From Zingiber officinale (lineage: Eukaryota; Streptophyta; Magnoliopsida; Zingiberales; Zingiberaceae), in NCBI RefSeq assembly GCF_018446385.1, contig NC_055998.1, positions 68,442,744 through 68,506,743 of the forward strand: a stretch of 64,000 nt of DNA, given 5' to 3'. Made by a program: the position numbers and the translations under genes. The notes under the pieces are model-generated. The model had not been told where the DNA came from. It saw nothing but the letters and a program-made list of their open reading frames with translations, and made no database searches. The first letter of the stretch is position 1. Each line of letters opens with the position of its first letter. Of this stretch, positions 1 to 64,000 are shown piece by piece.

Positions 1-1377
1 ATACCTCTAGTAATTTAATAGTCATGATCCCTATGAAGTCTGTTAGCAGACCAACCTATCACCAATGCCCCTCGGTCATACGACATAGAAACACATCACC
101 ATTCAATCCACATAAATGCATAGGGGATAAATGCACTTAACTATTCCACCTCCTTGTAGAGACTAGCTTCACCTTTCAAGGTGATCCCCTAGATGTCAAG
201 TAGCGGGGCAGCTTGTCACTAGCGTCCCTCGATCATACGATCTAGAGGATCCCTCTACAAGATCCACAAGTATCACAAACATCCAATCGAGCATGGTAAT
301 TAAATCTAAACACAACAATCCACACAAGATCAAATAGATACAAAATATAACAACATCATTGAGATAGGAAATTGGCATATCCATGAGATTCTTACATCAA
401 ACCACACCACAAATACTCCCTTAGTCCTAGAACAATGAATCTACTCCATAATATAAAGATAGAGATCTGAAGACAAAGAGATCACAAACATTTCAATCCA
501 AATCAAGAGAAGAGAATAGAAATGCTTATCTAGCGATGATGAGTGATCTTCAGAACCAATCCCTAGCTTCTGGAGTTGAATCGGAGATGGAAATAGCTTA
601 GGAATGCTGGATCAAGGCTGGAGAAGGTGAAGAATGACCCCAAACTTGATCTCCCCAAAAGGGAGAGTCATCCTCCTCTTGAAAGAGGAAGAAGCTCTTT
701 ATATAGGGCAGGGCACGAGCACCACATGACCCATGCCACGGTCGTGTGGCACACACGGCCCCGGCTGTTTTGCTCTCGGCCAAGGTCACACGGCCGGGTA
801 GCCTTCACACGGTCGTGTACTGTTCTTTCTCTGGCTTGCTCACACGGTCGTGTGGCTCACACGGTCGTGCCAATCTCAACCTCTGGATCCCTTGCACGGT
901 CATGTGGCACACACGACCTGGCCTTGCCTCTTCTCTGGAAATGCTACACAGCCATGTAGAGATGTTGCTTAGGCCATGTAGATCTACACGGCCCTATTTT
1001 GGTCATGCTTGCTGAGGTGACACGGCCGTGTCGATCTACACGGCCATTTCATTCTCCTTCTCTGGTGAAGATACACGACCTGCCTACTCCACACGGCCAA
1101 GGTCATTTTCCTCCCTGCTCCTTTAGCATGGTCGTGTGGCTCACATGACCAGTGTCGTCTTCCTTTGCTTGTTGCCTAGATCGACCACGAACATCATTTC
1201 TTCTCCAAATTTGACTCTTGTAAACAGAAAATACACAATAGCAGATCTCCGAACAAAGAAAAGTATGTATGCTGAAAGTAAGACAAAGAGTATGAAAGTG
1301 CATAGATCAAGCATGCATAAAATATGTGGATGTGTGCCAAAACATGCTAAACAGGTGTATATAATCTATGCACATCA
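1..1377 (-). repeat. Athila-like 3' LTR (partial, cut by window edge)
   Basis: It is colinear with the right-hand LTR from its position 25931 onward, so about 310 bases of the LTR lie outside the window. The inner end at 1377 (TGATGTGCATAG on the minus strand) abuts the purine tract. It contains a cluster of the palindrome-like word cacacggccgtgtg. The short ORFs across it are by-products of that cluster. Confidence 0.8.
700..1145. repeat. Cluster of irregularly spaced 'cacacggccgtgtg'-type palindromes
   Basis: The word acacggccgtgt and its one-mismatch variants (acacggtcgtgt, acacggccaagg) recur many times at uneven spacing in a GC-rich patch of the LTR. The same patch recurs in the right LTR (about 42440-42890), and a related one lies in the internal region (about 22255-22640). 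The consensus is a near-perfect inverted repeat, so each copy can form a short hairpin or a two-fold symmetric binding site. Confidence 0.75.
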
Positions 1378-1390
1378 CACCCCCAGACTT
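1378..1390 (-). other. Polypurine tract of the Athila-like element
   Basis: On the minus strand the sequence AAGTCTGGGGGTG lies directly before the LTR start TGATGTG. This is the position and composition expected of the plus-strand primer of an LTR retrotransposon. Confidence 0.7.
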
Positions 1391-3011
1391 AAACTTTTGC
1401 TTGTCCTCAAGCAAAATGGCACAATCTAAACTCATGTGCTCTATAATGCATCATAATCCCTAGTGCACTTTCTTAACCCTAGCTAAAAGTTTCATTGATG
1501 AGCATAATCGTGGAAACAACTCAAGTATGGCCTAAGCATAAGTTTCTTGTGCATAGTGCAATAAGTGACCCAAACTCTTCAAGTTTCAATCTTTGTCCTA
1601 GTCAAGTCGTCATCCAATCGAGTTCCTAATGTTCCCGGTGATAGACACTTACCTGTCACACACTTGGTTCATATTTCTTAATCCACCCAAGGTCGCAAAG
1701 GCGTACTTGATATCAAGAGAAGCATAGCAGTCATTTTCCTAGTAACCTAACTCGGTCTCAAAGGGACAACTTGCTAGTTTTCACTCACGACAACTATTTT
1801 TTATATCCCTTATTCATCATATTTTTTTTAATTTTTTTTTATTATTTTTTTAAGTGATTGTAAGGTGCAACACTTAAACATAAATACACATAAGTACAGA
1901 TGTTGGGATATTTCAATTTTTCTAAATAAGCTTACATGATTCGAGGATCATCCAGTAACCAAAATGTAATTTGAGAAATCACTATAGGAACTAAGTACTA
2001 AACAAATAGGATGAATCATGACTATTTCAATAATATCAACTATTCAAGTTCAAGTAAAGTGAAAGTAAGATCCTTAAGGTCAAGGCAAAACTCAAATTTG
2101 TCTCCATACAATACTTAGCTCATATCATGCTACTTAAGATAGAGAAAAGAGAACACTAAACATACTAGCATTATATCCAAAACATCATGAATCAAGATAT
2201 AAACATACAAATAATTTCGCTCTTAGACAAGTTAGCAGAACTGAGAAATGATGTTCTCAGTATGCCAAAATGCTTCAAAAGACAGTCAAGTGACAATAAA
2301 AAAACAAATATAGCAAGCAAAGTAAAGAAAAATGCAAGACATAAGCAAAACTGAATGCAAGAAAAATAAAACAAAATGCAGAAATTTACAAAACAAAATG
2401 CAAAAATTTTCATGTTGCAAACCCCCCCCCCCCCCCCCCCCCCCCAGACTTAAACTCTTCATCGTCCCAATGAAATCAATATGGTGGAGGTGGTAGAGGA
2501 TGGTGGGAAAATAGAGGTCTACGTGGTCAACTCACAGGGAAACTAGGAAAACTAGGAGTCTCACTCAGGATCCTATGATATTCGTAGAGGGCGTCAACTT
2601 GTTGACGCGTAACGTTCATTCCCCCTATGAACTCTCGCATTCTAGTTTGATTCATATCATAATCCTGGACAAATTCAGCCACTTGACCCTGAAAGTTACT
2701 CGTGAACTAAAAATTATCTTGCACTTCTCTATACTGATTATCAAACAAGCTGAAACGGCCCTCCAACATCACTCATTGTGCCTCTTGCTTCTTGTGAAGT
2801 GAGTCTAGAGGCGCGAAAATTAGAAAAATCAAATCTGAAGTTACCCGTACCATAGGCAAAAGAGTGTCTAGCAGGTTCCGGATGTCTGGATGGCTGTGGT
2901 TGTTCAGATGACGAGGGCTCAAGGTGGAGCTCGGTGTCTTCAGACAAGGAGGGGGGCATTCTCAAGATCTAAATCAGTGATTACCCAATTAGTGGGATTG
3001 CGAACAGAGGT
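1391..3011 (-). other. Athila-like 3' internal region, no clear coding content
   Basis: This is AT-rich sequence between the 3' LTR and the ORF-1-like region. I see short open stretches only and recognise no protein. It contains a 24-base C run (2422-2445) followed by a second copy of the motif that flanks the LTR. Confidence 0.5.
2422..2445. repeat. Uninterrupted run of 24 C (G on the minus strand)
   Basis: A pure C tract is followed by agacttaaactcttc, nearly the same word that follows the five-C purine tract at 1382. It looks like a second polypurine-tract-like site whose G run has expanded. Runs of this length are slippage-prone and can form quadruplexes. Confidence 0.85.
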
Positions 3012-3440
3012 TCACTCGGGATAAGGGAGTGGTAGTAGAAACCCATCCTTCTTAGGAAAAGCAAAACCATTCTCATCCCGACAAATCATTTTCATAGAAA
3101 GACATGCATCAATATCGATCATGTCATTGCCATGAATGATTTCTAACTCATCTATATCACAACCCAAATTTATAGCTATTTGGGTAATCAATCCACCAAA
3201 AACAATCGATCCCGAGGATGCTTTCCCGACTCTCACTAGGTTCTACAAAAAATGGAAACTAGAATCAAAGTCAACCTTATGTAACATAGCCCATAGAGCA
3301 TAAAGTTTCAATTTCCTAATGACTCCATCGCTTTCCCCTCTACCAAGAATAATTTTACTCATAACTCGGTGTAAGTATCTAAAGATGGGATTTTACATAT
3401 GGGAAGTTGTAGCTCTAGAAGGCTCATAAGGTTGATCCAA
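3012..3440 (-). pseudogene. Athila ORF-1-like coding remnant (distal part)
   Basis: Minus-strand translation gives stretches such as IRKLKLYALWAMLHKVDF and SIVFGGLITQIAINLG, in the style of the ATHILA ORF-1 family, an extra protein of unknown function found next to gag/pol in Athila elements. It belongs with the piece at 5215-5622, from which it is separated by an inserted LTR-like segment. It is a fossil, with breaks. Confidence 0.5.
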
Positions 3441-5205
3441 TCCGATGATTGAATTCTAAAAACTATTCCAATTAAATCTAGGGTCAAACCTGCGAGAACC
3501 GCCAGTAGACAAACCAAAATAATTGTTGAAGAGCTGGGAACGACAGGCGATGACTCTTTCGGCGATAACACCGAGGAAGGTGAATAATAATGGTTCTGAG
3601 AAAACCAAAGAAGATCCCGAAGAAATCCAGTCAAAAATACCTTTCAGCGATGAGAGTAGCAGGTTGAAGCTAGATCTGAGAACCCCGAAGAAGATCCAGG
3701 GAAGACTCCGGCGAATCAGAGCACGGTGACGAAGAAAACCACAACTCAACGTTCCGGCGGATAATGTCGCCTCCTGCGCACTATGGAACCAACCAACAAA
3801 GTGTTAGTGACCTAAGACCGGGGTGGGAATCCCTGGCTAAGCCCTCCGATGCTCAAGTTAGTCCCCTCTGCTCTAAGTGGGAAGAGAAGAAGAAGTACAG
3901 TCAACTGAAATGGGACTAGGGCTTCAGTGGTGGTGTTGTGCATACCTTGCCAAAGGAGAGAATTCCCCTTTTTATACCACCTCATATAACCTCTGCGACT
4001 ATGAGGTGGACCCCAATTTGTTAGAGTTTGTTATAAAATGGCGTAAGTACCTACAATAATAGTTTAAGGAATCTTTTTTGTACCCCAGATTTACCTTTTT
4101 TGTCGTCTAGCGTACTTACAGAAATTTCTAGAAGCTATTTCCCGCTAAATTAACCGAATTATCATATGATCATATATTATTCTCATACATTACGTATACT
4201 TAATTATAATACTCCTTACTGGCTATGCTTATGAGTTTTAACAAATGTGAGTGTCTCTATGCCAGGCCAGATTTTGCCAGATAGATCTTATACTTATAGT
4301 CTTATAGAGGTGCATGTTGATATGCCCGCCCGGGATTATATTACCGGGCGTATTGTGTTTATGCCTGACCGGATACTTCCAAGCAGAGTCCCTTCTGACA
4401 ACCTTGGTTCATATGTCTTCTCGATCGCTCGAGATTACATTACTGAACGAGTTATGTGTATGCTCGACCGGGCTTCTACTATCAAGCGTATTGTACCTAT
4501 GTCCGACCGGATGCTTCCAAGTCGAGTCCCTTCCGACAACCTTGATTTGTGTGCCTGCTCGATCGCTTGAGATTTCATTGCCGAACGAGTCATGTGCATG
4601 CTCAACAAGGATTCTATTACCGGATGTAATATGCTTATATTGTGTTGATGCTCACTCAGGCTTCACCTATTGAGTCATGTTGGGTCTTATGACATGTCAT
4701 CGGTCTTTGCTTGACCGACTACAGAGATTGCTTAGGGATGTACGTCTTTAAGCTCAGCGGGGCTTTGCTTGCTAAGCGTTTCTAGGTTAATTGACCCTCT
4801 GTTATTTTAACTTGGTCGGTACTTTATGCTCGGTCGACCCCCTACCTCCGAGTGTATTTGAACGCGCTAATCCTTTGTCTGTTTTAGTTTAGTTGGGCGT
4901 ATACTCTTGACCGGACTTATATTCTCAGTCGGTATTTCATGCTTGGTCAAGGCTCTCTTGCTGGGCATAGGTGCACTTGCTAATACTTCACTCCTTTGGG
5001 TTCGTCCGGTACTATATGCTCAGCCGAGCTTTGTCTACCGAATATACCTACTTATATCGTGTGCTCCGTTAGTTTTATCCCGATCGGTCCTACATTTCTA
5101 ATCGAGATTTGCCTACTTAGTGCATTCATCTTTTCGAGGTTTCCTTATTTCTTCCCTCTTCTCCTTATATTCCCTTTCACATTATTACACGGGATCCACT
5201 CCTTA
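3441..5205 (-). mobile_element. LTR-like segment of another retrotransposon, inserted in the Athila ORF-1 region
   Basis: This segment separates two parts of the ORF-1-like sequence and has a different, GC-richer composition. Read on the minus strand it contains a leader-like stretch (CTTGAGCATCGGAGGG near 3855) of the same style as the Tat LTR leader at 11948, and a promoter-like stretch upstream of it. It includes a 137-bp tandem duplication, with units starting near 4368 and 4505. I could not fix its ends or a target duplication, so the limits are approximate. It may be a solo LTR or a fragment. Confidence 0.4.
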
Positions 5206-5214
5206 TAACCCATA

Positions 5215-5622
5215 TCAATAATCATCTTCATTTGAATAGTGGACATCTAATGAGCTTAAGAATTCAAGTATAATTCGTGGGTATGTAGAAAGATGTGTGT
5301 ACATAATATCGTCCCAATCTAGAGAACTAATCATCCAATCTACATTATCTCTAATTCCTAAAATGTTTAAAATAATAGGGTCCATGTATCGTGTACATAC
5401 AACCTTCCTTGTGACAAGAATATCAAACCTAGATTTATGATTCTCATTTCTAAAAATAATATTGAATTCATTATCGTTACCTTCGTCGCGTGCCCTCCTT
5501 TTGCCCTTCCCCTTTACGACTTTCTCTTTGCCCTTTTCCTTTGGTGGATCCTTTTCTCGGCTTGAAACACCACCTCCTTTTCGAAGTTTCTTCAAAAGGT
5601 TGGACATGATGTCGAGTTCCAA
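5215..5622 (-). pseudogene. Athila ORF-1-like coding remnant (proximal part)
   Basis: A 135-residue minus-strand frame contains a very basic Lys-rich stretch near residues 15-45. It is followed by a segment of the form FRNENHKSRFDILVTRKVV and YMDPIILNILGIRDNVDW, which resembles the start of the ATHILA ORF-1 domain (F-rich segment, R/K-x-[FV]-x-x-T/C-R-[FY], then LG-I/V). The function of this protein is not known. It ends just before an LTR-like insertion. It is a fossil. Confidence 0.5.
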
Positions 5623-6347
5623 GGGGAAAAGTGTTGTTTATTTGGAGAAGTGAGATTTTGAGAGAATGGGTCTTGATCCGGTGGTAAGAAAGGGGGGCCC
5701 GCCCGGATGGTGGTCAACGGCCCTGTGGCGGTCGTAGTCAAAGTTAACCTATCTGAGCGATCGGCGCGGATAGCTCCCGAGCCGGCGCTTTGACAGCTCA
5801 GTCGTTATGCCGAGCTTCCGACGCTCACAAGCCAAGCAGGACTCCTTTTGTTCAGAAGACCGCGCCAGTCGCCCTCAACCGAGCGGATGACCCGCTCGGC
5901 TCAGCCGTGATGTCCACCGAACTACCGGGTGATTGACGGGTCGAGCGTCTCTTCTTTTCAGTCCAGTACATGTCCCTTCCCGAACGACAGTAAGTCCAAG
6001 CATCTCTCCCGTTCAGACTAGTAACAGACAAAAGGTGCATAAGAAGACGAAGGGGGACAGCTGGTGATATCCTTCTCGAGACATGTGTTGCCGACAAACA
6101 GCATGGTCGGCGGCCGGGCCGGACAGAGAATTGTACGATGGAAGTTTCCACTGTCAGGGTAGAGATATGCTCGAACGATTGCGGTATGGCGCCATATGTA
6201 CTTTTCTAACACATCCATTTTGAGGTATGTCTTGGGAAGCGCACACGTCTCGAGAAGCGTACACGCGCCTCCCAGGTGTCCTATATAAAGACCCCAGGCT
6301 TCGACGGAGGTATGCATTCTCATCTACTGTAGCTAGTCTTCACGCTC

Positions 6348-6720
6348 CACTACAACAAAAACCCTCATAGACATCGGTTTTCCACCGGTGTCTATTACAT
6401 TTTCGACCGATGTCTACGAAGGCGATGTAAAAGGTCTGCCATTTTAGACATCGGGTTAAAACTGTTGTAGTATCACTTAACGACACCGGTGTTTGAATCA
6501 GTTATTAACCGGTGTAGTATCACTTAACGACACCGTTTCATCAACGGTGTAAAATCGATGTAATATTATATGTTAATAACACCAGTTTTGGCAGCGGTCC
6601 ACGACCGATGTAATATTATTTAATGACACCGATTTTGCAGCGGTGGAAAACTGATGTAATATCAGTATTTTTTAACAGCACAAATTTGATTTCCGAAACA
6701 GTGAAAAATCGACAGTAACA
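6348..6720. repeat. CACTA left terminal inverted repeat and subterminal repeats
   Basis: Repeated short words (agacatcgg, acaccggtgt, cgatgtaatatt) occur in both orientations. The mirror zone is at 11690-11908. Confidence 0.8.
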
Positions 6721-6999
6721 AAAAAAATACACAAATATTCACAAATTACACAAATATTTTTCATTCAACAATATCCATAAAATACACAAATATTCACAAA
6801 TTACATAAATATTCTTCTTACAACAGTATCCATAAAATACACAAACATTCTTTTTACATCAAAAGCTAATAGATATCAGAATCAAGGTAGAACATTCTTT
6901 TAACAACACATCAAGGTAGAACATCGTGAATCAAAAATCAAGCTGAGGCTACATTAAATTATGAGAATCAGAATCTGTTCAACTTGTTATACTACTCCA

Positions 7000-7345
7000 T
7001 TCTTCTTGCGCCTTTCATTTCCCTAATCTCACCGCTTTTCACCTTCAAATGCCTAGTTTTCTGAGTTAAAACATCCACTGTTCTAATCTGTCAAACAAAA
7101 GTATCATTTGGTCTACTTAACTACAGCAAAGAACAAAAACAGAAGAATTATACATGCTGCAGAAGTCCTAGAATATCACCATCAGAAAGAAAATGACATG
7201 GGACAATATACGCAATTTACATTCCATGCAAATGCATGCATCATCCAAAGTTTTCAAAAATCAAATACCTTTCCTACTCAAATGTAATCTAGCATGCATT
7301 CAGCCCACTCGAACCGCACTTCATCAATTTCAACTCTGGAGTACT
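7000..7345 (-). other. Two unassigned exon-like segments in the CACTA interior
   Basis: On the minus strand two short open stretches each follow a pyrimidine-rich AG. One (about 7291-7360) ends in VEIDEVRFEWAECMLDYI and a stop. The other (about 7000-7085) reads LTQKTRHLKVKSGEIREMKG and then a stop. The second is rich in charged residues and may be a coiled coil. I recognise neither. They could be the element's own remnant exons or further captured host exons. Confidence 0.35.
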
Positions 7346-8604
7346 TGAGATTTGTAAACTGTAAAAATACATAAATAATATATTAGTAAACCAAGACCAA
7401 AAATCATAGTTCAAAATGCAATAAGAGCACCAGGTAACAAGATGACTAATTGGAATGCTTAAAAAGATAAACATTCATCAATTATCTCAACCACATCATA
7501 TAGTGATAGATCTATGAATAGCAGGTTCAAATCTAACCCTTGCATCCTTTTGGGAAGCAATCTAATTTGATAAACGAGAAAAAAGAGATACTATAGTCAG
7601 ATTGAATGCAAAGGTAAAGAACACTATTAATACATACTGCATGTAAGCTTCTCTAGGTTAAGCAGAAAGTGATCGAATTCAGATGTGCTCCTAGAGGACC
7701 AACAAAGCTATATAATGTCAAGAGAGTTACCATAAACAATCTCCATCTCTTTTCTACAAGAGGAAAAATCATATAGAGATCAATTGTCACTTAGTTAGAG
7801 TGAAAGCTATATATAATGGGTACTTTCCTAAGCGACAACTTGGTAACATGAAAAAAAAAACAAGATGATGCATAGAGCAATCATACACAACTCTAAGATG
7901 ATGTGGACAAGTGACAATCAAATAATGATCTGTATTATAAATAGTCTAGTGTTTATGAACACACTAAACATATTGAAGAGCATAGCCACCACCCGTGCCA
8001 CAATTATGTCCATAAAGATCAGCTAGGTACACATGCACTTTGACATGAATTAATAATTTGATTCCTTACTATTGTCCAACCTGATTAGTGTTTATTACTT
8101 GGCATGTGTCCACAATTTAATTTTTTACTATTTTCCTTAATTTGATATCATCTGAACCTGATAATAATTATTTTCAACAAGAAAGAAGGCTTACCGCCCA
8201 TGTCCAGAATCAGATATTGACCCACAAGAAAGAAGGCTTACCGCCCAACTATGCAATCTAATAATATCCACTATCTAGCTTGTTCATATTCATATAGTTA
8301 TCATGTGTGTTCAATATTCTCCCAGATATGATGAGTACAATAATTCAAACTACATGTCATAATCATGCGATCGAAAAAATCAAGATCTTTGTTTGCTCAA
8401 CATGGAATTACTGTATAATAAGACACCTGAAAGAACAGAAAATGATTAAGCAACATATGTTGGCATCAGTCACATCATATGGTAATGCTCAAATACTCAG
8501 CATTAAATCCATAAAACCACCACATTTTAAAGCAGTAAACTCATGTTTACAGAGTGCTATTACAACTTGCTAAGTTGTTAGTAACGGGGCCAGCAACAAC
8601 ATAC

Positions 8605-9380
8605 CTTTTCTATATTGTCCATCATTATTCCTTTAACCTCAGTTATATGAGCTTTCAGCTTTGAAAGTTTGCTCATTTCCTTTGGATGACTTATACAATA
8701 ATCCATATGCTCCTTCAGCCTTGGACTGTAAAAAGCAGTCACATGTTAAAGTATGACCAAACAACTACAACTAAACTAACAAACTGTAAAATCCCACTAT
8801 TTCTAGTTGCAAATGTTTTTAACTAAAAATTCCAATCAACCCTGTGAAGATCATCTCATGTTATACCAAGGGCAAAGAAATTGATAAACTGGAAGCTTAA
8901 GTGCAACAATGTGTACATACCCAAATTCCCTATCATGACTGTAAGTAGTGCTAAATTTGTCCCCAAACATATCAGCATCTTCCTCATCAATGAGAGGATG
9001 GGAGTTGTTACCACTGATACTTTGTCCATAGCGGTGCATGAAATCATCCTTGACACGTTCTAGAAACACAAATGGAACACTTCTTCCAGCTGCTTCATCA
9101 GCTACCACGAGAAACACTACACAAAAGAAAAGCAGGTATATGAAAAAAAATATCCAACACGGTGCAGAAGTAAAATTTCATTTACTGTACCAAATTCTTT
9201 GTCAACCAGGAAGTTGAATGTGCGGCAATCAGATGAGAAGGTGAATTTCTTATTATTTTGAGGCAAATTCTGTAAGCATTGGACAGCAATAGTGCTGAAA
9301 TTCCCCGAAAAGGGAGTGTATTCAGCAAGCACAACACTCCCTTTAGCCACAAAACTATAAATTAACGGTGGCTGGCTCAT
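8605..9380 (-). pseudogene. Captured VAMP727-like gene fragment (longin domain and start of SNARE motif)
   Basis: Three exons are readable on the minus strand with GT/AG introns and matching phases: 9191-9380, 8921-9116 and 8605-8725, together 169 codons in one continuous frame. The start [20 protein letters not shown] and the motif FLERVKDDF are the longin domain of plant VAMP72 R-SNAREs. The acidic insert DEEDADMFGDKF before DREFG is specific to VAMP727, the seed-plant SNARE of endosome-to-vacuole traffic. The third exon gives [18 protein letters not shown] through GIMMDNIEK, where the SNARE motif begins. The rest of the SNARE helix and the membrane anchor are not found, so a full R-SNARE cannot be made. 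An expressed product would be a longin-domain fragment. It sits wholly inside the CACTA element. Identification is confident; being expressed is only a possibility. Confidence 0.85.
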
Positions 9381-9958
9381 GTTTCTTGAAAAAATATCCA
9401 ATTAATCGGCAAAAAAAATCCATCTTCGCACCTGTAGATGAGAAACAAAAGACAAGATCTCAACTTTCACAAGTAATAAAACCAATAATTAGGGAGCAGC
9501 AATTGTGAATTCTCAAGAACTCGCGGCATACAGATCTGCGCACTGTCAATGGAAATCAACTGAAGATGGCAACATCACAGCAGAAATAGGAATGAAGAAA
9601 ATACATTAATAATAATAATTTTGCTAAAATCGCCCAAAACAGTCTTCCAGGGCAAAAATTCCAAGGAAGTACAACCCAACACCTAGCCAAAGGCTTAGAC
9701 AATCACCATTAAAATAATATTACAATAGAGGAGAATATTAAATTAAGAATTACTAATATCAATACTTATATATAACAATTGTACCCTTAATCAATTAAAA
9801 CAAGTTCACAATCATAAACAAACAAATCATAAAGCACCAAACACATAACAACAATAGAATACGACGACCAACAAAAACAATCAATCTAGAAAAAATATTC
9901 TAACTATATTAAAATTAAAATAAATTGGAATTGAATAAGAAAAAGAGATCAGGCACAC

Positions 9959-10060
9959 CTTTGCTAGCAATCTCATCGACATGGTTATCCTGACCTTTGC
10001 TCTTGATGTTGAACCATTTTTTAACAAAGGCCTTGGACCAAGACAGCTGCTCCCAAGAAA
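9959..10060 (-). pseudogene. Captured exon of a type I inositol polyphosphate 5-phosphatase
   Basis: This is a 102-base minus-strand exon bounded by a CAG acceptor and a GTGTGC donor. It contains LSWSKAFVKKWFNIKSKGQD, which resembles the N-terminal signature of plant type I inositol polyphosphate 5-phosphatases (W-x-K-x-x-x-x-K-W-[FL]-N-I-[RK]-x-K-x-x-[DE]-F-H). The catalytic domain is absent. This piece lies between the VAMP727-like and OTU-like pieces in the same orientation. The match rests on one short stretch, so it is less certain than the VAMP727 call. Confidence 0.6.
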
Positions 10061-10893
10061 CTGAGGGAACAAAGCATGCCCAAATCAACCATCTTAGAGA
10101 TGAAGAAAACAGAACTAAAGAAGAGAAATATATATTTTTTTTTTTATCTTGCAAAAAAAAACCTTGCTTTTCTTTGGATCATCATCTCTCATCGTTGCAG
10201 CACTCCTTCATGCAGTGATTGTAAGTTAGCTCGCCAAACACTCCCAAGGACCTGCGGCAATCTGAACCTCGTGGGAAGAAAGAGGTCTATTGAAGAGGTC
10301 TAGGGAAGAAAGAGGGTCAAGAAATACTAACTCGCAAGGAGAAAGAAGAAAGAAGACAAAGCTATGCATGGAACAAGCAGATGTGATGTAATATTCCTAA
10401 TGTGCTACATTACTCATGAGCTTCGCACATACAACAGATCGAAGACATAGTCGGGTACCCAAATCAGAAGGAAAGAGATTACAATGGATAACTTCTGAAC
10501 TATATAAGAAAATCTATCAAATATACAGTGAAAAGTTTAAAGGTGTCAACTAGCCTAGTCCATCTGAGCCATAGAAGTCGTCAAAGCCTTGAGTTTAAAT
10601 CTATTCCTCTCTTAAACAAAAGAAACTAAAATAAAACATTAGTATTTTGATCGCTATAGCAAGCTTTGAGAATGCTAACAAAATTGTGCATCTTGTGGCT
10701 TTCAGTACATATTGTTTAGGTTATTGTAGCTTCAAATGAATTTATTTATGCTTGCCTAAATGATGCAAATTGAGTATCAACCTCAAGTAGCTATAATATT
10801 ACAACAGAAGCACAGTGATTTTGATATGCTCATCTAAGGCCAATTTTGTTGCAGCTGAAGAGAAGAAGATGATCTCTTTACAGAAACACTTAC

Positions 10894-11181
10894 TTTTGGG
10901 CATCTTTAACCAGATTAAGTGCAAAGTTCTCCACAGGTCCAATGGAACGGTCACTTCTAACAAAAAAAAAGTTTGATCAAACTCTTCAGGCGCCCCATCA
11001 TATGGAGACATCTGCAAGAAACATATATTGAATTACAACAAAGCAAGTTAGGTTAGCTATTATGCTGAAATGTGGAAAGTGACAGTCTTTTTCTGAGACA
11101 ACCACAAAATTGACATATAGCTAATGCATCATAATGTAGGCCATCGTATATCAGCATCACCCTTTCACTGTAGTTCTTCTC
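10894..11181 (-). pseudogene. Captured fragment of an OTU-type deubiquitinase (OTU1/YOD1-like)
   Basis: Minus-strand exon-like segments at about 11115-11181 (NYSERVMLIYDGLHYDALAI) and 10894-11011 (MSPYDGAPEEFDQT) match the C-terminal half of the OTU catalytic domain of plant OTU1-like ubiquitin thioesterases. The H in GLHYDAL is the expected catalytic His. Part of the second segment continues in another frame (SDRSIGPVENFALNLVKDAQ) after a run of nine T, so this copy cannot encode the domain as it stands. The second segment has a good CAG acceptor and GTAAGT donor; the donor of the first is unclear. The catalytic Cys part is not seen. Confidence 0.75.
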
Positions 11182-11289
11182 CTGTTTCCCAATCACAAAG
11201 AAAGGGGGGAAACAAAAAATCCCTTGGCTACAGAAAAGAAAAAGTAGTAGATTCAAATCTTATGATGATACATTACCTGGCCATACACA

Positions 11290-11503
11290 TCACACCGAGT
11301 CAATCTTATGAAGACACAGTCGGACGAGCTCTTCCTGTACCTTCTCATTGAGCCGGCCAGAGCTGGATTGCACGAAGTCGACGAGCTCCGACAGCATCTG
11401 CCGCTTCACCTCCTTCTCGCGGGCTGACTTGAGCGTGTTAGAGAAGTCGAAGAGCACAGAGCAGATCCGGAGTTTGCAGAGAAAGAGCGCCTGGCGCTCG
11501 AGT
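11290..11503 (-). pseudogene. Captured fragment of a PP2A B' (B56) regulatory subunit
   Basis: The minus-strand frame reads LERQALFLCKLRICSVLFDF, then EKEVKRQMLSELVDFV and a GRLNEKVQEELV segment. This fits the conserved start of the B56 domain of plant PP2A B' subunits (K-L-x-x-C-x-V-x-F-D-F, then K-E-x-K-R-Q-x-L-x-E-L-V-D). The frame is open from about 11600 and closes at 11290. It is GC-rich, unlike the surrounding sequence, as is typical of first exons of this gene family. It lies closest to the right CACTA end and is therefore first in the row of captured pieces if transcribed leftward. Confidence 0.7.
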
Positions 11504-11689
11504 ACGGCACCGGGGGCTGGGGAGGAGTGCAGTTGGCGGGGGGAGCTGGGATCGGCGCCTGAGGAGCGGGAGGCAAAAGAAAGCGCCTGAGGAGCGGGAT
11601 CGGCGCCTAAGAATTAGGGTTTCGATTTATGGTGGGCGAGGAGAAGCCCAAAAAAAAGTGCGCTAAGAAAGTCCGTCAGAATTTTGGTT

Positions 11690-11908
11690 CATAGACATCG
11701 GATTTTAAAAATCGCAGTTAAAATCGATGTCTATTAACGGAAAAAAGGCGCTCATAGACATCGCCTAAAAACCCGATGTCTATGAGCGGAAATCTGCGCT
11801 CATAGACATCGGTTTTTGGAAAACTCGATGTAAAATACTCAAAGACATCGGTTTTTGCTTAAAACTGTTGTTGTTCCACCGATGTCTATGAGGATTTTTC
11901 TTGTAGTG
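11690..11908. repeat. CACTA right subterminal repeats and terminal inverted repeat
   Basis: Several copies of catagacatcgg and its inverse occur, ending in the inverted terminus. It mirrors the left end at 6348-6720. Confidence 0.8.
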
Positions 11909-12264
11909 CTCGTTATTCTGCCTCGATCTCTTCTCGCCGGAGCTGACTTGAGTGTCGGAGGGTCGCCGCTGGGAACCCCTTCCCAGCTCGGTTTGTATTT
12001 GCTGGTTCTCACCAGAGGCTCACACCAGTCGGAGGTTCATACGCCGTCAACAAGAGCGCTACATCCCCAGCGTCTGTCGACTCAGCGCCCGGACAGGATC
12101 AAATTGACGCCGTCTGTGGGAACGCACCTGAATCCGGAGCTGAGGCGATGGAAGAAGCTAGATGTCAACATACCTTGATGCTCTCCCAAGAAGAGCTCGA
12201 TGTGCTCATCCAGGCGCGAGCAGCGAAGATAGTGGAGTAGCAACAAAAGGCTCACGCCGAGCGG

Positions 12265-13149
12265 TTGGCACAGCAGGTCACCTCAGCATCAGGGGGCCAA
12301 GCGGCACTAGAAGATCGACCAGAGCAATTTTCTATGTGGGCACAGAATAGAGGGCAGACCGGCACGCTAGGAGAGGCACCCACTGCCCCTATTCCCTTCC
12401 ATCGGGCCCTGTTCCAGACTCCGTCCGAGTTGGCCCAAGCCAACCAGGGATCATCCGATGAAGCGCCAGTGCGGGAGGCTAGGAAAGGAAAGGCGTCTCG
12501 AACCGAGTCATCCCCCGAGCGGATCAATCGCCAGTTCTCTGAGGCGATTCTACAAGACCCGCTCCCGAAGCATTACGCCCCACTAGCGATCGAAGAGTAC
12601 AATGGTACAACCGACTCAGACGACCACCTTGGTAAGTTCGACAACGCCGCTACTCATCATCAATACACCGACGGAGTAAAATGTAGGGTCTTCCTCACCA
12701 CCCTGTCCGGCTTCTCACAACGTTGGTTCCGGAGGCTGCCGGACGAATCGATTCGGAGTTTCAAGGATTTCCGAACGGTTTTCCTCCACCACTTTGCGAG
12801 TAGCAGGCGCTACCAAAAAACCAGCGTCAATCTGTTCTCCATAAAGCAGGGGGCCAGAGAGACTCTCCGAGCTTACATCCAGCGATTCAACCAGGCCGCT
12901 CTGGACATTCATGTAATCTCATCTGAGACCATGATGCACGCCTTCACCCAGGGGTTGATGGATGGCGACTTCTTTCACTCGCTCATCAGGAAGCCACCAC
13001 GTGTTTATGACCATATGTTGAAAAAGGCGAGCGAATACATCAACGTGGAGGAGGCGCAAGCGGCCCGTAAAAAGGAAACACCGGCAGAGTTAGCAGCACC
13101 GGCCGAGCGGAGGCCTCAAGCCATTCATCAACCACCCAGAGCACCCTGA
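12265..13149 (+). CDS. Tat-like element gag region (fossil)
   Basis: A 294-residue frame lies about 160 bases after the 5' LTR. The central part (residues about 95-225) has the plant retrotransposon gag signature: a Tyr-Asp/Asn-Gly-like YNGTTDSDDHL, then W-F-R-R-L-P, then F-x-x-x-F-x-x-H-F, then a Q-x-x-x-E-[ST]-L-R-x-Y-[IV]-x-R-F segment. It would form the virus-like particle core. Related coding sequence continues past the frame's end. It is part of a broken element. Confidence 0.75.
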   Translation: MAQQVTSASGGQAALEDRPEQFSMWAQNRGQTGTLGEAPTAPIPFHRALFQTPSELAQANQGSSDEAPVREARKGKASRTESSPERINRQFSEAILQDPLPKHYAPLAIEEYNGTTDSDDHLGKFDNAATHHQYTDGVKCRVFLTTLSGFSQRWFRRLPDESIRSFKDFRTVFLHHFASSRRYQKTSVNLFSIKQGARETLRAYIQRFNQAALDIHVISSETMMHAFTQGLMDGDFFHSLIRKPPRVYDHMLKKASEYINVEEAQAARKKETPAELAAPAERRPQAIHQPPRAP

Positions 13150-13582
13150 GTCGAGGGGATGAGGCCGCATCAGGAATCAAGGTCGCACGCTGTCCAACAC
13201 GTGGAGGCCGAACGAACTAAGCCGAGAGGAAAGGTATGGACTCCCATGTTTTGTTCACTTCATCAGTCGGCAACCCACAGCACCCGCGACTGTCGGAGTC
13301 TCGCCCCGGTCACTATGCCAAGGAACTATCACCGCTGATTGCCTTCGCCTGACCGACATCATAATCATTAAAACGTCGGACGGTGAACAACCAGACAGTC
13401 ACCTGAGCAGCGACATCCGTACCAACCAAGAAACAACCCCCGAGCCTCCCAAGAGCGAGCTAGACCGTCTACACGGGAGGAAGAAAATAGAAGCAACATC
13501 GCTTGGGGGGAAAATCAACATCATCGCTAGAGGGCTAACCAGCGAAGACTCCAACCGAGCCCGCAAGTGGTACACCCGATGG

Positions 13583-14317
13583 TTGGAGATCCATGCTGTA
13601 GGATGCAGCCAAGAGAAGGCGAACGGGCCCGAGATCAGGTTCGGCCCTGGCGACCTCGAGGGAGTTGAAATGCCTCACGACGACACCCTCATTATCCGAG
13701 CGGTAATAGTAAATTATACTATTCATCGCATCTTTATTGACACAGGGAGCTCGGTCAACATCATCTTCAAGAGGACGTTCGACCAGCTTCAGATCGACAA
13801 GGTTGAGCTGCTGCCTATGACAATGCCCCTGTTCGGATTCACTGGTAACGAGGTTCAGTCGGTCGGCCAGATGAAATTGGCCATTTCGCTCGGTGAAGAG
13901 CTGCTCAGAAGAACGCGGACCACTAACTTCATCGTAGTGGGTGCGCTCTCGACGTACAACGTCATTTTGGGCCGACCAGCCCTCAGTGAATTCCGGGTTG
14001 TCATCTCAATATTCTATCAGAAGATCAAGTTTCCTGTCGAGGGCCAAGTGGGAGAGGTCAGAGGCGATCAGTTGGCAGCGCGGTGCTGTTATGTGGAAAT
14101 GGTCCGAGTCGAGTCGAGGTCCGCTCGAAAGGCCCCTCGGATCGAGGTAAATGCTATAACTGAAAGGCCTCCCACCTTAGTTTATGAAGAAAAAGAAGAA
14201 GTGCAGATCTGGGATGGTCGACTGGAGGCCACCACCTTCGTTGCATCCGACCTGGAAGCCGGCCCGAAGGAGGAGCTGATCAGGTGCCTACAGCGCAACA
14301 ATGACGTCTTCGCGTAG
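13583..14317 (+). CDS. Tat-like element protease region (fossil)
   Basis: A 244-residue frame contains FIDTGSSVNIIF (the Asp-Thr-Gly active site of retropepsins) followed by the flap-like region and YNVILGRPALSEF, the usual C-terminal hydrophobic loop of plant gypsy proteases. It is followed by a spacer toward RT. Part of a broken element. Confidence 0.8.
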   Translation: MEIHAVGCSQEKANGPEIRFGPGDLEGVEMPHDDTLIIRAVIVNYTIHRIFIDTGSSVNIIFKRTFDQLQIDKVELLPMTMPLFGFTGNEVQSVGQMKLAISLGEELLRRTRTTNFIVVGALSTYNVILGRPALSEFRVVISIFYQKIKFPVEGQVGEVRGDQLAARCCYVEMVRVESRSARKAPRIEVNAITERPPTLVYEEKEEVQIWDGRLEATTFVASDLEAGPKEELIRCLQRNNDVFA

Positions 14318-14485
14318 TCAACACACGAGCTACCAGGCATCTCGCCGAGCGTCGCACAGCATGAGCTTCATGTCCGACCGGACGCTCGACCCGTAAAGCA
14401 TAAGAAGAGGGACTTCAGCGCAGAGCAGAATGTCATCATCCGAGCAGAAGTCGAGAAGCTTCTGGAAGCCGGCCATATATGGGAA

Positions 14486-15559
14486 GTGCAATTCCCGAGC
14501 TGGCTCACGAATGTAGTGCTGGTCTCCAAGCCGGGTAACAAGTGGAGAGTCTGCATCGACTTCCAGGATCTGAAAGAGGCATACCCAAAGGATTTTTACC
14601 CTTTACCCCAGATTGATCAAATGGTGGATTCAATGGCTGGGTGCGAGCTGATATGCATGCTGGATGCATATCAGGGGTACCATCAAGTGTCGCTCGCCCG
14701 TGACGATCAGGAGAAAGTAAGCTTTATAACTGTGGACGACACTTACTGCTACAACGTGATGCCGTTCGGATTGAAGAACACAGGTGCTACATACCAACGG
14801 CTCATGAACAAAGTGTTCCAGAAGCAGATCAGGCGAAACCTGGAGGTATACGTTGATGACATACTTATTAAATCAATCCGAGTGGTCAACCTTTGTGCAG
14901 ATATAGAGGAAACCTTCGGGACACTGAGGACATATGGGGTCGAGTTAAATTCCCAGAAGTGTCTGTTCGGAGCAAAAAGTGGGCGCTTCCTGGGATACAT
15001 CGTGACCGAGCGGGGCATAGAGGCAAATCCTAGTAAAGTGAAAGCACTGCAAGACATGTCGCCTCCCAGAAATCTGAAGGAAGCTCAACGCCTTACGGGA
15101 CGAATAATCGCGCTGTCCAGATTCATCTTGAAGACCACCGACCAGAGCTTGCCCTTTTTTAAGATTCTACGCCGAGCCACTAAGTTCCAATGGGACGCAG
15201 AGTGCGACAAAGCCTTTGAAGAGCTCAAAGTATACCTCAATTCCTTACCTGTGTTAGCCAAGTCGGTCGTCGGGGAAGCCCTTAGGGTTTACTTGTCCTC
15301 GACTGAATATGTCGTCGGGTCGGCTCTTGTGAGGTCGAACGGTGAAGAACAGCTTGTGTACTTCTTAAGCCACATACTAAAGGATGCTGAGTCCCGCTAC
15401 ACTGGTCTCAAGAAGTTAGCCTTTGCGCTGGTACTCGCAGCTCGTAGGCTCCGCCCTTATTTTCTGGCGCACCCGATCGTTGTGATGACGAACAGTCCCC
15501 TGGGGAGGGTCCTTCTCAATCTAGAGGCGTCCGGTCGGCAAATCAAATGGACCACATAA
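14486..15559 (+). CDS. Tat-like element reverse transcriptase region (fossil)
   Basis: A 357-residue frame contains WRVCIDFQDLKEAYPKD, then DAYQGYHQV, MPFGLKNTGATYQ and YVDDILIKS (the Y-x-D-D polymerase motif), then the thumb and the RNase H start (FEELKVYLNSLP, LSSTEYVVGSALV). The order of motifs is that of Ty3/gypsy RT. Part of a broken element. Confidence 0.85.
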   Translation: MQFPSWLTNVVLVSKPGNKWRVCIDFQDLKEAYPKDFYPLPQIDQMVDSMAGCELICMLDAYQGYHQVSLARDDQEKVSFITVDDTYCYNVMPFGLKNTGATYQRLMNKVFQKQIRRNLEVYVDDILIKSIRVVNLCADIEETFGTLRTYGVELNSQKCLFGAKSGRFLGYIVTERGIEANPSKVKALQDMSPPRNLKEAQRLTGRIIALSRFILKTTDQSLPFFKILRRATKFQWDAECDKAFEELKVYLNSLPVLAKSVVGEALRVYLSSTEYVVGSALVRSNGEEQLVYFLSHILKDAESRYTGLKKLAFALVLAARRLRPYFLAHPIVVMTNSPLGRVLLNLEASGRQIKWTT

Positions 15560-15667
15560 CTTAGCAAATTCGACATACGGTATCATCCCCGGACGGCCAT
15601 CAAGGCGCAGTCGTTAGCAGATTTTGTCACTGAGGTACCAGATCTCGAGCTCAAAGCCACCTAGAGG

Positions 15668-15982
15668 GTGTACGTGGACGGATCATCCACTTGGCAAGGA
15701 AGTGAGATCGGTGTGTTGTTAATCTCCCCCCACGAGGAACGGATGCATTTGTCCATACAGCTGGATTATCGAGTGACAAATAATGAAGCAAAGTATGAGG
15801 CGTTGATAGCGGGCCTGCAAGCCGCTCGGCATGTGGTAGCCAGCAAGGTCTTTATTCATTCAGATTCACAGTTGGCTGCTCAGCAACTCTCGGGAGCATT
15901 CGAGATAAGCAACGTCAGGCTCAAGCTTTATGCGGGAGCCTTCGAAAAATTGAAGGTCAGTTTTCGAGAGGTGCTCATCTAG
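15668..15982 (+). CDS. Tat-like element second RNase H region (fossil)
   Basis: The frame begins YVDGSSTWQGSEIGVLL and continues to NNEAKYEALIAGLQAAR and HSDSQLAAQQL, the D-E-D pattern of an archaeal/plant-type RNase H. A second, additional RNase H domain after the original one is a known mark of the Tat lineage and supports the lineage call. Confidence 0.75.
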   Translation: MYVDGSSTWQGSEIGVLLISPHEERMHLSIQLDYRVTNNEAKYEALIAGLQAARHVVASKVFIHSDSQLAAQQLSGAFEISNVRLKLYAGAFEKLKVSFREVLI

Positions 15983-16002
15983 AAGATCCCCCGAGCGGAG
16001 AA

Positions 16003-17316
16003 TCAGGCTGCAGATAAGTTGGCTAAGCTAGCCAGCTCGATATCACCAATTGTCATCCAACAGTCAATCGAGCTGGTATCTCTGGTCGTCCACATCGACC
16101 GGATGGAGGGGCTCACATTCCCAAATGACTGGCGGACGGCTATAGCAGAATTTCTTAAGTCAGGAGGAGAGCTGGTCGGTTCGTCCTCATTGGCGACCAG
16201 CTCTACAAAAAAGCGTTCTCCAGGCCTCTGCTCAAATGTGTTGGTCCGGAGGATGTGGACTATATTCTGCAAGAGGTATACCAAGGCTCATGCGGCAGGC
16301 ATCCAAGCGGTCGCTCGTTAGTGAGAAAGATTCTTTTGGCCGGCTACTTTTGACCAACTTTACAGGAGGACGCCACTCGGACAGTCGCCATGTGCTTATC
16401 TTGCCAGAAATACCATAATTTCTCACATCGTCCCACAGAGGAGTTAAAGACATCCACAGTGTCCTGCCCTTTCGATCAATGGGGCATGGACATTGTAGGA
16501 TCATTTCCAATGGCGATCGGACAACGGAAGTTTTTACTAGTAGTGGTAGACTATTTCTCAAAGTGGGTGGAAGCCAAGCCGCTCGCGAAAATAACTGAGC
16601 AGATGGTCAAGAAGTTCATCTGGCAGCACATAATATGCCAGTTCGGCATTCCACGATGGCTCATGTCCGACAATGGGAGGCAATTCATCGGACAGCAGCT
16701 TAGAGAATGGTGCGAGGGGTATGGCATTTAGCAACACTTCACCTCTGTGGCTTATCCGCAAAGCAACGGGCAGGCTGAGGTCGCTAATCGGGAGATCCTT
16801 CAGATTGTTCGAGTTCGGCTCAACCATATCAGTGGCAGCTGGGTAGATGAGCTCCCGGGCGTGTTATGGACGATTTGCACTACCCCTAAGTAGGGAACGG
16901 GGGTCACGCCTTTCCACTTGGTGTACGGAGGGGAGGATGTCGTTCCCGTGGAGGTCGGAGTAGAATTCGATCAGGTACAATAGTACGACGCGAGTAACGC
17001 CGAGCGGAGGCAGCTGGAGTTGGACATGGTAGACGAGGCACGAGCCAAGGCAGTCGTCCGGCTAATGGCATACCGGCAAAGAATGAAGCAGAATTACAAC
17101 AGATGAGTGATTCCCAGGGCATTCCAAGTCGGTGACTTTGTATGGAAGAAGGTGAAGCCGGTCGGAGATGTGAGCAAGCTGGAGGCACCCTGGGTTGGGC
17201 CCTTCAAGGCCATCGAGAAGCTCCGATCGGGCGCCTATTACGTCGAGGATGGAGATGGACGATAGCTAGAACGACCATGGAGCGCTAAACATCTCCAGCC
17301 GTATCGAGTTGGATGA
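16003..17316 (+). CDS. Tat-like element integrase region (fossil)
   Basis: The stretch includes CLSCQKYHNF (zinc-binding half), WGMDIVGSF, LVVVDYFSKWVEAKPL and SDNGRQFIGQQL (the first two catalytic Asp of D-D-E), and a C-terminal region ending AKHLQPYRVG with a stop at 17314-17316. It is spread over more than one frame. Part of a broken element. Confidence 0.75.
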
Positions 17317-17426
17317 AAAGTGTGCCCATGTAATTCGTTATATGTACTTTCCATTCCTCGGCTCCCTTTGAATACAGGAATGATATCAAAAAGAAAAGAA
17401 TACACCGAACGGTTAGGCCCCATGAA

Positions 17427-17975
17427 GACCTTCGAGCGGTGACGTTAAACTCTAGAGTCGAACCGGTGACTATAAACCCCCGGCCTGAAGACCGTCGAGC
17501 GGCGATGTTAAATTCTAGGGTCGAAGCGGCGACCATAAATATCCCGCTCGGAAGACCGTCGAGCGACGATGTTAAACTCTAGGGTCGAAGCGGCGACCAT
17601 AAATATCCCGCTCGGAAGACCGTTGAGCAGCGACGTTAAACTCTAGAGTCGAACCGGCGACTATAAACCCCCCGGCCTAAAGACTGTTGAGCGGCGATGT
17701 TAAACTCTAGGGTCGAAGCGGCGACCATAAATATCCCACTCGGAAGACCGTCGAGCAGCGACGTTAAACTCTAGAGTCGAATCGGCGATTATAAATCCCC
17801 CGGCCTGAAGACCGACGAGCGGCGACGTTAAACTCTAGGGTCAAAGCGGCGACCATAAATATCCCTCTCGGAAGACCGTCGAGCGGCGACATTAAACTCT
17901 AGAGTCGAACCGGCGACTATAAACCCCTCGGCCAGAAGACCATCGGGCGACAATGATAAAATTCTAGAGTCGAAT
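17427..17975. repeat. 64-bp tandem array, two alternating monomer types
   Basis: There are about eight and a half units starting gacc-g-t-cgagcggcgatgtt, at 17427, 17490, 17554, 17618, 17682, 17746, 17809 and 17873, with a decayed unit at 17937. Type A ends in cgaccataaatatcccgctc and type B in cgactataaacccccggcct. The order is B A A B A B A B, so most of the array is a 128-bp dimer. It lies between integrase and the antisense ORFs, where Retand-type elements are known to keep amplified tandem repeats. Confidence 0.9.
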
Positions 17976-18395
17976 GACAACCTAAGGGTCGGTTCGGCAA
18001 GCATGAATATCCGATCGAGAGAATCTCTGAATCGCTGGTTAGTGGTCGAATGGCGGTTTCATATCTAGGAGTCGCTATCCTAGGACTTATCAGAAGTTAA
18101 GGTCAAGTATTCCGCTCGGACCTAAGCAATCAACCAATGACAGGAGTAAACACAGAAAACTAATTTCATTAAAAAAGTTCCTGCCGGGCAGCCAACATAC
18201 ATCCACGGCTTACAAAAGGATTAGCCCTCCTCACTCCAGATAATCAAAGATTGGCTCAGGGATGGCATCGAGCAGCCCGACCAGGTCCTTAGGCGGGATA
18301 GCCGTCGCTTCAGAAAGGTGACCCTTACCCTTCAGATAAGCAGTCGTAGAATTAATGGCCTCCTCAAAGGCGATAACGAGTCGGTCATAGACCTT

Positions 18396-18908
18396 CTAGG
18401 CAAAATCATCCGAGCGGACATAAGCTTGCCTCATCACAACAAAGCGACTTGATTCGTCGTCTTGATACTCCTTGAGGGCGGCTCGAGAAGCTTCGAGAGC
18501 GTCTAGGAGATTCTTCAGTTCTCCTTGGAATTCAGTCTTTTCCACCGATCGGTTTTTCCGTTCAGCGGACAACATGTCGGCTAATTCCTGGACACGTTCC
18601 AACGCCTGGGCCTCAACATTTTTTGCGTCCAGATCAGTAATGGCCTTGTTCTTCCCTGCAGTCGCCAGCTTGATCTCCTGGTCATGTGCCTTAACCTTGG
18701 CTTCGAGTCGAGCCACCATGGTTTCCAGTCCAGAGGATTTATGCTGCTCATCTTCCAGGAGCCTCTTTGTATCGACCAGCTCGGCCTTCAACTCAGCAGG
18801 TGAAGGTCCATGGATCGAGTCTCCCCCGGCAATCTTAAGTTTCTTCAACTCTTCCTCCAGCAGCGCCAAGCGGTTGCTGACTGTGATGCTCTCCACCCAA
18901 CTCTGCAC
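18396..18908 (-). CDS. Antisense ORF of the Tat-like element, coiled-coil protein (fossil)
   Basis: A 170-residue minus-strand frame is rich in Glu, Lys, Ala and Leu in heptad-like spacing (LLEEELKKLKIAGG, KSSGLETMVARLEAKVKA, VQELADMLSAERKNRSVEKT), so probably a long coiled coil. It lies in the same orientation as the two ORFs upstream of it, and an AG acceptor-like site (GTGCAG) precedes it near 18912. It may be the last exon of an antisense gene carried by the element. Function unknown. Confidence 0.6.
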   Translation of the reverse strand: MQSWVESITVSNRLALLEEELKKLKIAGGDSIHGPSPAELKAELVDTKRLLEDEQHKSSGLETMVARLEAKVKAHDQEIKLATAGKNKAITDLDAKNVEAQALERVQELADMLSAERKNRSVEKTEFQGELKNLLDALEASRAALKEYQDDESSRFVVMRQAYVRSDDFA

Positions 18909-19102
18909 TTGGATAAAATAACGTTAAAATCCAAGCAAAAATAATAATGTGAAGGGAGGTGGGGGAGGCATACATCGGTGGCTTGCTGCAGATGGCTGTC
19001 TCCGAGCTGACCGGGGATCATCAGGGTAACACGGGCCCTTGCATCCTCCCATATTTTGGCAAGCAGCCCACGAATGGTGATCTGGTGCTATGGAATTGTC
19101 GG

Positions 19103-19747
19103 TCAGTCGGCTGCTAGAAGGAACTCTTCTGTTGGTAGGTGCAGGATGACCTTAACTACTCGGCGGCCGCTCGGAGCAGACTGAGCTAAACCTGAAGGAC
19201 TGGAAGACTGACCGGTCGGAGCGGAAGTGATGCCAAAGCACCGTATACGTCGACGGGCCGGTGGCAGAGAACTGACTGGTTGCGCTTCGATTGGATCCAT
19301 CGGCAGATCGAGCTGTGAAAGAGTTCGATCTGAGGAAATTGCTTTGATAGAAGCCGGAGCCAAGTCAACCCCTACGAAAGGAGCGCCAACCTGCTCAGAC
19401 ACCTGCTCCGTAGGTGTTGCCGAACGGGCAGGTATCTCCGTCCGGCGGCGTTTGCAGATCACCAAAGGAACATCCTCGGTCGAGTGCTCCACGTCCTCAT
19501 CTTGAGTAGAGGGGTGTCTAGCGGACGAAGTAGCATCGCCCACCGCTTCTGTGGCAGAGACCCGAATGGCTGATCCACCGATAGCAGTAGGTGCCTCGCC
19601 ACTCTCACCTTCGTGTGAGCCGACCGGCGCAATGCCAAGGTTGGCCATCTCCTTAACAGCTGCCGCTTTAATCTCGGCGGCCCTCAACCTCATCCGCTCG
19701 GTAGCGCGAGCACGCATCATGATGTCAGCTGCAAAAAGGGAAAACAA
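19103..19747 (-). CDS. Antisense ORF of the Tat-like element, low-complexity middle part (fossil)
   Basis: A 214-residue minus-strand frame begins with an Arg/Ala-rich segment (MMRARATERMRLRAAEIK) and continues with a Ser/Thr/Pro-rich, poorly ordered region containing VPLVICKRRRTE, a likely nuclear localisation signal. A good acceptor (TTTTTGCAG) stands at its start near 19732, next to a GTAAGA donor of the preceding ORF near 19789. Function unknown. Confidence 0.6.
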   Translation of the reverse strand: MFSLFAADIMMRARATERMRLRAAEIKAAAVKEMANLGIAPVGSHEGESGEAPTAIGGSAIRVSATEAVGDATSSARHPSTQDEDVEHSTEDVPLVICKRRRTEIPARSATPTEQVSEQVGAPFVGVDLAPASIKAISSDRTLSQLDLPMDPIEAQPVSSLPPARRRIRCFGITSAPTGQSSSPSGLAQSAPSGRRVVKVILHLPTEEFLLAAD

Positions 19748-19752
19748 ATCAG

Positions 19753-20487
19753 TTAGACCAAAAGGAAAAAAGGATCGCGAAAGCTCTTACCGATGCTGCT
19801 CGAAAGTTTCGAGCGGATCGGACTCAGCCCAAACATATATAATACGCCCTCGCAGAGCAGTTTGTGGATGTTGAACTTTTGGTCGGTCGGCATGTTGGCT
19901 GCATGAAGGTAGGCCAGCTGGCTCTTGTATTTACCGAGCTCTGGCGGAGAGGGTACGGCGGTCTGCCACTTGGTTCGGAAGGGCGGCAACTCGGGCAAGC
20001 GCAGAAAGAAAAAGTATTCTTTCCAGTGTTTATTAGAGGTGTGCATTTTGTCGAAGAAGACAAGGCCAATCTGGGACTGGAAAAGGAAAGTACCCCACTC
20101 GGACTGTTTGGGATAGTAGAAGTAATGGAAAATCTTGGGAACTAAAGGGATGTCGTGCAGCCTAAATAAGACAACTACGTCGCACAACAATCTAAACGAG
20201 TTTAGAACGAGTTGGCCGAGCGGGAGACGAAAATAGTTACATACTTCAATTACGAACGGATGTAAGGGAAAACGCAGACCAGCCACAAACTGGTCTTGGA
20301 AGAAACAAGTAGTGTCGGTCGGTGGATCATGAGGCCGATCGGACGAAGTAGCTAATATTAATTTATGGTCAGGGGGAAGTTCGAAGGTGCGGACGAGGCT
20401 CACCACATCACTTGCATCAAACCGGCTTTCCATGGTGGTATACCAGAGGCCGGGAGCAGGGTCAGACGGTTGTGACGAACTCGCCAT
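19753..20487 (-). CDS. Antisense ORF of the Tat-like element, 'putative gypsy-type transposon' domain (fossil)
   Basis: The minus-strand frame starts MASSSQPSDPAP. It has the pattern CFFQDQFVAGLRFPLHPFV, IEVCNYFRLPLGQLVLNSFR and LVFFDKMHTSNKHWKEYFF. This resembles the plant domain annotated as putative gypsy-type transposon (Transposase_28), found as an extra ORF in some Tat-lineage elements and related to plant mobile domains. It is not a transposase by any shown activity. It lies opposite to gag-pol and reads away from the 3' LTR. Role unknown. Confidence 0.6.
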   Translation of the reverse strand: MASSSQPSDPAPGLWYTTMESRFDASDVVSLVRTFELPPDHKLILATSSDRPHDPPTDTTCFFQDQFVAGLRFPLHPFVIEVCNYFRLPLGQLVLNSFRLLCDVVVLFRLHDIPLVPKIFHYFYYPKQSEWGTFLFQSQIGLVFFDKMHTSNKHWKEYFFFLRLPELPPFRTKWQTAVPSPPELGKYKSQLAYLHAANMPTDQKFNIHKLLCEGVLYMFGLSPIRSKLSSSIGKSFRDPFFLLV

Positions 20488-21187
20488 CGCCGGAACAGTG
20501 GAGAAAGCGAGAATATAGGGAGGTCAATGAAAAAGATGATAGGGAAACACCAAAAGCTCAAAAAGGCGAGAGAAACAGAGGCAAAGACAAGAAGAAGCAA
20601 TGGCCTTACTCGAAGGAGGGAAGGAAAGCGTGAATTAACGGAGCCCTGAGCGCAAATCATCGACGGAGCAATGAGCACCGAGTAGATGGAGCACCAAAAC
20701 GCGAAGACTGATAAATGAAACAGGAACAACGCTATGACTTTATAAAAGAGAGGTTCGGCCGAGCGGAGCTGTTCAATCTAGGTCGCAGGCCCCAAGGCGC
20801 AAATCACATCGTTGAATTCAAACCGCCAAAGGTCACATCGAGCATGTCACCTCGTGCGTGCGATGACAACGGCGCTGCACGTGGTTGTCAATCATAGGAG
20901 GGCATTTAATGAACGCCATTACGAAGGCGTGGCCGCATGCTTTGCCCTGATGGACGGGATTTGCGAGCATTCCGAGGAGAACTGAGGCAGGTCATCGCTG
21001 ACCATCTTCAGATAGGCAGACCAATCAGTAAAAATTCTGCCAAGTGATAGCAGACACACTTCCATTCGGCGGTATGAGGTAATGTTATGGTCGCTTGACA
21101 TCCCTAACCGGTCGGCCTTGTGTTGGCATACTAGTCCAGTCAGTCGGACCTACAGCCTCCTTCTACTAGACTTAAGGGGGAGGCACG

Positions 21188-22050
21188 TGATCCGGTGGTA
21201 AGAAAGGGGGGCCTGCCCGGATGATGGTCAACGGCCCTATGGCGGTCATAGTCAAAGTTAACCTATATGAGTGATCGGCGTGGATAACGCCCGACCCGGC
21301 GCTTTGACAGCTCGGCCGTTATGCCAAACTTCCGACGCTCACAAGCCAAGCAGGACTCTTTTTGTTCAGAAGACCGCGCCAGTCGCCCTCAGTCGAGCGG
21401 ACGACCCGCTCGGCTCAGCCGTGATGTCTACCGAACTATCGGGTGACCGACGGGCTGAGCGTCTCTTCCTTTCAGTCCAGTACATGTCCCTTCTTGGACG
21501 GCAGTGAGTCCAAGCATCTCTCCCATTCAAAATAGTAACAGACAAAAGGTGCAGAAGAAGACGAAGGGGACAGCTGGTGATATCCTTCTCGAGACATGTG
21601 ACGCCGACAAACAGCATGGTCGGCGACCGACCGGACAGAGAATCGTACGGTGGAAGTTTCCACTGTCAGGGTAGAGATATGCTCGGACGGTTGCGGTATG
21701 GCGCCGGACGTACTTTTCTGACACATCCATTTTGAGATATGTCTTGGGAAGTGTGCACATCTCGAGAAGTGTGCACGCGCCTCCCAGGGATCCTATATAA
21801 AGACCCGAGGCTTCGACAGAGGTATGCATTCTCATCTACTGTAGCTAGTCTTCACGCTCGTTATTCTGCCTCGATCTCTTCTCGCCGAAGCTGACTTGAG
21901 CGTCGGAGGGTCATCGCCGGGAACCCCTTCTTGGCTCGATTTTGTGTTTCCAGGTTCTCACCGGAGGCTCACACCAGTCGGAGGTTCATACATCGTCAAC
22001 AAGAACGCTACGTCCCCAGCGTCTGTCGACTCAGCGCCCGGACAGGATCA
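21188..22050 (+). repeat. Tat-like 3' LTR
   Basis: This 863-base LTR runs from TGATCCGGTGG to GGACAGGATCA. A purine tract precedes it and the target duplication GGTCT follows. It gives the uninterrupted sequence through the CACTA insertion point (cttcacgctcgttattctg). Confidence 0.92.
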
Positions 22051-22055
22051 GGTCT

Positions 22056-22976
22056 TGAAAAATAGGATCTTAGGGAAGGAAGTTGTAGATCTTGAGGATA
22101 CGAGAAAAGAATTTCTGTTTAGATCTAGATCTGAATGTAGTTTATGGAGAAGAATGGTTGAGAGATCTCGATCTGAGAAGTTAAGAAGGATGGTTGAAGA
22201 AGAGGAAGAGTTGGAGAGAAGAATTGGCTTGGGGGGTGTGGCCGACACGACCTTGGCTTAGCCATGTCTTATAGACACGGTCAGGCAAAAGTGCTCCACA
22301 CGGTCGTGTAGATCTACACGGCCTAAGCTGTCCTCCCCACGGCTAGATCTACACGGTCGTGCCAAATGGCACGGGCACTACATGCTCCTTCTCGGCTTTG
22401 TTCACACGGCCGTGTCTGTCACATGGTCGTATTCTTTTCCTTCTCTGTTGGCCTCGCATGCCCGTGTAGCACATACGGCCAACTCCTTCTTCTCCTCTGG
22501 AATTTTTACACAACCGTGCGAAATAGCATGGCCTTGACCTTATTCTTCTCGGGTGAACTCACACGGGTAGTGTGAGTCACACGACCAGTTGCTCTTCCCT
22601 CTCTATAAGTGCTACATGGCCATGTATAGTACACGGTCGGACTCTATTAGGACCAAAAAATGCTACACTTCCTCCTTTCTGACTTCTCTAATGCCTCCAT
22701 GCCCATGAAATAATCATGGACAGTTCATGGAAGTTGTGTTCAACCTAAAGACAAAAACAACAACGGATTAAAAACACTACTAATGAAAAAGCAAACTCAA
22801 ATTGAATCTAAAAAGAAAAACCCTTGGGTTGCCTCCCAAGAAGCGCTTGTTTAAGGTCATTAGCTCGACCCCGTTTCTATTTTCACGGCTATACCCAAGG
22901 AGATACAGATTTCTCTCCTAGGGTTGAGTGTGCTCCTTCTTCCCTCATTCTTGCCCTTGAAGGGCAGATGTATTTT
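22056..22976 (-). other. Athila-like internal region with a second palindrome cluster
   Basis: The Athila element resumes after the Tat target duplication. From about 22255 to 22640 the word acacggtcgtgt and its variants recur, as in the LTR. Near 22830-22860 the minus strand reads DLKQALLGRQPKG, a short conserved phrase found downstream of coding regions in this lineage. No further protein recognised. Confidence 0.55.
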
Positions 22977-23450
22977 TTATTTTTTAATGGGAGACCTTCT
23001 CACAGTGCTTGTCGGATCATGTTCTTCGTCCGGTGGCCTCCAATGATGATGGAAGTTCCAATCCTCAAATCTGTGGGCATCTGCCCTGCTGTAAACACTC
23101 ACTAAAAAAGAAGAGACATGGTTAGAAGAATTAGATAGATCATATTCTAACCTTTCCTTACCGATTACCAATGAAAGTTTATGGTTTTTCACATGAATTA
23201 TTGCTCCAGTTGTTGTAAGGAAGGGTCTTCCCAATATGATTGGAATTTTTGGGTCTTCTTCCATGTCAAGTACCACAAAATCTGTGGGAACAACGCTTCC
23301 ACCAACCTCTACCGGCACATCTTCCACAATACTCATAGGGTACCTGCAAGAATGATCAGCTAATTGCAATGTCATGGTAGTAAATTTAAAATTTTTTAAC
23401 CCTAGCTTATTACAAACTGAGTATGGAATGAGGCTAACACTTGCCCCCAA
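22977..23450 (-). CDS. Athila-like aspartic protease region (fossil)
   Basis: A 157-residue minus-strand frame contains GASVSLIPYSVCNKLGL just after the usual active-site position, then SIVEDVPVEVGGSVVPTDFV and PKIPIILGRPFLTTTGAII. This is the standard layout of Athila/Tat proteases. It follows the gag region in the same orientation. Part of a broken element. Confidence 0.75.
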   Translation of the reverse strand: MGASVSLIPYSVCNKLGLKNFKFTTMTLQLADHSCRYPMSIVEDVPVEVGGSVVPTDFVVLDMEEDPKIPIILGRPFLTTTGAIIHVKNHKLSLVIGKERLEYDLSNSSNHVSSFLVSVYSRADAHRFEDWNFHHHWRPPDEEHDPTSTVRRSPIKK

Positions 23451-23499
23451 ATCACAAAAAGCCTTTTTTATAAATTCAGCTCCTATTGTGCAAGGTATA

Positions 23500-25436
23500 T
23501 AAAAGCTTCCTGGTCTTGGAGCTTCGGGGAAGTATTCTTCTCAACTAAAGTGCTACAGTCTTCAGTAAGAGCTACGATCTCAATGTCTCCTTTTTCCTTT
23601 TGTTGGGCATAATATCTTTCAAAAATTTGGCAAACTTCGACATTTGTTAAATTGCATCAATCAGAGGTACCTCAACACAAATATCTTTAACTTTATCCAG
23701 AAATCTGCCGAACTCTTCATCTTTTTTCATCATGACCAATCGTTGAGGAAAAGGGATTACTTGGCTTTGAGGGTAAAGTGGAAGAGTCTCTTCAACCTTC
23801 TTGGTACTCTCCTCTTCATCTTGAATCTAAATTTGTTCAAGTGTTAGAGGAGAGAGCTCTTCTTGAATTTCCATCCCTTTTGGAGCAGTCACTTGAGGAT
23901 CTCCCAAGGTCCATCCGCTCCTAAGTTCAATTATGTTGCAGTGTTCCATTGGGTTGACATCAAGTTTAACCTGGAAATTGTCCTAATGCTCTTGAAGGTG
24001 ATGAAACTATCTAGGAAATTTGGCTATCTTGTATTTTTTAGAGCTTCTCTACATTATCCATTCTCTGAGTAAGTAGCTTGATCTCTTGTTTCATTTTATT
24101 TTGATTGGACATAACTTCTTCAATCATTTTCTCCAATTTAGAAAATTGGTAGCTTTGAGAAGATTTTTGTTGATAGCCTTGATGTCCAGGCTGATAGCTC
24201 GGTCTAACCCCCGTGGATGGTCCTTGTTCTTGATTATTCTATAAGAGAAATTTGGATGATTCTTCCAACTAGGGTTGTATGTGTTGGAGTATAGATTATT
24301 CTGTTTCTGATTGTAACTCATGATAGCATCACATTGTTTTAATTGATTGATTTGTGCATAAAGAGCTCCTAAAGGATATGAGTCTTGAGAATGATCTGAG
24401 CTTCCACAAGTTTCACAAACACATACTATAGCATTGACCGATGTAGAATTTGTTCTCATACCTTCCAGTTTTTTAGTAAGAGCATCTAATTTCGAAGACA
24501 TCAAAGTAATTGCATCTACATCAAATTTTCCTGATGCTTTAACTGGGTTTGGATAGGAATAGCTTCCACTTCTTTCGGTTGTCCATTGATGATGATTTTA
24601 TGCTACACTCTCATTAATGTCCTCGACCTCATCTAAACTTTTATTCAAAAGTGCCCCTCCAGCTGCAGAATCTAGCGACACCTTAGTATGATAGTTGATG
24701 CCATTATAAAAAGTATGTAGAACTAGCCATTTTTCTAAATCATGATGTGGGCATTGTCTTAGCATATTGTTGTATCTATCTCATGCTTCAAATAAAGATT
24801 CTGAGTCTGACTGTCTGAAGCTTGTAATTAGATTTCTCATACGAGCGGTCTTACTTGGAGGATAGAATTTATTAAGGAATATAATTGTTGCTCATATTGC
24901 TCCCAAGTGGTTATGTTGTTAGTTGGTAAAGAATTCAACCATTGTTTTGTTGTATCTCTTAAAGAAAACCTAAATAGTAATAATCTCATTGCTTCGGATA
25001 GAACATCGTTCATCTTCATGGTGCTGCAGATTTCATAGAAAATTTCAAGATGTTAATTAAGATCTTTGTGTGGTCCGCCTCCAAACTGATTTTGTTGTAC
25101 CATAGTAATTATTGCAGACTTGATCTCAAAATTATTGCCCTCAATAGATGGTCTTGTGATACTAGAACGAAGCCCTCTAGCATAGGGTGATGCATAATCT
25201 TTCAATGGTTTGTTTGCCATATTAAAGCGTTCTTGTTCTTCTTGATTTCTTTGCAAAATTTTCCTTCTATGAAAAGTTCTATCAATCTTTGGATCAAGAG
25301 GTAATAGATTTCTTGCAAAGTTAGATCTACGCATACAAGAACAAGATCTCAAACTTTTTTTAGAATTTCTTTTACATGAAAAACAAACTAAACTGAAATG
25401 TTGAAAATATGAAATGCAGAATTTGAATTGCAACAA
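23500..25436 (-). CDS. Athila-like gag region (fossil)
   Basis: Minus-strand coding pieces contain LKDYASPYARGLRSSITRPS and the matrix-like KSAIITMVQQNQFGG (near 25100-25200), then LFRFSLRDTTKQWLNSLP and WEQYEQQLYSLI (near 24850-25010), then a Cys/His region CVCETCGSSDHSQDSYP (near 24390). These are typical of plant gag of this lineage. The coding sequence is split among frames. It starts about 140 bases after the primer-binding site. Confidence 0.7.
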
Positions 25437-25578
25437 GTCAAATTGCAGGAAAATTAATCAGAAATAAAAGATAAGATTGATCAAATAGAATTTCCAACAC
25501 TAGTTACAACTATGTAATCCAAAAGAAAAGAAAGGTCTAGTCTAACTCAAATGATTATCTCTAATGTTATAGACACAG

Positions 25579-25596
25579 TCCCCGGCAACGGCGCCA
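25579..25596 (-). other. Primer-binding site, tRNA-Asp type
   Basis: The plus strand reads tccccggcaacggcgcca, which equals the 3' end of plant tRNA-Asp. The minus strand therefore pairs with it. It lies about 23 bases inside the 5' LTR end and fixes the element's orientation. Confidence 0.75.
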
Positions 25597-26141
25597 AAAA
25601 CTTATTACACAACCGCAAATGTATGGTTTCGTCGTCAGTAATAAAAAGATATCGAATCTACAGGAACTGACTATAAGCACTAGAGATGTCTCACAATGAA
25701 TTACCTAAACAATCGACAAAGGATATGAATGTATTAAGTAGCAACTAGAAATAGAAAAAGAAAAGCAAATGTAAGAACTTGGGTTTTATGAGAGTTCTAG
25801 GAGTTCAGTTTCATTGTGATATTTATCAATATAAGGTGATCTACCAATTCTTATCCTCAATTACCATGTACTTGCAGGAAGTTGCCGATTTTCTTTTACA
25901 GAAGTTAACTGGCAAGGAACTTTTATCTATACCTCTAGTAATTTAATAGTCATGATTCCTATGAAGTCCGTTAGTGGGACAACCTATCACCAACGCCCCT
26001 TGGTCATACGACATAGAAACACATCACCATTCAATCCACATAAAGGCATAGGGGATAAATGCGCTCAACTATTCCACCTCCTTGTAGAGACTAGCTTCAC
26101 CTTTCAAGGTGATCCCCTAGATGTCAGTTAGTAGGGAAGCT

Positions 26142-26937
26142 TGTTAGTATAAAAAGAGTTATTATTGAACTACCGCATCAATCCCAAATTACATTTTGAG
26201 TTCCTTCTTATCATGAGTGTGTTAGTCTCCTTGTGTTTAAGATATCGAATGTCTATTAATTAAATGAGTTACTGACAACTCAATTAATATCTAGCTCCAA
26301 GAGTAGTACCACTCAACCTTATCGTCATGTCGGACTAAGTCCACCTGTAGGGTTTACATGACAATCCTTATGAGCTCCTCAAGGGGACATCATCAACCTA
26401 CATTACTAGGACACAGTTTCATTCTATAATCAACAACACACCATATAAATAATATCATTTCTCAACTTATCGGGCCTATTGATTTAACGAGCTAAATCAC
26501 ACCCTTTGATAAATTAAAGCAATAAATATTAAGTATATGTGCTTGTTATTATATCATGATTAAGAGTACACACTTCCATAATAACAGAGGTATTGTTCTT
26601 TTATATAGTCAGTATAAAAAGATATTACCTCAAATGGTCCTGCTCAATACACTCATAGTGTACTAGTATAATTTATTAGTCAAGATAAACTAATACCTAA
26701 TTACACTACAACCACTCCAATGGTTTGTCCCATTCCATCTTGGTTGTGAGCAACTGTTTATAATTTATAAGGAACTGATAACATGAACTTCTCTGTGTCT
26801 CCTCACACCATGTTATCTACAATATAAATTAAATGGACAACTACACTTATCATAAATGTAGACATTTGACCAATGTGATTCTTATTTCTAAATAAATGTT
26901 TATACAAAAAGCTAGGCTTTTAGTATACATTCCAACA
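26142..26937 (-). repeat. Copia 3' LTR (partial)
   Basis: It ends tacattccaaca at 26937, next to the purine tract aagtgggagatt (minus strand). It matches the right third of the full LTR at 32058-34445. Confidence 0.75.
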
Positions 26938-27117
26938 ATCTCCCACTTATACTAAAATACTATGTTGTCATATACCCTGCCATACATATGATTCCCAACC
27001 CCTCAACATGCCCATCAAAAGCTCTTACCTTTAGGGCCTTAGTGAAAGGATCTGCCAGGTTATTTGCTGATGCAATCTTGGCGACAACGACTTCTCCTCA
27101 CTTTACGATGTCTCATA

Positions 27118-28850
27118 TCAGGTGGTACTGCGCTCAATGTGTTTACTCACCTTATAGGCTCGTGGTTCCTTCAAGTTTGCTACTGCACCACTATTATCAC
27201 AATAAATTGTGATGATTTTGGGCAAACCAGGAATCACATCTAAGTCCATCAAGAAGTTCCTGAGCCATACAGCTTCTTTGACTGCCTCGGAGGCTGCCAC
27301 ATACTCAACTTCCATGGTTAAGTCTGAAACGCATTTCTGCTTAACACTCCTCTATGCAATAGCTCTACCTCCTAAAGTAAACACATAGCCTGATGTAGAC
27401 TTACTATTGTCATATCTAATTGGAAGTCAGAATCCGTGTAATCCACAGGGAGCAAATCATCTGCTTGGTATACCAGCATATAGCCTCTAGTCATTCTCAG
27501 GTACTTTAATATATGTTTTACGGTAGTCCAATGTCCCTGCCCTGGATTACTTTGATATCTCCTAACCATGCCGACGGCAAAATAGATATCTGGTCTCGTG
27601 CACAACATAGCATACATTAAGCTTCCTACAGCTGAAGCATAAGGAACTGCCTTCATCTCTTCTATCTCTTTTGATGTCTTCGGAGACATCTCTTTAGATA
27701 AAAATACTCCATGCCTAAAAGGTAGAAAACCTTTCTTGTAGTCTTGCATGCTAAAACGAGCTAGGATTGTATCGATATATGAAGCTTGGGATAAGCACAA
27801 CATTCTTTTCTTGCGATCTCTTATTACTTTGATCCCGAGAATATGTGTGCATTCTCCCAAGTCCTTCATATCGAATTGCTTGGACAACCATACCCTTACT
27901 TCCGACAACACTTTGATATTGTTTCCAACTAACAAAATGTCTTCTACGTATAGTACAAGAAATATCACCACGTTTCCATCACACTTCTTGTATACACAAG
28001 ACTCATCCGAACACTGAATAAATCCATATGATTGGATTACTTCATTAAATCGGATGTTCCAAGATCTTGAAGCTTGCTTTAGTCCATAAATCGACCGATT
28101 GAGCTTGCACACTAGATGCACTTTGCCCTTTGCAATAAACCCCTCTGGTTGCTTCATATGGATGTTTTCTTCAAGACTTCCATTAAGGAAAGCTGTCTTA
28201 ACATTCATTTATCAAACCTCATAATCCATATGAGCGGCAATAGATAAGAGTATCCGGATAGACTTAAGCATGGCTATCGGTGAAAAAGTTTCCTCATAAT
28301 CGATTCCCTCTTTCTGAGTGTACCTCTTCGCAACAAGCCTTGCTTTGAAGGTTTCCACCTTCCTATCTGTCCCTCTTTTCCTTTTGTAGATCCACTTACA
28401 TCCAACGATTTTTACACCATTTGGTGGTTCTACAAGCTCCCAGACCTTATTAGAATACATAGATTCTATTTCAGAATTCCTCGCTCTTTGCCAAGATACT
28501 GCATCTTTATCTTGGAGTGCTTCATCATATGTCCGGGGATCAGGTTCATGTTCACCAGGGATCAAGTCCGAAGACTCTTCCAAAAACATGAATATGTCAG
28601 GTTGTCTCACAACCCTCCCACTATGATGAGGTACTATATGTAACTGTGCATCATTTGTGATACGTGTTGCAGTTTCTTGTGATATTTCATCTTGTACTGT
28701 TGGTACTAGACTAGACGTGTCCTCTCTAATTTCTTCTAGAACAATTTCACTCGTGGGCTTATGGTTCATTACATAATCTTCCTCTAAAAATTGAGCACTG
28801 GTGCTAACAATGATCTTCTGATTTTTTAGGATTATAAAACAAACCACCAT
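27118..28850 (-). CDS. Copia RT and RNase H region (fossil)
   Basis: Minus-strand pieces contain WELVEPPNGVKIVGCKWIYK and ETFSPIAMLKSIRILLSIAA (RT start), MNVKTAFLNGSLEENIHMKQ, LVLYVEDILLVGN (polymerase motif region) and, in RNase [20 protein letters not shown] and YCDNSGAVA. The order and motifs are those of Ty1/copia. Part of a broken element. Confidence 0.85.
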
Positions 28851-28941
28851 TCGTTTCTTTAGGATATCTTACAAACAGGCAAACTTCAGTACGTGATTCC
28901 AACTTGTCAGTGTCTCCCTTCAGCACATGTGTTAGACTACC

Positions 28942-29592
28942 CTAAATCCGAATATGTTTTAGACTAGGCTTATGCCCATTCCATAATTCCATGGGAGTAA
29001 AGGGTACTGATTTAGAAAGTATCATATTCAGAATGTACACTGCTATTTCCAGAGCAAATCCCCAAAACGAATTTGGTAATTCTGAATAACTCATCATCGA
29101 TATAACCATTTCCATAAGAGTCCTATTCCTTCGTTCTGCCACACCATTCTGTTGGGGTGTACCAGGTGCAGACAATTGGGATTGAATCCTGGCCTCTGGT
29201 AAGTAATTCATAAACTCTCCAAAGAGGTATTCGCCACCACGGTTAGACCGTAGTATCTTGATACTTTTACTATGACGTTTCTCCACAACAGCCTTGTACT
29301 TTTTGAACTTATCAAAGCATTCAGACTTGCGGCACATCAAGTAAATGTACCCATATCTCGAATAGTCGTCTATAAAAGAGACAAAATATTCGAAACCACC
29401 TCTTACCTGGATAGACATAGGACCACACAAATCAGAATGAACTAGTTCTAACACATCTTTGGCTCTATACCCCTTGGCTTTAAAAGGCCTCTTGGTCATT
29501 TTTCCTTCCAAGCAAGATTCGCAAGTTGGAAAGTTTTCCAACACTAATGAACCTAAGAGTCCATCGGCTATTAGCCTTTGAATCCTACTCAA
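28942..29592 (-). CDS. Copia integrase region (fossil)
   Basis: A 216-residue frame contains [63 protein letters not shown] and [16 protein letters not shown]. These give the second half of the zinc finger and the D-D-E core with its GVAERRNRT signature. Confidence 0.88.
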
Positions 29593-29998
29593 GTTAATAT
29601 GACCAAGTCTTAGATGTCAAAGATATGTTTGGTTCATATTTGAAGGTTCCTTTCTCTTATTAGAATTAGAGGATGTGTTATTAATTTCCATTTATTGCTT
29701 TGTGTGAGTTATTGGATTTAGAGTATACAATTTGCCAACTAATATACCAGAACAGATAATTATCCTATTTTTCTTGACAACCACTTTGTCATCAAAAGTA
29801 ACAGTATATTCATCCAAAAACAGTTTAGAAACTAAAATTAAATTTTTTTCTAAAACTTGTTACATAAAAATAATTTCTCAAAATCAAAGTTGTATTCCTA
29901 TCGAATGATAAGTAGACGTCTCCCACTGCAACAGCCGCCACTTTTGTAGTATTGCCCATGTAAACGGTTATCTCTCCCTCATATAGTCGTCGGGTTTC

Positions 29999-30862
29999 CT
30001 AGAACCCTTGCAATGTATTGCAGACATGATCAGTGGCTCCTGTATCTACACACCAAATGTTGATAGATAACACCGCTAAACATGTTTCAACTATTAGAGA
30101 ATAAGATATACCTTTATTGTTCTCTCTCCTACCAGGGCAGTTCGCCTTCCAATGTCCTGACTGCTTGCAAATGAAGCACTTGCCCTTCAGCTTCTTCACT
30201 CCTGCTTTTAGTCTAGTACATAGAGATCGATTCACTTTCTTTGTCAAGCTAGCTTGTTTCTTTTTCTTCTTCTAACCTTTCGACTTAGAAGTAGAAACAT
30301 TTTTAGCAAAGTGAATTTGAGAATTATGACGAAATAGCTCTTCTGTTGCCTGAAGTTTTACCAGTAGTTCCGCCAATGAATAAATCCTTTTATTCATATT
30401 GTAGTTTAGGCGGAACTGCTGAAAACATTTGGGTAGCATTTGGAGATTAATATCGACTTGGGTTTTCCCATCGATTTCAGCTCCAAGGATTTGTATCTCG
30501 TTCAAGTAAGTCATCATCTTTAGGATATGATCCCTTACGGGTATCCCCTCAGACATGGTGGCTGTCATTAAATTTCTCATAGCCTCTCGCCTAGCAGTCT
30601 GATTCTAGTGTTCGAAGAGTTCCTTGAGATTGTTCATCATGTCATAGGCAGTTGGCAAGTCCTAATGCTGATGTTGCAACACATTTGACATTGAAGCCAT
30701 AATGTAACACCGCGCCATCTCATCTGCCTTTACCCATTTCTTATGATACTCAATATCCTCTTCACTAGAATCACTATTAGGCACATTAGAGCAGTCCTCT
30801 AACAGTACAAACTTATAGCCTTCAGCAGTTAGGACAATGTCCGGGTTTCTTTTCCAATCCAT
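29999..30862 (-). CDS. Copia gag and protease start (fossil)
   Basis: Minus-strand pieces contain a gag part (residues like NLMTATMSEGIPVRDHI and LNEIQILGAEIDGKTQVDIN), the knuckle CFICKQSGHWKANCP and the protease active site WCVDTGATDHVCN. Part of a broken element. Confidence 0.8.
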
Positions 30863-32045
30863 GTAATTGGGACCAGTAAGTTTGTTCTATTTCAGAATAA
30901 TAGCCAGTGGGTTAAAAGTCATCCTAAAAATCACAAAATAAGTTTTTTGGTCAAGACTCTAAATTTAGAATAATATTGATTCCTCAAACAATATTATTTA
31001 AATTTACCAACACCTCAAAACACCATGAATTTTGCATGCCACGTTAGTGTGGACGTATACAAATTCAAACATTTGTAAGAGGAGGCTATACCCATTAATT
31101 TTATTATCTTGTCATCCTAACTTTATGACAAATAAAATTAATAGTTGGTTTTCCTTTGGTCACACAAATAATAGCAATGACTCCGTTGGGGAGGATACTA
31201 TTAAATGTGTCTAAGTGTGTACCATTACTTAATACTTAGTCCATTAAATAGGATTGTGTCCTTTCAGTTGGAAAAGATCACACGCTCCTAAATAATTTCC
31301 TATAATCATCCATTTAGGAAGTTTGATCTAGTGATCTGCAAACAAACTCATCCGTTGTGGAGGAAGCCACTCAGAGCCAACACGCAAGTTTGTTTGCATC
31401 ACTTACAAACCAGTAATGGAGACCGTGGAATTTATTTAAAATCTCTCTCCCACTTAGTTATTTAAGATGAGGATTTTATCATTGAAGCACACATCACATG
31501 CACACACACATCACAGCCAATAAAAAGCAATAAATCTGGAAAAATAATTTTTCAACTATTATGGCCTCTTCCATCACTGTCCTCCGTGTGTTGTCAACCC
31601 TAGCTGCTGCCATCTTTTGCCACCACAATCGGATCTAGTTGTCGCATCTATCTTGCTTCTTTTCCCGCTGTGCCTCTAGTCCTCAAAGAGTACCACGCTT
31701 CGCAAGAATACGATCCGTGAAAAAAATAGAATTTTACATTTATCGATCCTATATTCCACAAGGGAATGTACATGTAATCTAGATCGAAACAAAAATGTAA
31801 AATCTTAAAACTAATACAGCTTCTGTTGTATTTAATACATACAATCATGTACACACATAAAATGCCCTCGACATATCCAAGGGTCCAATCACACACAATC
31901 ACATTAGGGTCATAATAGTTGGATCTAGGATGCCTGCAACCATAGAGTTAGTCTATTTGCACATCCTACTATTATCCTGCCTAAAATATGTATAACATGT
32001 GCATAATTAAACTGAAATACCAAACACACAGAGGAAAATCCTAGC

Positions 32046-32057
32046 TCTGATACCAAT
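32046..32057 (-). other. Copia primer-binding site, initiator tRNA-Met type
   Basis: The minus strand reads TTGGTATCAGAGC directly after the LTR end, the usual copia primer site for initiator tRNA-Met. Confidence 0.8.
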
Positions 32058-34445
32058 TGTTGGTTGCTACTCGGAATATCGTATTGGTTCCCTTGTACAA
32101 AAAATTTGTACAAGTCCCGAACCTTTCCTAACAACCTAGTGTGTTCTTTAGAAATTAAATTTGGAATCACAAACAAAACTTAACATTATTGATTCCAAAT
32201 TCAACTTATCTGTTCTTAGAGGTTTTGACTTGGATCACAAATGATGCTTAACATTATTAATCCAAATCCACCCATGTTACAAAGTTGATTAAATATTTAT
32301 TTCAAAAATCGACTTCCAGGTTAAACATGGTGAGACACTAGGCCTTCTTGGGTATGGAATCATCCACCACTTTCTAGTCAAAGCCTTTCAATGAAATTTA
32401 ATATTTAATCTCCTTATAGTAACCCTAGGTTTAACCATTAAGAACAATCGAATCACAAGATTGAAAATAAAAGAAACACAAAATCGAAACATAAATTCGA
32501 TTGCCTAGAATCGTTAGTCTCTTGTGTTTGGTAATTCAAATCCGTATAAAGAAAACTAGTATGATGCGGAACAAGACAACTAGTTATACCTTTCTTTCTA
32601 GCTAGAGACCTCTTGATCTTCTGTCATATTCCTCTTCTTATCTTGAACATCGTGTGGGCGACGATCTACCAAGATGAGAATCCACTCAAGCCTCCTTCTT
32701 CTCCTTGCAAGTTTCGGCCACCAACTATTCTTCAAGGGAGGCTTTCTTTCTCTTCTTCTTCTCCACAAACAACCGTCCACCAAGATGAAACAAGACCTCC
32801 AAGTGTCGCTGGCCTCAACAAAAGGAGAAGAGAGAAAGAAGAGAGGAGAGGGCCGACCACCAAGGAATTAGAAGAGAGAAATAATAGATGTCTTATTCAA
32901 GGGGCAACCCCTCCCTCTCTTTTATGATCCTTTGTCATGGCAAATAAGGAAAGTTTTGAACATAATTAAAACTTCCTTATTTTCTTTGTCGATGGCTAAT
33001 AAGGAAAATTTAATTAAAATTTCCTCTTAATCCATCTTATCGCCGGCCCCTACATGTCCTCCAAATAAGGAAAGTTTTAAACACAAAATTAAAACTTCCT
33101 TATTTGTTTCCGGAAATTTTTAAAATAAAATTTTCTCTTTTTTAATTCCCTTCATGGTTGGTTATAAAAGGAAACTTTTATAAATTAAAATCTCTCTTTT
33201 AAAACATGTGGATGGTTACAAAAAAGGAAAGTTTTCTCTAAAATTAAAATCTTCCTTTTCAACTACAAATAAGGAAAGATATCAAATCTTTCTTTTAATC
33301 TTTTGTAGAAAGTTATAAGAAGAAAGATTTAAATTTTAAACTCTCTTTTAAAATCATGGATTCCACATAAAGAAAGATTTTAAAAAATTAAAATCCCCTT
33401 TTAATTTATTGTGGTCGGCCACCTAAGCTTGGGCTCCAAGCTAGGGTCGGCTACCACTTGAACCCATCTATCCTTGGTTTGGTCGACCCTAGCTTGGGCT
33501 CCAAGCTTGGCTTGGCCGGCCACCTTAAGGTGGGTAAGAAGTTGGGTTTGGGTGTATATAAGACTTTATAAATAAAAGGTTACGACAGGGACCGAGAGGA
33601 GGAATTGGTTTTGGTCTCCCGATGTACTTGAGCTTCCCGTGTTCGCCCCGAACACCCAACTCGAGTTGATCAATAATAACTCATTCCACTAAAGAGTTAT
33701 GATTGAACTACCACATCAATCCCAAATTACATTTTGAGCTCCTTCTTATCATGAGTGTGGTAGTCTCTCTGTGTTTAAGATATCGAATGTCCATTAATTA
33801 AATGAGTTACTGACAACTCACTTAATTAATATCTAGCTCCAAGAGTAATACCACTCAACCTTATCATCATGTCGGACTAAGTCCACCTGCAGGGTTTACA
33901 TGACAATCCTTATGAAGAACATAGTTTCATTCTATAATCAATAACACACCATATAAATAATATCATTTCCCAACTTATCGGGCCTATTGATTTAATGAGC
34001 TAAATCGCACCATTTGATAAATTAAAGAAATAAATATTAAGTATATGTGCTTTTTATTATATCATGATTAAGAGTACACACTTCCATAATAACAGAGGTA
34101 TTGTTCTTTTATATAGTCAGTATAAAAAGGAACTACCTCAAATGGTCCTGCTCAATACACTCATAGTGTACTAGTATAATTTATTAGTCAAGATAAACTA
34201 ATACCTAATTACACTACAACCACTCCAATGATTTGTCCCATTCCATCTTGGTTGTGAGCAACAGTTTATAATTTATAAGGAATTGATAACATGAACTTCT
34301 GTGTGTCTCCTCACACCATGTTATCTACAATATAAATTAAATGGAAAACTACACTTATAATAAATGTAGACATTTGACCAATGTGATTCTTATTTCTAAA
34401 TAAATATTTATACAAAAAGCTAGGCTTTTAGTATACATTCCAACA
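32058..34445 (-). repeat. Copia LTR shared by two tandem copies
   Basis: The 2388-base LTR starts tgttggttgc and ends cattccaaca. It is flanked on the left by the primer site and on the right by the plus-strand priming tract, so it acts as 5' LTR for one copy and 3' LTR for the next. Within it, 32940-33420 is a run of diverged aaggaaagtttt/aaaattaaaactt words, an imperfect AT-rich tandem repeat. Confidence 0.8.
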
Positions 34446-35010
34446 ATCTCCCACTTATACTAAAAGACTATGTTGTCATATACCCTGCCATACATATGAT
34501 TCTCAACCCCTCAACATGTCCATCAAAAGCTCTTGCCTTTAAGGCCTTAGTGAAAGGATCTGTCAGGTTATCTGCTGATGCAATCTTGGCGACAACGACT
34601 TCTCCTCACTTTACGATGTCTCGTATCAGGTGGTACTTGCGCTCAATGTGTTTACTCCCCTTATGGGCTCGTGGTTCCTTCGAGTTTGCTACTGCACCAC
34701 TATTATCACAATAAATTATGATGATTTGGGGCAAACCGGGAATCACATCTAAGTCCATCAAGAAGTTCCTGAGTCATACAGCTTCTTTGGCTGCCTCGGA
34801 GGCTGCCACATACTCAGCTTCCATGGTTGAGTCTGAAATGCATTTCTGCTTAACACTCCTCCATGCAATGGCTCCACCTCCTAAAGTAAACACATAGCCT
34901 GATGTAGACTTACTATTGTCCTATATGATTGGAAGTTAGAATCTGTGTAACCCACAGGGAGGAAATCATCTGCTTGGTATACCAGCATATAGTCTCTAGT
35001 CCTTCTCAGG

Positions 35011-37638
35011 TGTCCAGAATGTGCGTCCTTAGTAGATGCATACTACATCTCTAAGGACTTTGAGATAAGTACTTTAGAAAATCTGTTTTCTACATTCGAA
35101 CTTCACGAGTCTCGAATTGCAGAGCATAAACAAGTAGAGAAGCCAAATCTCAATATTGTCCTACAAGCCAAAAAGGATGATCCCGACTCTGAAGCGTCGA
35201 TCAATGAAATTGAAGCGGTGTTATTGGTAAGGAAGTTAAATAAATTTATTAAAACTAATAAATTTAGATTGCAGTCAAGGAAACAGCAACGTAACAAAAG
35301 GATGGTCCGATGCTACAACTGCAACGAAAAAAGGCACATTAAGGACGACTGATCGAAACTAAAGAAAAGGGATAAAGAGAAGTCTCAAAGGCCGACGTCC
35401 TCGAAGCGCAAGAGTCTGAAGGCTACATGGGATGAATCGTCATCCTCGGAATCAGAAGTCGAAGCATTCTCGGGATTAGCACTGATGGCCAACCATCTTT
35501 TTGAAGAACTAGCTCAGAGATGAGCATAGATGAAGGGGAAGGATCATCAGAAGAAGAAAGCTATGATGAAGGGGGAGCATCAGATATAGAGGTAAGTGAG
35601 GTACGTAATCTGACTCCCAAGCAGTCCTTTCAATTCATAAAAGTTCTCACTAAAGACTTAGTTAAATTAGAAAAGGAGAATAATGAGAATGAGTTGAAGT
35701 TAAACTTAGCAAAAGCATGCCCACTAGAAATGTACAATAAGTTAAAATTAGAGAATGAGAAATTGAAAAATGAAATTGAAAAATTAAAAAATGATTATGC
35801 ATGCTTAAATAAATTTCCAAAATCAAAACTCAAGTAATATGAAAAATTAAATTGGTACATTAGAAAACATAAAGGACAACTTAGGAAAGTTCTCAAAAGT
35901 TATGCACCCTCTAAGTTCTTGATTAATCCAATAGGAAGGAATCTTTACTGGGTTCCAAAATCTTCTCTAGATTATTTTTTTTAATTAAAGCTTTCAGCGA
36001 GAAAATTAAACGTTAAAATTTCTTTATGAGGCTTTGTCTAAGGAAGTGGTTGTTGCTCCAATAACCAAGAAGGCCTAGTGCCTCGCCACGACCTAGAAGC
36101 CAAAATATTGAAATAAAATATTTAATTAACTTTCTGATAAAGCATTAAAATTAAAATTAAATAATGCTTTAAAAAGTTTTTTCAAACATTTTGTTAAAAA
36201 AAACTTCACAAATGTTTCATGCATAAAATTTTTACTTAAAAAAAATTCTAAAATAATTTTTTTTTGCCTAAGTTAAAATTTCTTCTGAAATTAGAAATTT
36301 TTGTTTAATTTTTTTCAGAAAATTATCTTACCTAAGTTTCTCTTAGAAAATTTTTCAAAAGAGTTAAATTTGTTTAAAAATTGCCTAAGTTAAAAAAATT
36401 TCTAAGTTATTTTAATTTTAAATTTTTTTAAAAATTTTTTTTTTATTTTTTTTTTTAAATTTTTAAAAAACTTGAACCTTCAACTTGAAAATTATGACCC
36501 TATTTTTTTTTGCTGTAATCCAAGGGGGAGAGAGAGGAACAAGTTTAGGGAGAGTTAAAAATTAAAAATCTTAATGTTGCAAATTCTTTTATTGCAACAT
36601 TTTTACTTAAAATGTTAGTTTAGTAATTTCTTTAAATTAATACTTGTCTATTATTTCCCCTAACTTGAACTTGGGTTGATGCACATCAAAAAGGAGGAGA
36701 TTGTTGGACCCCCGTAGTTATTTTGATGTGATCAACCAAGTTAGGTTATGTCCTGTTTGTTATTTGATCCCTGTATTTAAGTGTGCAGGAGCTTAGGAGC
36801 GTAGGAAGTCGAGCGAAAGACGCAACTAGCGAGAAGGATGACACGGGAAGGCGGCCGACGGGCTCGGTGCGTCCGAAGGACGAGAGAGCTGAAGAAGAGT
36901 ACACCTATGGACGAGAAGAACGTGTGCGGCGTTTGAGGGACAAGAAGTCGAGTTGGAAGCCTGCTCGAGGAGAAAGCCGAAAATTAGGTTCGGGTGAGCC
37001 CTATTTCGGTTAGCCGCAATCACCCATGCATTCGGAGCCTCAGAAGAAGAAAACAAGTCAAAAGGAGCTGGAAACGCTAGTTGGAGGTGCCTTCAACGAA
37101 TTGCTGAAGGCGCCTACGCTGACTGCAAGCTTGGAGGCGCCTTCATTGCCTTGAAGGCGCCTTCAACCATGTCTGAGGCACCTTCAAGGCCATTGAAGGC
37201 GCCTTCAACCTGGCCAAAGTGGTCGTTTGTAATCAGATAGAGTTTTATCCGGTCAAACCCCTTGGAGGTGCCCTCAACCCCTTTGGAGGCGCTCTCAAGA
37301 CTCGAGATAGAGTTTCCAGGAGCTATATAAAGGCCCCTGGAGCTAGGAAAGTAATCATTCAATTCTGTATCAATTTCCTAGCAACTGTTTGAGCTTCTAG
37401 TGTGTAAAATGCTTCTCCGTCTTCAGAGAAGGAGACTTTTGTAGTGCGCTTTTTCAACCGCCTTGGATTAATAACCTTCTTGGTTGTAACCAAGTCAAAA
37501 CGCTGAGTCTTCTTTCTTTTCTATTATTCTGTCTTATTTTATTGTTGCTATTATTTTTGAATTGAAAGTTTTTGAGGAGGGTATTTTCATTTACAGGCAA
37601 GTCACCCCTCCTCTCTTGCCGGCCCTACTGCACCAACA
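35011..37638 (+). mobile_element. Gag-only copia-like element, plus strand (left end missing)
   Basis: It starts inside gag (SLVDAYYISKDFEISTLENL, then the knuckle CYNCNEKRHIKDD near 35311-35350), continues with an acidic and coiled-coil stretch (35520-35837), then about 860 AT-rich non-coding bases, a purine tract (36688-36701) and an LTR (36702-37638, tgttggaccc to caccaaca). The gag and the non-coding part are inverted relatives of those in the element at 37757-42077. No pol is present between gag and the LTR. Confidence 0.75.
36702..37638 (+). repeat. 3' LTR of the plus-strand gag-only element
   Basis: A 937-base LTR with TG/CA ends. The first 100 bases are clearly related to the LTR of the element at 37757-42077 read in reverse (gtgtgcaggagcttaggag is shared). 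It contains repeated ggaggcgccttcaa words (37085-37300). Confidence 0.8.
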
Positions 37639-37756
37639 CATACGATCTAGAGGATTCCTCTACAAGATCCATAAGTATCACAAACATCCAATCGAGCATG
37701 GTAATTAAATCTAAACACAACAATCCACACAAGATCAAATAAATAAAAAACATAAC

Positions 37757-38788
37757 TGTTGGACCGCTGGGTTGGCTAGAAGGGGGGTTGAATACCCTGC
37801 AAAAAAAACACAACCACAACCCTTCTCGATGTTTTAACAGAACACTTGCATAAATTATAACTTTAACAGAAAAACAGAAAAGATGAGGCATGCCGGGATT
37901 TACTTGGTTACAACCGGGGAGGTTGTTAATCCAAGGAGAATGTAGCACTAAATACTCCTTTAGGGGGAGAAGCCTCGTACAACGTTGAAGCGCAAAACAA
38001 AGAAGCTAATCTAGAAATTGAGCATACAAGTGTTGGAAGTGAATTGCTTGGAATGATTAAAAGCTTCTGGACCAAAGTTGTATTTATAGCTTTGGTCGAG
38101 GCGCCCCGAAGGGATTCCGGGCTCCCGGGGGGATAAAACTTTATCCCCCAACGTTCAAATCGTGATTGATGCGATCCTGGTCAAAGTTCAGGTCCGGGCG
38201 CTCAAAAGCATTCCGGGCGCCCCAGACTGTTCCGAGCGCCCCGGACAGTTCCGGGCGCCCCGGCTAGAAAAGTCAACCTCGTTGACTTTTTCAGCCCGGG
38301 TCTTCTACTCCGGCTCCATTCGCCTCAGACCGAGTCTTCCTCTTGCTTGGATGATCTCTGCCATCCGGAATAGGGTTCACCTGAACCCAACTTCTGGTCT
38401 TCTCGAGCAGACTTCCGCTCGGGCTTCTTGTCCCTCGGAATCGCCGCGTGCTTCCTTCTCGTTCGCCAGCGTACTCATCTACAGTCTTCATCCCTCGGTC
38501 GCACCCTGTGCCGACCTTCTCGCTAGCTGCATCTCTTGCTCCTCGAGCAGTCTTCCGCTCCGGCTTCTCGTCCCTCGGAACCACTGTACGCTTCCTTCTC
38601 GTCCGCCGGTGTATTCTTCCGCAGCGCCTCGTCCCTCGGACGCACCGCCTACCATCCTTATCACTAGCTGTGTCTTCCGCTCGACTACCTGTGCTCCTAA
38701 GCTCCTGCACACTTAGACACAAGGTTAAAAACACACAGGACCTAACTTAACTTGTTGATCACACCAAAACAACCTTGGGGTTCCAACA
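37757..38788 (-). repeat. 3' LTR of the gag-only element
   Basis: It contains short direct repeats of gggcgccccgga/cggactgttccg (38195-38275). The purine tract follows it on the right. Open frames on both strands here are chance frames in GC-rich LTR sequence. Confidence 0.88.
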
Positions 38789-39928
38789 ATCTCCCCTTTT
38801 TAATGTGAGCAACCCAAGTTAAGCTAGGGTAAATAGACATAAAAAATAAACTAACTAATTTTTGTAATAAAGTGTAAAAAGATAGAAAATTTAAATTTTG
38901 GTCTACCTCCCCCTAGACTTATACTTTTCCTTCTCCCCCTTTGATCACATAAAAAAATGGGGTTCCGAAAAAAATCTAAGGGTTAAAAAAAATTTCTAAC
39001 TTTCTTAACAAAAATTCTAAGTTGAATAAATTCTAAGTTAGAGAATTTGCAATAATTTTCAGCAAAAAATATTCTAAATTAAACAATTTCTAAGTAAGAC
39101 TTTAGGTAAGAAAATTTTCTAAGGAAAAACTCTAAGTATAAAAAAAATTTCTAAGTAAATCTTTAAGTAAGAGAATTTAAAAAAATCCTGACTTAGGAAA
39201 TTTTGCAAAAATATTTTTGAAAATTTTTCTAAGTAAAGATTTTAAGCAGACATTTCTAATTTAAGAAAAACTTTTAACTTTTAAGTAAAAATTTTATGCA
39301 AAAAAAATTCTAAGTAAAAAAAAATTAAAAAAAAATGTTTAAAAGACTTTTTAAAGCATTATTAAAATTTCCACCTTAATGCTTTATCAGAAAGTTAATT
39401 AAATATTTTATTTCAGTATTTTGGCTTCGAGGTCGTAGCGAGGCACTAGGCCTTCTTAGTTATTGGAGCAACAATCACTTCCTTAGACAAAGCCTCATAA
39501 AGAAATTTTAATGTCTAATTTTCTCACTGAAAGCTTTAAATCTAATTAATTCAAGTTCAAGTCAGGCAAGACTTTGAAACCCAATATAAGTTCCAGCCAA
39601 CTGGATTAACTAAAAATTTCTTAGGGGCATACCTTTTTGAAATATTCCTGTGCCTGGTGATATCTAAAATATCAATTTAAATTCTTAAATCTTCTAAAAT
39701 TTGTATTAGATGAGTATGCACGGTTTTTCAAGTTTTCTACTTGAATTTTTAGATTACATTTTCATATTTCAATTTTTCATTTTCTAATTTTGATTTGTCT
39801 AAATCTTCTAGAGAGCAAGATTTAGCTAGTGTTACTTTTAAATTTTTATTTTCTTTTTCTAATTTGCAGCAATATTTTGTTAACAATTTAACGAATTTAA
39901 AGAGTTTATCGGGAGGAAGAAATCGTAC

Positions 39929-40855
39929 TTAACTTATCTTGTCGATCTTGTTATTCGTGTCTCCCCCTGAACTGCTGCTTTCTTCTGACGTAACTCCCCC
40001 TTCATCGATGCTCTCGATGCTTATTTTAGAAGAGCTTGAATGGCAGTCGTCGTCTTGATGACTCGCCATTAATGCGAGCCCGGAGAACGCCTCGACTTCT
40101 GATTCGGACGACGTATCGTCCCACGTCGCCTTTAGGACCTTGCGCTTTTGGATAGGCTTCTTACCTTTATCCTTGTCCTTGTTCTTTAGCTTGGGGCAGT
40201 TGTCCTTGATGTGCCCTTGTTCATCGCAGTGGTAGCAGCGGATCATCCTTTTCTTTTTACCCTGCGGATGGTTAGAGGTTCTAGACTTACAAAGTTTTTT
40301 AAACCGTCTTACCATCATTATCATTTCCTTGTCATCGAGAGAAGACTCTGACTCGGCTTCATCTCTCGATGCTTTGAGGGTGACGTTGTGTTTGGGCTCC
40401 TTCAAACCTGCACATCTTGATTCATGCGCTTCAAATGTCGAGAATAATTCTTCTAATGTAATTTTTTCTAAATCTTTTGAAATATACACGGCATCTACTA
40501 GTGATGCCCATTTTGAATTTCTCGAAAAAAAATTTAATGCATACCTTAGCGAATCTCTGTTACTTACCTTTTCTCCGAGATTTGTTAGTCCGGTGATGAT
40601 TTCTTTAATTCTTGAGTGCCGATGCGCAACTGTCTCGTCTTCCCCAAGTCGCAGGCTGGTGAGCTGATTACGAAGTAGATCCCGTCTAGCGAGCTTGTCT
40701 TTGGGCGTTCCTTCATGCAGCTCAAGGAACTTCTCCCAAAGTTCCTTTGTCGAGTCGTAGTTCCCGATCCGGTTGACTTCTTGTGGCGGAAGAACGCTTA
40801 GCAGATGGTACTCTGCTTTGTCGTTCGCCACATAGTCGGCCTGCTCCTTTTTCAT
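39929..40855 (-). CDS. Gag protein of the gag-only element
   Basis: A 308-residue frame has a retrotransposon gag domain of the UBN2/copia type in the first 150 residues (STKELWEKFLELHEG, RRDLLRNQLTSLRLGEDETV, LTNLGEKVSNRDSLRYAL, ITLEELFSTFEAHESRC). A zinc knuckle CYHCDEQGHIKDNCP lies near residue 215, and an acidic Ser-rich tail follows. The tail style and the long coiled/AT-rich sequence downstream resemble SIRE/Maximus copia gag. It would package RNA into particles. The frame is open over this length. Confidence 0.85.
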   Translation of the reverse strand: MKKEQADYVANDKAEYHLLSVLPPQEVNRIGNYDSTKELWEKFLELHEGTPKDKLARRDLLRNQLTSLRLGEDETVAHRHSRIKEIITGLTNLGEKVSNRDSLRYALNFFSRNSKWASLVDAVYISKDLEKITLEELFSTFEAHESRCAGLKEPKHNVTLKASRDEAESESSLDDKEMIMMVRRFKKLCKSRTSNHPQGKKKRMIRCYHCDEQGHIKDNCPKLKNKDKDKGKKPIQKRKVLKATWDDTSSESEVEAFSGLALMASHQDDDCHSSSSKISIESIDEGGVTSEESSSSGGDTNNKIDKIS

Positions 40856-41047
40856 CCATTGATATTTTTATTTGCCCTCTGGAGCTACAAAACCAAATTC
40901 CATTATTAGAATTAACTCAAAATCTATTGTAAAAAATACCTGCATTCGCTTTTTCCAGGTAGCGAAATCCCCTTCGAACTTCGACGGGTAGATGCTCGGT
41001 CCGGCTATCATCTTTGCTTCGATTGGAGGTTAGTCCTCCTGAAGCGC

Positions 41048-41064
41048 CTTGGCTCTGATACCAC
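41048..41064 (-). other. Primer-binding site of the gag-only element, initiator tRNA-Met type
   Basis: The minus strand carries TGGTATCAGAGCCAAGG immediately after the 5' LTR, a textbook match. Confidence 0.85.
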
Positions 41065-41065
41065 T

Positions 41066-42077
41066 TGTTGGACCACTGGGTCGGCTAGAAGAAGGGGGGG
41101 GTTGAATAGCCTGCAAACAAAAACACAACCATAACCCTTCTCGATCTTTTAACAGAACACTTGCATAAATTATAACTTAAACAGAAAAGACGAGACACGC
41201 CGGGATTTACTTGGTTACAACCGGGGAGGTTGTTAATCCAAGGAGAATGTAGCACTAAATACTCCTTTAGGCGGAGAAGTCTTGTACAACGTTGAAGCGC
41301 AAAACAGAGAAGCTAATCAAGAAATTGAGTGTACAAGTGTTGAAAGTGAATTGCTTGGAATGATTAAAAGCTTCTGGACCAAGGCAGTATTTATAGCCTT
41401 GGTCGGGGAGCCATGGGGGGGATAAAACTTTATCCCCCAATGTTCAGATCACGATTGATGTGATCCTGGTCAAAGTTCAGGTCCGGGCGTCCCGGACTGG
41501 TCTGGGTGCCCCAGACTGTTCCGGGTGCCCCGGACTGGTCCGGGCGCCCCGGCTGGGAAAGTCAACCCCGTTGACTTTTTCAACCCAGGTCTTCTGCTCC
41601 GGCTCCGTTCGCCTCAGACCGAGTCTTCCGCTTGCTTGGGTGATCTCTGCCATCCGAAATAGGGCTCACCCGAACCCAACTTCCGGTCTTCTCGAGCAGG
41701 CTTCTGCTTAGGCTTCTTGTCCCTTGGAATCGCCACGTGCTTCCTTCTCGTCCGCCAGCATACTCATCCGCAGTCTTCGTCCCTCGGTCGCACCTCGTGT
41801 CGACCTTCTCGCTAGCTGCGTCTCTTGCTCCTCGAGCAGTCTTCCGCTCCGGCTTCTCGTCCCTCGGAACCACCGCACGCTTCCTTCTCATCAACCAGTG
41901 TATTCTTCCGCAGCGCCTCGTCCCTCGGACGCACCGCGTGTCATCCTTCTCGCTAGCAGCGTCTTCCGCTCGACTACCTGTGCTCCTAAGCTCCTGCACA
42001 CTTAGATACAAGGTTAAAAACACACAGGACCTAACTTAACTTGTTGATCACACCAAAACAACCTTGGGGTTCCAACA
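41066..42077 (-). repeat. 5' LTR of the gag-only element
   Basis: The partner of 37757-38788. The following ATAAC is the target duplication, after which the Athila LTR resumes. Confidence 0.88.
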
Positions 42078-42439
42078 ATAACAACATCATTGAGATAGGA
42101 AATTGGTATATCCATGAGATTCTTACATCAAACCACACCACAAATACTCCCTTAGTCCTAGAATAATGAATCTACTCCATAATATAAAGATAGAGATCCG
42201 AAGATAAAGAGATCACAAGCATTTCAATCCAACTCAAGAAAAGAGAATATAATGCTTATCTAGCGACGATGAGTGATCTTCAGAACCAATCCCTAGCTTC
42301 TGGAGTTGAATCGGAGATGGAAATAGCTTAGGAATATTAGATCAAGGCTGGAGAAGGTGAAGAATGACCCCAAACTTGATCTCCCCAAAAGGGAGAGCCT
42401 TCCTCCTCTTGAAAGAGGAAGAAGCTCTTTATATAGGGC

Positions 42440-42890
42440 AGGGCACGGGCACCACACGGCCCGTGCCACGGTCGTGTTGCACACACAGCCCCGGCTATTT
42501 TGCTCTCGGCCAAGGTCACACGGCCGGGTGGCCTTCACACGGCCGTGTACTATTCTTTCTCTAGTTTGCTCACACGGTCGTGTGGTTCACACGGTCGTGC
42601 CAATCTCGGCCTCTGGATCTCTTGCACGATCATGTGGCACACACGGCCTGGCCTTGCCTCTTCTCTAGAAATGCTACACGGCTGTGTAGAGATGTTACTT
42701 GGGATGTGTAGTTCTACACGGCCCTATTTTGGCATGCTTGCTGAGGTGACACGGTCGTGTCGATCTACACAGCTGTGTCATTCTCCTTCTCTGGTGAAGC
42801 TACACGGCCTGCCTGCTCCACACGGCCAAGATCATTTTCCTCCCTGCTCCTTTAGCATAGTCGTGTGGCTCACATGGCCAATGTCATTTT
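42440..42890. repeat. Second LTR copy of the palindrome cluster
   Basis: It corresponds to 700-1145, with the same words (cacacggccgtgt, cacacggtcgtgtgg) and scattered differences. Confidence 0.75.
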
Positions 42891-43106
42891 CCTTTGGTTG
42901 TTGCTTATATCGACCATGAACATCATTTCTTCTCCAAATTCGACTCTTGTAAACAGAAAATACACAAGAGCAGATCTCCGAATAAAGAAAAGTATTTATG
43001 CTGAAAGTAAGACAGAGAGTATAAAAGTGCATGGATAAAGCATGCATAAAATATGTAAATGTGCGTCAAAACATGCTAAACAGGTATATATAATCTACAC
43101 ACATCA

Positions 43107-44084
43107 GGGACCTCACCGGATTCCATTTTAATTTTTTTAATTATTTACTTTATCATCCCTAATTTTTTAAGTCAAATTTTCTTATCACCCCGGGGTTAAA
43201 TTCTACCATCAGTCACTATTAGCCTGGGTTCTTTTTTTAGCCCTAATAGAGTTCAATTTCTAGCTCTACCATTGACCAACTTCCCCGACTAGATACATGC
43301 AGATAAATTACAGGGGTATTTTGCCCTAGCTCAATGGTGTGTGTGTGTAGTGATGTGTTGCCCACCCAGTACGCGACAGAGTGCGCCTCACCATGTGGCA
43401 GGTGCCCCCACGTGGGTGACTCACTCTTAGTCACGAACGACATCACGTATACGAGATGGGCAACATATCACCCATGTGTATATATATACACATTTGGTTT
43501 GTAGAATATATTGTGATAAGTAGATAATAAAAGAGGTTAATATTTGCCCCGGGTAATGGTATAGTGACATGACATCTTCATAATTTCTCAAGCAATACTA
43601 TAGTAACATGACATCTTCTCAGTTTCTCAAACATCTAATAATCAAATCTCAACTTCAATAAATTAACAAATGAATTTTCTTTAACATGCAATTAACTTAA
43701 AAATGTTGATGGATAGACCACCAACTACTACCACCATCAGTTGACCTAAGAACGCTAGACTATTACTATCCTATAATAGTTTTACAAAATTTAAGCCTGT
43801 TTAAATTGATCGATCAATCTAATCTTAATCTAATGCATCTAATTCACACAACCAACCTGTCGATCTGATTCCAATATGGCAACCAACACTTCTAGATGGA
43901 GTATATAGAGCTTTTGACTATGTACTACATGGCGGCACAAAAACCATAAAATATGAAGAAATTTGGTCAAAATTTTAAAATCCACTGAATTAACTAAAGT
44001 AAATGGTAACCAATTTATTATCACGTCAGTAATCACACCTAACATGAGGACACTTTGATACATTTATATACATCTGTCAAATAA
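43107..44084. other. Intergenic region between the retrotransposon stack and POLK
   Basis: Just outside the Athila LTR there is AT-rich sequence with no recognised gene. It holds a 120-base inverted repeat (43351-43470) with arms tgatgtgttgccca and tgggcaacatatca, next to a (gt)n tract. The 3' UTR of the POLK gene should lie at its right end. Confidence 0.6.
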
Positions 44085-47000
44085 TTACGTCTTCTTGAAG
44101 AACGCATCAATAGGGATATATTTTGCTTGTTTCCCAGATGATGACTTCTGCTTCTTTGTGCTACTCTTTTCGAGGGGAGAAGAGAAGGTTAAAGATCTGA
44201 GAAAAGAAATCAGTTCGTCAGAAGCCAGCCAAAAATAACATGCTATTAATTATTATACACATGAAAAAATACTATTATGTTCATGTGAGATGGGTTAAAT
44301 TGGGAAATCAAATCTGTCACCTGCACTCTTCCTTCTGAAGCATCTGTGCAAGATGATAATCCAGATGTTCTTGTCTCTCCTCAATAAAGTTTGTGGGAAT
44401 TTCAATCCCACAAACAGAACAGATGTAATCATCGATCCAAAAAGGCCGGGATGAGTCACGAGATGATGCAGCCCTTTTGCGATCAGAGAAGTTGACGATA
44501 TTGGTCATATCCTCTTTTCCTTTACACTGGATATGAAATCAACCTTCTGATCAAATAAAAAGTATAATAGCGGCATTATGCTAAAGATCAAACAGCACAT
44601 CACCTTGCTTTGACACTCCTTGTTAGAATATTCTGCTTGAATTTCTGAACTTGTGACAATGCCTTCATTTGAAACAAACAGTTGATTGGACTCGAGTATG
44701 TCATTCAATTCACATTGAAAACCATGGCTTTCATTAGTCGAGGAACTCGTCCCGCCACCCATTATCTGAACATCACTGGAGTTTAAATGGACAGAATTAA
44801 TGATGCTTGGTATACTCTCAGAGATGTGCAGAAAGCTTGTCAGAGTCTTTTGCGTAGGACCGAGAGGATTATGATTATCGTCATGGAAATGTGACAACCG
44901 TAGGCCTGTTACAATCATGAGGCCCAGAACAATGAAAAAGAAATAATCAGAACATGGAAGGAAGGCTTTCTATATGCTATAAGAAAGATTAGAGGAACAT
45001 GCCAATTTAAGAATGCTTTAGTGAGACATGCTTAACAAATGCAAGATTGAACTCTCTAAGAATAGGCCTGGTAATAGAAAAATCGGCTTTTTACTAAAAG
45101 GAACGGCCACGTTTCCTTATTTACCAAAAGAAACACCCTAATTTTAAAACTACCAAAAAGAGCACAAAAAACAGTGTTATTCCCTTCCTACTCCTCCCAC
45201 CAACCTCCTAAATGTCACAATGTTTTTCAATGCATGGGCCTAATATGGAAAAATATCAAGTCCACCGTGGACCTGATATGAGATCATATCAGGTACATAG
45301 GTGGGCTTGATATAGGAATATATCAGACCCTTTTTAATCTGGAGAGAGAGGATGCAATAGAAAACGGCGAGAAAGAGAGGGGATTTAGGAGGTTGGAGGG
45401 AGGGGTAAGAAGGGAATAACACTATTTTGGTGCTCTTTTTGATAGTTTTAAAACTAAGGTGCTCTTTTGGATAAATAAAAAAACGTGGCCGCTCCTTTTG
45501 GTAAAAAACCGTAGAAAAATTGAGCATGGGCAGTGAAGCTACTTTCATGCATTTTAAGAGGAAAAAGTATTGTACTAATCACTGCCACCATAGATTATCC
45601 ACTCAGGTATTACCAGATTTCTAATGACAATTATTAGTATAGGATCCAGGTAAGTTCACTTAGTTTCGTTCAAATTTCATTTAACAGGGCCTACTAAAAC
45701 ACTAATATAAACTAGCACAAGCGTTTAGAGCCTTGCTGAAAATTAATTCCAATTTGTGTTACACATAATTAACTAAGTGGTATTTTTCAAGTAGACTAAG
45801 CTAGAGAGAAGCTGATCTCATCCAAGCTTAAATGCCACATCTTGGAATACTGCTAAATCATCAGGCAGTTGGGAAATACGTTTTAAGTCAATTATCTCTG
45901 TTAAGCAAATTTTCATCTTGTTGAATAAACGACGCAAAAACAATGATAGGTAGGAAATATGATTCTTCTTCATGACTTCAAAACAAGGATTGAGAATTAT
46001 GAAGCTTACAAATGTTTTACATACCCAACAACCTTAATCGAACAGGAAGTTCTGCCTTCAGCAACTTGGAAGCATATATCAAAATATCTTCTTTTGAATT
46101 TACATATTTCTGCAATGAAATTGCTCTTGTCCGAACCTGGAACCAAAAAACAAAAACCACGACACTGTAAGAAAAAGGAAACTTAAGATAGCATAATATT
46201 CTCTGTGATAATCTACTTTTGGGGTTCTCATAAGCATTTCTAGCACCTAAAATGGAAAATGTTTGCTTAGAAGAAGCAAAATTTGCAGAACTATTTCTAC
46301 AAATTAATAACAAGAAACAAAAAACGATTTGCTAAGAACCTCAAATGATGCAGTCTTCAATTTAAGGGTCAGATTCCGTCCAAGAAGACCCTCCTTCTGC
46401 ATGTCATTTGATAATGTTTCAGCAAGATCAACTGCAAAATAAAGAAATGACAAATTAAGGAGACTAGCATTTCCAGATAAAAATGAAACTAGAAAGTGAT
46501 AAAACAAAAGGTTAGCAAAGTATGTTCAGTAACAGATTGAACTACAAAGTATTACAAATCTAGAATAAATAGATAAAAATAAGCACTACTAAAGGTGTAG
46601 ATTGTAAAATCATTTTCTAAAACTACAATTTTACTCCAGTAAGATTAGCACGCATCTGATACCAGTGTAATTGTGTTACTTAAATGAGTGCTCTTGTATA
46701 TCCTTTTCCATCTGCTGCCTAAAATTATAAAATTACAATTGAGGAATGAGAAGTATTTCTACATATTTATTTCCTTATACTAAACCAATCAACTTGAGGC
46801 ATTTAAATACTTATCCCTTGCACAGTTTTTCTCATTATTTACAACAAAGTTGTCCCATACAACAGCCGTGGAAGCAACCTAATAAAATTTCTGCCTAATT
46901 CATCCTTGTTGGTTCCCAATTCCTTAAGCCCAGAGGTATCAAGAGTGAACCAAATAGGAAACTATACCTAATGATCATGCCTTGGGATTCATTTGCAGTG

Positions 47001-50000
47001 ACATCAGTCATAAATTTGTTTGATGTTAAGACACATTTGATATACTCACATAACAGCCAGAGAGCAACCTATCAAAAGTTCAGCCTAATTCATCCTTGCC
47101 ACATTCATAATCCCTTCAGAAGTCCAGAGATATCAAGGGTTAACCAAACACAAAACCAAATCAAGGAGCATGGACCATAGCACAGTACTTAGAATAGACA
47201 TGTTTTAAATGTCTGGGTTTATATCTAGCATATTCACTTTGACCATAGCAATCTGGAATTAGAGGAAAAGGAGCAAGTTTGACCAAAATGATCATTACCC
47301 AATTTCTGGAACAGCAATGATTCATCATCAGTGGCCACAAATGTCCTCTCACTACTAATGCTCTTCCGCATCTTTTGATGAGGAGCATCTGTTCCTCCTA
47401 TACCCAGTCCAACACAAAGAAAAAAGTCTACAAACAGCATAGATTTTATCAACTAGTTGGCACATCATCGGGACAAAGATGAAATTGTGATAAATTATAG
47501 AAAGACAGAACACAAAAAGAAGGTAAATATCACTTACTTTTTTCTCCTAGTATAAAATAGTTCTACGAAAAAACTAAACAGAAATTCAAATAAATAAAAT
47601 GAACCTATAGAAGATTTCTAGTCATGTGATGTTTGCATAATTGTTATATAGCTTATAGGTTTCATTTAAAAATTAACAATTGCTGAGAAAATGACAATCT
47701 TAATAATTCTTTGTTATACTATAAAAAAATCAATAAAGTAAATCGCCAATCAACCTTTAATATTAAATAGTAATATTCATATTCTACTATTTTTTCACAT
47801 TCTTGCAAAAATACTTTTTTCTTAAGTCTACCATAATGAGTCAAGTGCTCAGCTAACAAGCTGAGACAAATAGGAATTTGTTGCTAAACAATACTTCTTA
47901 TTTCTCTTTTTACGGTCTTGTATGAATAGCACCAGAAGAGCTAGAATGTATTATTCTAAGGTTGTCTTTGGTAAACATAAATAAAATGAAAAGGAATCAA
48001 AACAAAAACTAGAATGGAACAGAAAGCAACGATTGTTCCATTCCATTTTTTATTTGGTTGCAATAATAAAATGACATGACAAATGCAATGCTTTAACCTA
48101 TATTGAACTCTTCTCTTCTTCTAAATCATCTGATCATTTTAACTTACATGATCTATCTAATGTCTTTTAGGGCGTTCAATCAATCTAATTTGTTCAAAGC
48201 AACAAGCCTATGTGGCTCGCTTGATCCAACAATCTCGTTTCATCTGCCCAACCCAATTGATCCTCTTGGCCTACCCAACACAATTAGTTCGCCTAACCTG
48301 CCCTACCATATTAGCTAGCTAGGGTGGCTTAGTCCACTCAGCAAGTCCAATTTACTTGGTGGACCTGTCTGCACAATTTGATCGACATAATTGGCTGCTG
48401 GACCTGACCTACCCGCTCAGCTCGATAGGTCCATGTTGTCCGCCTGGTCAATCAGCCCACTGAATCCAATTGATCTGTTCATCAGTCCTAAACTCCTAAT
48501 AGACCACTAAGATTGATTGATTCACTTGACCCGACCAATTCACCCAACCAACTCAACTCAATAGGTCTACCTGACCTATCTTTTCGGCTAGACAAGTTTG
48601 CTTGATTGCTCGTCTGACCGTCCTACCCAGCTTCCACAAGCCAACCAACCTACTTGGCTTGGCCAATGTATTTGGTATGGTTGTCAGACCAACCCGATCA
48701 ACACAACTGTCCTAGTTACCCGTTTACCCAACCAATCCACCCAAACATGAGTAGCTTGCCATGCTCACCCGGCCACCTAGCCCAACTGAATTGCTTTATA
48801 TATTTGGTTCGCTCATATTATTTATTAGTTATAATTTTGAGATGATAATTTGTTAATACATGTTATATTTAATATAGATGTCATAAGGATTATCCTCCAA
48901 AGAGTGGAACGGATTTAGTTATTCATTGAAATGGATTACTCTACCCAAATTATACATCTTAAATAGATTTAGCCCACCTAGCCCAACTGAATTGCTTTAT
49001 ATATTTGGTTCGCTCATATTATTTATTAGTTATAATTTTGAGATGATAATTTGTTAATAAATGTTATATTTAATATAGATGTCATAAGGATTATCCTCCA
49101 AAGAGTGGAATGGATTTAGTTATTCATTGAAATGGATTGCTCTACCCAAATTATACATCTAAAATAGAATTAGCCCTCGAGGCAATGGTGTAGCAGCAGA
49201 GCGTCTTCTCAGTTTCTCATGCATCTAAGAATCGAATCTCAGTTTCGGCGAATTAAGGAATGAATTTCTCTTAATAGATGGTTGACCTAAGAATGTTGGG
49301 CTAATGAACCGCCCGCTGCGAGGACTTTACCTTGGTGGCCGGTGGAAAATTTCCGTGAGACCGGGCTAGTCACCCCAGGATTAGTCGACGCAAGCTGAAT
49401 ACTTGTTATCAACTAAAAAAAATATGAAGAAATGAACCATTTTAAATTTGCCACATGAAGAAATGAACTATTCTGATTCCATTCAGTTTATGTGTACCAA
49501 ATGCACTAGTATTGTAAGAATAATTTCATAATCACAAACTAAGGACCCAATTCAATTCATATAAAATATACTCTACATATTATACCCATAGATATAAATA
49601 ACAGAACAATTCACAATCACAAATCAAAGATCTAATTCTGTTCGTGCAATGTTTTTTTTAAGCAAAAATTCAAATGAAATGCTCATTGTACATTAACATT
49701 GTACACTAAGATATAGATAATTAATACCTAAAATACCAACCAGTTGAACAATGAGAAAATAATGCATGTAAGAGAGCTCCCTTTTGCAATATTTCAGTGC
49801 ACGTACTAATTCCAAGTACTTCTCTTAATATTTGTTCAGTCACCTTACCAATACCACCTACCTGCATGAACAATTAAGACTATTGAAGAGCTAGATTATT
49901 ACAGGAGAACTAAAAATTACTCAATAAAAACATCAGATTCATTGAAAAGTAAAAAAAAAAATTGCTGATAGCAGATTGTGATGGCAGATTCAATGTTCCA

Positions 50001-53000
50001 ACCACGTTACCTTACCAACATAACAAATGGAGTAGAAGTCGTCAAACCAAAATAATTAATGAAATTATCTCACTGTGTTTTAATAAAGACATGCACTATT
50101 GAATGAATACTGCCAGCAGTAGATATACTTTGGAAGTGACAAGTAAATTAAGAAAGAATAAGATTGTTAATTACAATTAAGAACAAGTTAGCATATGAAT
50201 GGCACTCAAAAAAGAGAACTTCAATGTTATTTGGCTACAAAAATATTTCACAAAATACTAATTAATACCAAATTGTGTAAATGAATAAAAAGAAGACAGA
50301 GAGAGGCTGGGACAACTAATATAAAACCTACTGAACATGTCTTGTAAGATAGCACATACCTTTCTTATAGGAAGTGATGATATAAAAGTCATTACAGCAT
50401 CTCGATCGTTTGGCAAAATAAACTGCCCATTAGGTTTGTTGATGTCTGAGCAAACCTAACAAAATACAGAAGAAAAAAAAGGGAAACAGAAGATATCATT
50501 CAATAAATACTTTCATTTTGTATGTATTAGACAAGTCGAAAACATAAGAGTTGAGTTAAAGGGGCCGGTTGAGAGACCAAATAAAACTCTAGTAATCTAG
50601 TTAACATAAAACTAAAAGGATGATTTAATAGAGCTTTAAAAGCTACTGGTATATTCCAGTATAGTGCAATAAGATCCGTGTAACCAATCTCAACCAATTG
50701 GAACTCGAACTACTTGATGATGATAATAGTCTTACATAGAGTTTAATTACAGGATAAAACCTATGTACACAGCACCAAATAGTTGGAGTTGACAGCGTGT
50801 TTCTATACTACAACCAAATGAAATAAAGTAGAATAGATTGTTCTCAAAACAAGTTGGAGGACATGGCCGACATATTAATGTTAACTACAACTAATCTATG
50901 ATGATGAATGTAGAAAGTGAAACTAAAATGGTCCGTGTAGGGAGGTCCACAAACTGATACAAAATGAACAGAGAAATTCAATAAGTCAATCTAGAAAAGT
51001 ATTATAGCAAAGAATTGAGTTGATGAATTGCCGAAAGATGGACAGTTAAAAGATGAAAGAAATTTTGTAAAGGACCTTCCATTGGGAGAACAAATGAAAT
51101 GTAACTATGAACAAGATGGTTGAAGAGGACACAGAACAAGAACACGCAACAGCAAGTGACTGCTGAATTTGTCAATGTTGGACATCGCAGAACGTCAAGT
51201 ATTGAACATAGTACACAAACAGCCAACTTTTTGAGGTTAGCTGTACAAAATGATGTTAAATTAAGAAAAATACCTTTGCAAGCATGCGGTTTGGCGCCAC
51301 ACCAACACTACAAGTAAGACCAGTTTCTTGATAAATAGTATTTCTTAGTTCAGCAGCAACCTTTGTAGAGATGATAAAAAAAGATGACTGAGTTTTTAAT
51401 AACAAAATTTTAGTGCATAGAGATTAACGAAAACAAGACTATAGTACATCTTACTTCTTCAGAGCTAATGCTTCTTTGTTTGCATATCTCAGTTATCTCG
51501 AGGTATGCCTCATCCAAGCTAGTAGCTATATAATCAGGATCATATTTACTAAAAACTGAATAAAAAGACTTGTTACAAATTAGACAAGTTTCAAATATAT
51601 GAAGTGGTTCTTAATTAAAACACCAACACACCATTCCTTGTCTTTTCACTGTAGTATGTGTACTTTCCAAAATTTGTAGGAACAAATATCAATTCTGGAC
51701 ACAATTTACGTGCAATAAATCCTGGCATTGCAGCACGGACTCCATATTTCCGAGCCTAAAGAAGAAAATAACACAAATTCACAAAACCTCTCCAGTTACT
51801 AAAAAAATTGACAGCAAGGGCATGTACTGACAAAGGTACCTCATAACTCGCAGTGCATATCATGGACATACCACCGACAGCCAATGGTTTGCCTTTTAAT
51901 AATGGGTTCTCCAATGTCTCAACAGCAGCATAGAAAGCATCCATGTCAGTGTGCAACCATATCTTTGAAAGGTCACGTGAACCATCTAACTCCAAAATTC
52001 TTTTATTAACAATCTGAAATATTTCATAGTATATAAAATACCAAAAAAATATCTTAACTAGTTGATAAATGCAAATACAATTGACAATAAGACATCTGCT
52101 TATGGTTCTGATTGTGGAAAGCCTGAATTCTTAGGGATTAACACAGTGTTGGACCCATATAGGTTGTAAAGAATACTTGAACTTGATTTATATTACATGT
52201 GACTATTTACTATGAGAAGCAGATAGTCTACTTTATCTCTACTAGATAAGGTAGACTACATAGTTATTTTATCACAGAACAATATAGAGAAATTAGGTAA
52301 TGCAACATAAATCAAATGGAAATCATTGGTTAATGTGTTTCAGTTAAAAGCAAATTTTTTTGTCAATGAAAAATTAGAGTTGCACGTCTATGTATTTTGT
52401 AGCATATTCAATCTGCAAACTTCTCTAGCAAAGAATCTGTCAAAACCAAAAACTACTTGGTGTATCCACATGAAAATAAACAAGAATTTAATTGGTATTG
52501 TTAAAAACATAACTGATCCGGTGGTAAGGATCGGGGGCCCACATAGGAAGGGGTCAACGACACGGGAGAGTCAAAGTCCCGCCTGCGTGAGGGGAGGAAG
52601 TCGTCTGGCCGACCGGCCGGAGTAGATCCCGGGCTAGCACAAAAACAGCTCGACCTCGGGTCGAGCTTCCGACGCTCACAAGCTCCCTTATAGAGGAACC
52701 GCTATGCCGAGTGGCCAATCTGCTCGGCCAAACTGCAGAACAAATAGCTTGTACCGCATCCGAGTATGTGACCGAGCGGCCTTCTCGCCCGGTCCGAGGT
52801 GCATGCATACCCGAACGCCCTGGAGGTCGAGCGACTAGCCCGTCCGGCCCAATTAGAGACAAAAGGCTTAGAAGAGGACAAAGGGGGCAGCTAGTGATAT
52901 CATTCTCGAGACACCTGCCGCCGACAAACAGTATGGTCGACGGCCGGGCTGTACCGAGGATCGTACGAAGGAAGTTTCCACTGCCATGGAAGAGATATGC

Positions 53001-56000
53001 TTGGACAGTTGCGGTATGGCGTCAGGCACGCTTTTCTGACACAGCCATTCTGAGGTATGCTTTGAGGAGCGTGCACGCCTCGGGAAGCGTGCACGCGCCT
53101 CTATGGGGTCCTATATAAGGACCTCCCGACTTCGGCAGAGATATGATTTTTCTCCTCATCTACTGTAGCCACAGTCTCTCTATTCTGCCTCTGTTTCATC
53201 TCGCCATCGCCAAACTTGAGCGTCGGAGGGTCGTCGCCGGGAACCCCTTCCCGGCCCGGCTTTGTTGCAAGTTCATCGGAGGCCTACGTCACTGCGGAGA
53301 TCACCCGGAGGCAGCAGAGAGCACCACATCCCCAGTTTTCATCGACTCAGCGCACGGACAGGATCAATAACAATCATATTTATGCCATTGAAGCAATGAG
53401 ATTCAACAATCTTGTATAAGTCTACAGCTAGAGCGAGAGAATTCTATTTAGTCACTGTCATATCAACACTGCAGCAATAAACCATGTGCATACATATATT
53501 GTGATAGTTTTACCGTCACCTTTTATAGGCCAAAGATAATGATTTCTACATGACTGGACTCCCTAGTCAGCAGATCATGTAACTATCGAATCACATGCAA
53601 TAATTAAAAGATATCCTACAACATTTGGAAGGCCAAGGTCCAAGACACTGAGTTTGATTGGCAAAACATGTGGTAAATGGACATGTATTAAGGTCGGGCT
53701 TGATGAATGCGTGGGAGGGTTGAAAAAATTGAGGTTGGATTGGTTGATCACCTAAAATGGTCAGCATGATTCTAGGTTGATTTGGTCCGATAACAAAATG
53801 ATAAGTAATTTAACATTAATGGGAGTAAAACCAAGGTTTAAAGTGTGTTCTGGTGCTCAACCAGTATGAAATGGTTTTGTTACCATACTACCATCACCCG
53901 CTACCTCAACCCATCCATATTGTTTTCCCTCCATTATGCATGCCTCTTACCACTACCAACTTCCAACTTCGGACTCTCAACAATCACCTAGGAATGGGTT
54001 GAACTGCAAAACCATCCACTTGCCTCCCCACTTCTTCTCATCAATGCTCTCTAGTATCCAACACCAACCAAGTACACGTCTTGTACTCATTTCATGTTGC
54101 TTCTTTGTCTCAGTTGCTACGGGCAAAAACAAGGCTACTTTTGCCTTCAGACATCTTGGTTACAACCAACACACGCAGCTGCCACAATTCGCTTGTGTTG
54201 ATTCTATGATGGTTTCAGTGGGTCAACAAAACGAATATTTCATCCATGTCAACCAAGAAATCATGCATGTCTTTTGAGATTTTGTTGCCATATTAACTGT
54301 CCATTGCATGTTTTGGACATTGAACAAGTAAACTATCTTCCTTCGCCTTTTGCAAATATAGATAACACAAAAAATTGGTTCTTGATAAACTACAACATAA
54401 GCAAAGTTTATGCTACTTCACAAAACATCTATAGGTAAATTAGTTAGCGTGAACATTTCAGTGTAGAGAACATTGTTGACAGCATAGCAATGTTTGCAGT
54501 ATCATCTAATTCAAGCATAAAAACCTCAATATAAACAGGAATCAAATATCAAAGAAAACAAAGGCCCACAAAGTAAATGACTAATCAATGCCTACCATTT
54601 GGAAATGTGAAATATCCTTCTCTGTAAGTTTTGCACGTTGCGCACACAAGCTTTCAATTTTCTGTTTAATGAATGCCTCTTTTCTTTTCTCATTCTCAAA
54701 ATATTTTGATCCTTTGCTCATCTCATAAATTATTCTTTGTACTTTCTCTTTATCAACCCCTTCCATTCCTATAAAAAAAAACAAAAAGCCAGTGGTATTG
54801 AGGCACTAAAAAAGCAGAAAAGAAAGCTTATGTTCTAATATTGTCCTGAAAGTTCAACACCATAATTTGCAACTGAAAAAAAAAAAAAGAACAAACTCTG
54901 ACTAACCTTATCTACTTCATAGATTGGTATTGTTCAATTTGTAGCTATTAGCCAACACAAATGAATAAGAAAATAAATAGTAAAGTGTTACGGATAAAAA
55001 AAAAGAAGGATACGACATAACAAGATATAGGTGTAGGGTTGTAAACGAGCTAAGCCGAGCCGAGCATAGCAAGCTTGGCTTGGTTTATTTTTTATGCGCT
55101 TGAGCTTGTTTGAACCTTGGTTTAAGTTTAGTTCGTTTAGATGTTATCAAGCTCTCAATTCAAGCTTGGCTTGAACTTGGTTCGTTTAGATGTTATCGAG
55201 CTCTCAATTTAAGCTTGTTTGAAATTTTTAGTTATTTGATTGATTATTGAGCTTAATAATTCAAACTTATTTGCTTATTTTATTATTTATTTAGCATATT
55301 GATAAGAGTTTTATTAATGAATATGATTCGTGAGCATTGTTCACGAACGTTAACGAGCTAAACACATATGTCTTCAAGCTTGTATGTTTAGTTTAATGAA
55401 CTGTTCATGCTTGTTTGTTTAATTAATCTTGTGTATATTGAACGAACATAAACAAGATCTTACCCAGCCGAACATCAAGCTTGTTCACGAACGCTTGGTT
55501 CATTTACAACCCTATATAGGTGAGTGAAGAATAATCCTTAATGGAAAAATATATTTTTTTTTTTTTTTTGGGGGGGGGGGGTTGGAAGGCTACAGTAAAA
55601 CTAAGATACAGATTTAGAAATTGCTTTAACATGACAACTTAGAATCATAGGTAGAAGTGCTGAAAATCTTAATTTCTGTTAAGAAAATTAAGAAGGTTAG
55701 GGATTTGGTATATTATTATAGTCTGTGCCCATTCTCAGCTAAGACCATTTTGTGGGAATCAGTATCCTATAGTTTTTAACATTTTTTCTAATTGAAAAAA
55801 AAAGGGGTGAAATATTTGTTCGTCTTCTAGCACAACGTATTCTCGACTTTTCTAGAAACATAGAAGATCACCCAACCATAAGGTCTTATGGGCAAGAAAA
55901 AGATTAGATACATGACAACGGTTGTTTTTCCAGCGCAAGCGAAAGGGTAGATTGAGCAAGGAGCTACCGAACTCTAAAAAAAGACAATCTCAAAAGCAAG

Positions 56001-56106
56001 GAACAGAGATTGAGAAGTAGAAGGTCGAAAAAACACCAGCTTTCGCGTTGGTGTAAGCAGTGTGATAGGATTGCCATGGCCGATCCCCGCCCGAGGTCTC
56101 CCCCAT
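44085..56106 (-). CDS. POLK: DNA polymerase kappa (Y-family translesion polymerase), 14 coding exons
   Basis: Exons, all with GT/AG sites and matching phases: 56037-56106, 54596-54768, 51840-52013, 51632-51755, 51455-51555, 51274-51360, 50360-50455, 49741-49861, 47299-47427, 46340-46431, 46025-46136, 44604-44905, 44321-44526, 44085-44196. The 1899 coding bases give 632 residues with no break. Polymerase kappa copies past damaged DNA in the nucleus. The N-clasp specific to kappa is residues about 20-80 (NAKAGMEGVDKEKVQ, YEMSKGSKYF). HTDMDAFYAAVE holds catalytic Asp104 and Asp106-region metal ligands; SLDEAYLEI holds Asp195 and Glu196. KVCSDINKPNGQF, GGIGKVTEQIL and RKSISSERTF follow in the thumb and little finger. 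The C-terminus has a zinc finger (Cys563, Cys566, His581, His585) of UBZ3 style and ends IDAFFKKT, a PIP-like motif. The start ATG is in a short exon whose split codon joins exon 2 as Gly. Confidence 0.93.
45084..45511. mobile_element. Mutator-type MITE in POLK intron 11
   Basis: This 428-base element has long terminal inverted repeats of about 100 bases (cggctttttactaaaagg at the left; inverted cggttttttaccaaaagg at the right). Exact 9-bp duplications TAGAAAAAT flank it (45075-45083 and 45512-45520). A 9-bp target duplication and long inverted repeats point to the Mutator superfamily. It has no coding capacity. Confidence 0.85.
48175..48790. repeat. Degenerate low-complexity repeat region in POLK intron 8
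   Basis: Many diverged copies of cccaacc, ttgatc, cttgg and gaccta words occur with no fixed period. It looks like a decayed minisatellite. The open frames on it are chance frames. Confidence 0.45.
48775..49176. repeat. 201-bp tandem duplication in POLK intron 8
   Basis: Two nearly identical units begin at about 48775 and 48976 (cacctagcccaactgaattg). Only a few bases differ, so the duplication is recent relative to the surrounding decayed sequence. Confidence 0.85.
49177..49420 (+). mobile_element. SINE-like element in POLK intron 8
   Basis: The head has a possible RNA polymerase III A box (tggtgtagcag, 49189) and B box (gaatcgaatctc, 49231) about 40 bases apart. The body is GC-rich (gaccgggctagtcacccc) and the tail is A-rich (aaaaaaaatatg). 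A diverged relative of the head seems present at about 43545-43700. No clean target duplication was found. Confidence 0.4.
52509..53371 (+). mobile_element. Solo LTR of the Tat-like family in POLK intron 2
   Basis: The LTR is 52514-53366 (853 bases, TGATCCGGTGG to GGACAGGATCA), flanked by ATAAC at 52509-52513 and 53367-53371. It matches the LTRs at 5674 and 21188 along its length, including the promoter word cctatataagg and the leader tcggagggtcgtcgccggga, but is clearly diverged from both. The intact 5-bp duplication shows that one insertion was reduced to one LTR by recombination. Confidence 0.92.
55026..55522. mobile_element. hAT-type MITE in POLK intron 1
   Basis: The element is 55034-55514 (481 bases) with inverted ends TAGGGTTGTAAACGAGC and TAGGGTTGTAAATGAAC. 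The 8-bp target duplication TATAGGTG stands at 55026-55033 and 55515-55522. The interior repeats aagcttg/gttcgttt words in both directions and can fold on itself. It has no coding capacity. The 8-bp duplication indicates hAT. Confidence 0.85.
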
Positions 56107-58958
56107 CTTCTACTGGAAGGAAAACTCAAACAAGCGCCGAAGCCGAGCGAGAGGGTTCAACGCACGCCAAGAGTCCCAATGTTATATATACCGTAACATC
56201 GAATCGATACGTCTCATAATATAACGCTCGATATAATGAAATAGACTTTTGCAATATCATCCGAGCTTTTTTTATATATTTTTTTAAAAAAAAAACTTCA
56301 GTAATATACTTGTAATTATCTTATTATTATATGACATATAATTAAAAAATTAATAAAAAAATTCAAATACCAACTATTTGATGATTTGAGATCGATTAGA
56401 TTTAAATATAAATCACGAAAGAAAAAACACTTCAGTGAACAAACATACATATAAATTATTTAAAAAAATCACAGAAAAAAAGATGTATAAAATTGAGGTG
56501 CATTTTGTTCATTTCTTCATTTTTTTTCTGATTTCCTAACATTTTATTTTAAAATTTTTTAAGAAAATCAAAGATGTAAAAAAGATATTATAAAACATGT
56601 TTCTATTTTATAATGCTATTTTTTTGCTTTTAAAAAATTATAAATGAAAATCTGAAGAAAAAATATATATAACCAAACACAATTACACAAGCCTCTCTTG
56701 GATTGAGTTAGGCTAAGCCTTTTTTTTTTCCTAATTTCACAGAATAGATAATGAAATTCCGTAAAACAAAAAGATAGATACATAAAGAATTAGATAATCA
56801 GAGACGATAACAAATCGGATATTGTCTACTTTAATTCACTACAATCTCATTCACATATATTTTTTTCCTACTTGTCCATACTTACACATGTTAAATATAA
56901 TATACATGGATAGTCATAAATTTAAATAAATCTAAATTCGATGAGAACCTGAATCATTTCTAAGATAGATTTTTTTTAAGGCCTTAGTATTTTTTTAAAA
57001 AATAAATAGTATTTTTTATAAAATATTATTAGAGACGTTTAATTTAATTAGTAAAATTAAAAAGGATAATTTATACCATAAAAAATTATTTTCACAATCG
57101 GAAGCATTATCAACTAAGTCGTACACTCACTTCTTTATTAGTAAAATTTTAAAAATAAAAAATTTTGTATGCTAAACTTTCTAGTATGATTTATTAAAAA
57201 TAATATATTTATCTAATAAATATTTTTAATTAAATAAATTAAATTAAATTTTATTAATAAAATGTTAAAAATACTAATGGCAATGGTTAATAAATTATAA
57301 TAATATTATTGCTATATATTTTAATTATTATCTTAAAATTTTTTATCCATCAATTTTAACTTTTGACGAAAAAATGCAATAACAAATTTGTTATGAAATT
57401 TTATACATTGAGCTGTCATTTAATCAATTTTAATTTTGATAAATTATCAATCAAATTTATTTAGTTGAAAAATTTAGTCGTTAAATGATAAAATAACAAA
57501 AAAAAGGAGTGCATAATAATTTGCAGAGCCCGAGCATAATAAACATGATATAAAAAAGATAATGTAGGAAAAGAAAGAAAAATAAAATAAAATTTATAGA
57601 GATATAATAGTGTAATATTAAATATGTTTTTAACTTTTAAAAATATTTTTATAAAAAAATATCAATTACTAATAAGTATAACAAATAAATATTTTAAATT
57701 TATAAATCAAACTTAATTTTTGTTAGTAAATTAAATTTTATTAATAAAAAATTAAAAATTCCTGATAAATTATAAAAAAAATTAACAACAAAATCTAATT
57801 TTAAAGTAAAAAATTTAATTTATCAATCAAATCTAAATTTAACGAGAAAAAAAATTAAAATGACCAAATTTAACTTTAATTTATAAAAAATTAATAAAAT
57901 TAAAAATTATTGACAAAATCTAATTTGATTAATAAAAAATTTAAATTACTAAAAAAATCTTGATTCAAATTTACTTTAACCATAATTTTAAATATTTACT
58001 CTATATATATATATATACATAGGCCTTAGTGGCATGTGCCTTGAGCCTATTTGAATTGAGTATTAAATATCAAAATCTGACCTAAATGAGTCAGATAAAT
58101 ATTTCCAGATTAACACTAACAAAACAAAAGAGAATAAGGTAAGACCAGTAGAGATGAAGAAAGAAGTTTAAGAAGGCAATTTTTTTAAAAAAAAAAAAAA
58201 ACTCTCCTTGTTCCACACCAAAGATTTTCTCCACCTTCTATGCATTAACTAAAACAGAACATCCAGATATAGTTTTCAATACAGAAGTCAAACTATAAAT
58301 TACCATCCCTTAATGCAAAGAGCAGGGATGATGATGCTCATAATTTGCAAGGAGCAACAACACTTCAATAGCACTCATAGCATCAAATTTAAGGAAAGAT
58401 TTGTAATTCCTTCTTCATATTCCTGCAGAGTAAAAGACTTGTGTTTCCTTTCTTTTTCAAACGAACTGGATAGCAAACTTCTTGTGCTCTATGCAACAAT
58501 TTCAACATTCTATATTCCTCTATATGGTTTTATTCTTCCTTCTTTTTCTTTCTCACTCTCATATTCCCACCAAAAGAATTCCTCAAAAACACACTAGCTA
58601 GCTTGAATCTAAGGAAAGGATTGGAGCAGAATTTTGTACCCCTCTCTGAATGGGGTGGTATAAGTCTGCTTTAAGAAAAATCACAAATCTTTTCCTACAA
58701 AACTTCTTTTTCATTGTTATCTAGGAGGATCCTCAATTAGTCAATTAGCATTAACATTGCTAACCATAAACTTCTGCCAATGTATTTTCATCCAAGCCTG
58801 ATAAACAGATAAACTGGTTGGAATTAAATATTTTCCTGACAATTGGAACAACATTCTTATCTAAATCATAGAATAATTTTCGAGAAAGGTATACACCAAT
58901 TCTGCATACATAGAATTCATCATGAAGAAGAGAAAGTAAGATAGGTAAGACAACAAAA
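56107..58958. other. Intergenic region: POLK 5' side and 3' side of the next gene
   Basis: Bases 56107 to about 56230 should hold the POLK 5' UTR and promoter; the GC-richer patch ends near 56200. From 56230 to about 58010 the sequence is extremely AT-rich with many A and T runs and no gene. Bases 58700-58958 probably include the 3' UTR of the gene at 58959. The short plus-strand frame at 58313-58597 has no recognisable content. Confidence 0.5.
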
Positions 58959-59926
58959 CTACAAAGAAGCTTCAGATTTTGCATGAGGTCTTCTATACCA
59001 CATAAATATTAGCCAAAAAGACATGCAAAGGCCACCATTGGCAAAGTGAGGAATCAATAATCGACCGAGATATGGATAGTAAGGACCAGGCAACTTGAGC
59101 AATGTGAAAAAGCTAGCAATCAGAAACAGATGCCAGGGAGTCTCGCCTTCCTGAAAAAGGAGACCCAACGTTAGAAGAACACTACCACATACATGGAGTA
59201 TAGCTCCTCAAACTCTGATACAAAGAAATCACTAAAATAACAACCGAACCTTAAGGTCTGATGAAAAGTCTTCTGCAACGCCCTTAAGTACCTTGGCAAG
59301 GGTAAAACCGAATGCGAACGGAATAGGGATCACACCCATCTTTCTCTCATGGGCGCAGTAGGACATCTCGCTGAGAGACGTGATAGCTAAAAGTGGGACG
59401 CTGAGGTACCTCAGCACGGCCAATACAAGCTCAAAGATGATGCTTTGGAAAATCCGGACCACTCTCATCCACGGAAAGTTCTTAACTGGTTCAGGAAATC
59501 CATCGAACATTTTAAGGATATCATCAATTCTTAAATTTAGAATTGAGTCATCAGACCCCCCAGAAGTTGTTGCACTCGATGCGAGAGGCACGAGGTCACT
59601 CCCTCCACCGTATCTGAAAAGTTTTAGCGATGTCGCTGGTAATGATTGGAACGGCATCGACCATTGGGGCTGTTCGAGCAGAGAGGCAAGCTAGTGAGCG
59701 TAATAAATAAACTTTTGAAGCGCAAAATATCTATAAAAAACAATCTTTTTTTTTATGGGTTTGAATTAAATAGATTCGACAGATCAGAAACAAAATAACA
59801 GTGCGAGGGGAGGAAGAATGAGGAGATCACCGTGGATCGTCTTTGAAAGGAGGCGAAGGAATTTAGATTCGAAGCCGCCATGGATGACAAAGAAGGCGTC
59901 GGATGAAGGCGGAGAAGAGACGGCAT
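58959..59926 (-). CDS. Small multi-pass membrane protein, probably plastid-targeted, function unknown
   Basis: Three exons with GT/AG sites and matching phases: 59831-59926, 59250-59690 and 58959-59150, giving 242 residues. I chose the ATG at 59924-59926; an in-frame ATG 15 codons further on (MAASNLNSFASF) is as good, and another lies upstream at 60058. The N-terminus is rich in Ser, Leu and Arg with no acidic residues, like a plastid transit peptide. Residues about 95-105 (LRIDDILKMFDGFPEPVKNF) form a hydrophilic, well-ordered stretch. Hydrophobic segments follow: ELVLAVLRYLSVPLLAI, GVIPIPFAFGFTLAKVL, HLFLIASFFTLLKL and GGLCMSFWLIFMWY, so three or four membrane helices. It resembles conserved plant embryo-defective type proteins of unknown role, but I cannot name the family with confidence. 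It lies about 2.9 kb upstream of POLK in the same orientation. Confidence 0.75.
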
Positions 59927-61509
59927 CGCCTTGTTGACTTGCTGGTATTTGGTATATGTTCTTCTCTCGCTCGATGCTTGCGTCGTCGTTCCCGTTTCAA
60001 TGGCAGGGATAGGGTTCCTGGCATGCGGAGTAGGATGGATGCAGGCTAACGGGTGCAAACATCCTAGATCCGTTATCTCAAAAACCAGTTATTATTTGGA
60101 CAAGGCCTGAATAATAATTTGGGCCCATAAACAAGCTTGGAACCAACAATTAGCATTAAATAACTTAGACGGGTATCTTCAATCAGAGATTGAATAACTT
60201 TTTATTGATTTTTTTTTAATGATAAATTTTAATGAAATTATTAGATCTTTATTAATTTTTATATAATTTCATATAGTTGTGAAAATAATTTTATAGACTT
60301 TTTTATAAAATTTTTACAGATATTTATAAATTTTATGAAAACTTATAAATTTAAGGGGGTGTATCCAATCTTAGAATGATCTCACACGATATTTATTTTT
60401 AATAAAATCTAAAATACATAATTAAATTTATTTTTTAATAAAATAATAAATAATATATTTGTCTATAATTTTTTTTCAGCTTTTTATACTTTTATTTTAT
60501 TTTGACTAAAAATAAAGAGAGGATAACATCTTATACTTTTGTAAAAAAAAAATAATAATATAATTTTAAATCCAATAATATTATAATAATTTTAAATATT
60601 TTTATTTACAAATTTTATTCAAATTATCATGAAATATTGGTCAACCCTTTAATTTGATCAAATTTTTAATAAAGTGGTGAATTAATAAATTTGATTAGTA
60701 ATAAAATTAATAATAATATTATTACTTTGATTAGTAATAATATTATTAAAATAAATAAATATAAATATATAAAATTTATTTATAAATTTTTAAACTTTAA
60801 ATAAATTTCATAGAATATTTTAGGGTATAATCTCATTAGACTTTTATTAAATTATCTATTAATTAAGTTGAGCATGAATTTGATTTATTAATATATATTT
60901 TATATTAAAACCTAATGTCTAAGTTTCTCTTCCCTTTACGCATAGCGCCACTGTCCAAATCGACTTCGACTTTGACCTGCTCGCAAGTAGCTGACGAAAG
61001 CATCATCGACCGCCTCAAATAATTTTTTTATTTATTTTCCTCCTTTCCGACGCACTGCAAGCTTCACCTGATGATACTCCTCATTGTTTCCCATCACGAG
61101 CAATCGGAGAAAATTCTCCGTCTGTAGCCTGCCGCCGTGAGCTACCGTCAAAGAAAAGGTTGCAAGTGGTTGTTGTTGCGTTTCGACCGTTTCAATTCAT
61201 TATTTTACCGTTATAACGTCGGAAAACAGTGTTTCAGAGGACTCTCAGCTTCACATGAAATACATGCAGAGAGGTTGATGTAGGCTGTCGAGAGGTTGAA
61301 CAAAGATAGGACCTTTTAGATCAAAGAAATAATCAAAATCGAAGAGTGGGAAGAGAAAAGACTTATTCGTAAAAAATTAAGGTGATTTGAAGTCGATTGA
61401 AATCTCAAGAGTGAGGAGAAGATTTTTTATTCTATTTTTAAAATTATACCAAATATTTTGAAAAACTCTTATTGATTAAAATTTATATCCAATGAATTCT
61501 AAAAGAATA

Positions 61510-61700
61510 AAAATCTATTGAAACCTTAGATACCAAAAGATTTCCATAGAATTTTAAAAAGTCAAATTTGAATACCACATAACTTTTTAAACTCTATAAA
61601 AATCTAATTTGAATACCATTAGATTTCTATAAACTTTATAAAAATCTAGATTGAATACAATTAAATTTTTAAAATCCATTAAAGTCATTCAAAATAATTA
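61510..61700. repeat. Imperfect 41-42 bp tandem repeat
   Basis: Four to five diverged units built on ataaaaatctaatttgaatacca; clear copies of the core begin at 61565, 61606 and 61648. Confidence 0.6.
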
Positions 61701-62011
61701 AAAATTAGCATTGAATGTACTTCCCTTAAATTTTAATCTTTTTAATATAAATAATCTTCCTCTTTCTTTATTTGAATACTGATCCTAATCATACAAGATT
61801 TCTAATGGAATTATATTAAGATAAATAGAAAATGGTTAATTATTTTGTTTCCCACTACATTGCCTATTTTATGAAACTATCCAAGATTATTTACATGCGT
61901 CACATAATGAACAAAGGTACATTATGAACTCTGATGAAACAACCGGAATAAAAAACTAACTCAAGACCAAATAATTTATATCTTGCAAAGTCCTCGTTCT
62001 GCTCCGTAACA

Positions 62012-62227
62012 TTGTTTAACAAGCTACAAGAACAAACCGCTTTAGCATCTCAATCAACGAGCAACAAGGCAACTGTTGTTAGGGTCACTGAAACATCCAC
62101 TGTAAGTGATGGCATTTTAGTTCGTTTATCTGAGAATCACATTGATATTTCAGATGATCTGCTTAGGTTGGAAGCTGCTTTTAACTTCACTAGTTTTCTT
62201 CCCTTGGCAAGACCTGGACGCAATTAG
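62012..62227 (+). other. Unassigned short open frame, 71 codons
   Basis: This plus-strand frame starts MFNKLQEQTALASQ and contains ISDDLLRLEAAFNFTSFLPL, an amphipathic stretch that could be real coding sequence. It has a more balanced base composition than its surroundings. I recognise no family. It ends 92 bases from the stop codon of the convergent oligopeptidase gene, so it may also lie in that gene's 3' UTR (antisense) or be a fragment of a lost gene. Confidence 0.25.
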
Positions 62228-62319
62228 CACATTCGCTAGGAACCATGAGGAAAGGAAGCCTCTGAAGAAGGCAACAAAAGCATTGGATTCCATCCATGTT
62301 CGGTGCATATGGCTTACGT

Positions 62320-64000
62320 CTAGGATTCTGACACCATTTTTATGAGAAAAGCAGCTTCCAGGGCACACTCTTTGGCCTCTAGATACTTACTTTCTTCGAC
62401 TATATCCGCTGTCAGATTAAACAGGATTGGCCTCTGAGGATCATAGACGGTCAGCTCTCTTACTTTTGCAACCCATTTAGCTGCTTCCCATATCCCAAAC
62501 CTATCACATATGAAACAGGTTTCAAACATATGTAAGAACATCTTTTTGCGAGTTTTAACTTGAAAAACTATTTGGCTACAATGCAAAAATATGTATATTC
62601 AGAGGAATCAGCTAATTATGAAATTAATTGGAAGCTAAAACTCAAAAATACAGAGAAACTTCAAATCACTGAAGCATAATTTAATGTTATAATTGATACT
62701 CATAAAAAATACCAACCAAAAGCTATTGAGCTAGAATTTGATGCATTATTGTTGGATACAAAATTCAATGGTACCAACTATTAGTTCAAACTCCAGATAT
62801 GAACAAATTAATGATTTTTGTTTATTTTCTCAATTTGTGAATTGTGAGTTATTATTAGTTTATGGTCTTTAGGAGAATTTTTTTTTTACAATGGATATAA
62901 ATTCAGACAACTTGGTCTCCAAATTTAAGCTAATTACTACTATCTTTCTTTTCTTGAGACATAACAAAATTAAATAATAATAAAAATTATATGTTCAGAA
63001 ACAAGAATGCTTTTGACAGTGAAACTTCAACTCACAAAAAAGCAAGGCATAATAAAAGTTTGAATAGGGTGGCAAATATAGCCAAAAGCAAAAGTCAGCC
63101 ACTAAATTCAGTTCGCAATATATTTTATTTTGGTAACTAGAGCTGGAATGCACCTTGTATTCAAAGATGACGTTACCAAAACAGCTGGATAAGGAACATC
63201 CTTTTGAATATTATCGTAAGGGGAATACTTCCTGATGGCAAGAAAATCTTCAACTTCAAAAGGATAGCCAAATTCCTCATAATCAGCAGGTGTGAGAGGC
63301 AAAACAGGGTGGAGCAGAGTGTTACAGACATCTAGAAAAGGAACCTGAAGATTGAAAAGGCAACCAAGTTCTTTCAGTATAGCAACCGAAGGAAGAAGAT
63401 ACAGTTCTATAAGGGAAACAAACATATGAAAAGAAATAATTAATTATTAAAAAGAGATGTTAAAACACGTTTTTATAGAGGAAACTAATAGTGTTGCATT
63501 GGTCTAGTGATGATCTGAATTTAGCACAAATATAAAGCTAACACAACAGATTTTTTGTATCACAAAAGTGGTATCTATAGTTCCAAACTTATGAACAGTC
63601 AAAGCTATATGGCAAATACTTCAACAATTAGATTTGAAGCTGTCTGATTGAAAATACCATAAAACAAACATGTAGAAATTTCTCCACAGGGATAATAGAA
63701 AAGATAGGAAAAGGACATCCCAGGTAAAATAAGAGATAATAATAATAGTGTACTCTAACCAAGATTACTACAACATGTCGAATACTGGTAATCAAGAACC
63801 ACATTTTAAACTTTCATGAGATGCTAAGAAATTCTTCTTAGTATCAGCAAAAAATTACAAAAGCATTTTTACTGAAATAAAACTGTTTGGTGTATTGTCG
63901 TAAACAGTTGTGCAATATATGACCCAAAGCCCAATTAGTACAATCTGCATGCTTCCAAACCTGCAGCTACAAGTGAGCTTTAACTATGCTTCAGCTTGTT
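62320..64000 (-). CDS. Oligopeptidase B-like (prolyl oligopeptidase family S9A), last two coding exons
   Basis: The gene runs off the right edge. Visible exons: 63154-63344 and 62320-62500, GT/AG, with a split Arg codon; together 124 codons including the stop at 62320-62322. VPFLDVCNTLLHPVLPLT, DYEEFGYPFEVEDFLAIRKY and SPYDNIQKDVPYPAVLVTSS are the hallmark C-terminal catalytic-domain sequences of oligopeptidase B, a serine peptidase that cuts small peptides after basic residues. IWEAAKWVAKVREL follows. The family's catalytic Asp normally lies in an N-D-x-R or H-D-x-x-V motif after VTSS/VTTS, and the His in a G-H-G-G motif. Here the corresponding stretches read SLNTRFGIWE and NLTADIVEESKYLEAKE, with neither residue. 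The catalytic Ser exon is outside the window. This suggests a subfamily with altered or lost activity. No upstream exon could be placed between 63345 and 64000. Confidence 0.82.

Follow-up and report, generated by a model that had tools for sequence, protein, structure and literature searches.

Window 6348-11908 of a 64,000-nt stretch of Zingiber officinale (the window: NC_055998.1:68,442,744-68,506,743, forward strand, GCF_018446385.1; positions below are window coordinates) is an intact non-autonomous CACTA element carrying segments of four host genes. It belongs to the CACTA (En/Spm) superfamily by its CACTA-type inverted ends, 3-bp duplication and subterminal short repeats in both orientations. 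We are highly confident that it is a multi-gene Pack-CACTA, presumably moved by a transposase supplied elsewhere, that gained its host DNA in several steps: it has no transposase of its own, its host-gene DNA has sources elsewhere, and its captured DNA has spread by transposition to further sites (8 four-piece copies, this one included).

The terminal inverted repeats span 31 bp (29/31 identical; CACTACAACAAAAACCCTCATAGACATCGG at 6348, its inverse at 11908), with a 3-bp CTC target-site duplication on either flank. The element is inserted in an LTR, and the empty site is provided by a related LTR copy at ~21,859 in the same window, uninterrupted across the insertion point and with one CTC. All eight GACATCGG/CCGATGTC motifs in the window sit near the two element ends; a looser 7-base subterminal pattern is less exclusive, with 11 occurrences inside the element and 12 in the remaining 58 kb. 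No open reading frame wholly inside the element exceeds 108 aa, there is no intact transposase, and Pfam found no transposase domain among 18 ORFs scanned, a subset of all ORFs. The first-pass annotation, which had described intact CACTA ends, a CTC duplication, subterminal repeats and no transposase domain, was correct on each point. The features are as follows, with identities to source loci calculated without gap columns.

6345..6347, left target-site duplication, CTC
6348..6378, plus strand, left terminal inverted repeat (CACTA...), 29/31 against the inverse of the right end
6348..7515, left unit common to other family members, several of which end at 7495 or 7515
6370..6662, left subterminal repeats, GACATCGG motifs, with 46-bp repeats at 6507-6662
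7516..8243, variable stretch from left unit to VAMP piece, partly replaced in sister copies (e.g. L049)
8244..9674, minus strand, VAMP727 gene segment (leader region, exons 1-3, introns), 97.2-97.6%
8605..8725, minus strand, VAMP727 exon 3, splice sites intact, terminating in the beginning of the SNARE motif
8921..9116, minus strand, VAMP727 exon 2, splice sites intact
9191..9380, minus strand, VAMP727 exon 1, ATG at 9380
9675..9911, AT-rich stretch from VAMP piece to 5-phosphatase piece
9912..10478, minus strand, inositol polyphosphate 5-phosphatase segment (5' part, frame MRDDDPKKSK), 97.5-97.7%
10468..11300, minus strand, OTU1 deubiquitinase segment (internal exons and introns), 97.4%
11289..11314, OTU/B' joint: final 12 bp aligning to OTU, then 14 bp (11301-11314) matching neither source
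11315..11576, minus strand, PP2A B' (B56) N-terminal coding piece, 95.0-95.4%
11694..11886, right subterminal repeats, GACATCGG motifs
11878..11908, minus strand, right terminal inverted repeat
11909..11911, right target-site duplication, CTC

DNA searches of the 3.09-Gb ginger genome located a source locus on both haplotypes for each of the four segments. The minus strand carries all four, and coordinates and sources agree with the order that had been proposed from the right end: B', OTU, 5-phosphatase, VAMP727. Identity to the sources is 95-98% over the four pieces with gap columns excluded; with gap columns it is 96-97% for VAMP727, 94% for the 5-phosphatase, 97% for OTU1 and 82% for B'. 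Introns are retained in these DNA copies and the splice sites of VAMP exons 2 and 3 are intact, as the first-pass annotation had held. The source loci are dispersed: VAMP727 at C11/C12 21-26 Mb (C11:21.47 Mb and C12:25.69 Mb; L053, L055), the 5-phosphatase at C11/C12 4.6-5.6 Mb (C12:5.61 Mb and C11:4.56 Mb; L075, L076), OTU1 at C7/C8 7.8-8.9 Mb (C8:7.80 Mb and C7:8.95 Mb; L014, L015), and B' at C1/C2 144-165 Mb (C2:164.59 Mb and C1:144.54 Mb; L082, L083).

At the protein level, the earlier identifications held in part. Pfam finds B56 (4.7e-14 at 11290-11613) and Longin (1.7e-10 at 8851-9177), both on the minus strand, but Synaptobrevin (1e-4 at 8578-8745, minus strand) falls below its cut-off, and the OTU and 5-phosphatase pieces alone have no Pfam match. 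The identity of these two comes from DNA alignment: the loci they match have, in adjoining exons, an OTU1 zinc finger (1.9e-21) and a phosphatase domain (Exo_endo_phos2 1.1e-7), respectively. One OTU1 exon is frameshifted in the window copy. The B' piece is without 43 bp that its source has. Matches to the two B' sources end where the captured piece ends, both loci contain an intact B' gene (B56 1.2e-146 at C2:164.59 Mb), and they are 95.7-95.9% identical to the B' piece of a sister copy, L073. An intact B' gene at C13:141.08 Mb (L081), first taken as the parent, was rejected as only 80-82% alike. The B' search scored 40 of 73 candidates, and of the 26 rows at 93-100% we examined C2:164.59, C1:144.54 and L073. 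Location of this fourth source makes the case for a Pack-CACTA firmer.

The minus-strand reading holds for 6/6 assigned pieces, namely the four in the window and two from sister copies, a pyrophosphatase piece and an MraW-type methyltransferase piece, the latter with a Pfam score below cut-off. The corresponding chance probability (0.03) was worked out after the fact, and we do not claim one-way capture as a general rule. Gene piece Y (L071) has a plus-strand frame that we take to resemble a plant protein, for which a Pfam search gave no confirmation.

The genome search advised by the first-pass annotation also yielded many dispersed copies. Left ends matched at 95-100% in 40 of the 40 scored (from 2315 candidates). 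Counting the window, the OTU query is complete or almost so in 24 copies and the VAMP query in 15, and 8 of these 15 have all four pieces together. Joints are identical at several independent sites. Pieces found side by side outside CACTA ends had been named as evidence against capture; instead, the sources lie apart, and at the 8 places with adjoining pieces the alignment runs as far as the right CACTA end, give or take one base. The left CACTA end was seen in 3 of the 8 four-piece copies, those whose retrieved sequence reached that far. Copy L049 has an ATG target-site duplication, and a 97% copy at C14:69.79 Mb, considered as an allele, has a different right flank and is a separate insertion.

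Sister copies also show part of how the load was assembled. Some are without OTU, and in others VAMP is replaced by other gene pieces, such as a soluble pyrophosphatase. In the OTU-less L073 a 918-bp 5-phosphatase piece directly adjoins a 392-bp B' piece, and the window has both in shorter form with OTU between them. The union of B' and 5-phosphatase preceded the entry of OTU, and left halves were exchanged later. We read this order from the joints since the tree of OTU-bearing rows is weakly supported (2/17 inner branches starred) and shows no clustering of the VAMP copies (132/500 shuffles as low).

Each capture step may have begun with two related elements in the same orientation flanking a gene, which would then have been joined via loss of their inner ends, the fusion model of Pack-CACTA capture described in PMC8903248 and PMC13317346. 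OTU fits this model, flanked as it is by 5-phosphatase and B' units that are both shortened. A credible alternative, to which we give somewhat less than even chances, is gap repair or template switching, in which a break inside a single element was repaired by copying in gene DNA, with no fusion of two elements. Such repair would give joints similar to those of fusion, and details of the joints accord with it: the 14 bp matching neither source at the OTU/B' joint look by eye like the stretch immediately within the OTU piece (CAATCTTATGA versus CAAATCTTATGA), and at the 5-phosphatase/OTU joint the alignments to the two parents overlap by 11 bp. Bounding of OTU by shortened units on both sides is what fusion predicts, although it is compatible with gap repair too. 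At the OTU/B' joint, the 12 bp in which the OTU alignment ends also occur in OTU-less L030-type elements.

On the Pack-CACTA reading the captured pieces are mostly passengers. Leftward transcription of a copy could allow splicing of VAMP exons 1-3 to a downstream exon, and one sister copy has a gene model of this form. NCBI lists two sister copies as VAMP727-like genes, and we saw no entry there for the window copy; gene model P0002 has its tail exon inside the element, and the tail exon of P0003 was not found within the 4.5 kb adjoining its VAMP exons. Chimeric RNA from the ginger family is only indirectly supported, through these gene entries. It is unlikely, on our estimate, that the element yields small RNAs silencing the parent genes, although the pieces are 95-98% alike to the four host genes (gaps aside), close enough for small RNAs matching both. 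We would also bet against the family being a combinatorial exon shuffler, in which a fixed pair of CACTA ends would carry interchangeable gene modules (the identified ones all leftward). Copies with the VAMP727 leader and ATG would then be transcribed and spliced to whatever exon adjoins them, and from the one captured gene start would come a changing series of small RNAs or short longin-domain proteins, with a possible effect on the parent VAMP727.

Could selection be maintaining a useful, truncated protein with a longin domain, encoded by the copies that contain VAMP? The VAMP splice sites are intact in the window copy, 12 of the 15 copies are without VAMP exon gaps, and two are entered at NCBI as genes. 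Our first count of changes, made against the parent, resembled constraint. Changes unique to one copy fit neutrality instead: across the 15 copies they comprise 53 nonsynonymous, 3 stop and 21 synonymous, matching a neutral expectation of 71.5/2.4/26.2% (transition weight 4). Per column, unique changes are denser in coding sequence (77 in 507) than in introns (26 in 280), and stops occur in 3 copies and exon gaps in 3. Copy-unique changes in the VAMP exons therefore look neutral. Changes common to at least two copies lean synonymous (36 versus 24, each counted once per copy), a pattern that some older constraint may have left, and we rate selection slightly higher because of them; it remains very improbable. 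Chance protein resemblance or an assembly join, which might be entertained because Pfam on its own detects only B' and VAMP, is refuted by joints that recur unchanged at several independent sites; moreover, stretches of 262-1431 bp match the DNA of four gene loci at 95-98% identity.

The first-pass annotation had regarded this as a heavy load for a CACTA element; capture of four unrelated genes stands, but the load is not exceptional. Tgm-Express1 of the soybean wp allele is a 5.7-kb CACTA element that lies in a gene intron and has taken up parts of five unrelated host genes, introns included, which are spliced into chimeric transcripts on RT-PCR evidence (PMC1947982). The ginger element resembles it as a CACTA with several unrelated intron-containing gene fragments, and differs in species, in the genes captured, in being inserted in an LTR and described here from DNA, and in having many sister copies with swapped pieces. 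Pack-CACTAs are known in Arabidopsis, rice and maize (Catoni 2019, as cited by PMC8903248 and PMC13317346), and the ginger element shares their CACTA ends, short duplication, absence of transposase, coding DNA from multiple loci and proposed tandem fusion. Most CACTA Pack elements of rice and maize are low copy, according to PMC8903248, compared with the 15 VAMP-bearing and 24 OTU-bearing ginger copies counted above. Like Pack-MULEs, the element holds transduplicated gene pieces within terminal inverted repeats; its ends and 3-bp CTC duplication are of CACTA type. Pack-MULEs have MULE ends and target-site duplications of ~9 bp.

Multi-gene CACTA elements are already known in other plants; in ginger, the sources, capture order and piece swapping are unusually legible. 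The family is a readable record of how a multi-gene load builds up, with four sources on both haplotypes, joints nearly exact to the base, and apparent intermediates among the sister copies. Sources, joints and surviving intermediates together make the fusion model of capture testable within one genome. Some ginger "VAMP727-like" entries correspond to copies of the transposon, a point of consequence for counting genes and for studies of expression.

The four-gene ginger CACTA element is real and well placed. It occupies 5,561 bp of the window (6348-11908), and its terminal inverted repeats, which start CACTACAA, are identical at 29 of 31 bases. CTC flanks both ends as a target-site duplication, and a related LTR copy near position 21,859 of the window runs uninterrupted through the insertion point with a single CTC; the element therefore inserted into an LTR, leaving the usual 3-bp mark. 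The GACATCGG motif or its inverse occurs eight times in the 64-kb window, all eight close to the two element ends, and a looser 7-base pattern occurs 11 times within the element versus 12 times outside it. Pfam found no transposase among 18 ORFs scanned, and ORFs wholly within the element reach at most 108 aa. The intact ends, CTC duplication, subterminal repeats and missing transposase domain described in the first-pass annotation are all upheld. Elsewhere in the window are a tandem array of a 64-bp unit (17423-17975; 8.6 copies, 80% alike) and a 201-bp unit present twice, head to tail (48773-49176; 97% alike).

We located a source locus for each of the four captured pieces in the 3.09-Gb assembly searched (the published ginger assembly comprises two haplotypes and 11 chromosome pairs, 3.1 Gb; PMC8342452), bearing out the proposed gene identities and their single orientation.

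Captured pieces and their identity, computed without gap columns, to source loci (contig:position)
8244-9674, minus strand, VAMP727 piece: 97.6% to C11:21.47 Mb, 97.2% to C12:25.69 Mb
9912-10478, minus strand, inositol polyphosphate 5-phosphatase piece: 97.5% to C12:5.61 Mb, 97.7% to C11:4.56 Mb
10468-11300, minus strand, OTU1 piece: 97.4% to C8:7.80 Mb and C7:8.95 Mb
11315-11576, minus strand, PP2A B' piece: 95.4% to C2:164.59 Mb, 95.0% to C1:144.54 Mb

The two loci of each pair are 95-99% alike across at least 2 kb and are taken as two alleles. The C11:21.47 Mb locus, whose product is catalogued as VAMP727-like (237 aa), continues into further VAMP exons; the 5-phosphatase locus has the phosphatase domain in neighbouring exons; the OTU1 locus carries adjacent exons of that gene together with the OTU1 zinc finger; and the B' source ORF matches B56 at 1.2e-146, 43 bp of this source being absent from the window piece. 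A second VAMP727-like gene pair (C8:29.59 Mb and C7:31.46 Mb) is ~70% alike to the captured piece and is not its source. The claim that introns and splice sites were kept holds for VAMP727 (leader sequence and exons 1-3, with introns and five of five splice sites intact) and for the introns of OTU1, one exon of which is frameshifted in the window copy. Because their introns are kept, both pieces are DNA copies.

The genome search also recovered sister copies. For the left 301 bp of the element, all 40 places scored (best 40 of 2,315 candidates) match at 95-100%. Searching with OTU yielded 38 matches (38 candidates); 26 span all or nearly all of the query, or 24 copies including the window once the two source genes are removed. 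Searching with VAMP yielded 40 (37 candidates), of which 17 are full or nearly full; again two are source genes, leaving 15 copies including the window. Counts for 5-phosphatase and B' are lower bounds (best 40 of 139 and best 40 of 79 candidates). Merged within 6 kb, the listed match positions form 82 groups. OTU is present in 8 of the 15 VAMP copies, and no OTU match was found within the groups of the remaining seven. All eight align up to the right element end within one base, and the left end is seen in three; six have all four pieces among the listed matches. One, at C14:69.79 Mb, continues as far as the right end, and another, at C2:76.9 Mb, is broken near window-equivalent 10180.

These copies record an order of assembly. 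One copy lacking OTU, L073 at C7:93.43 Mb, has 918 bp of 5-phosphatase abutting 392 bp of B', and the joint reads alike in copies L054 (the same place as L073) and L057; the window has less of each, with OTU in between. The joining of B' to 5-phosphatase is thus the older event, and OTU arrived afterwards. VAMP lies left of 5-phosphatase whether or not OTU is there, suggesting that its capture, too, is older than that of OTU. Divergence from source is highest for B' (4.6-5.0% versus 2.3-2.8% for the other pieces), which, for so short a piece, would be in line with early capture.

Left halves of the element have also been exchanged. Other OTU copies retain the right half from ~9708-9759 and have different left halves. 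At C17:84.85 Mb (L070, 219-1309) VAMP727 gives way to the beginning of a gene for soluble inorganic pyrophosphatase (PDB 6mt1, 4.9e-11), and the exon beside it resembles one in several other copies. Five loci (L012, L025-L028) have a promoter-like stretch with a TATA box and a short host-gene exon, similar to the one in L070, at VAMP727's place, left of window-equivalent 9759. On a tree of 20 OTU-bearing sequences, two of them source genes, with good support on only 2 of 17 inner branches, left-half types together cluster, needing 5 changes, a count that none of 200 shuffles matched or undercut; the VAMP type by itself shows no clustering (132 of 500 shuffles as low). OTU-less elements of a further type (L030; C6:35.49, C18:95.87, C4:44.85 Mb and others) retain the right unit alone, from 11289, opening with the final 12 bp of the OTU match, followed by nearly the same 14 unmatched bp as in the window; in L030 this unit adjoins a minus-strand MraW-type methyltransferase piece (Pfam 9.4e-5, below cut-off). 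The likeliest reading of this arrangement is that a replacement took place later.

The VAMP exons are best read, from their substitutions, as drifting passengers. Among the 15 copies, changes unique to one copy fall into nonsynonymous (53), stop (3) and synonymous (21) classes in proportions of 69/4/27%, near a neutral expectation of 71.5/2.4/26.2% under a set, unfitted transition weight of 4. Their density is higher in exons (77 over 507 columns) than in introns (26 over 280); exon gaps occur in three copies and stops in three. Changes common to several copies, each counted once per copy, favour synonymous (36 versus 24), which is counter-evidence to neutral drift.

Some copies have entered the gene set. 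Two NCBI proteins named VAMP727-like, P0002 (186 aa) and P0003 (204 aa), are closer to CACTA element copies than to the VAMP727 gene. P0002 is identical to the C18:101.2 Mb copy across exons 1 and 2, and its gene model places the coding sequence of its C-terminal tail, TFELDEFLLDVTTITYE, within the same element after an AG acceptor. The P0003 model best fits the C13:74.05 Mb copy, and a search of 4.5 kb there did not recover its tail. Two entries catalogued as hypothetical proteins (P0004 and P0005) best match copies L057 and L064.

The element belongs to a known kind. The nearest described case is soybean Tgm-Express1, a 5.7-kb CACTA whose five gene fragments are spliced into chimeric RNAs (PMC1947982); maize Pack-CACTAs carry the most distinct loci among Pack types (PMC8903248), and fusion of neighbouring elements has been proposed as the mechanism (PMC8903248; PMC13317346). 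Among the matches listed for ginger or Zingiber CACTA literature (10 of 201 and 10 of 339), none deals with this family. The value of the element lies in its readable assembly history and in exposing transposon copies within the ginger gene set.
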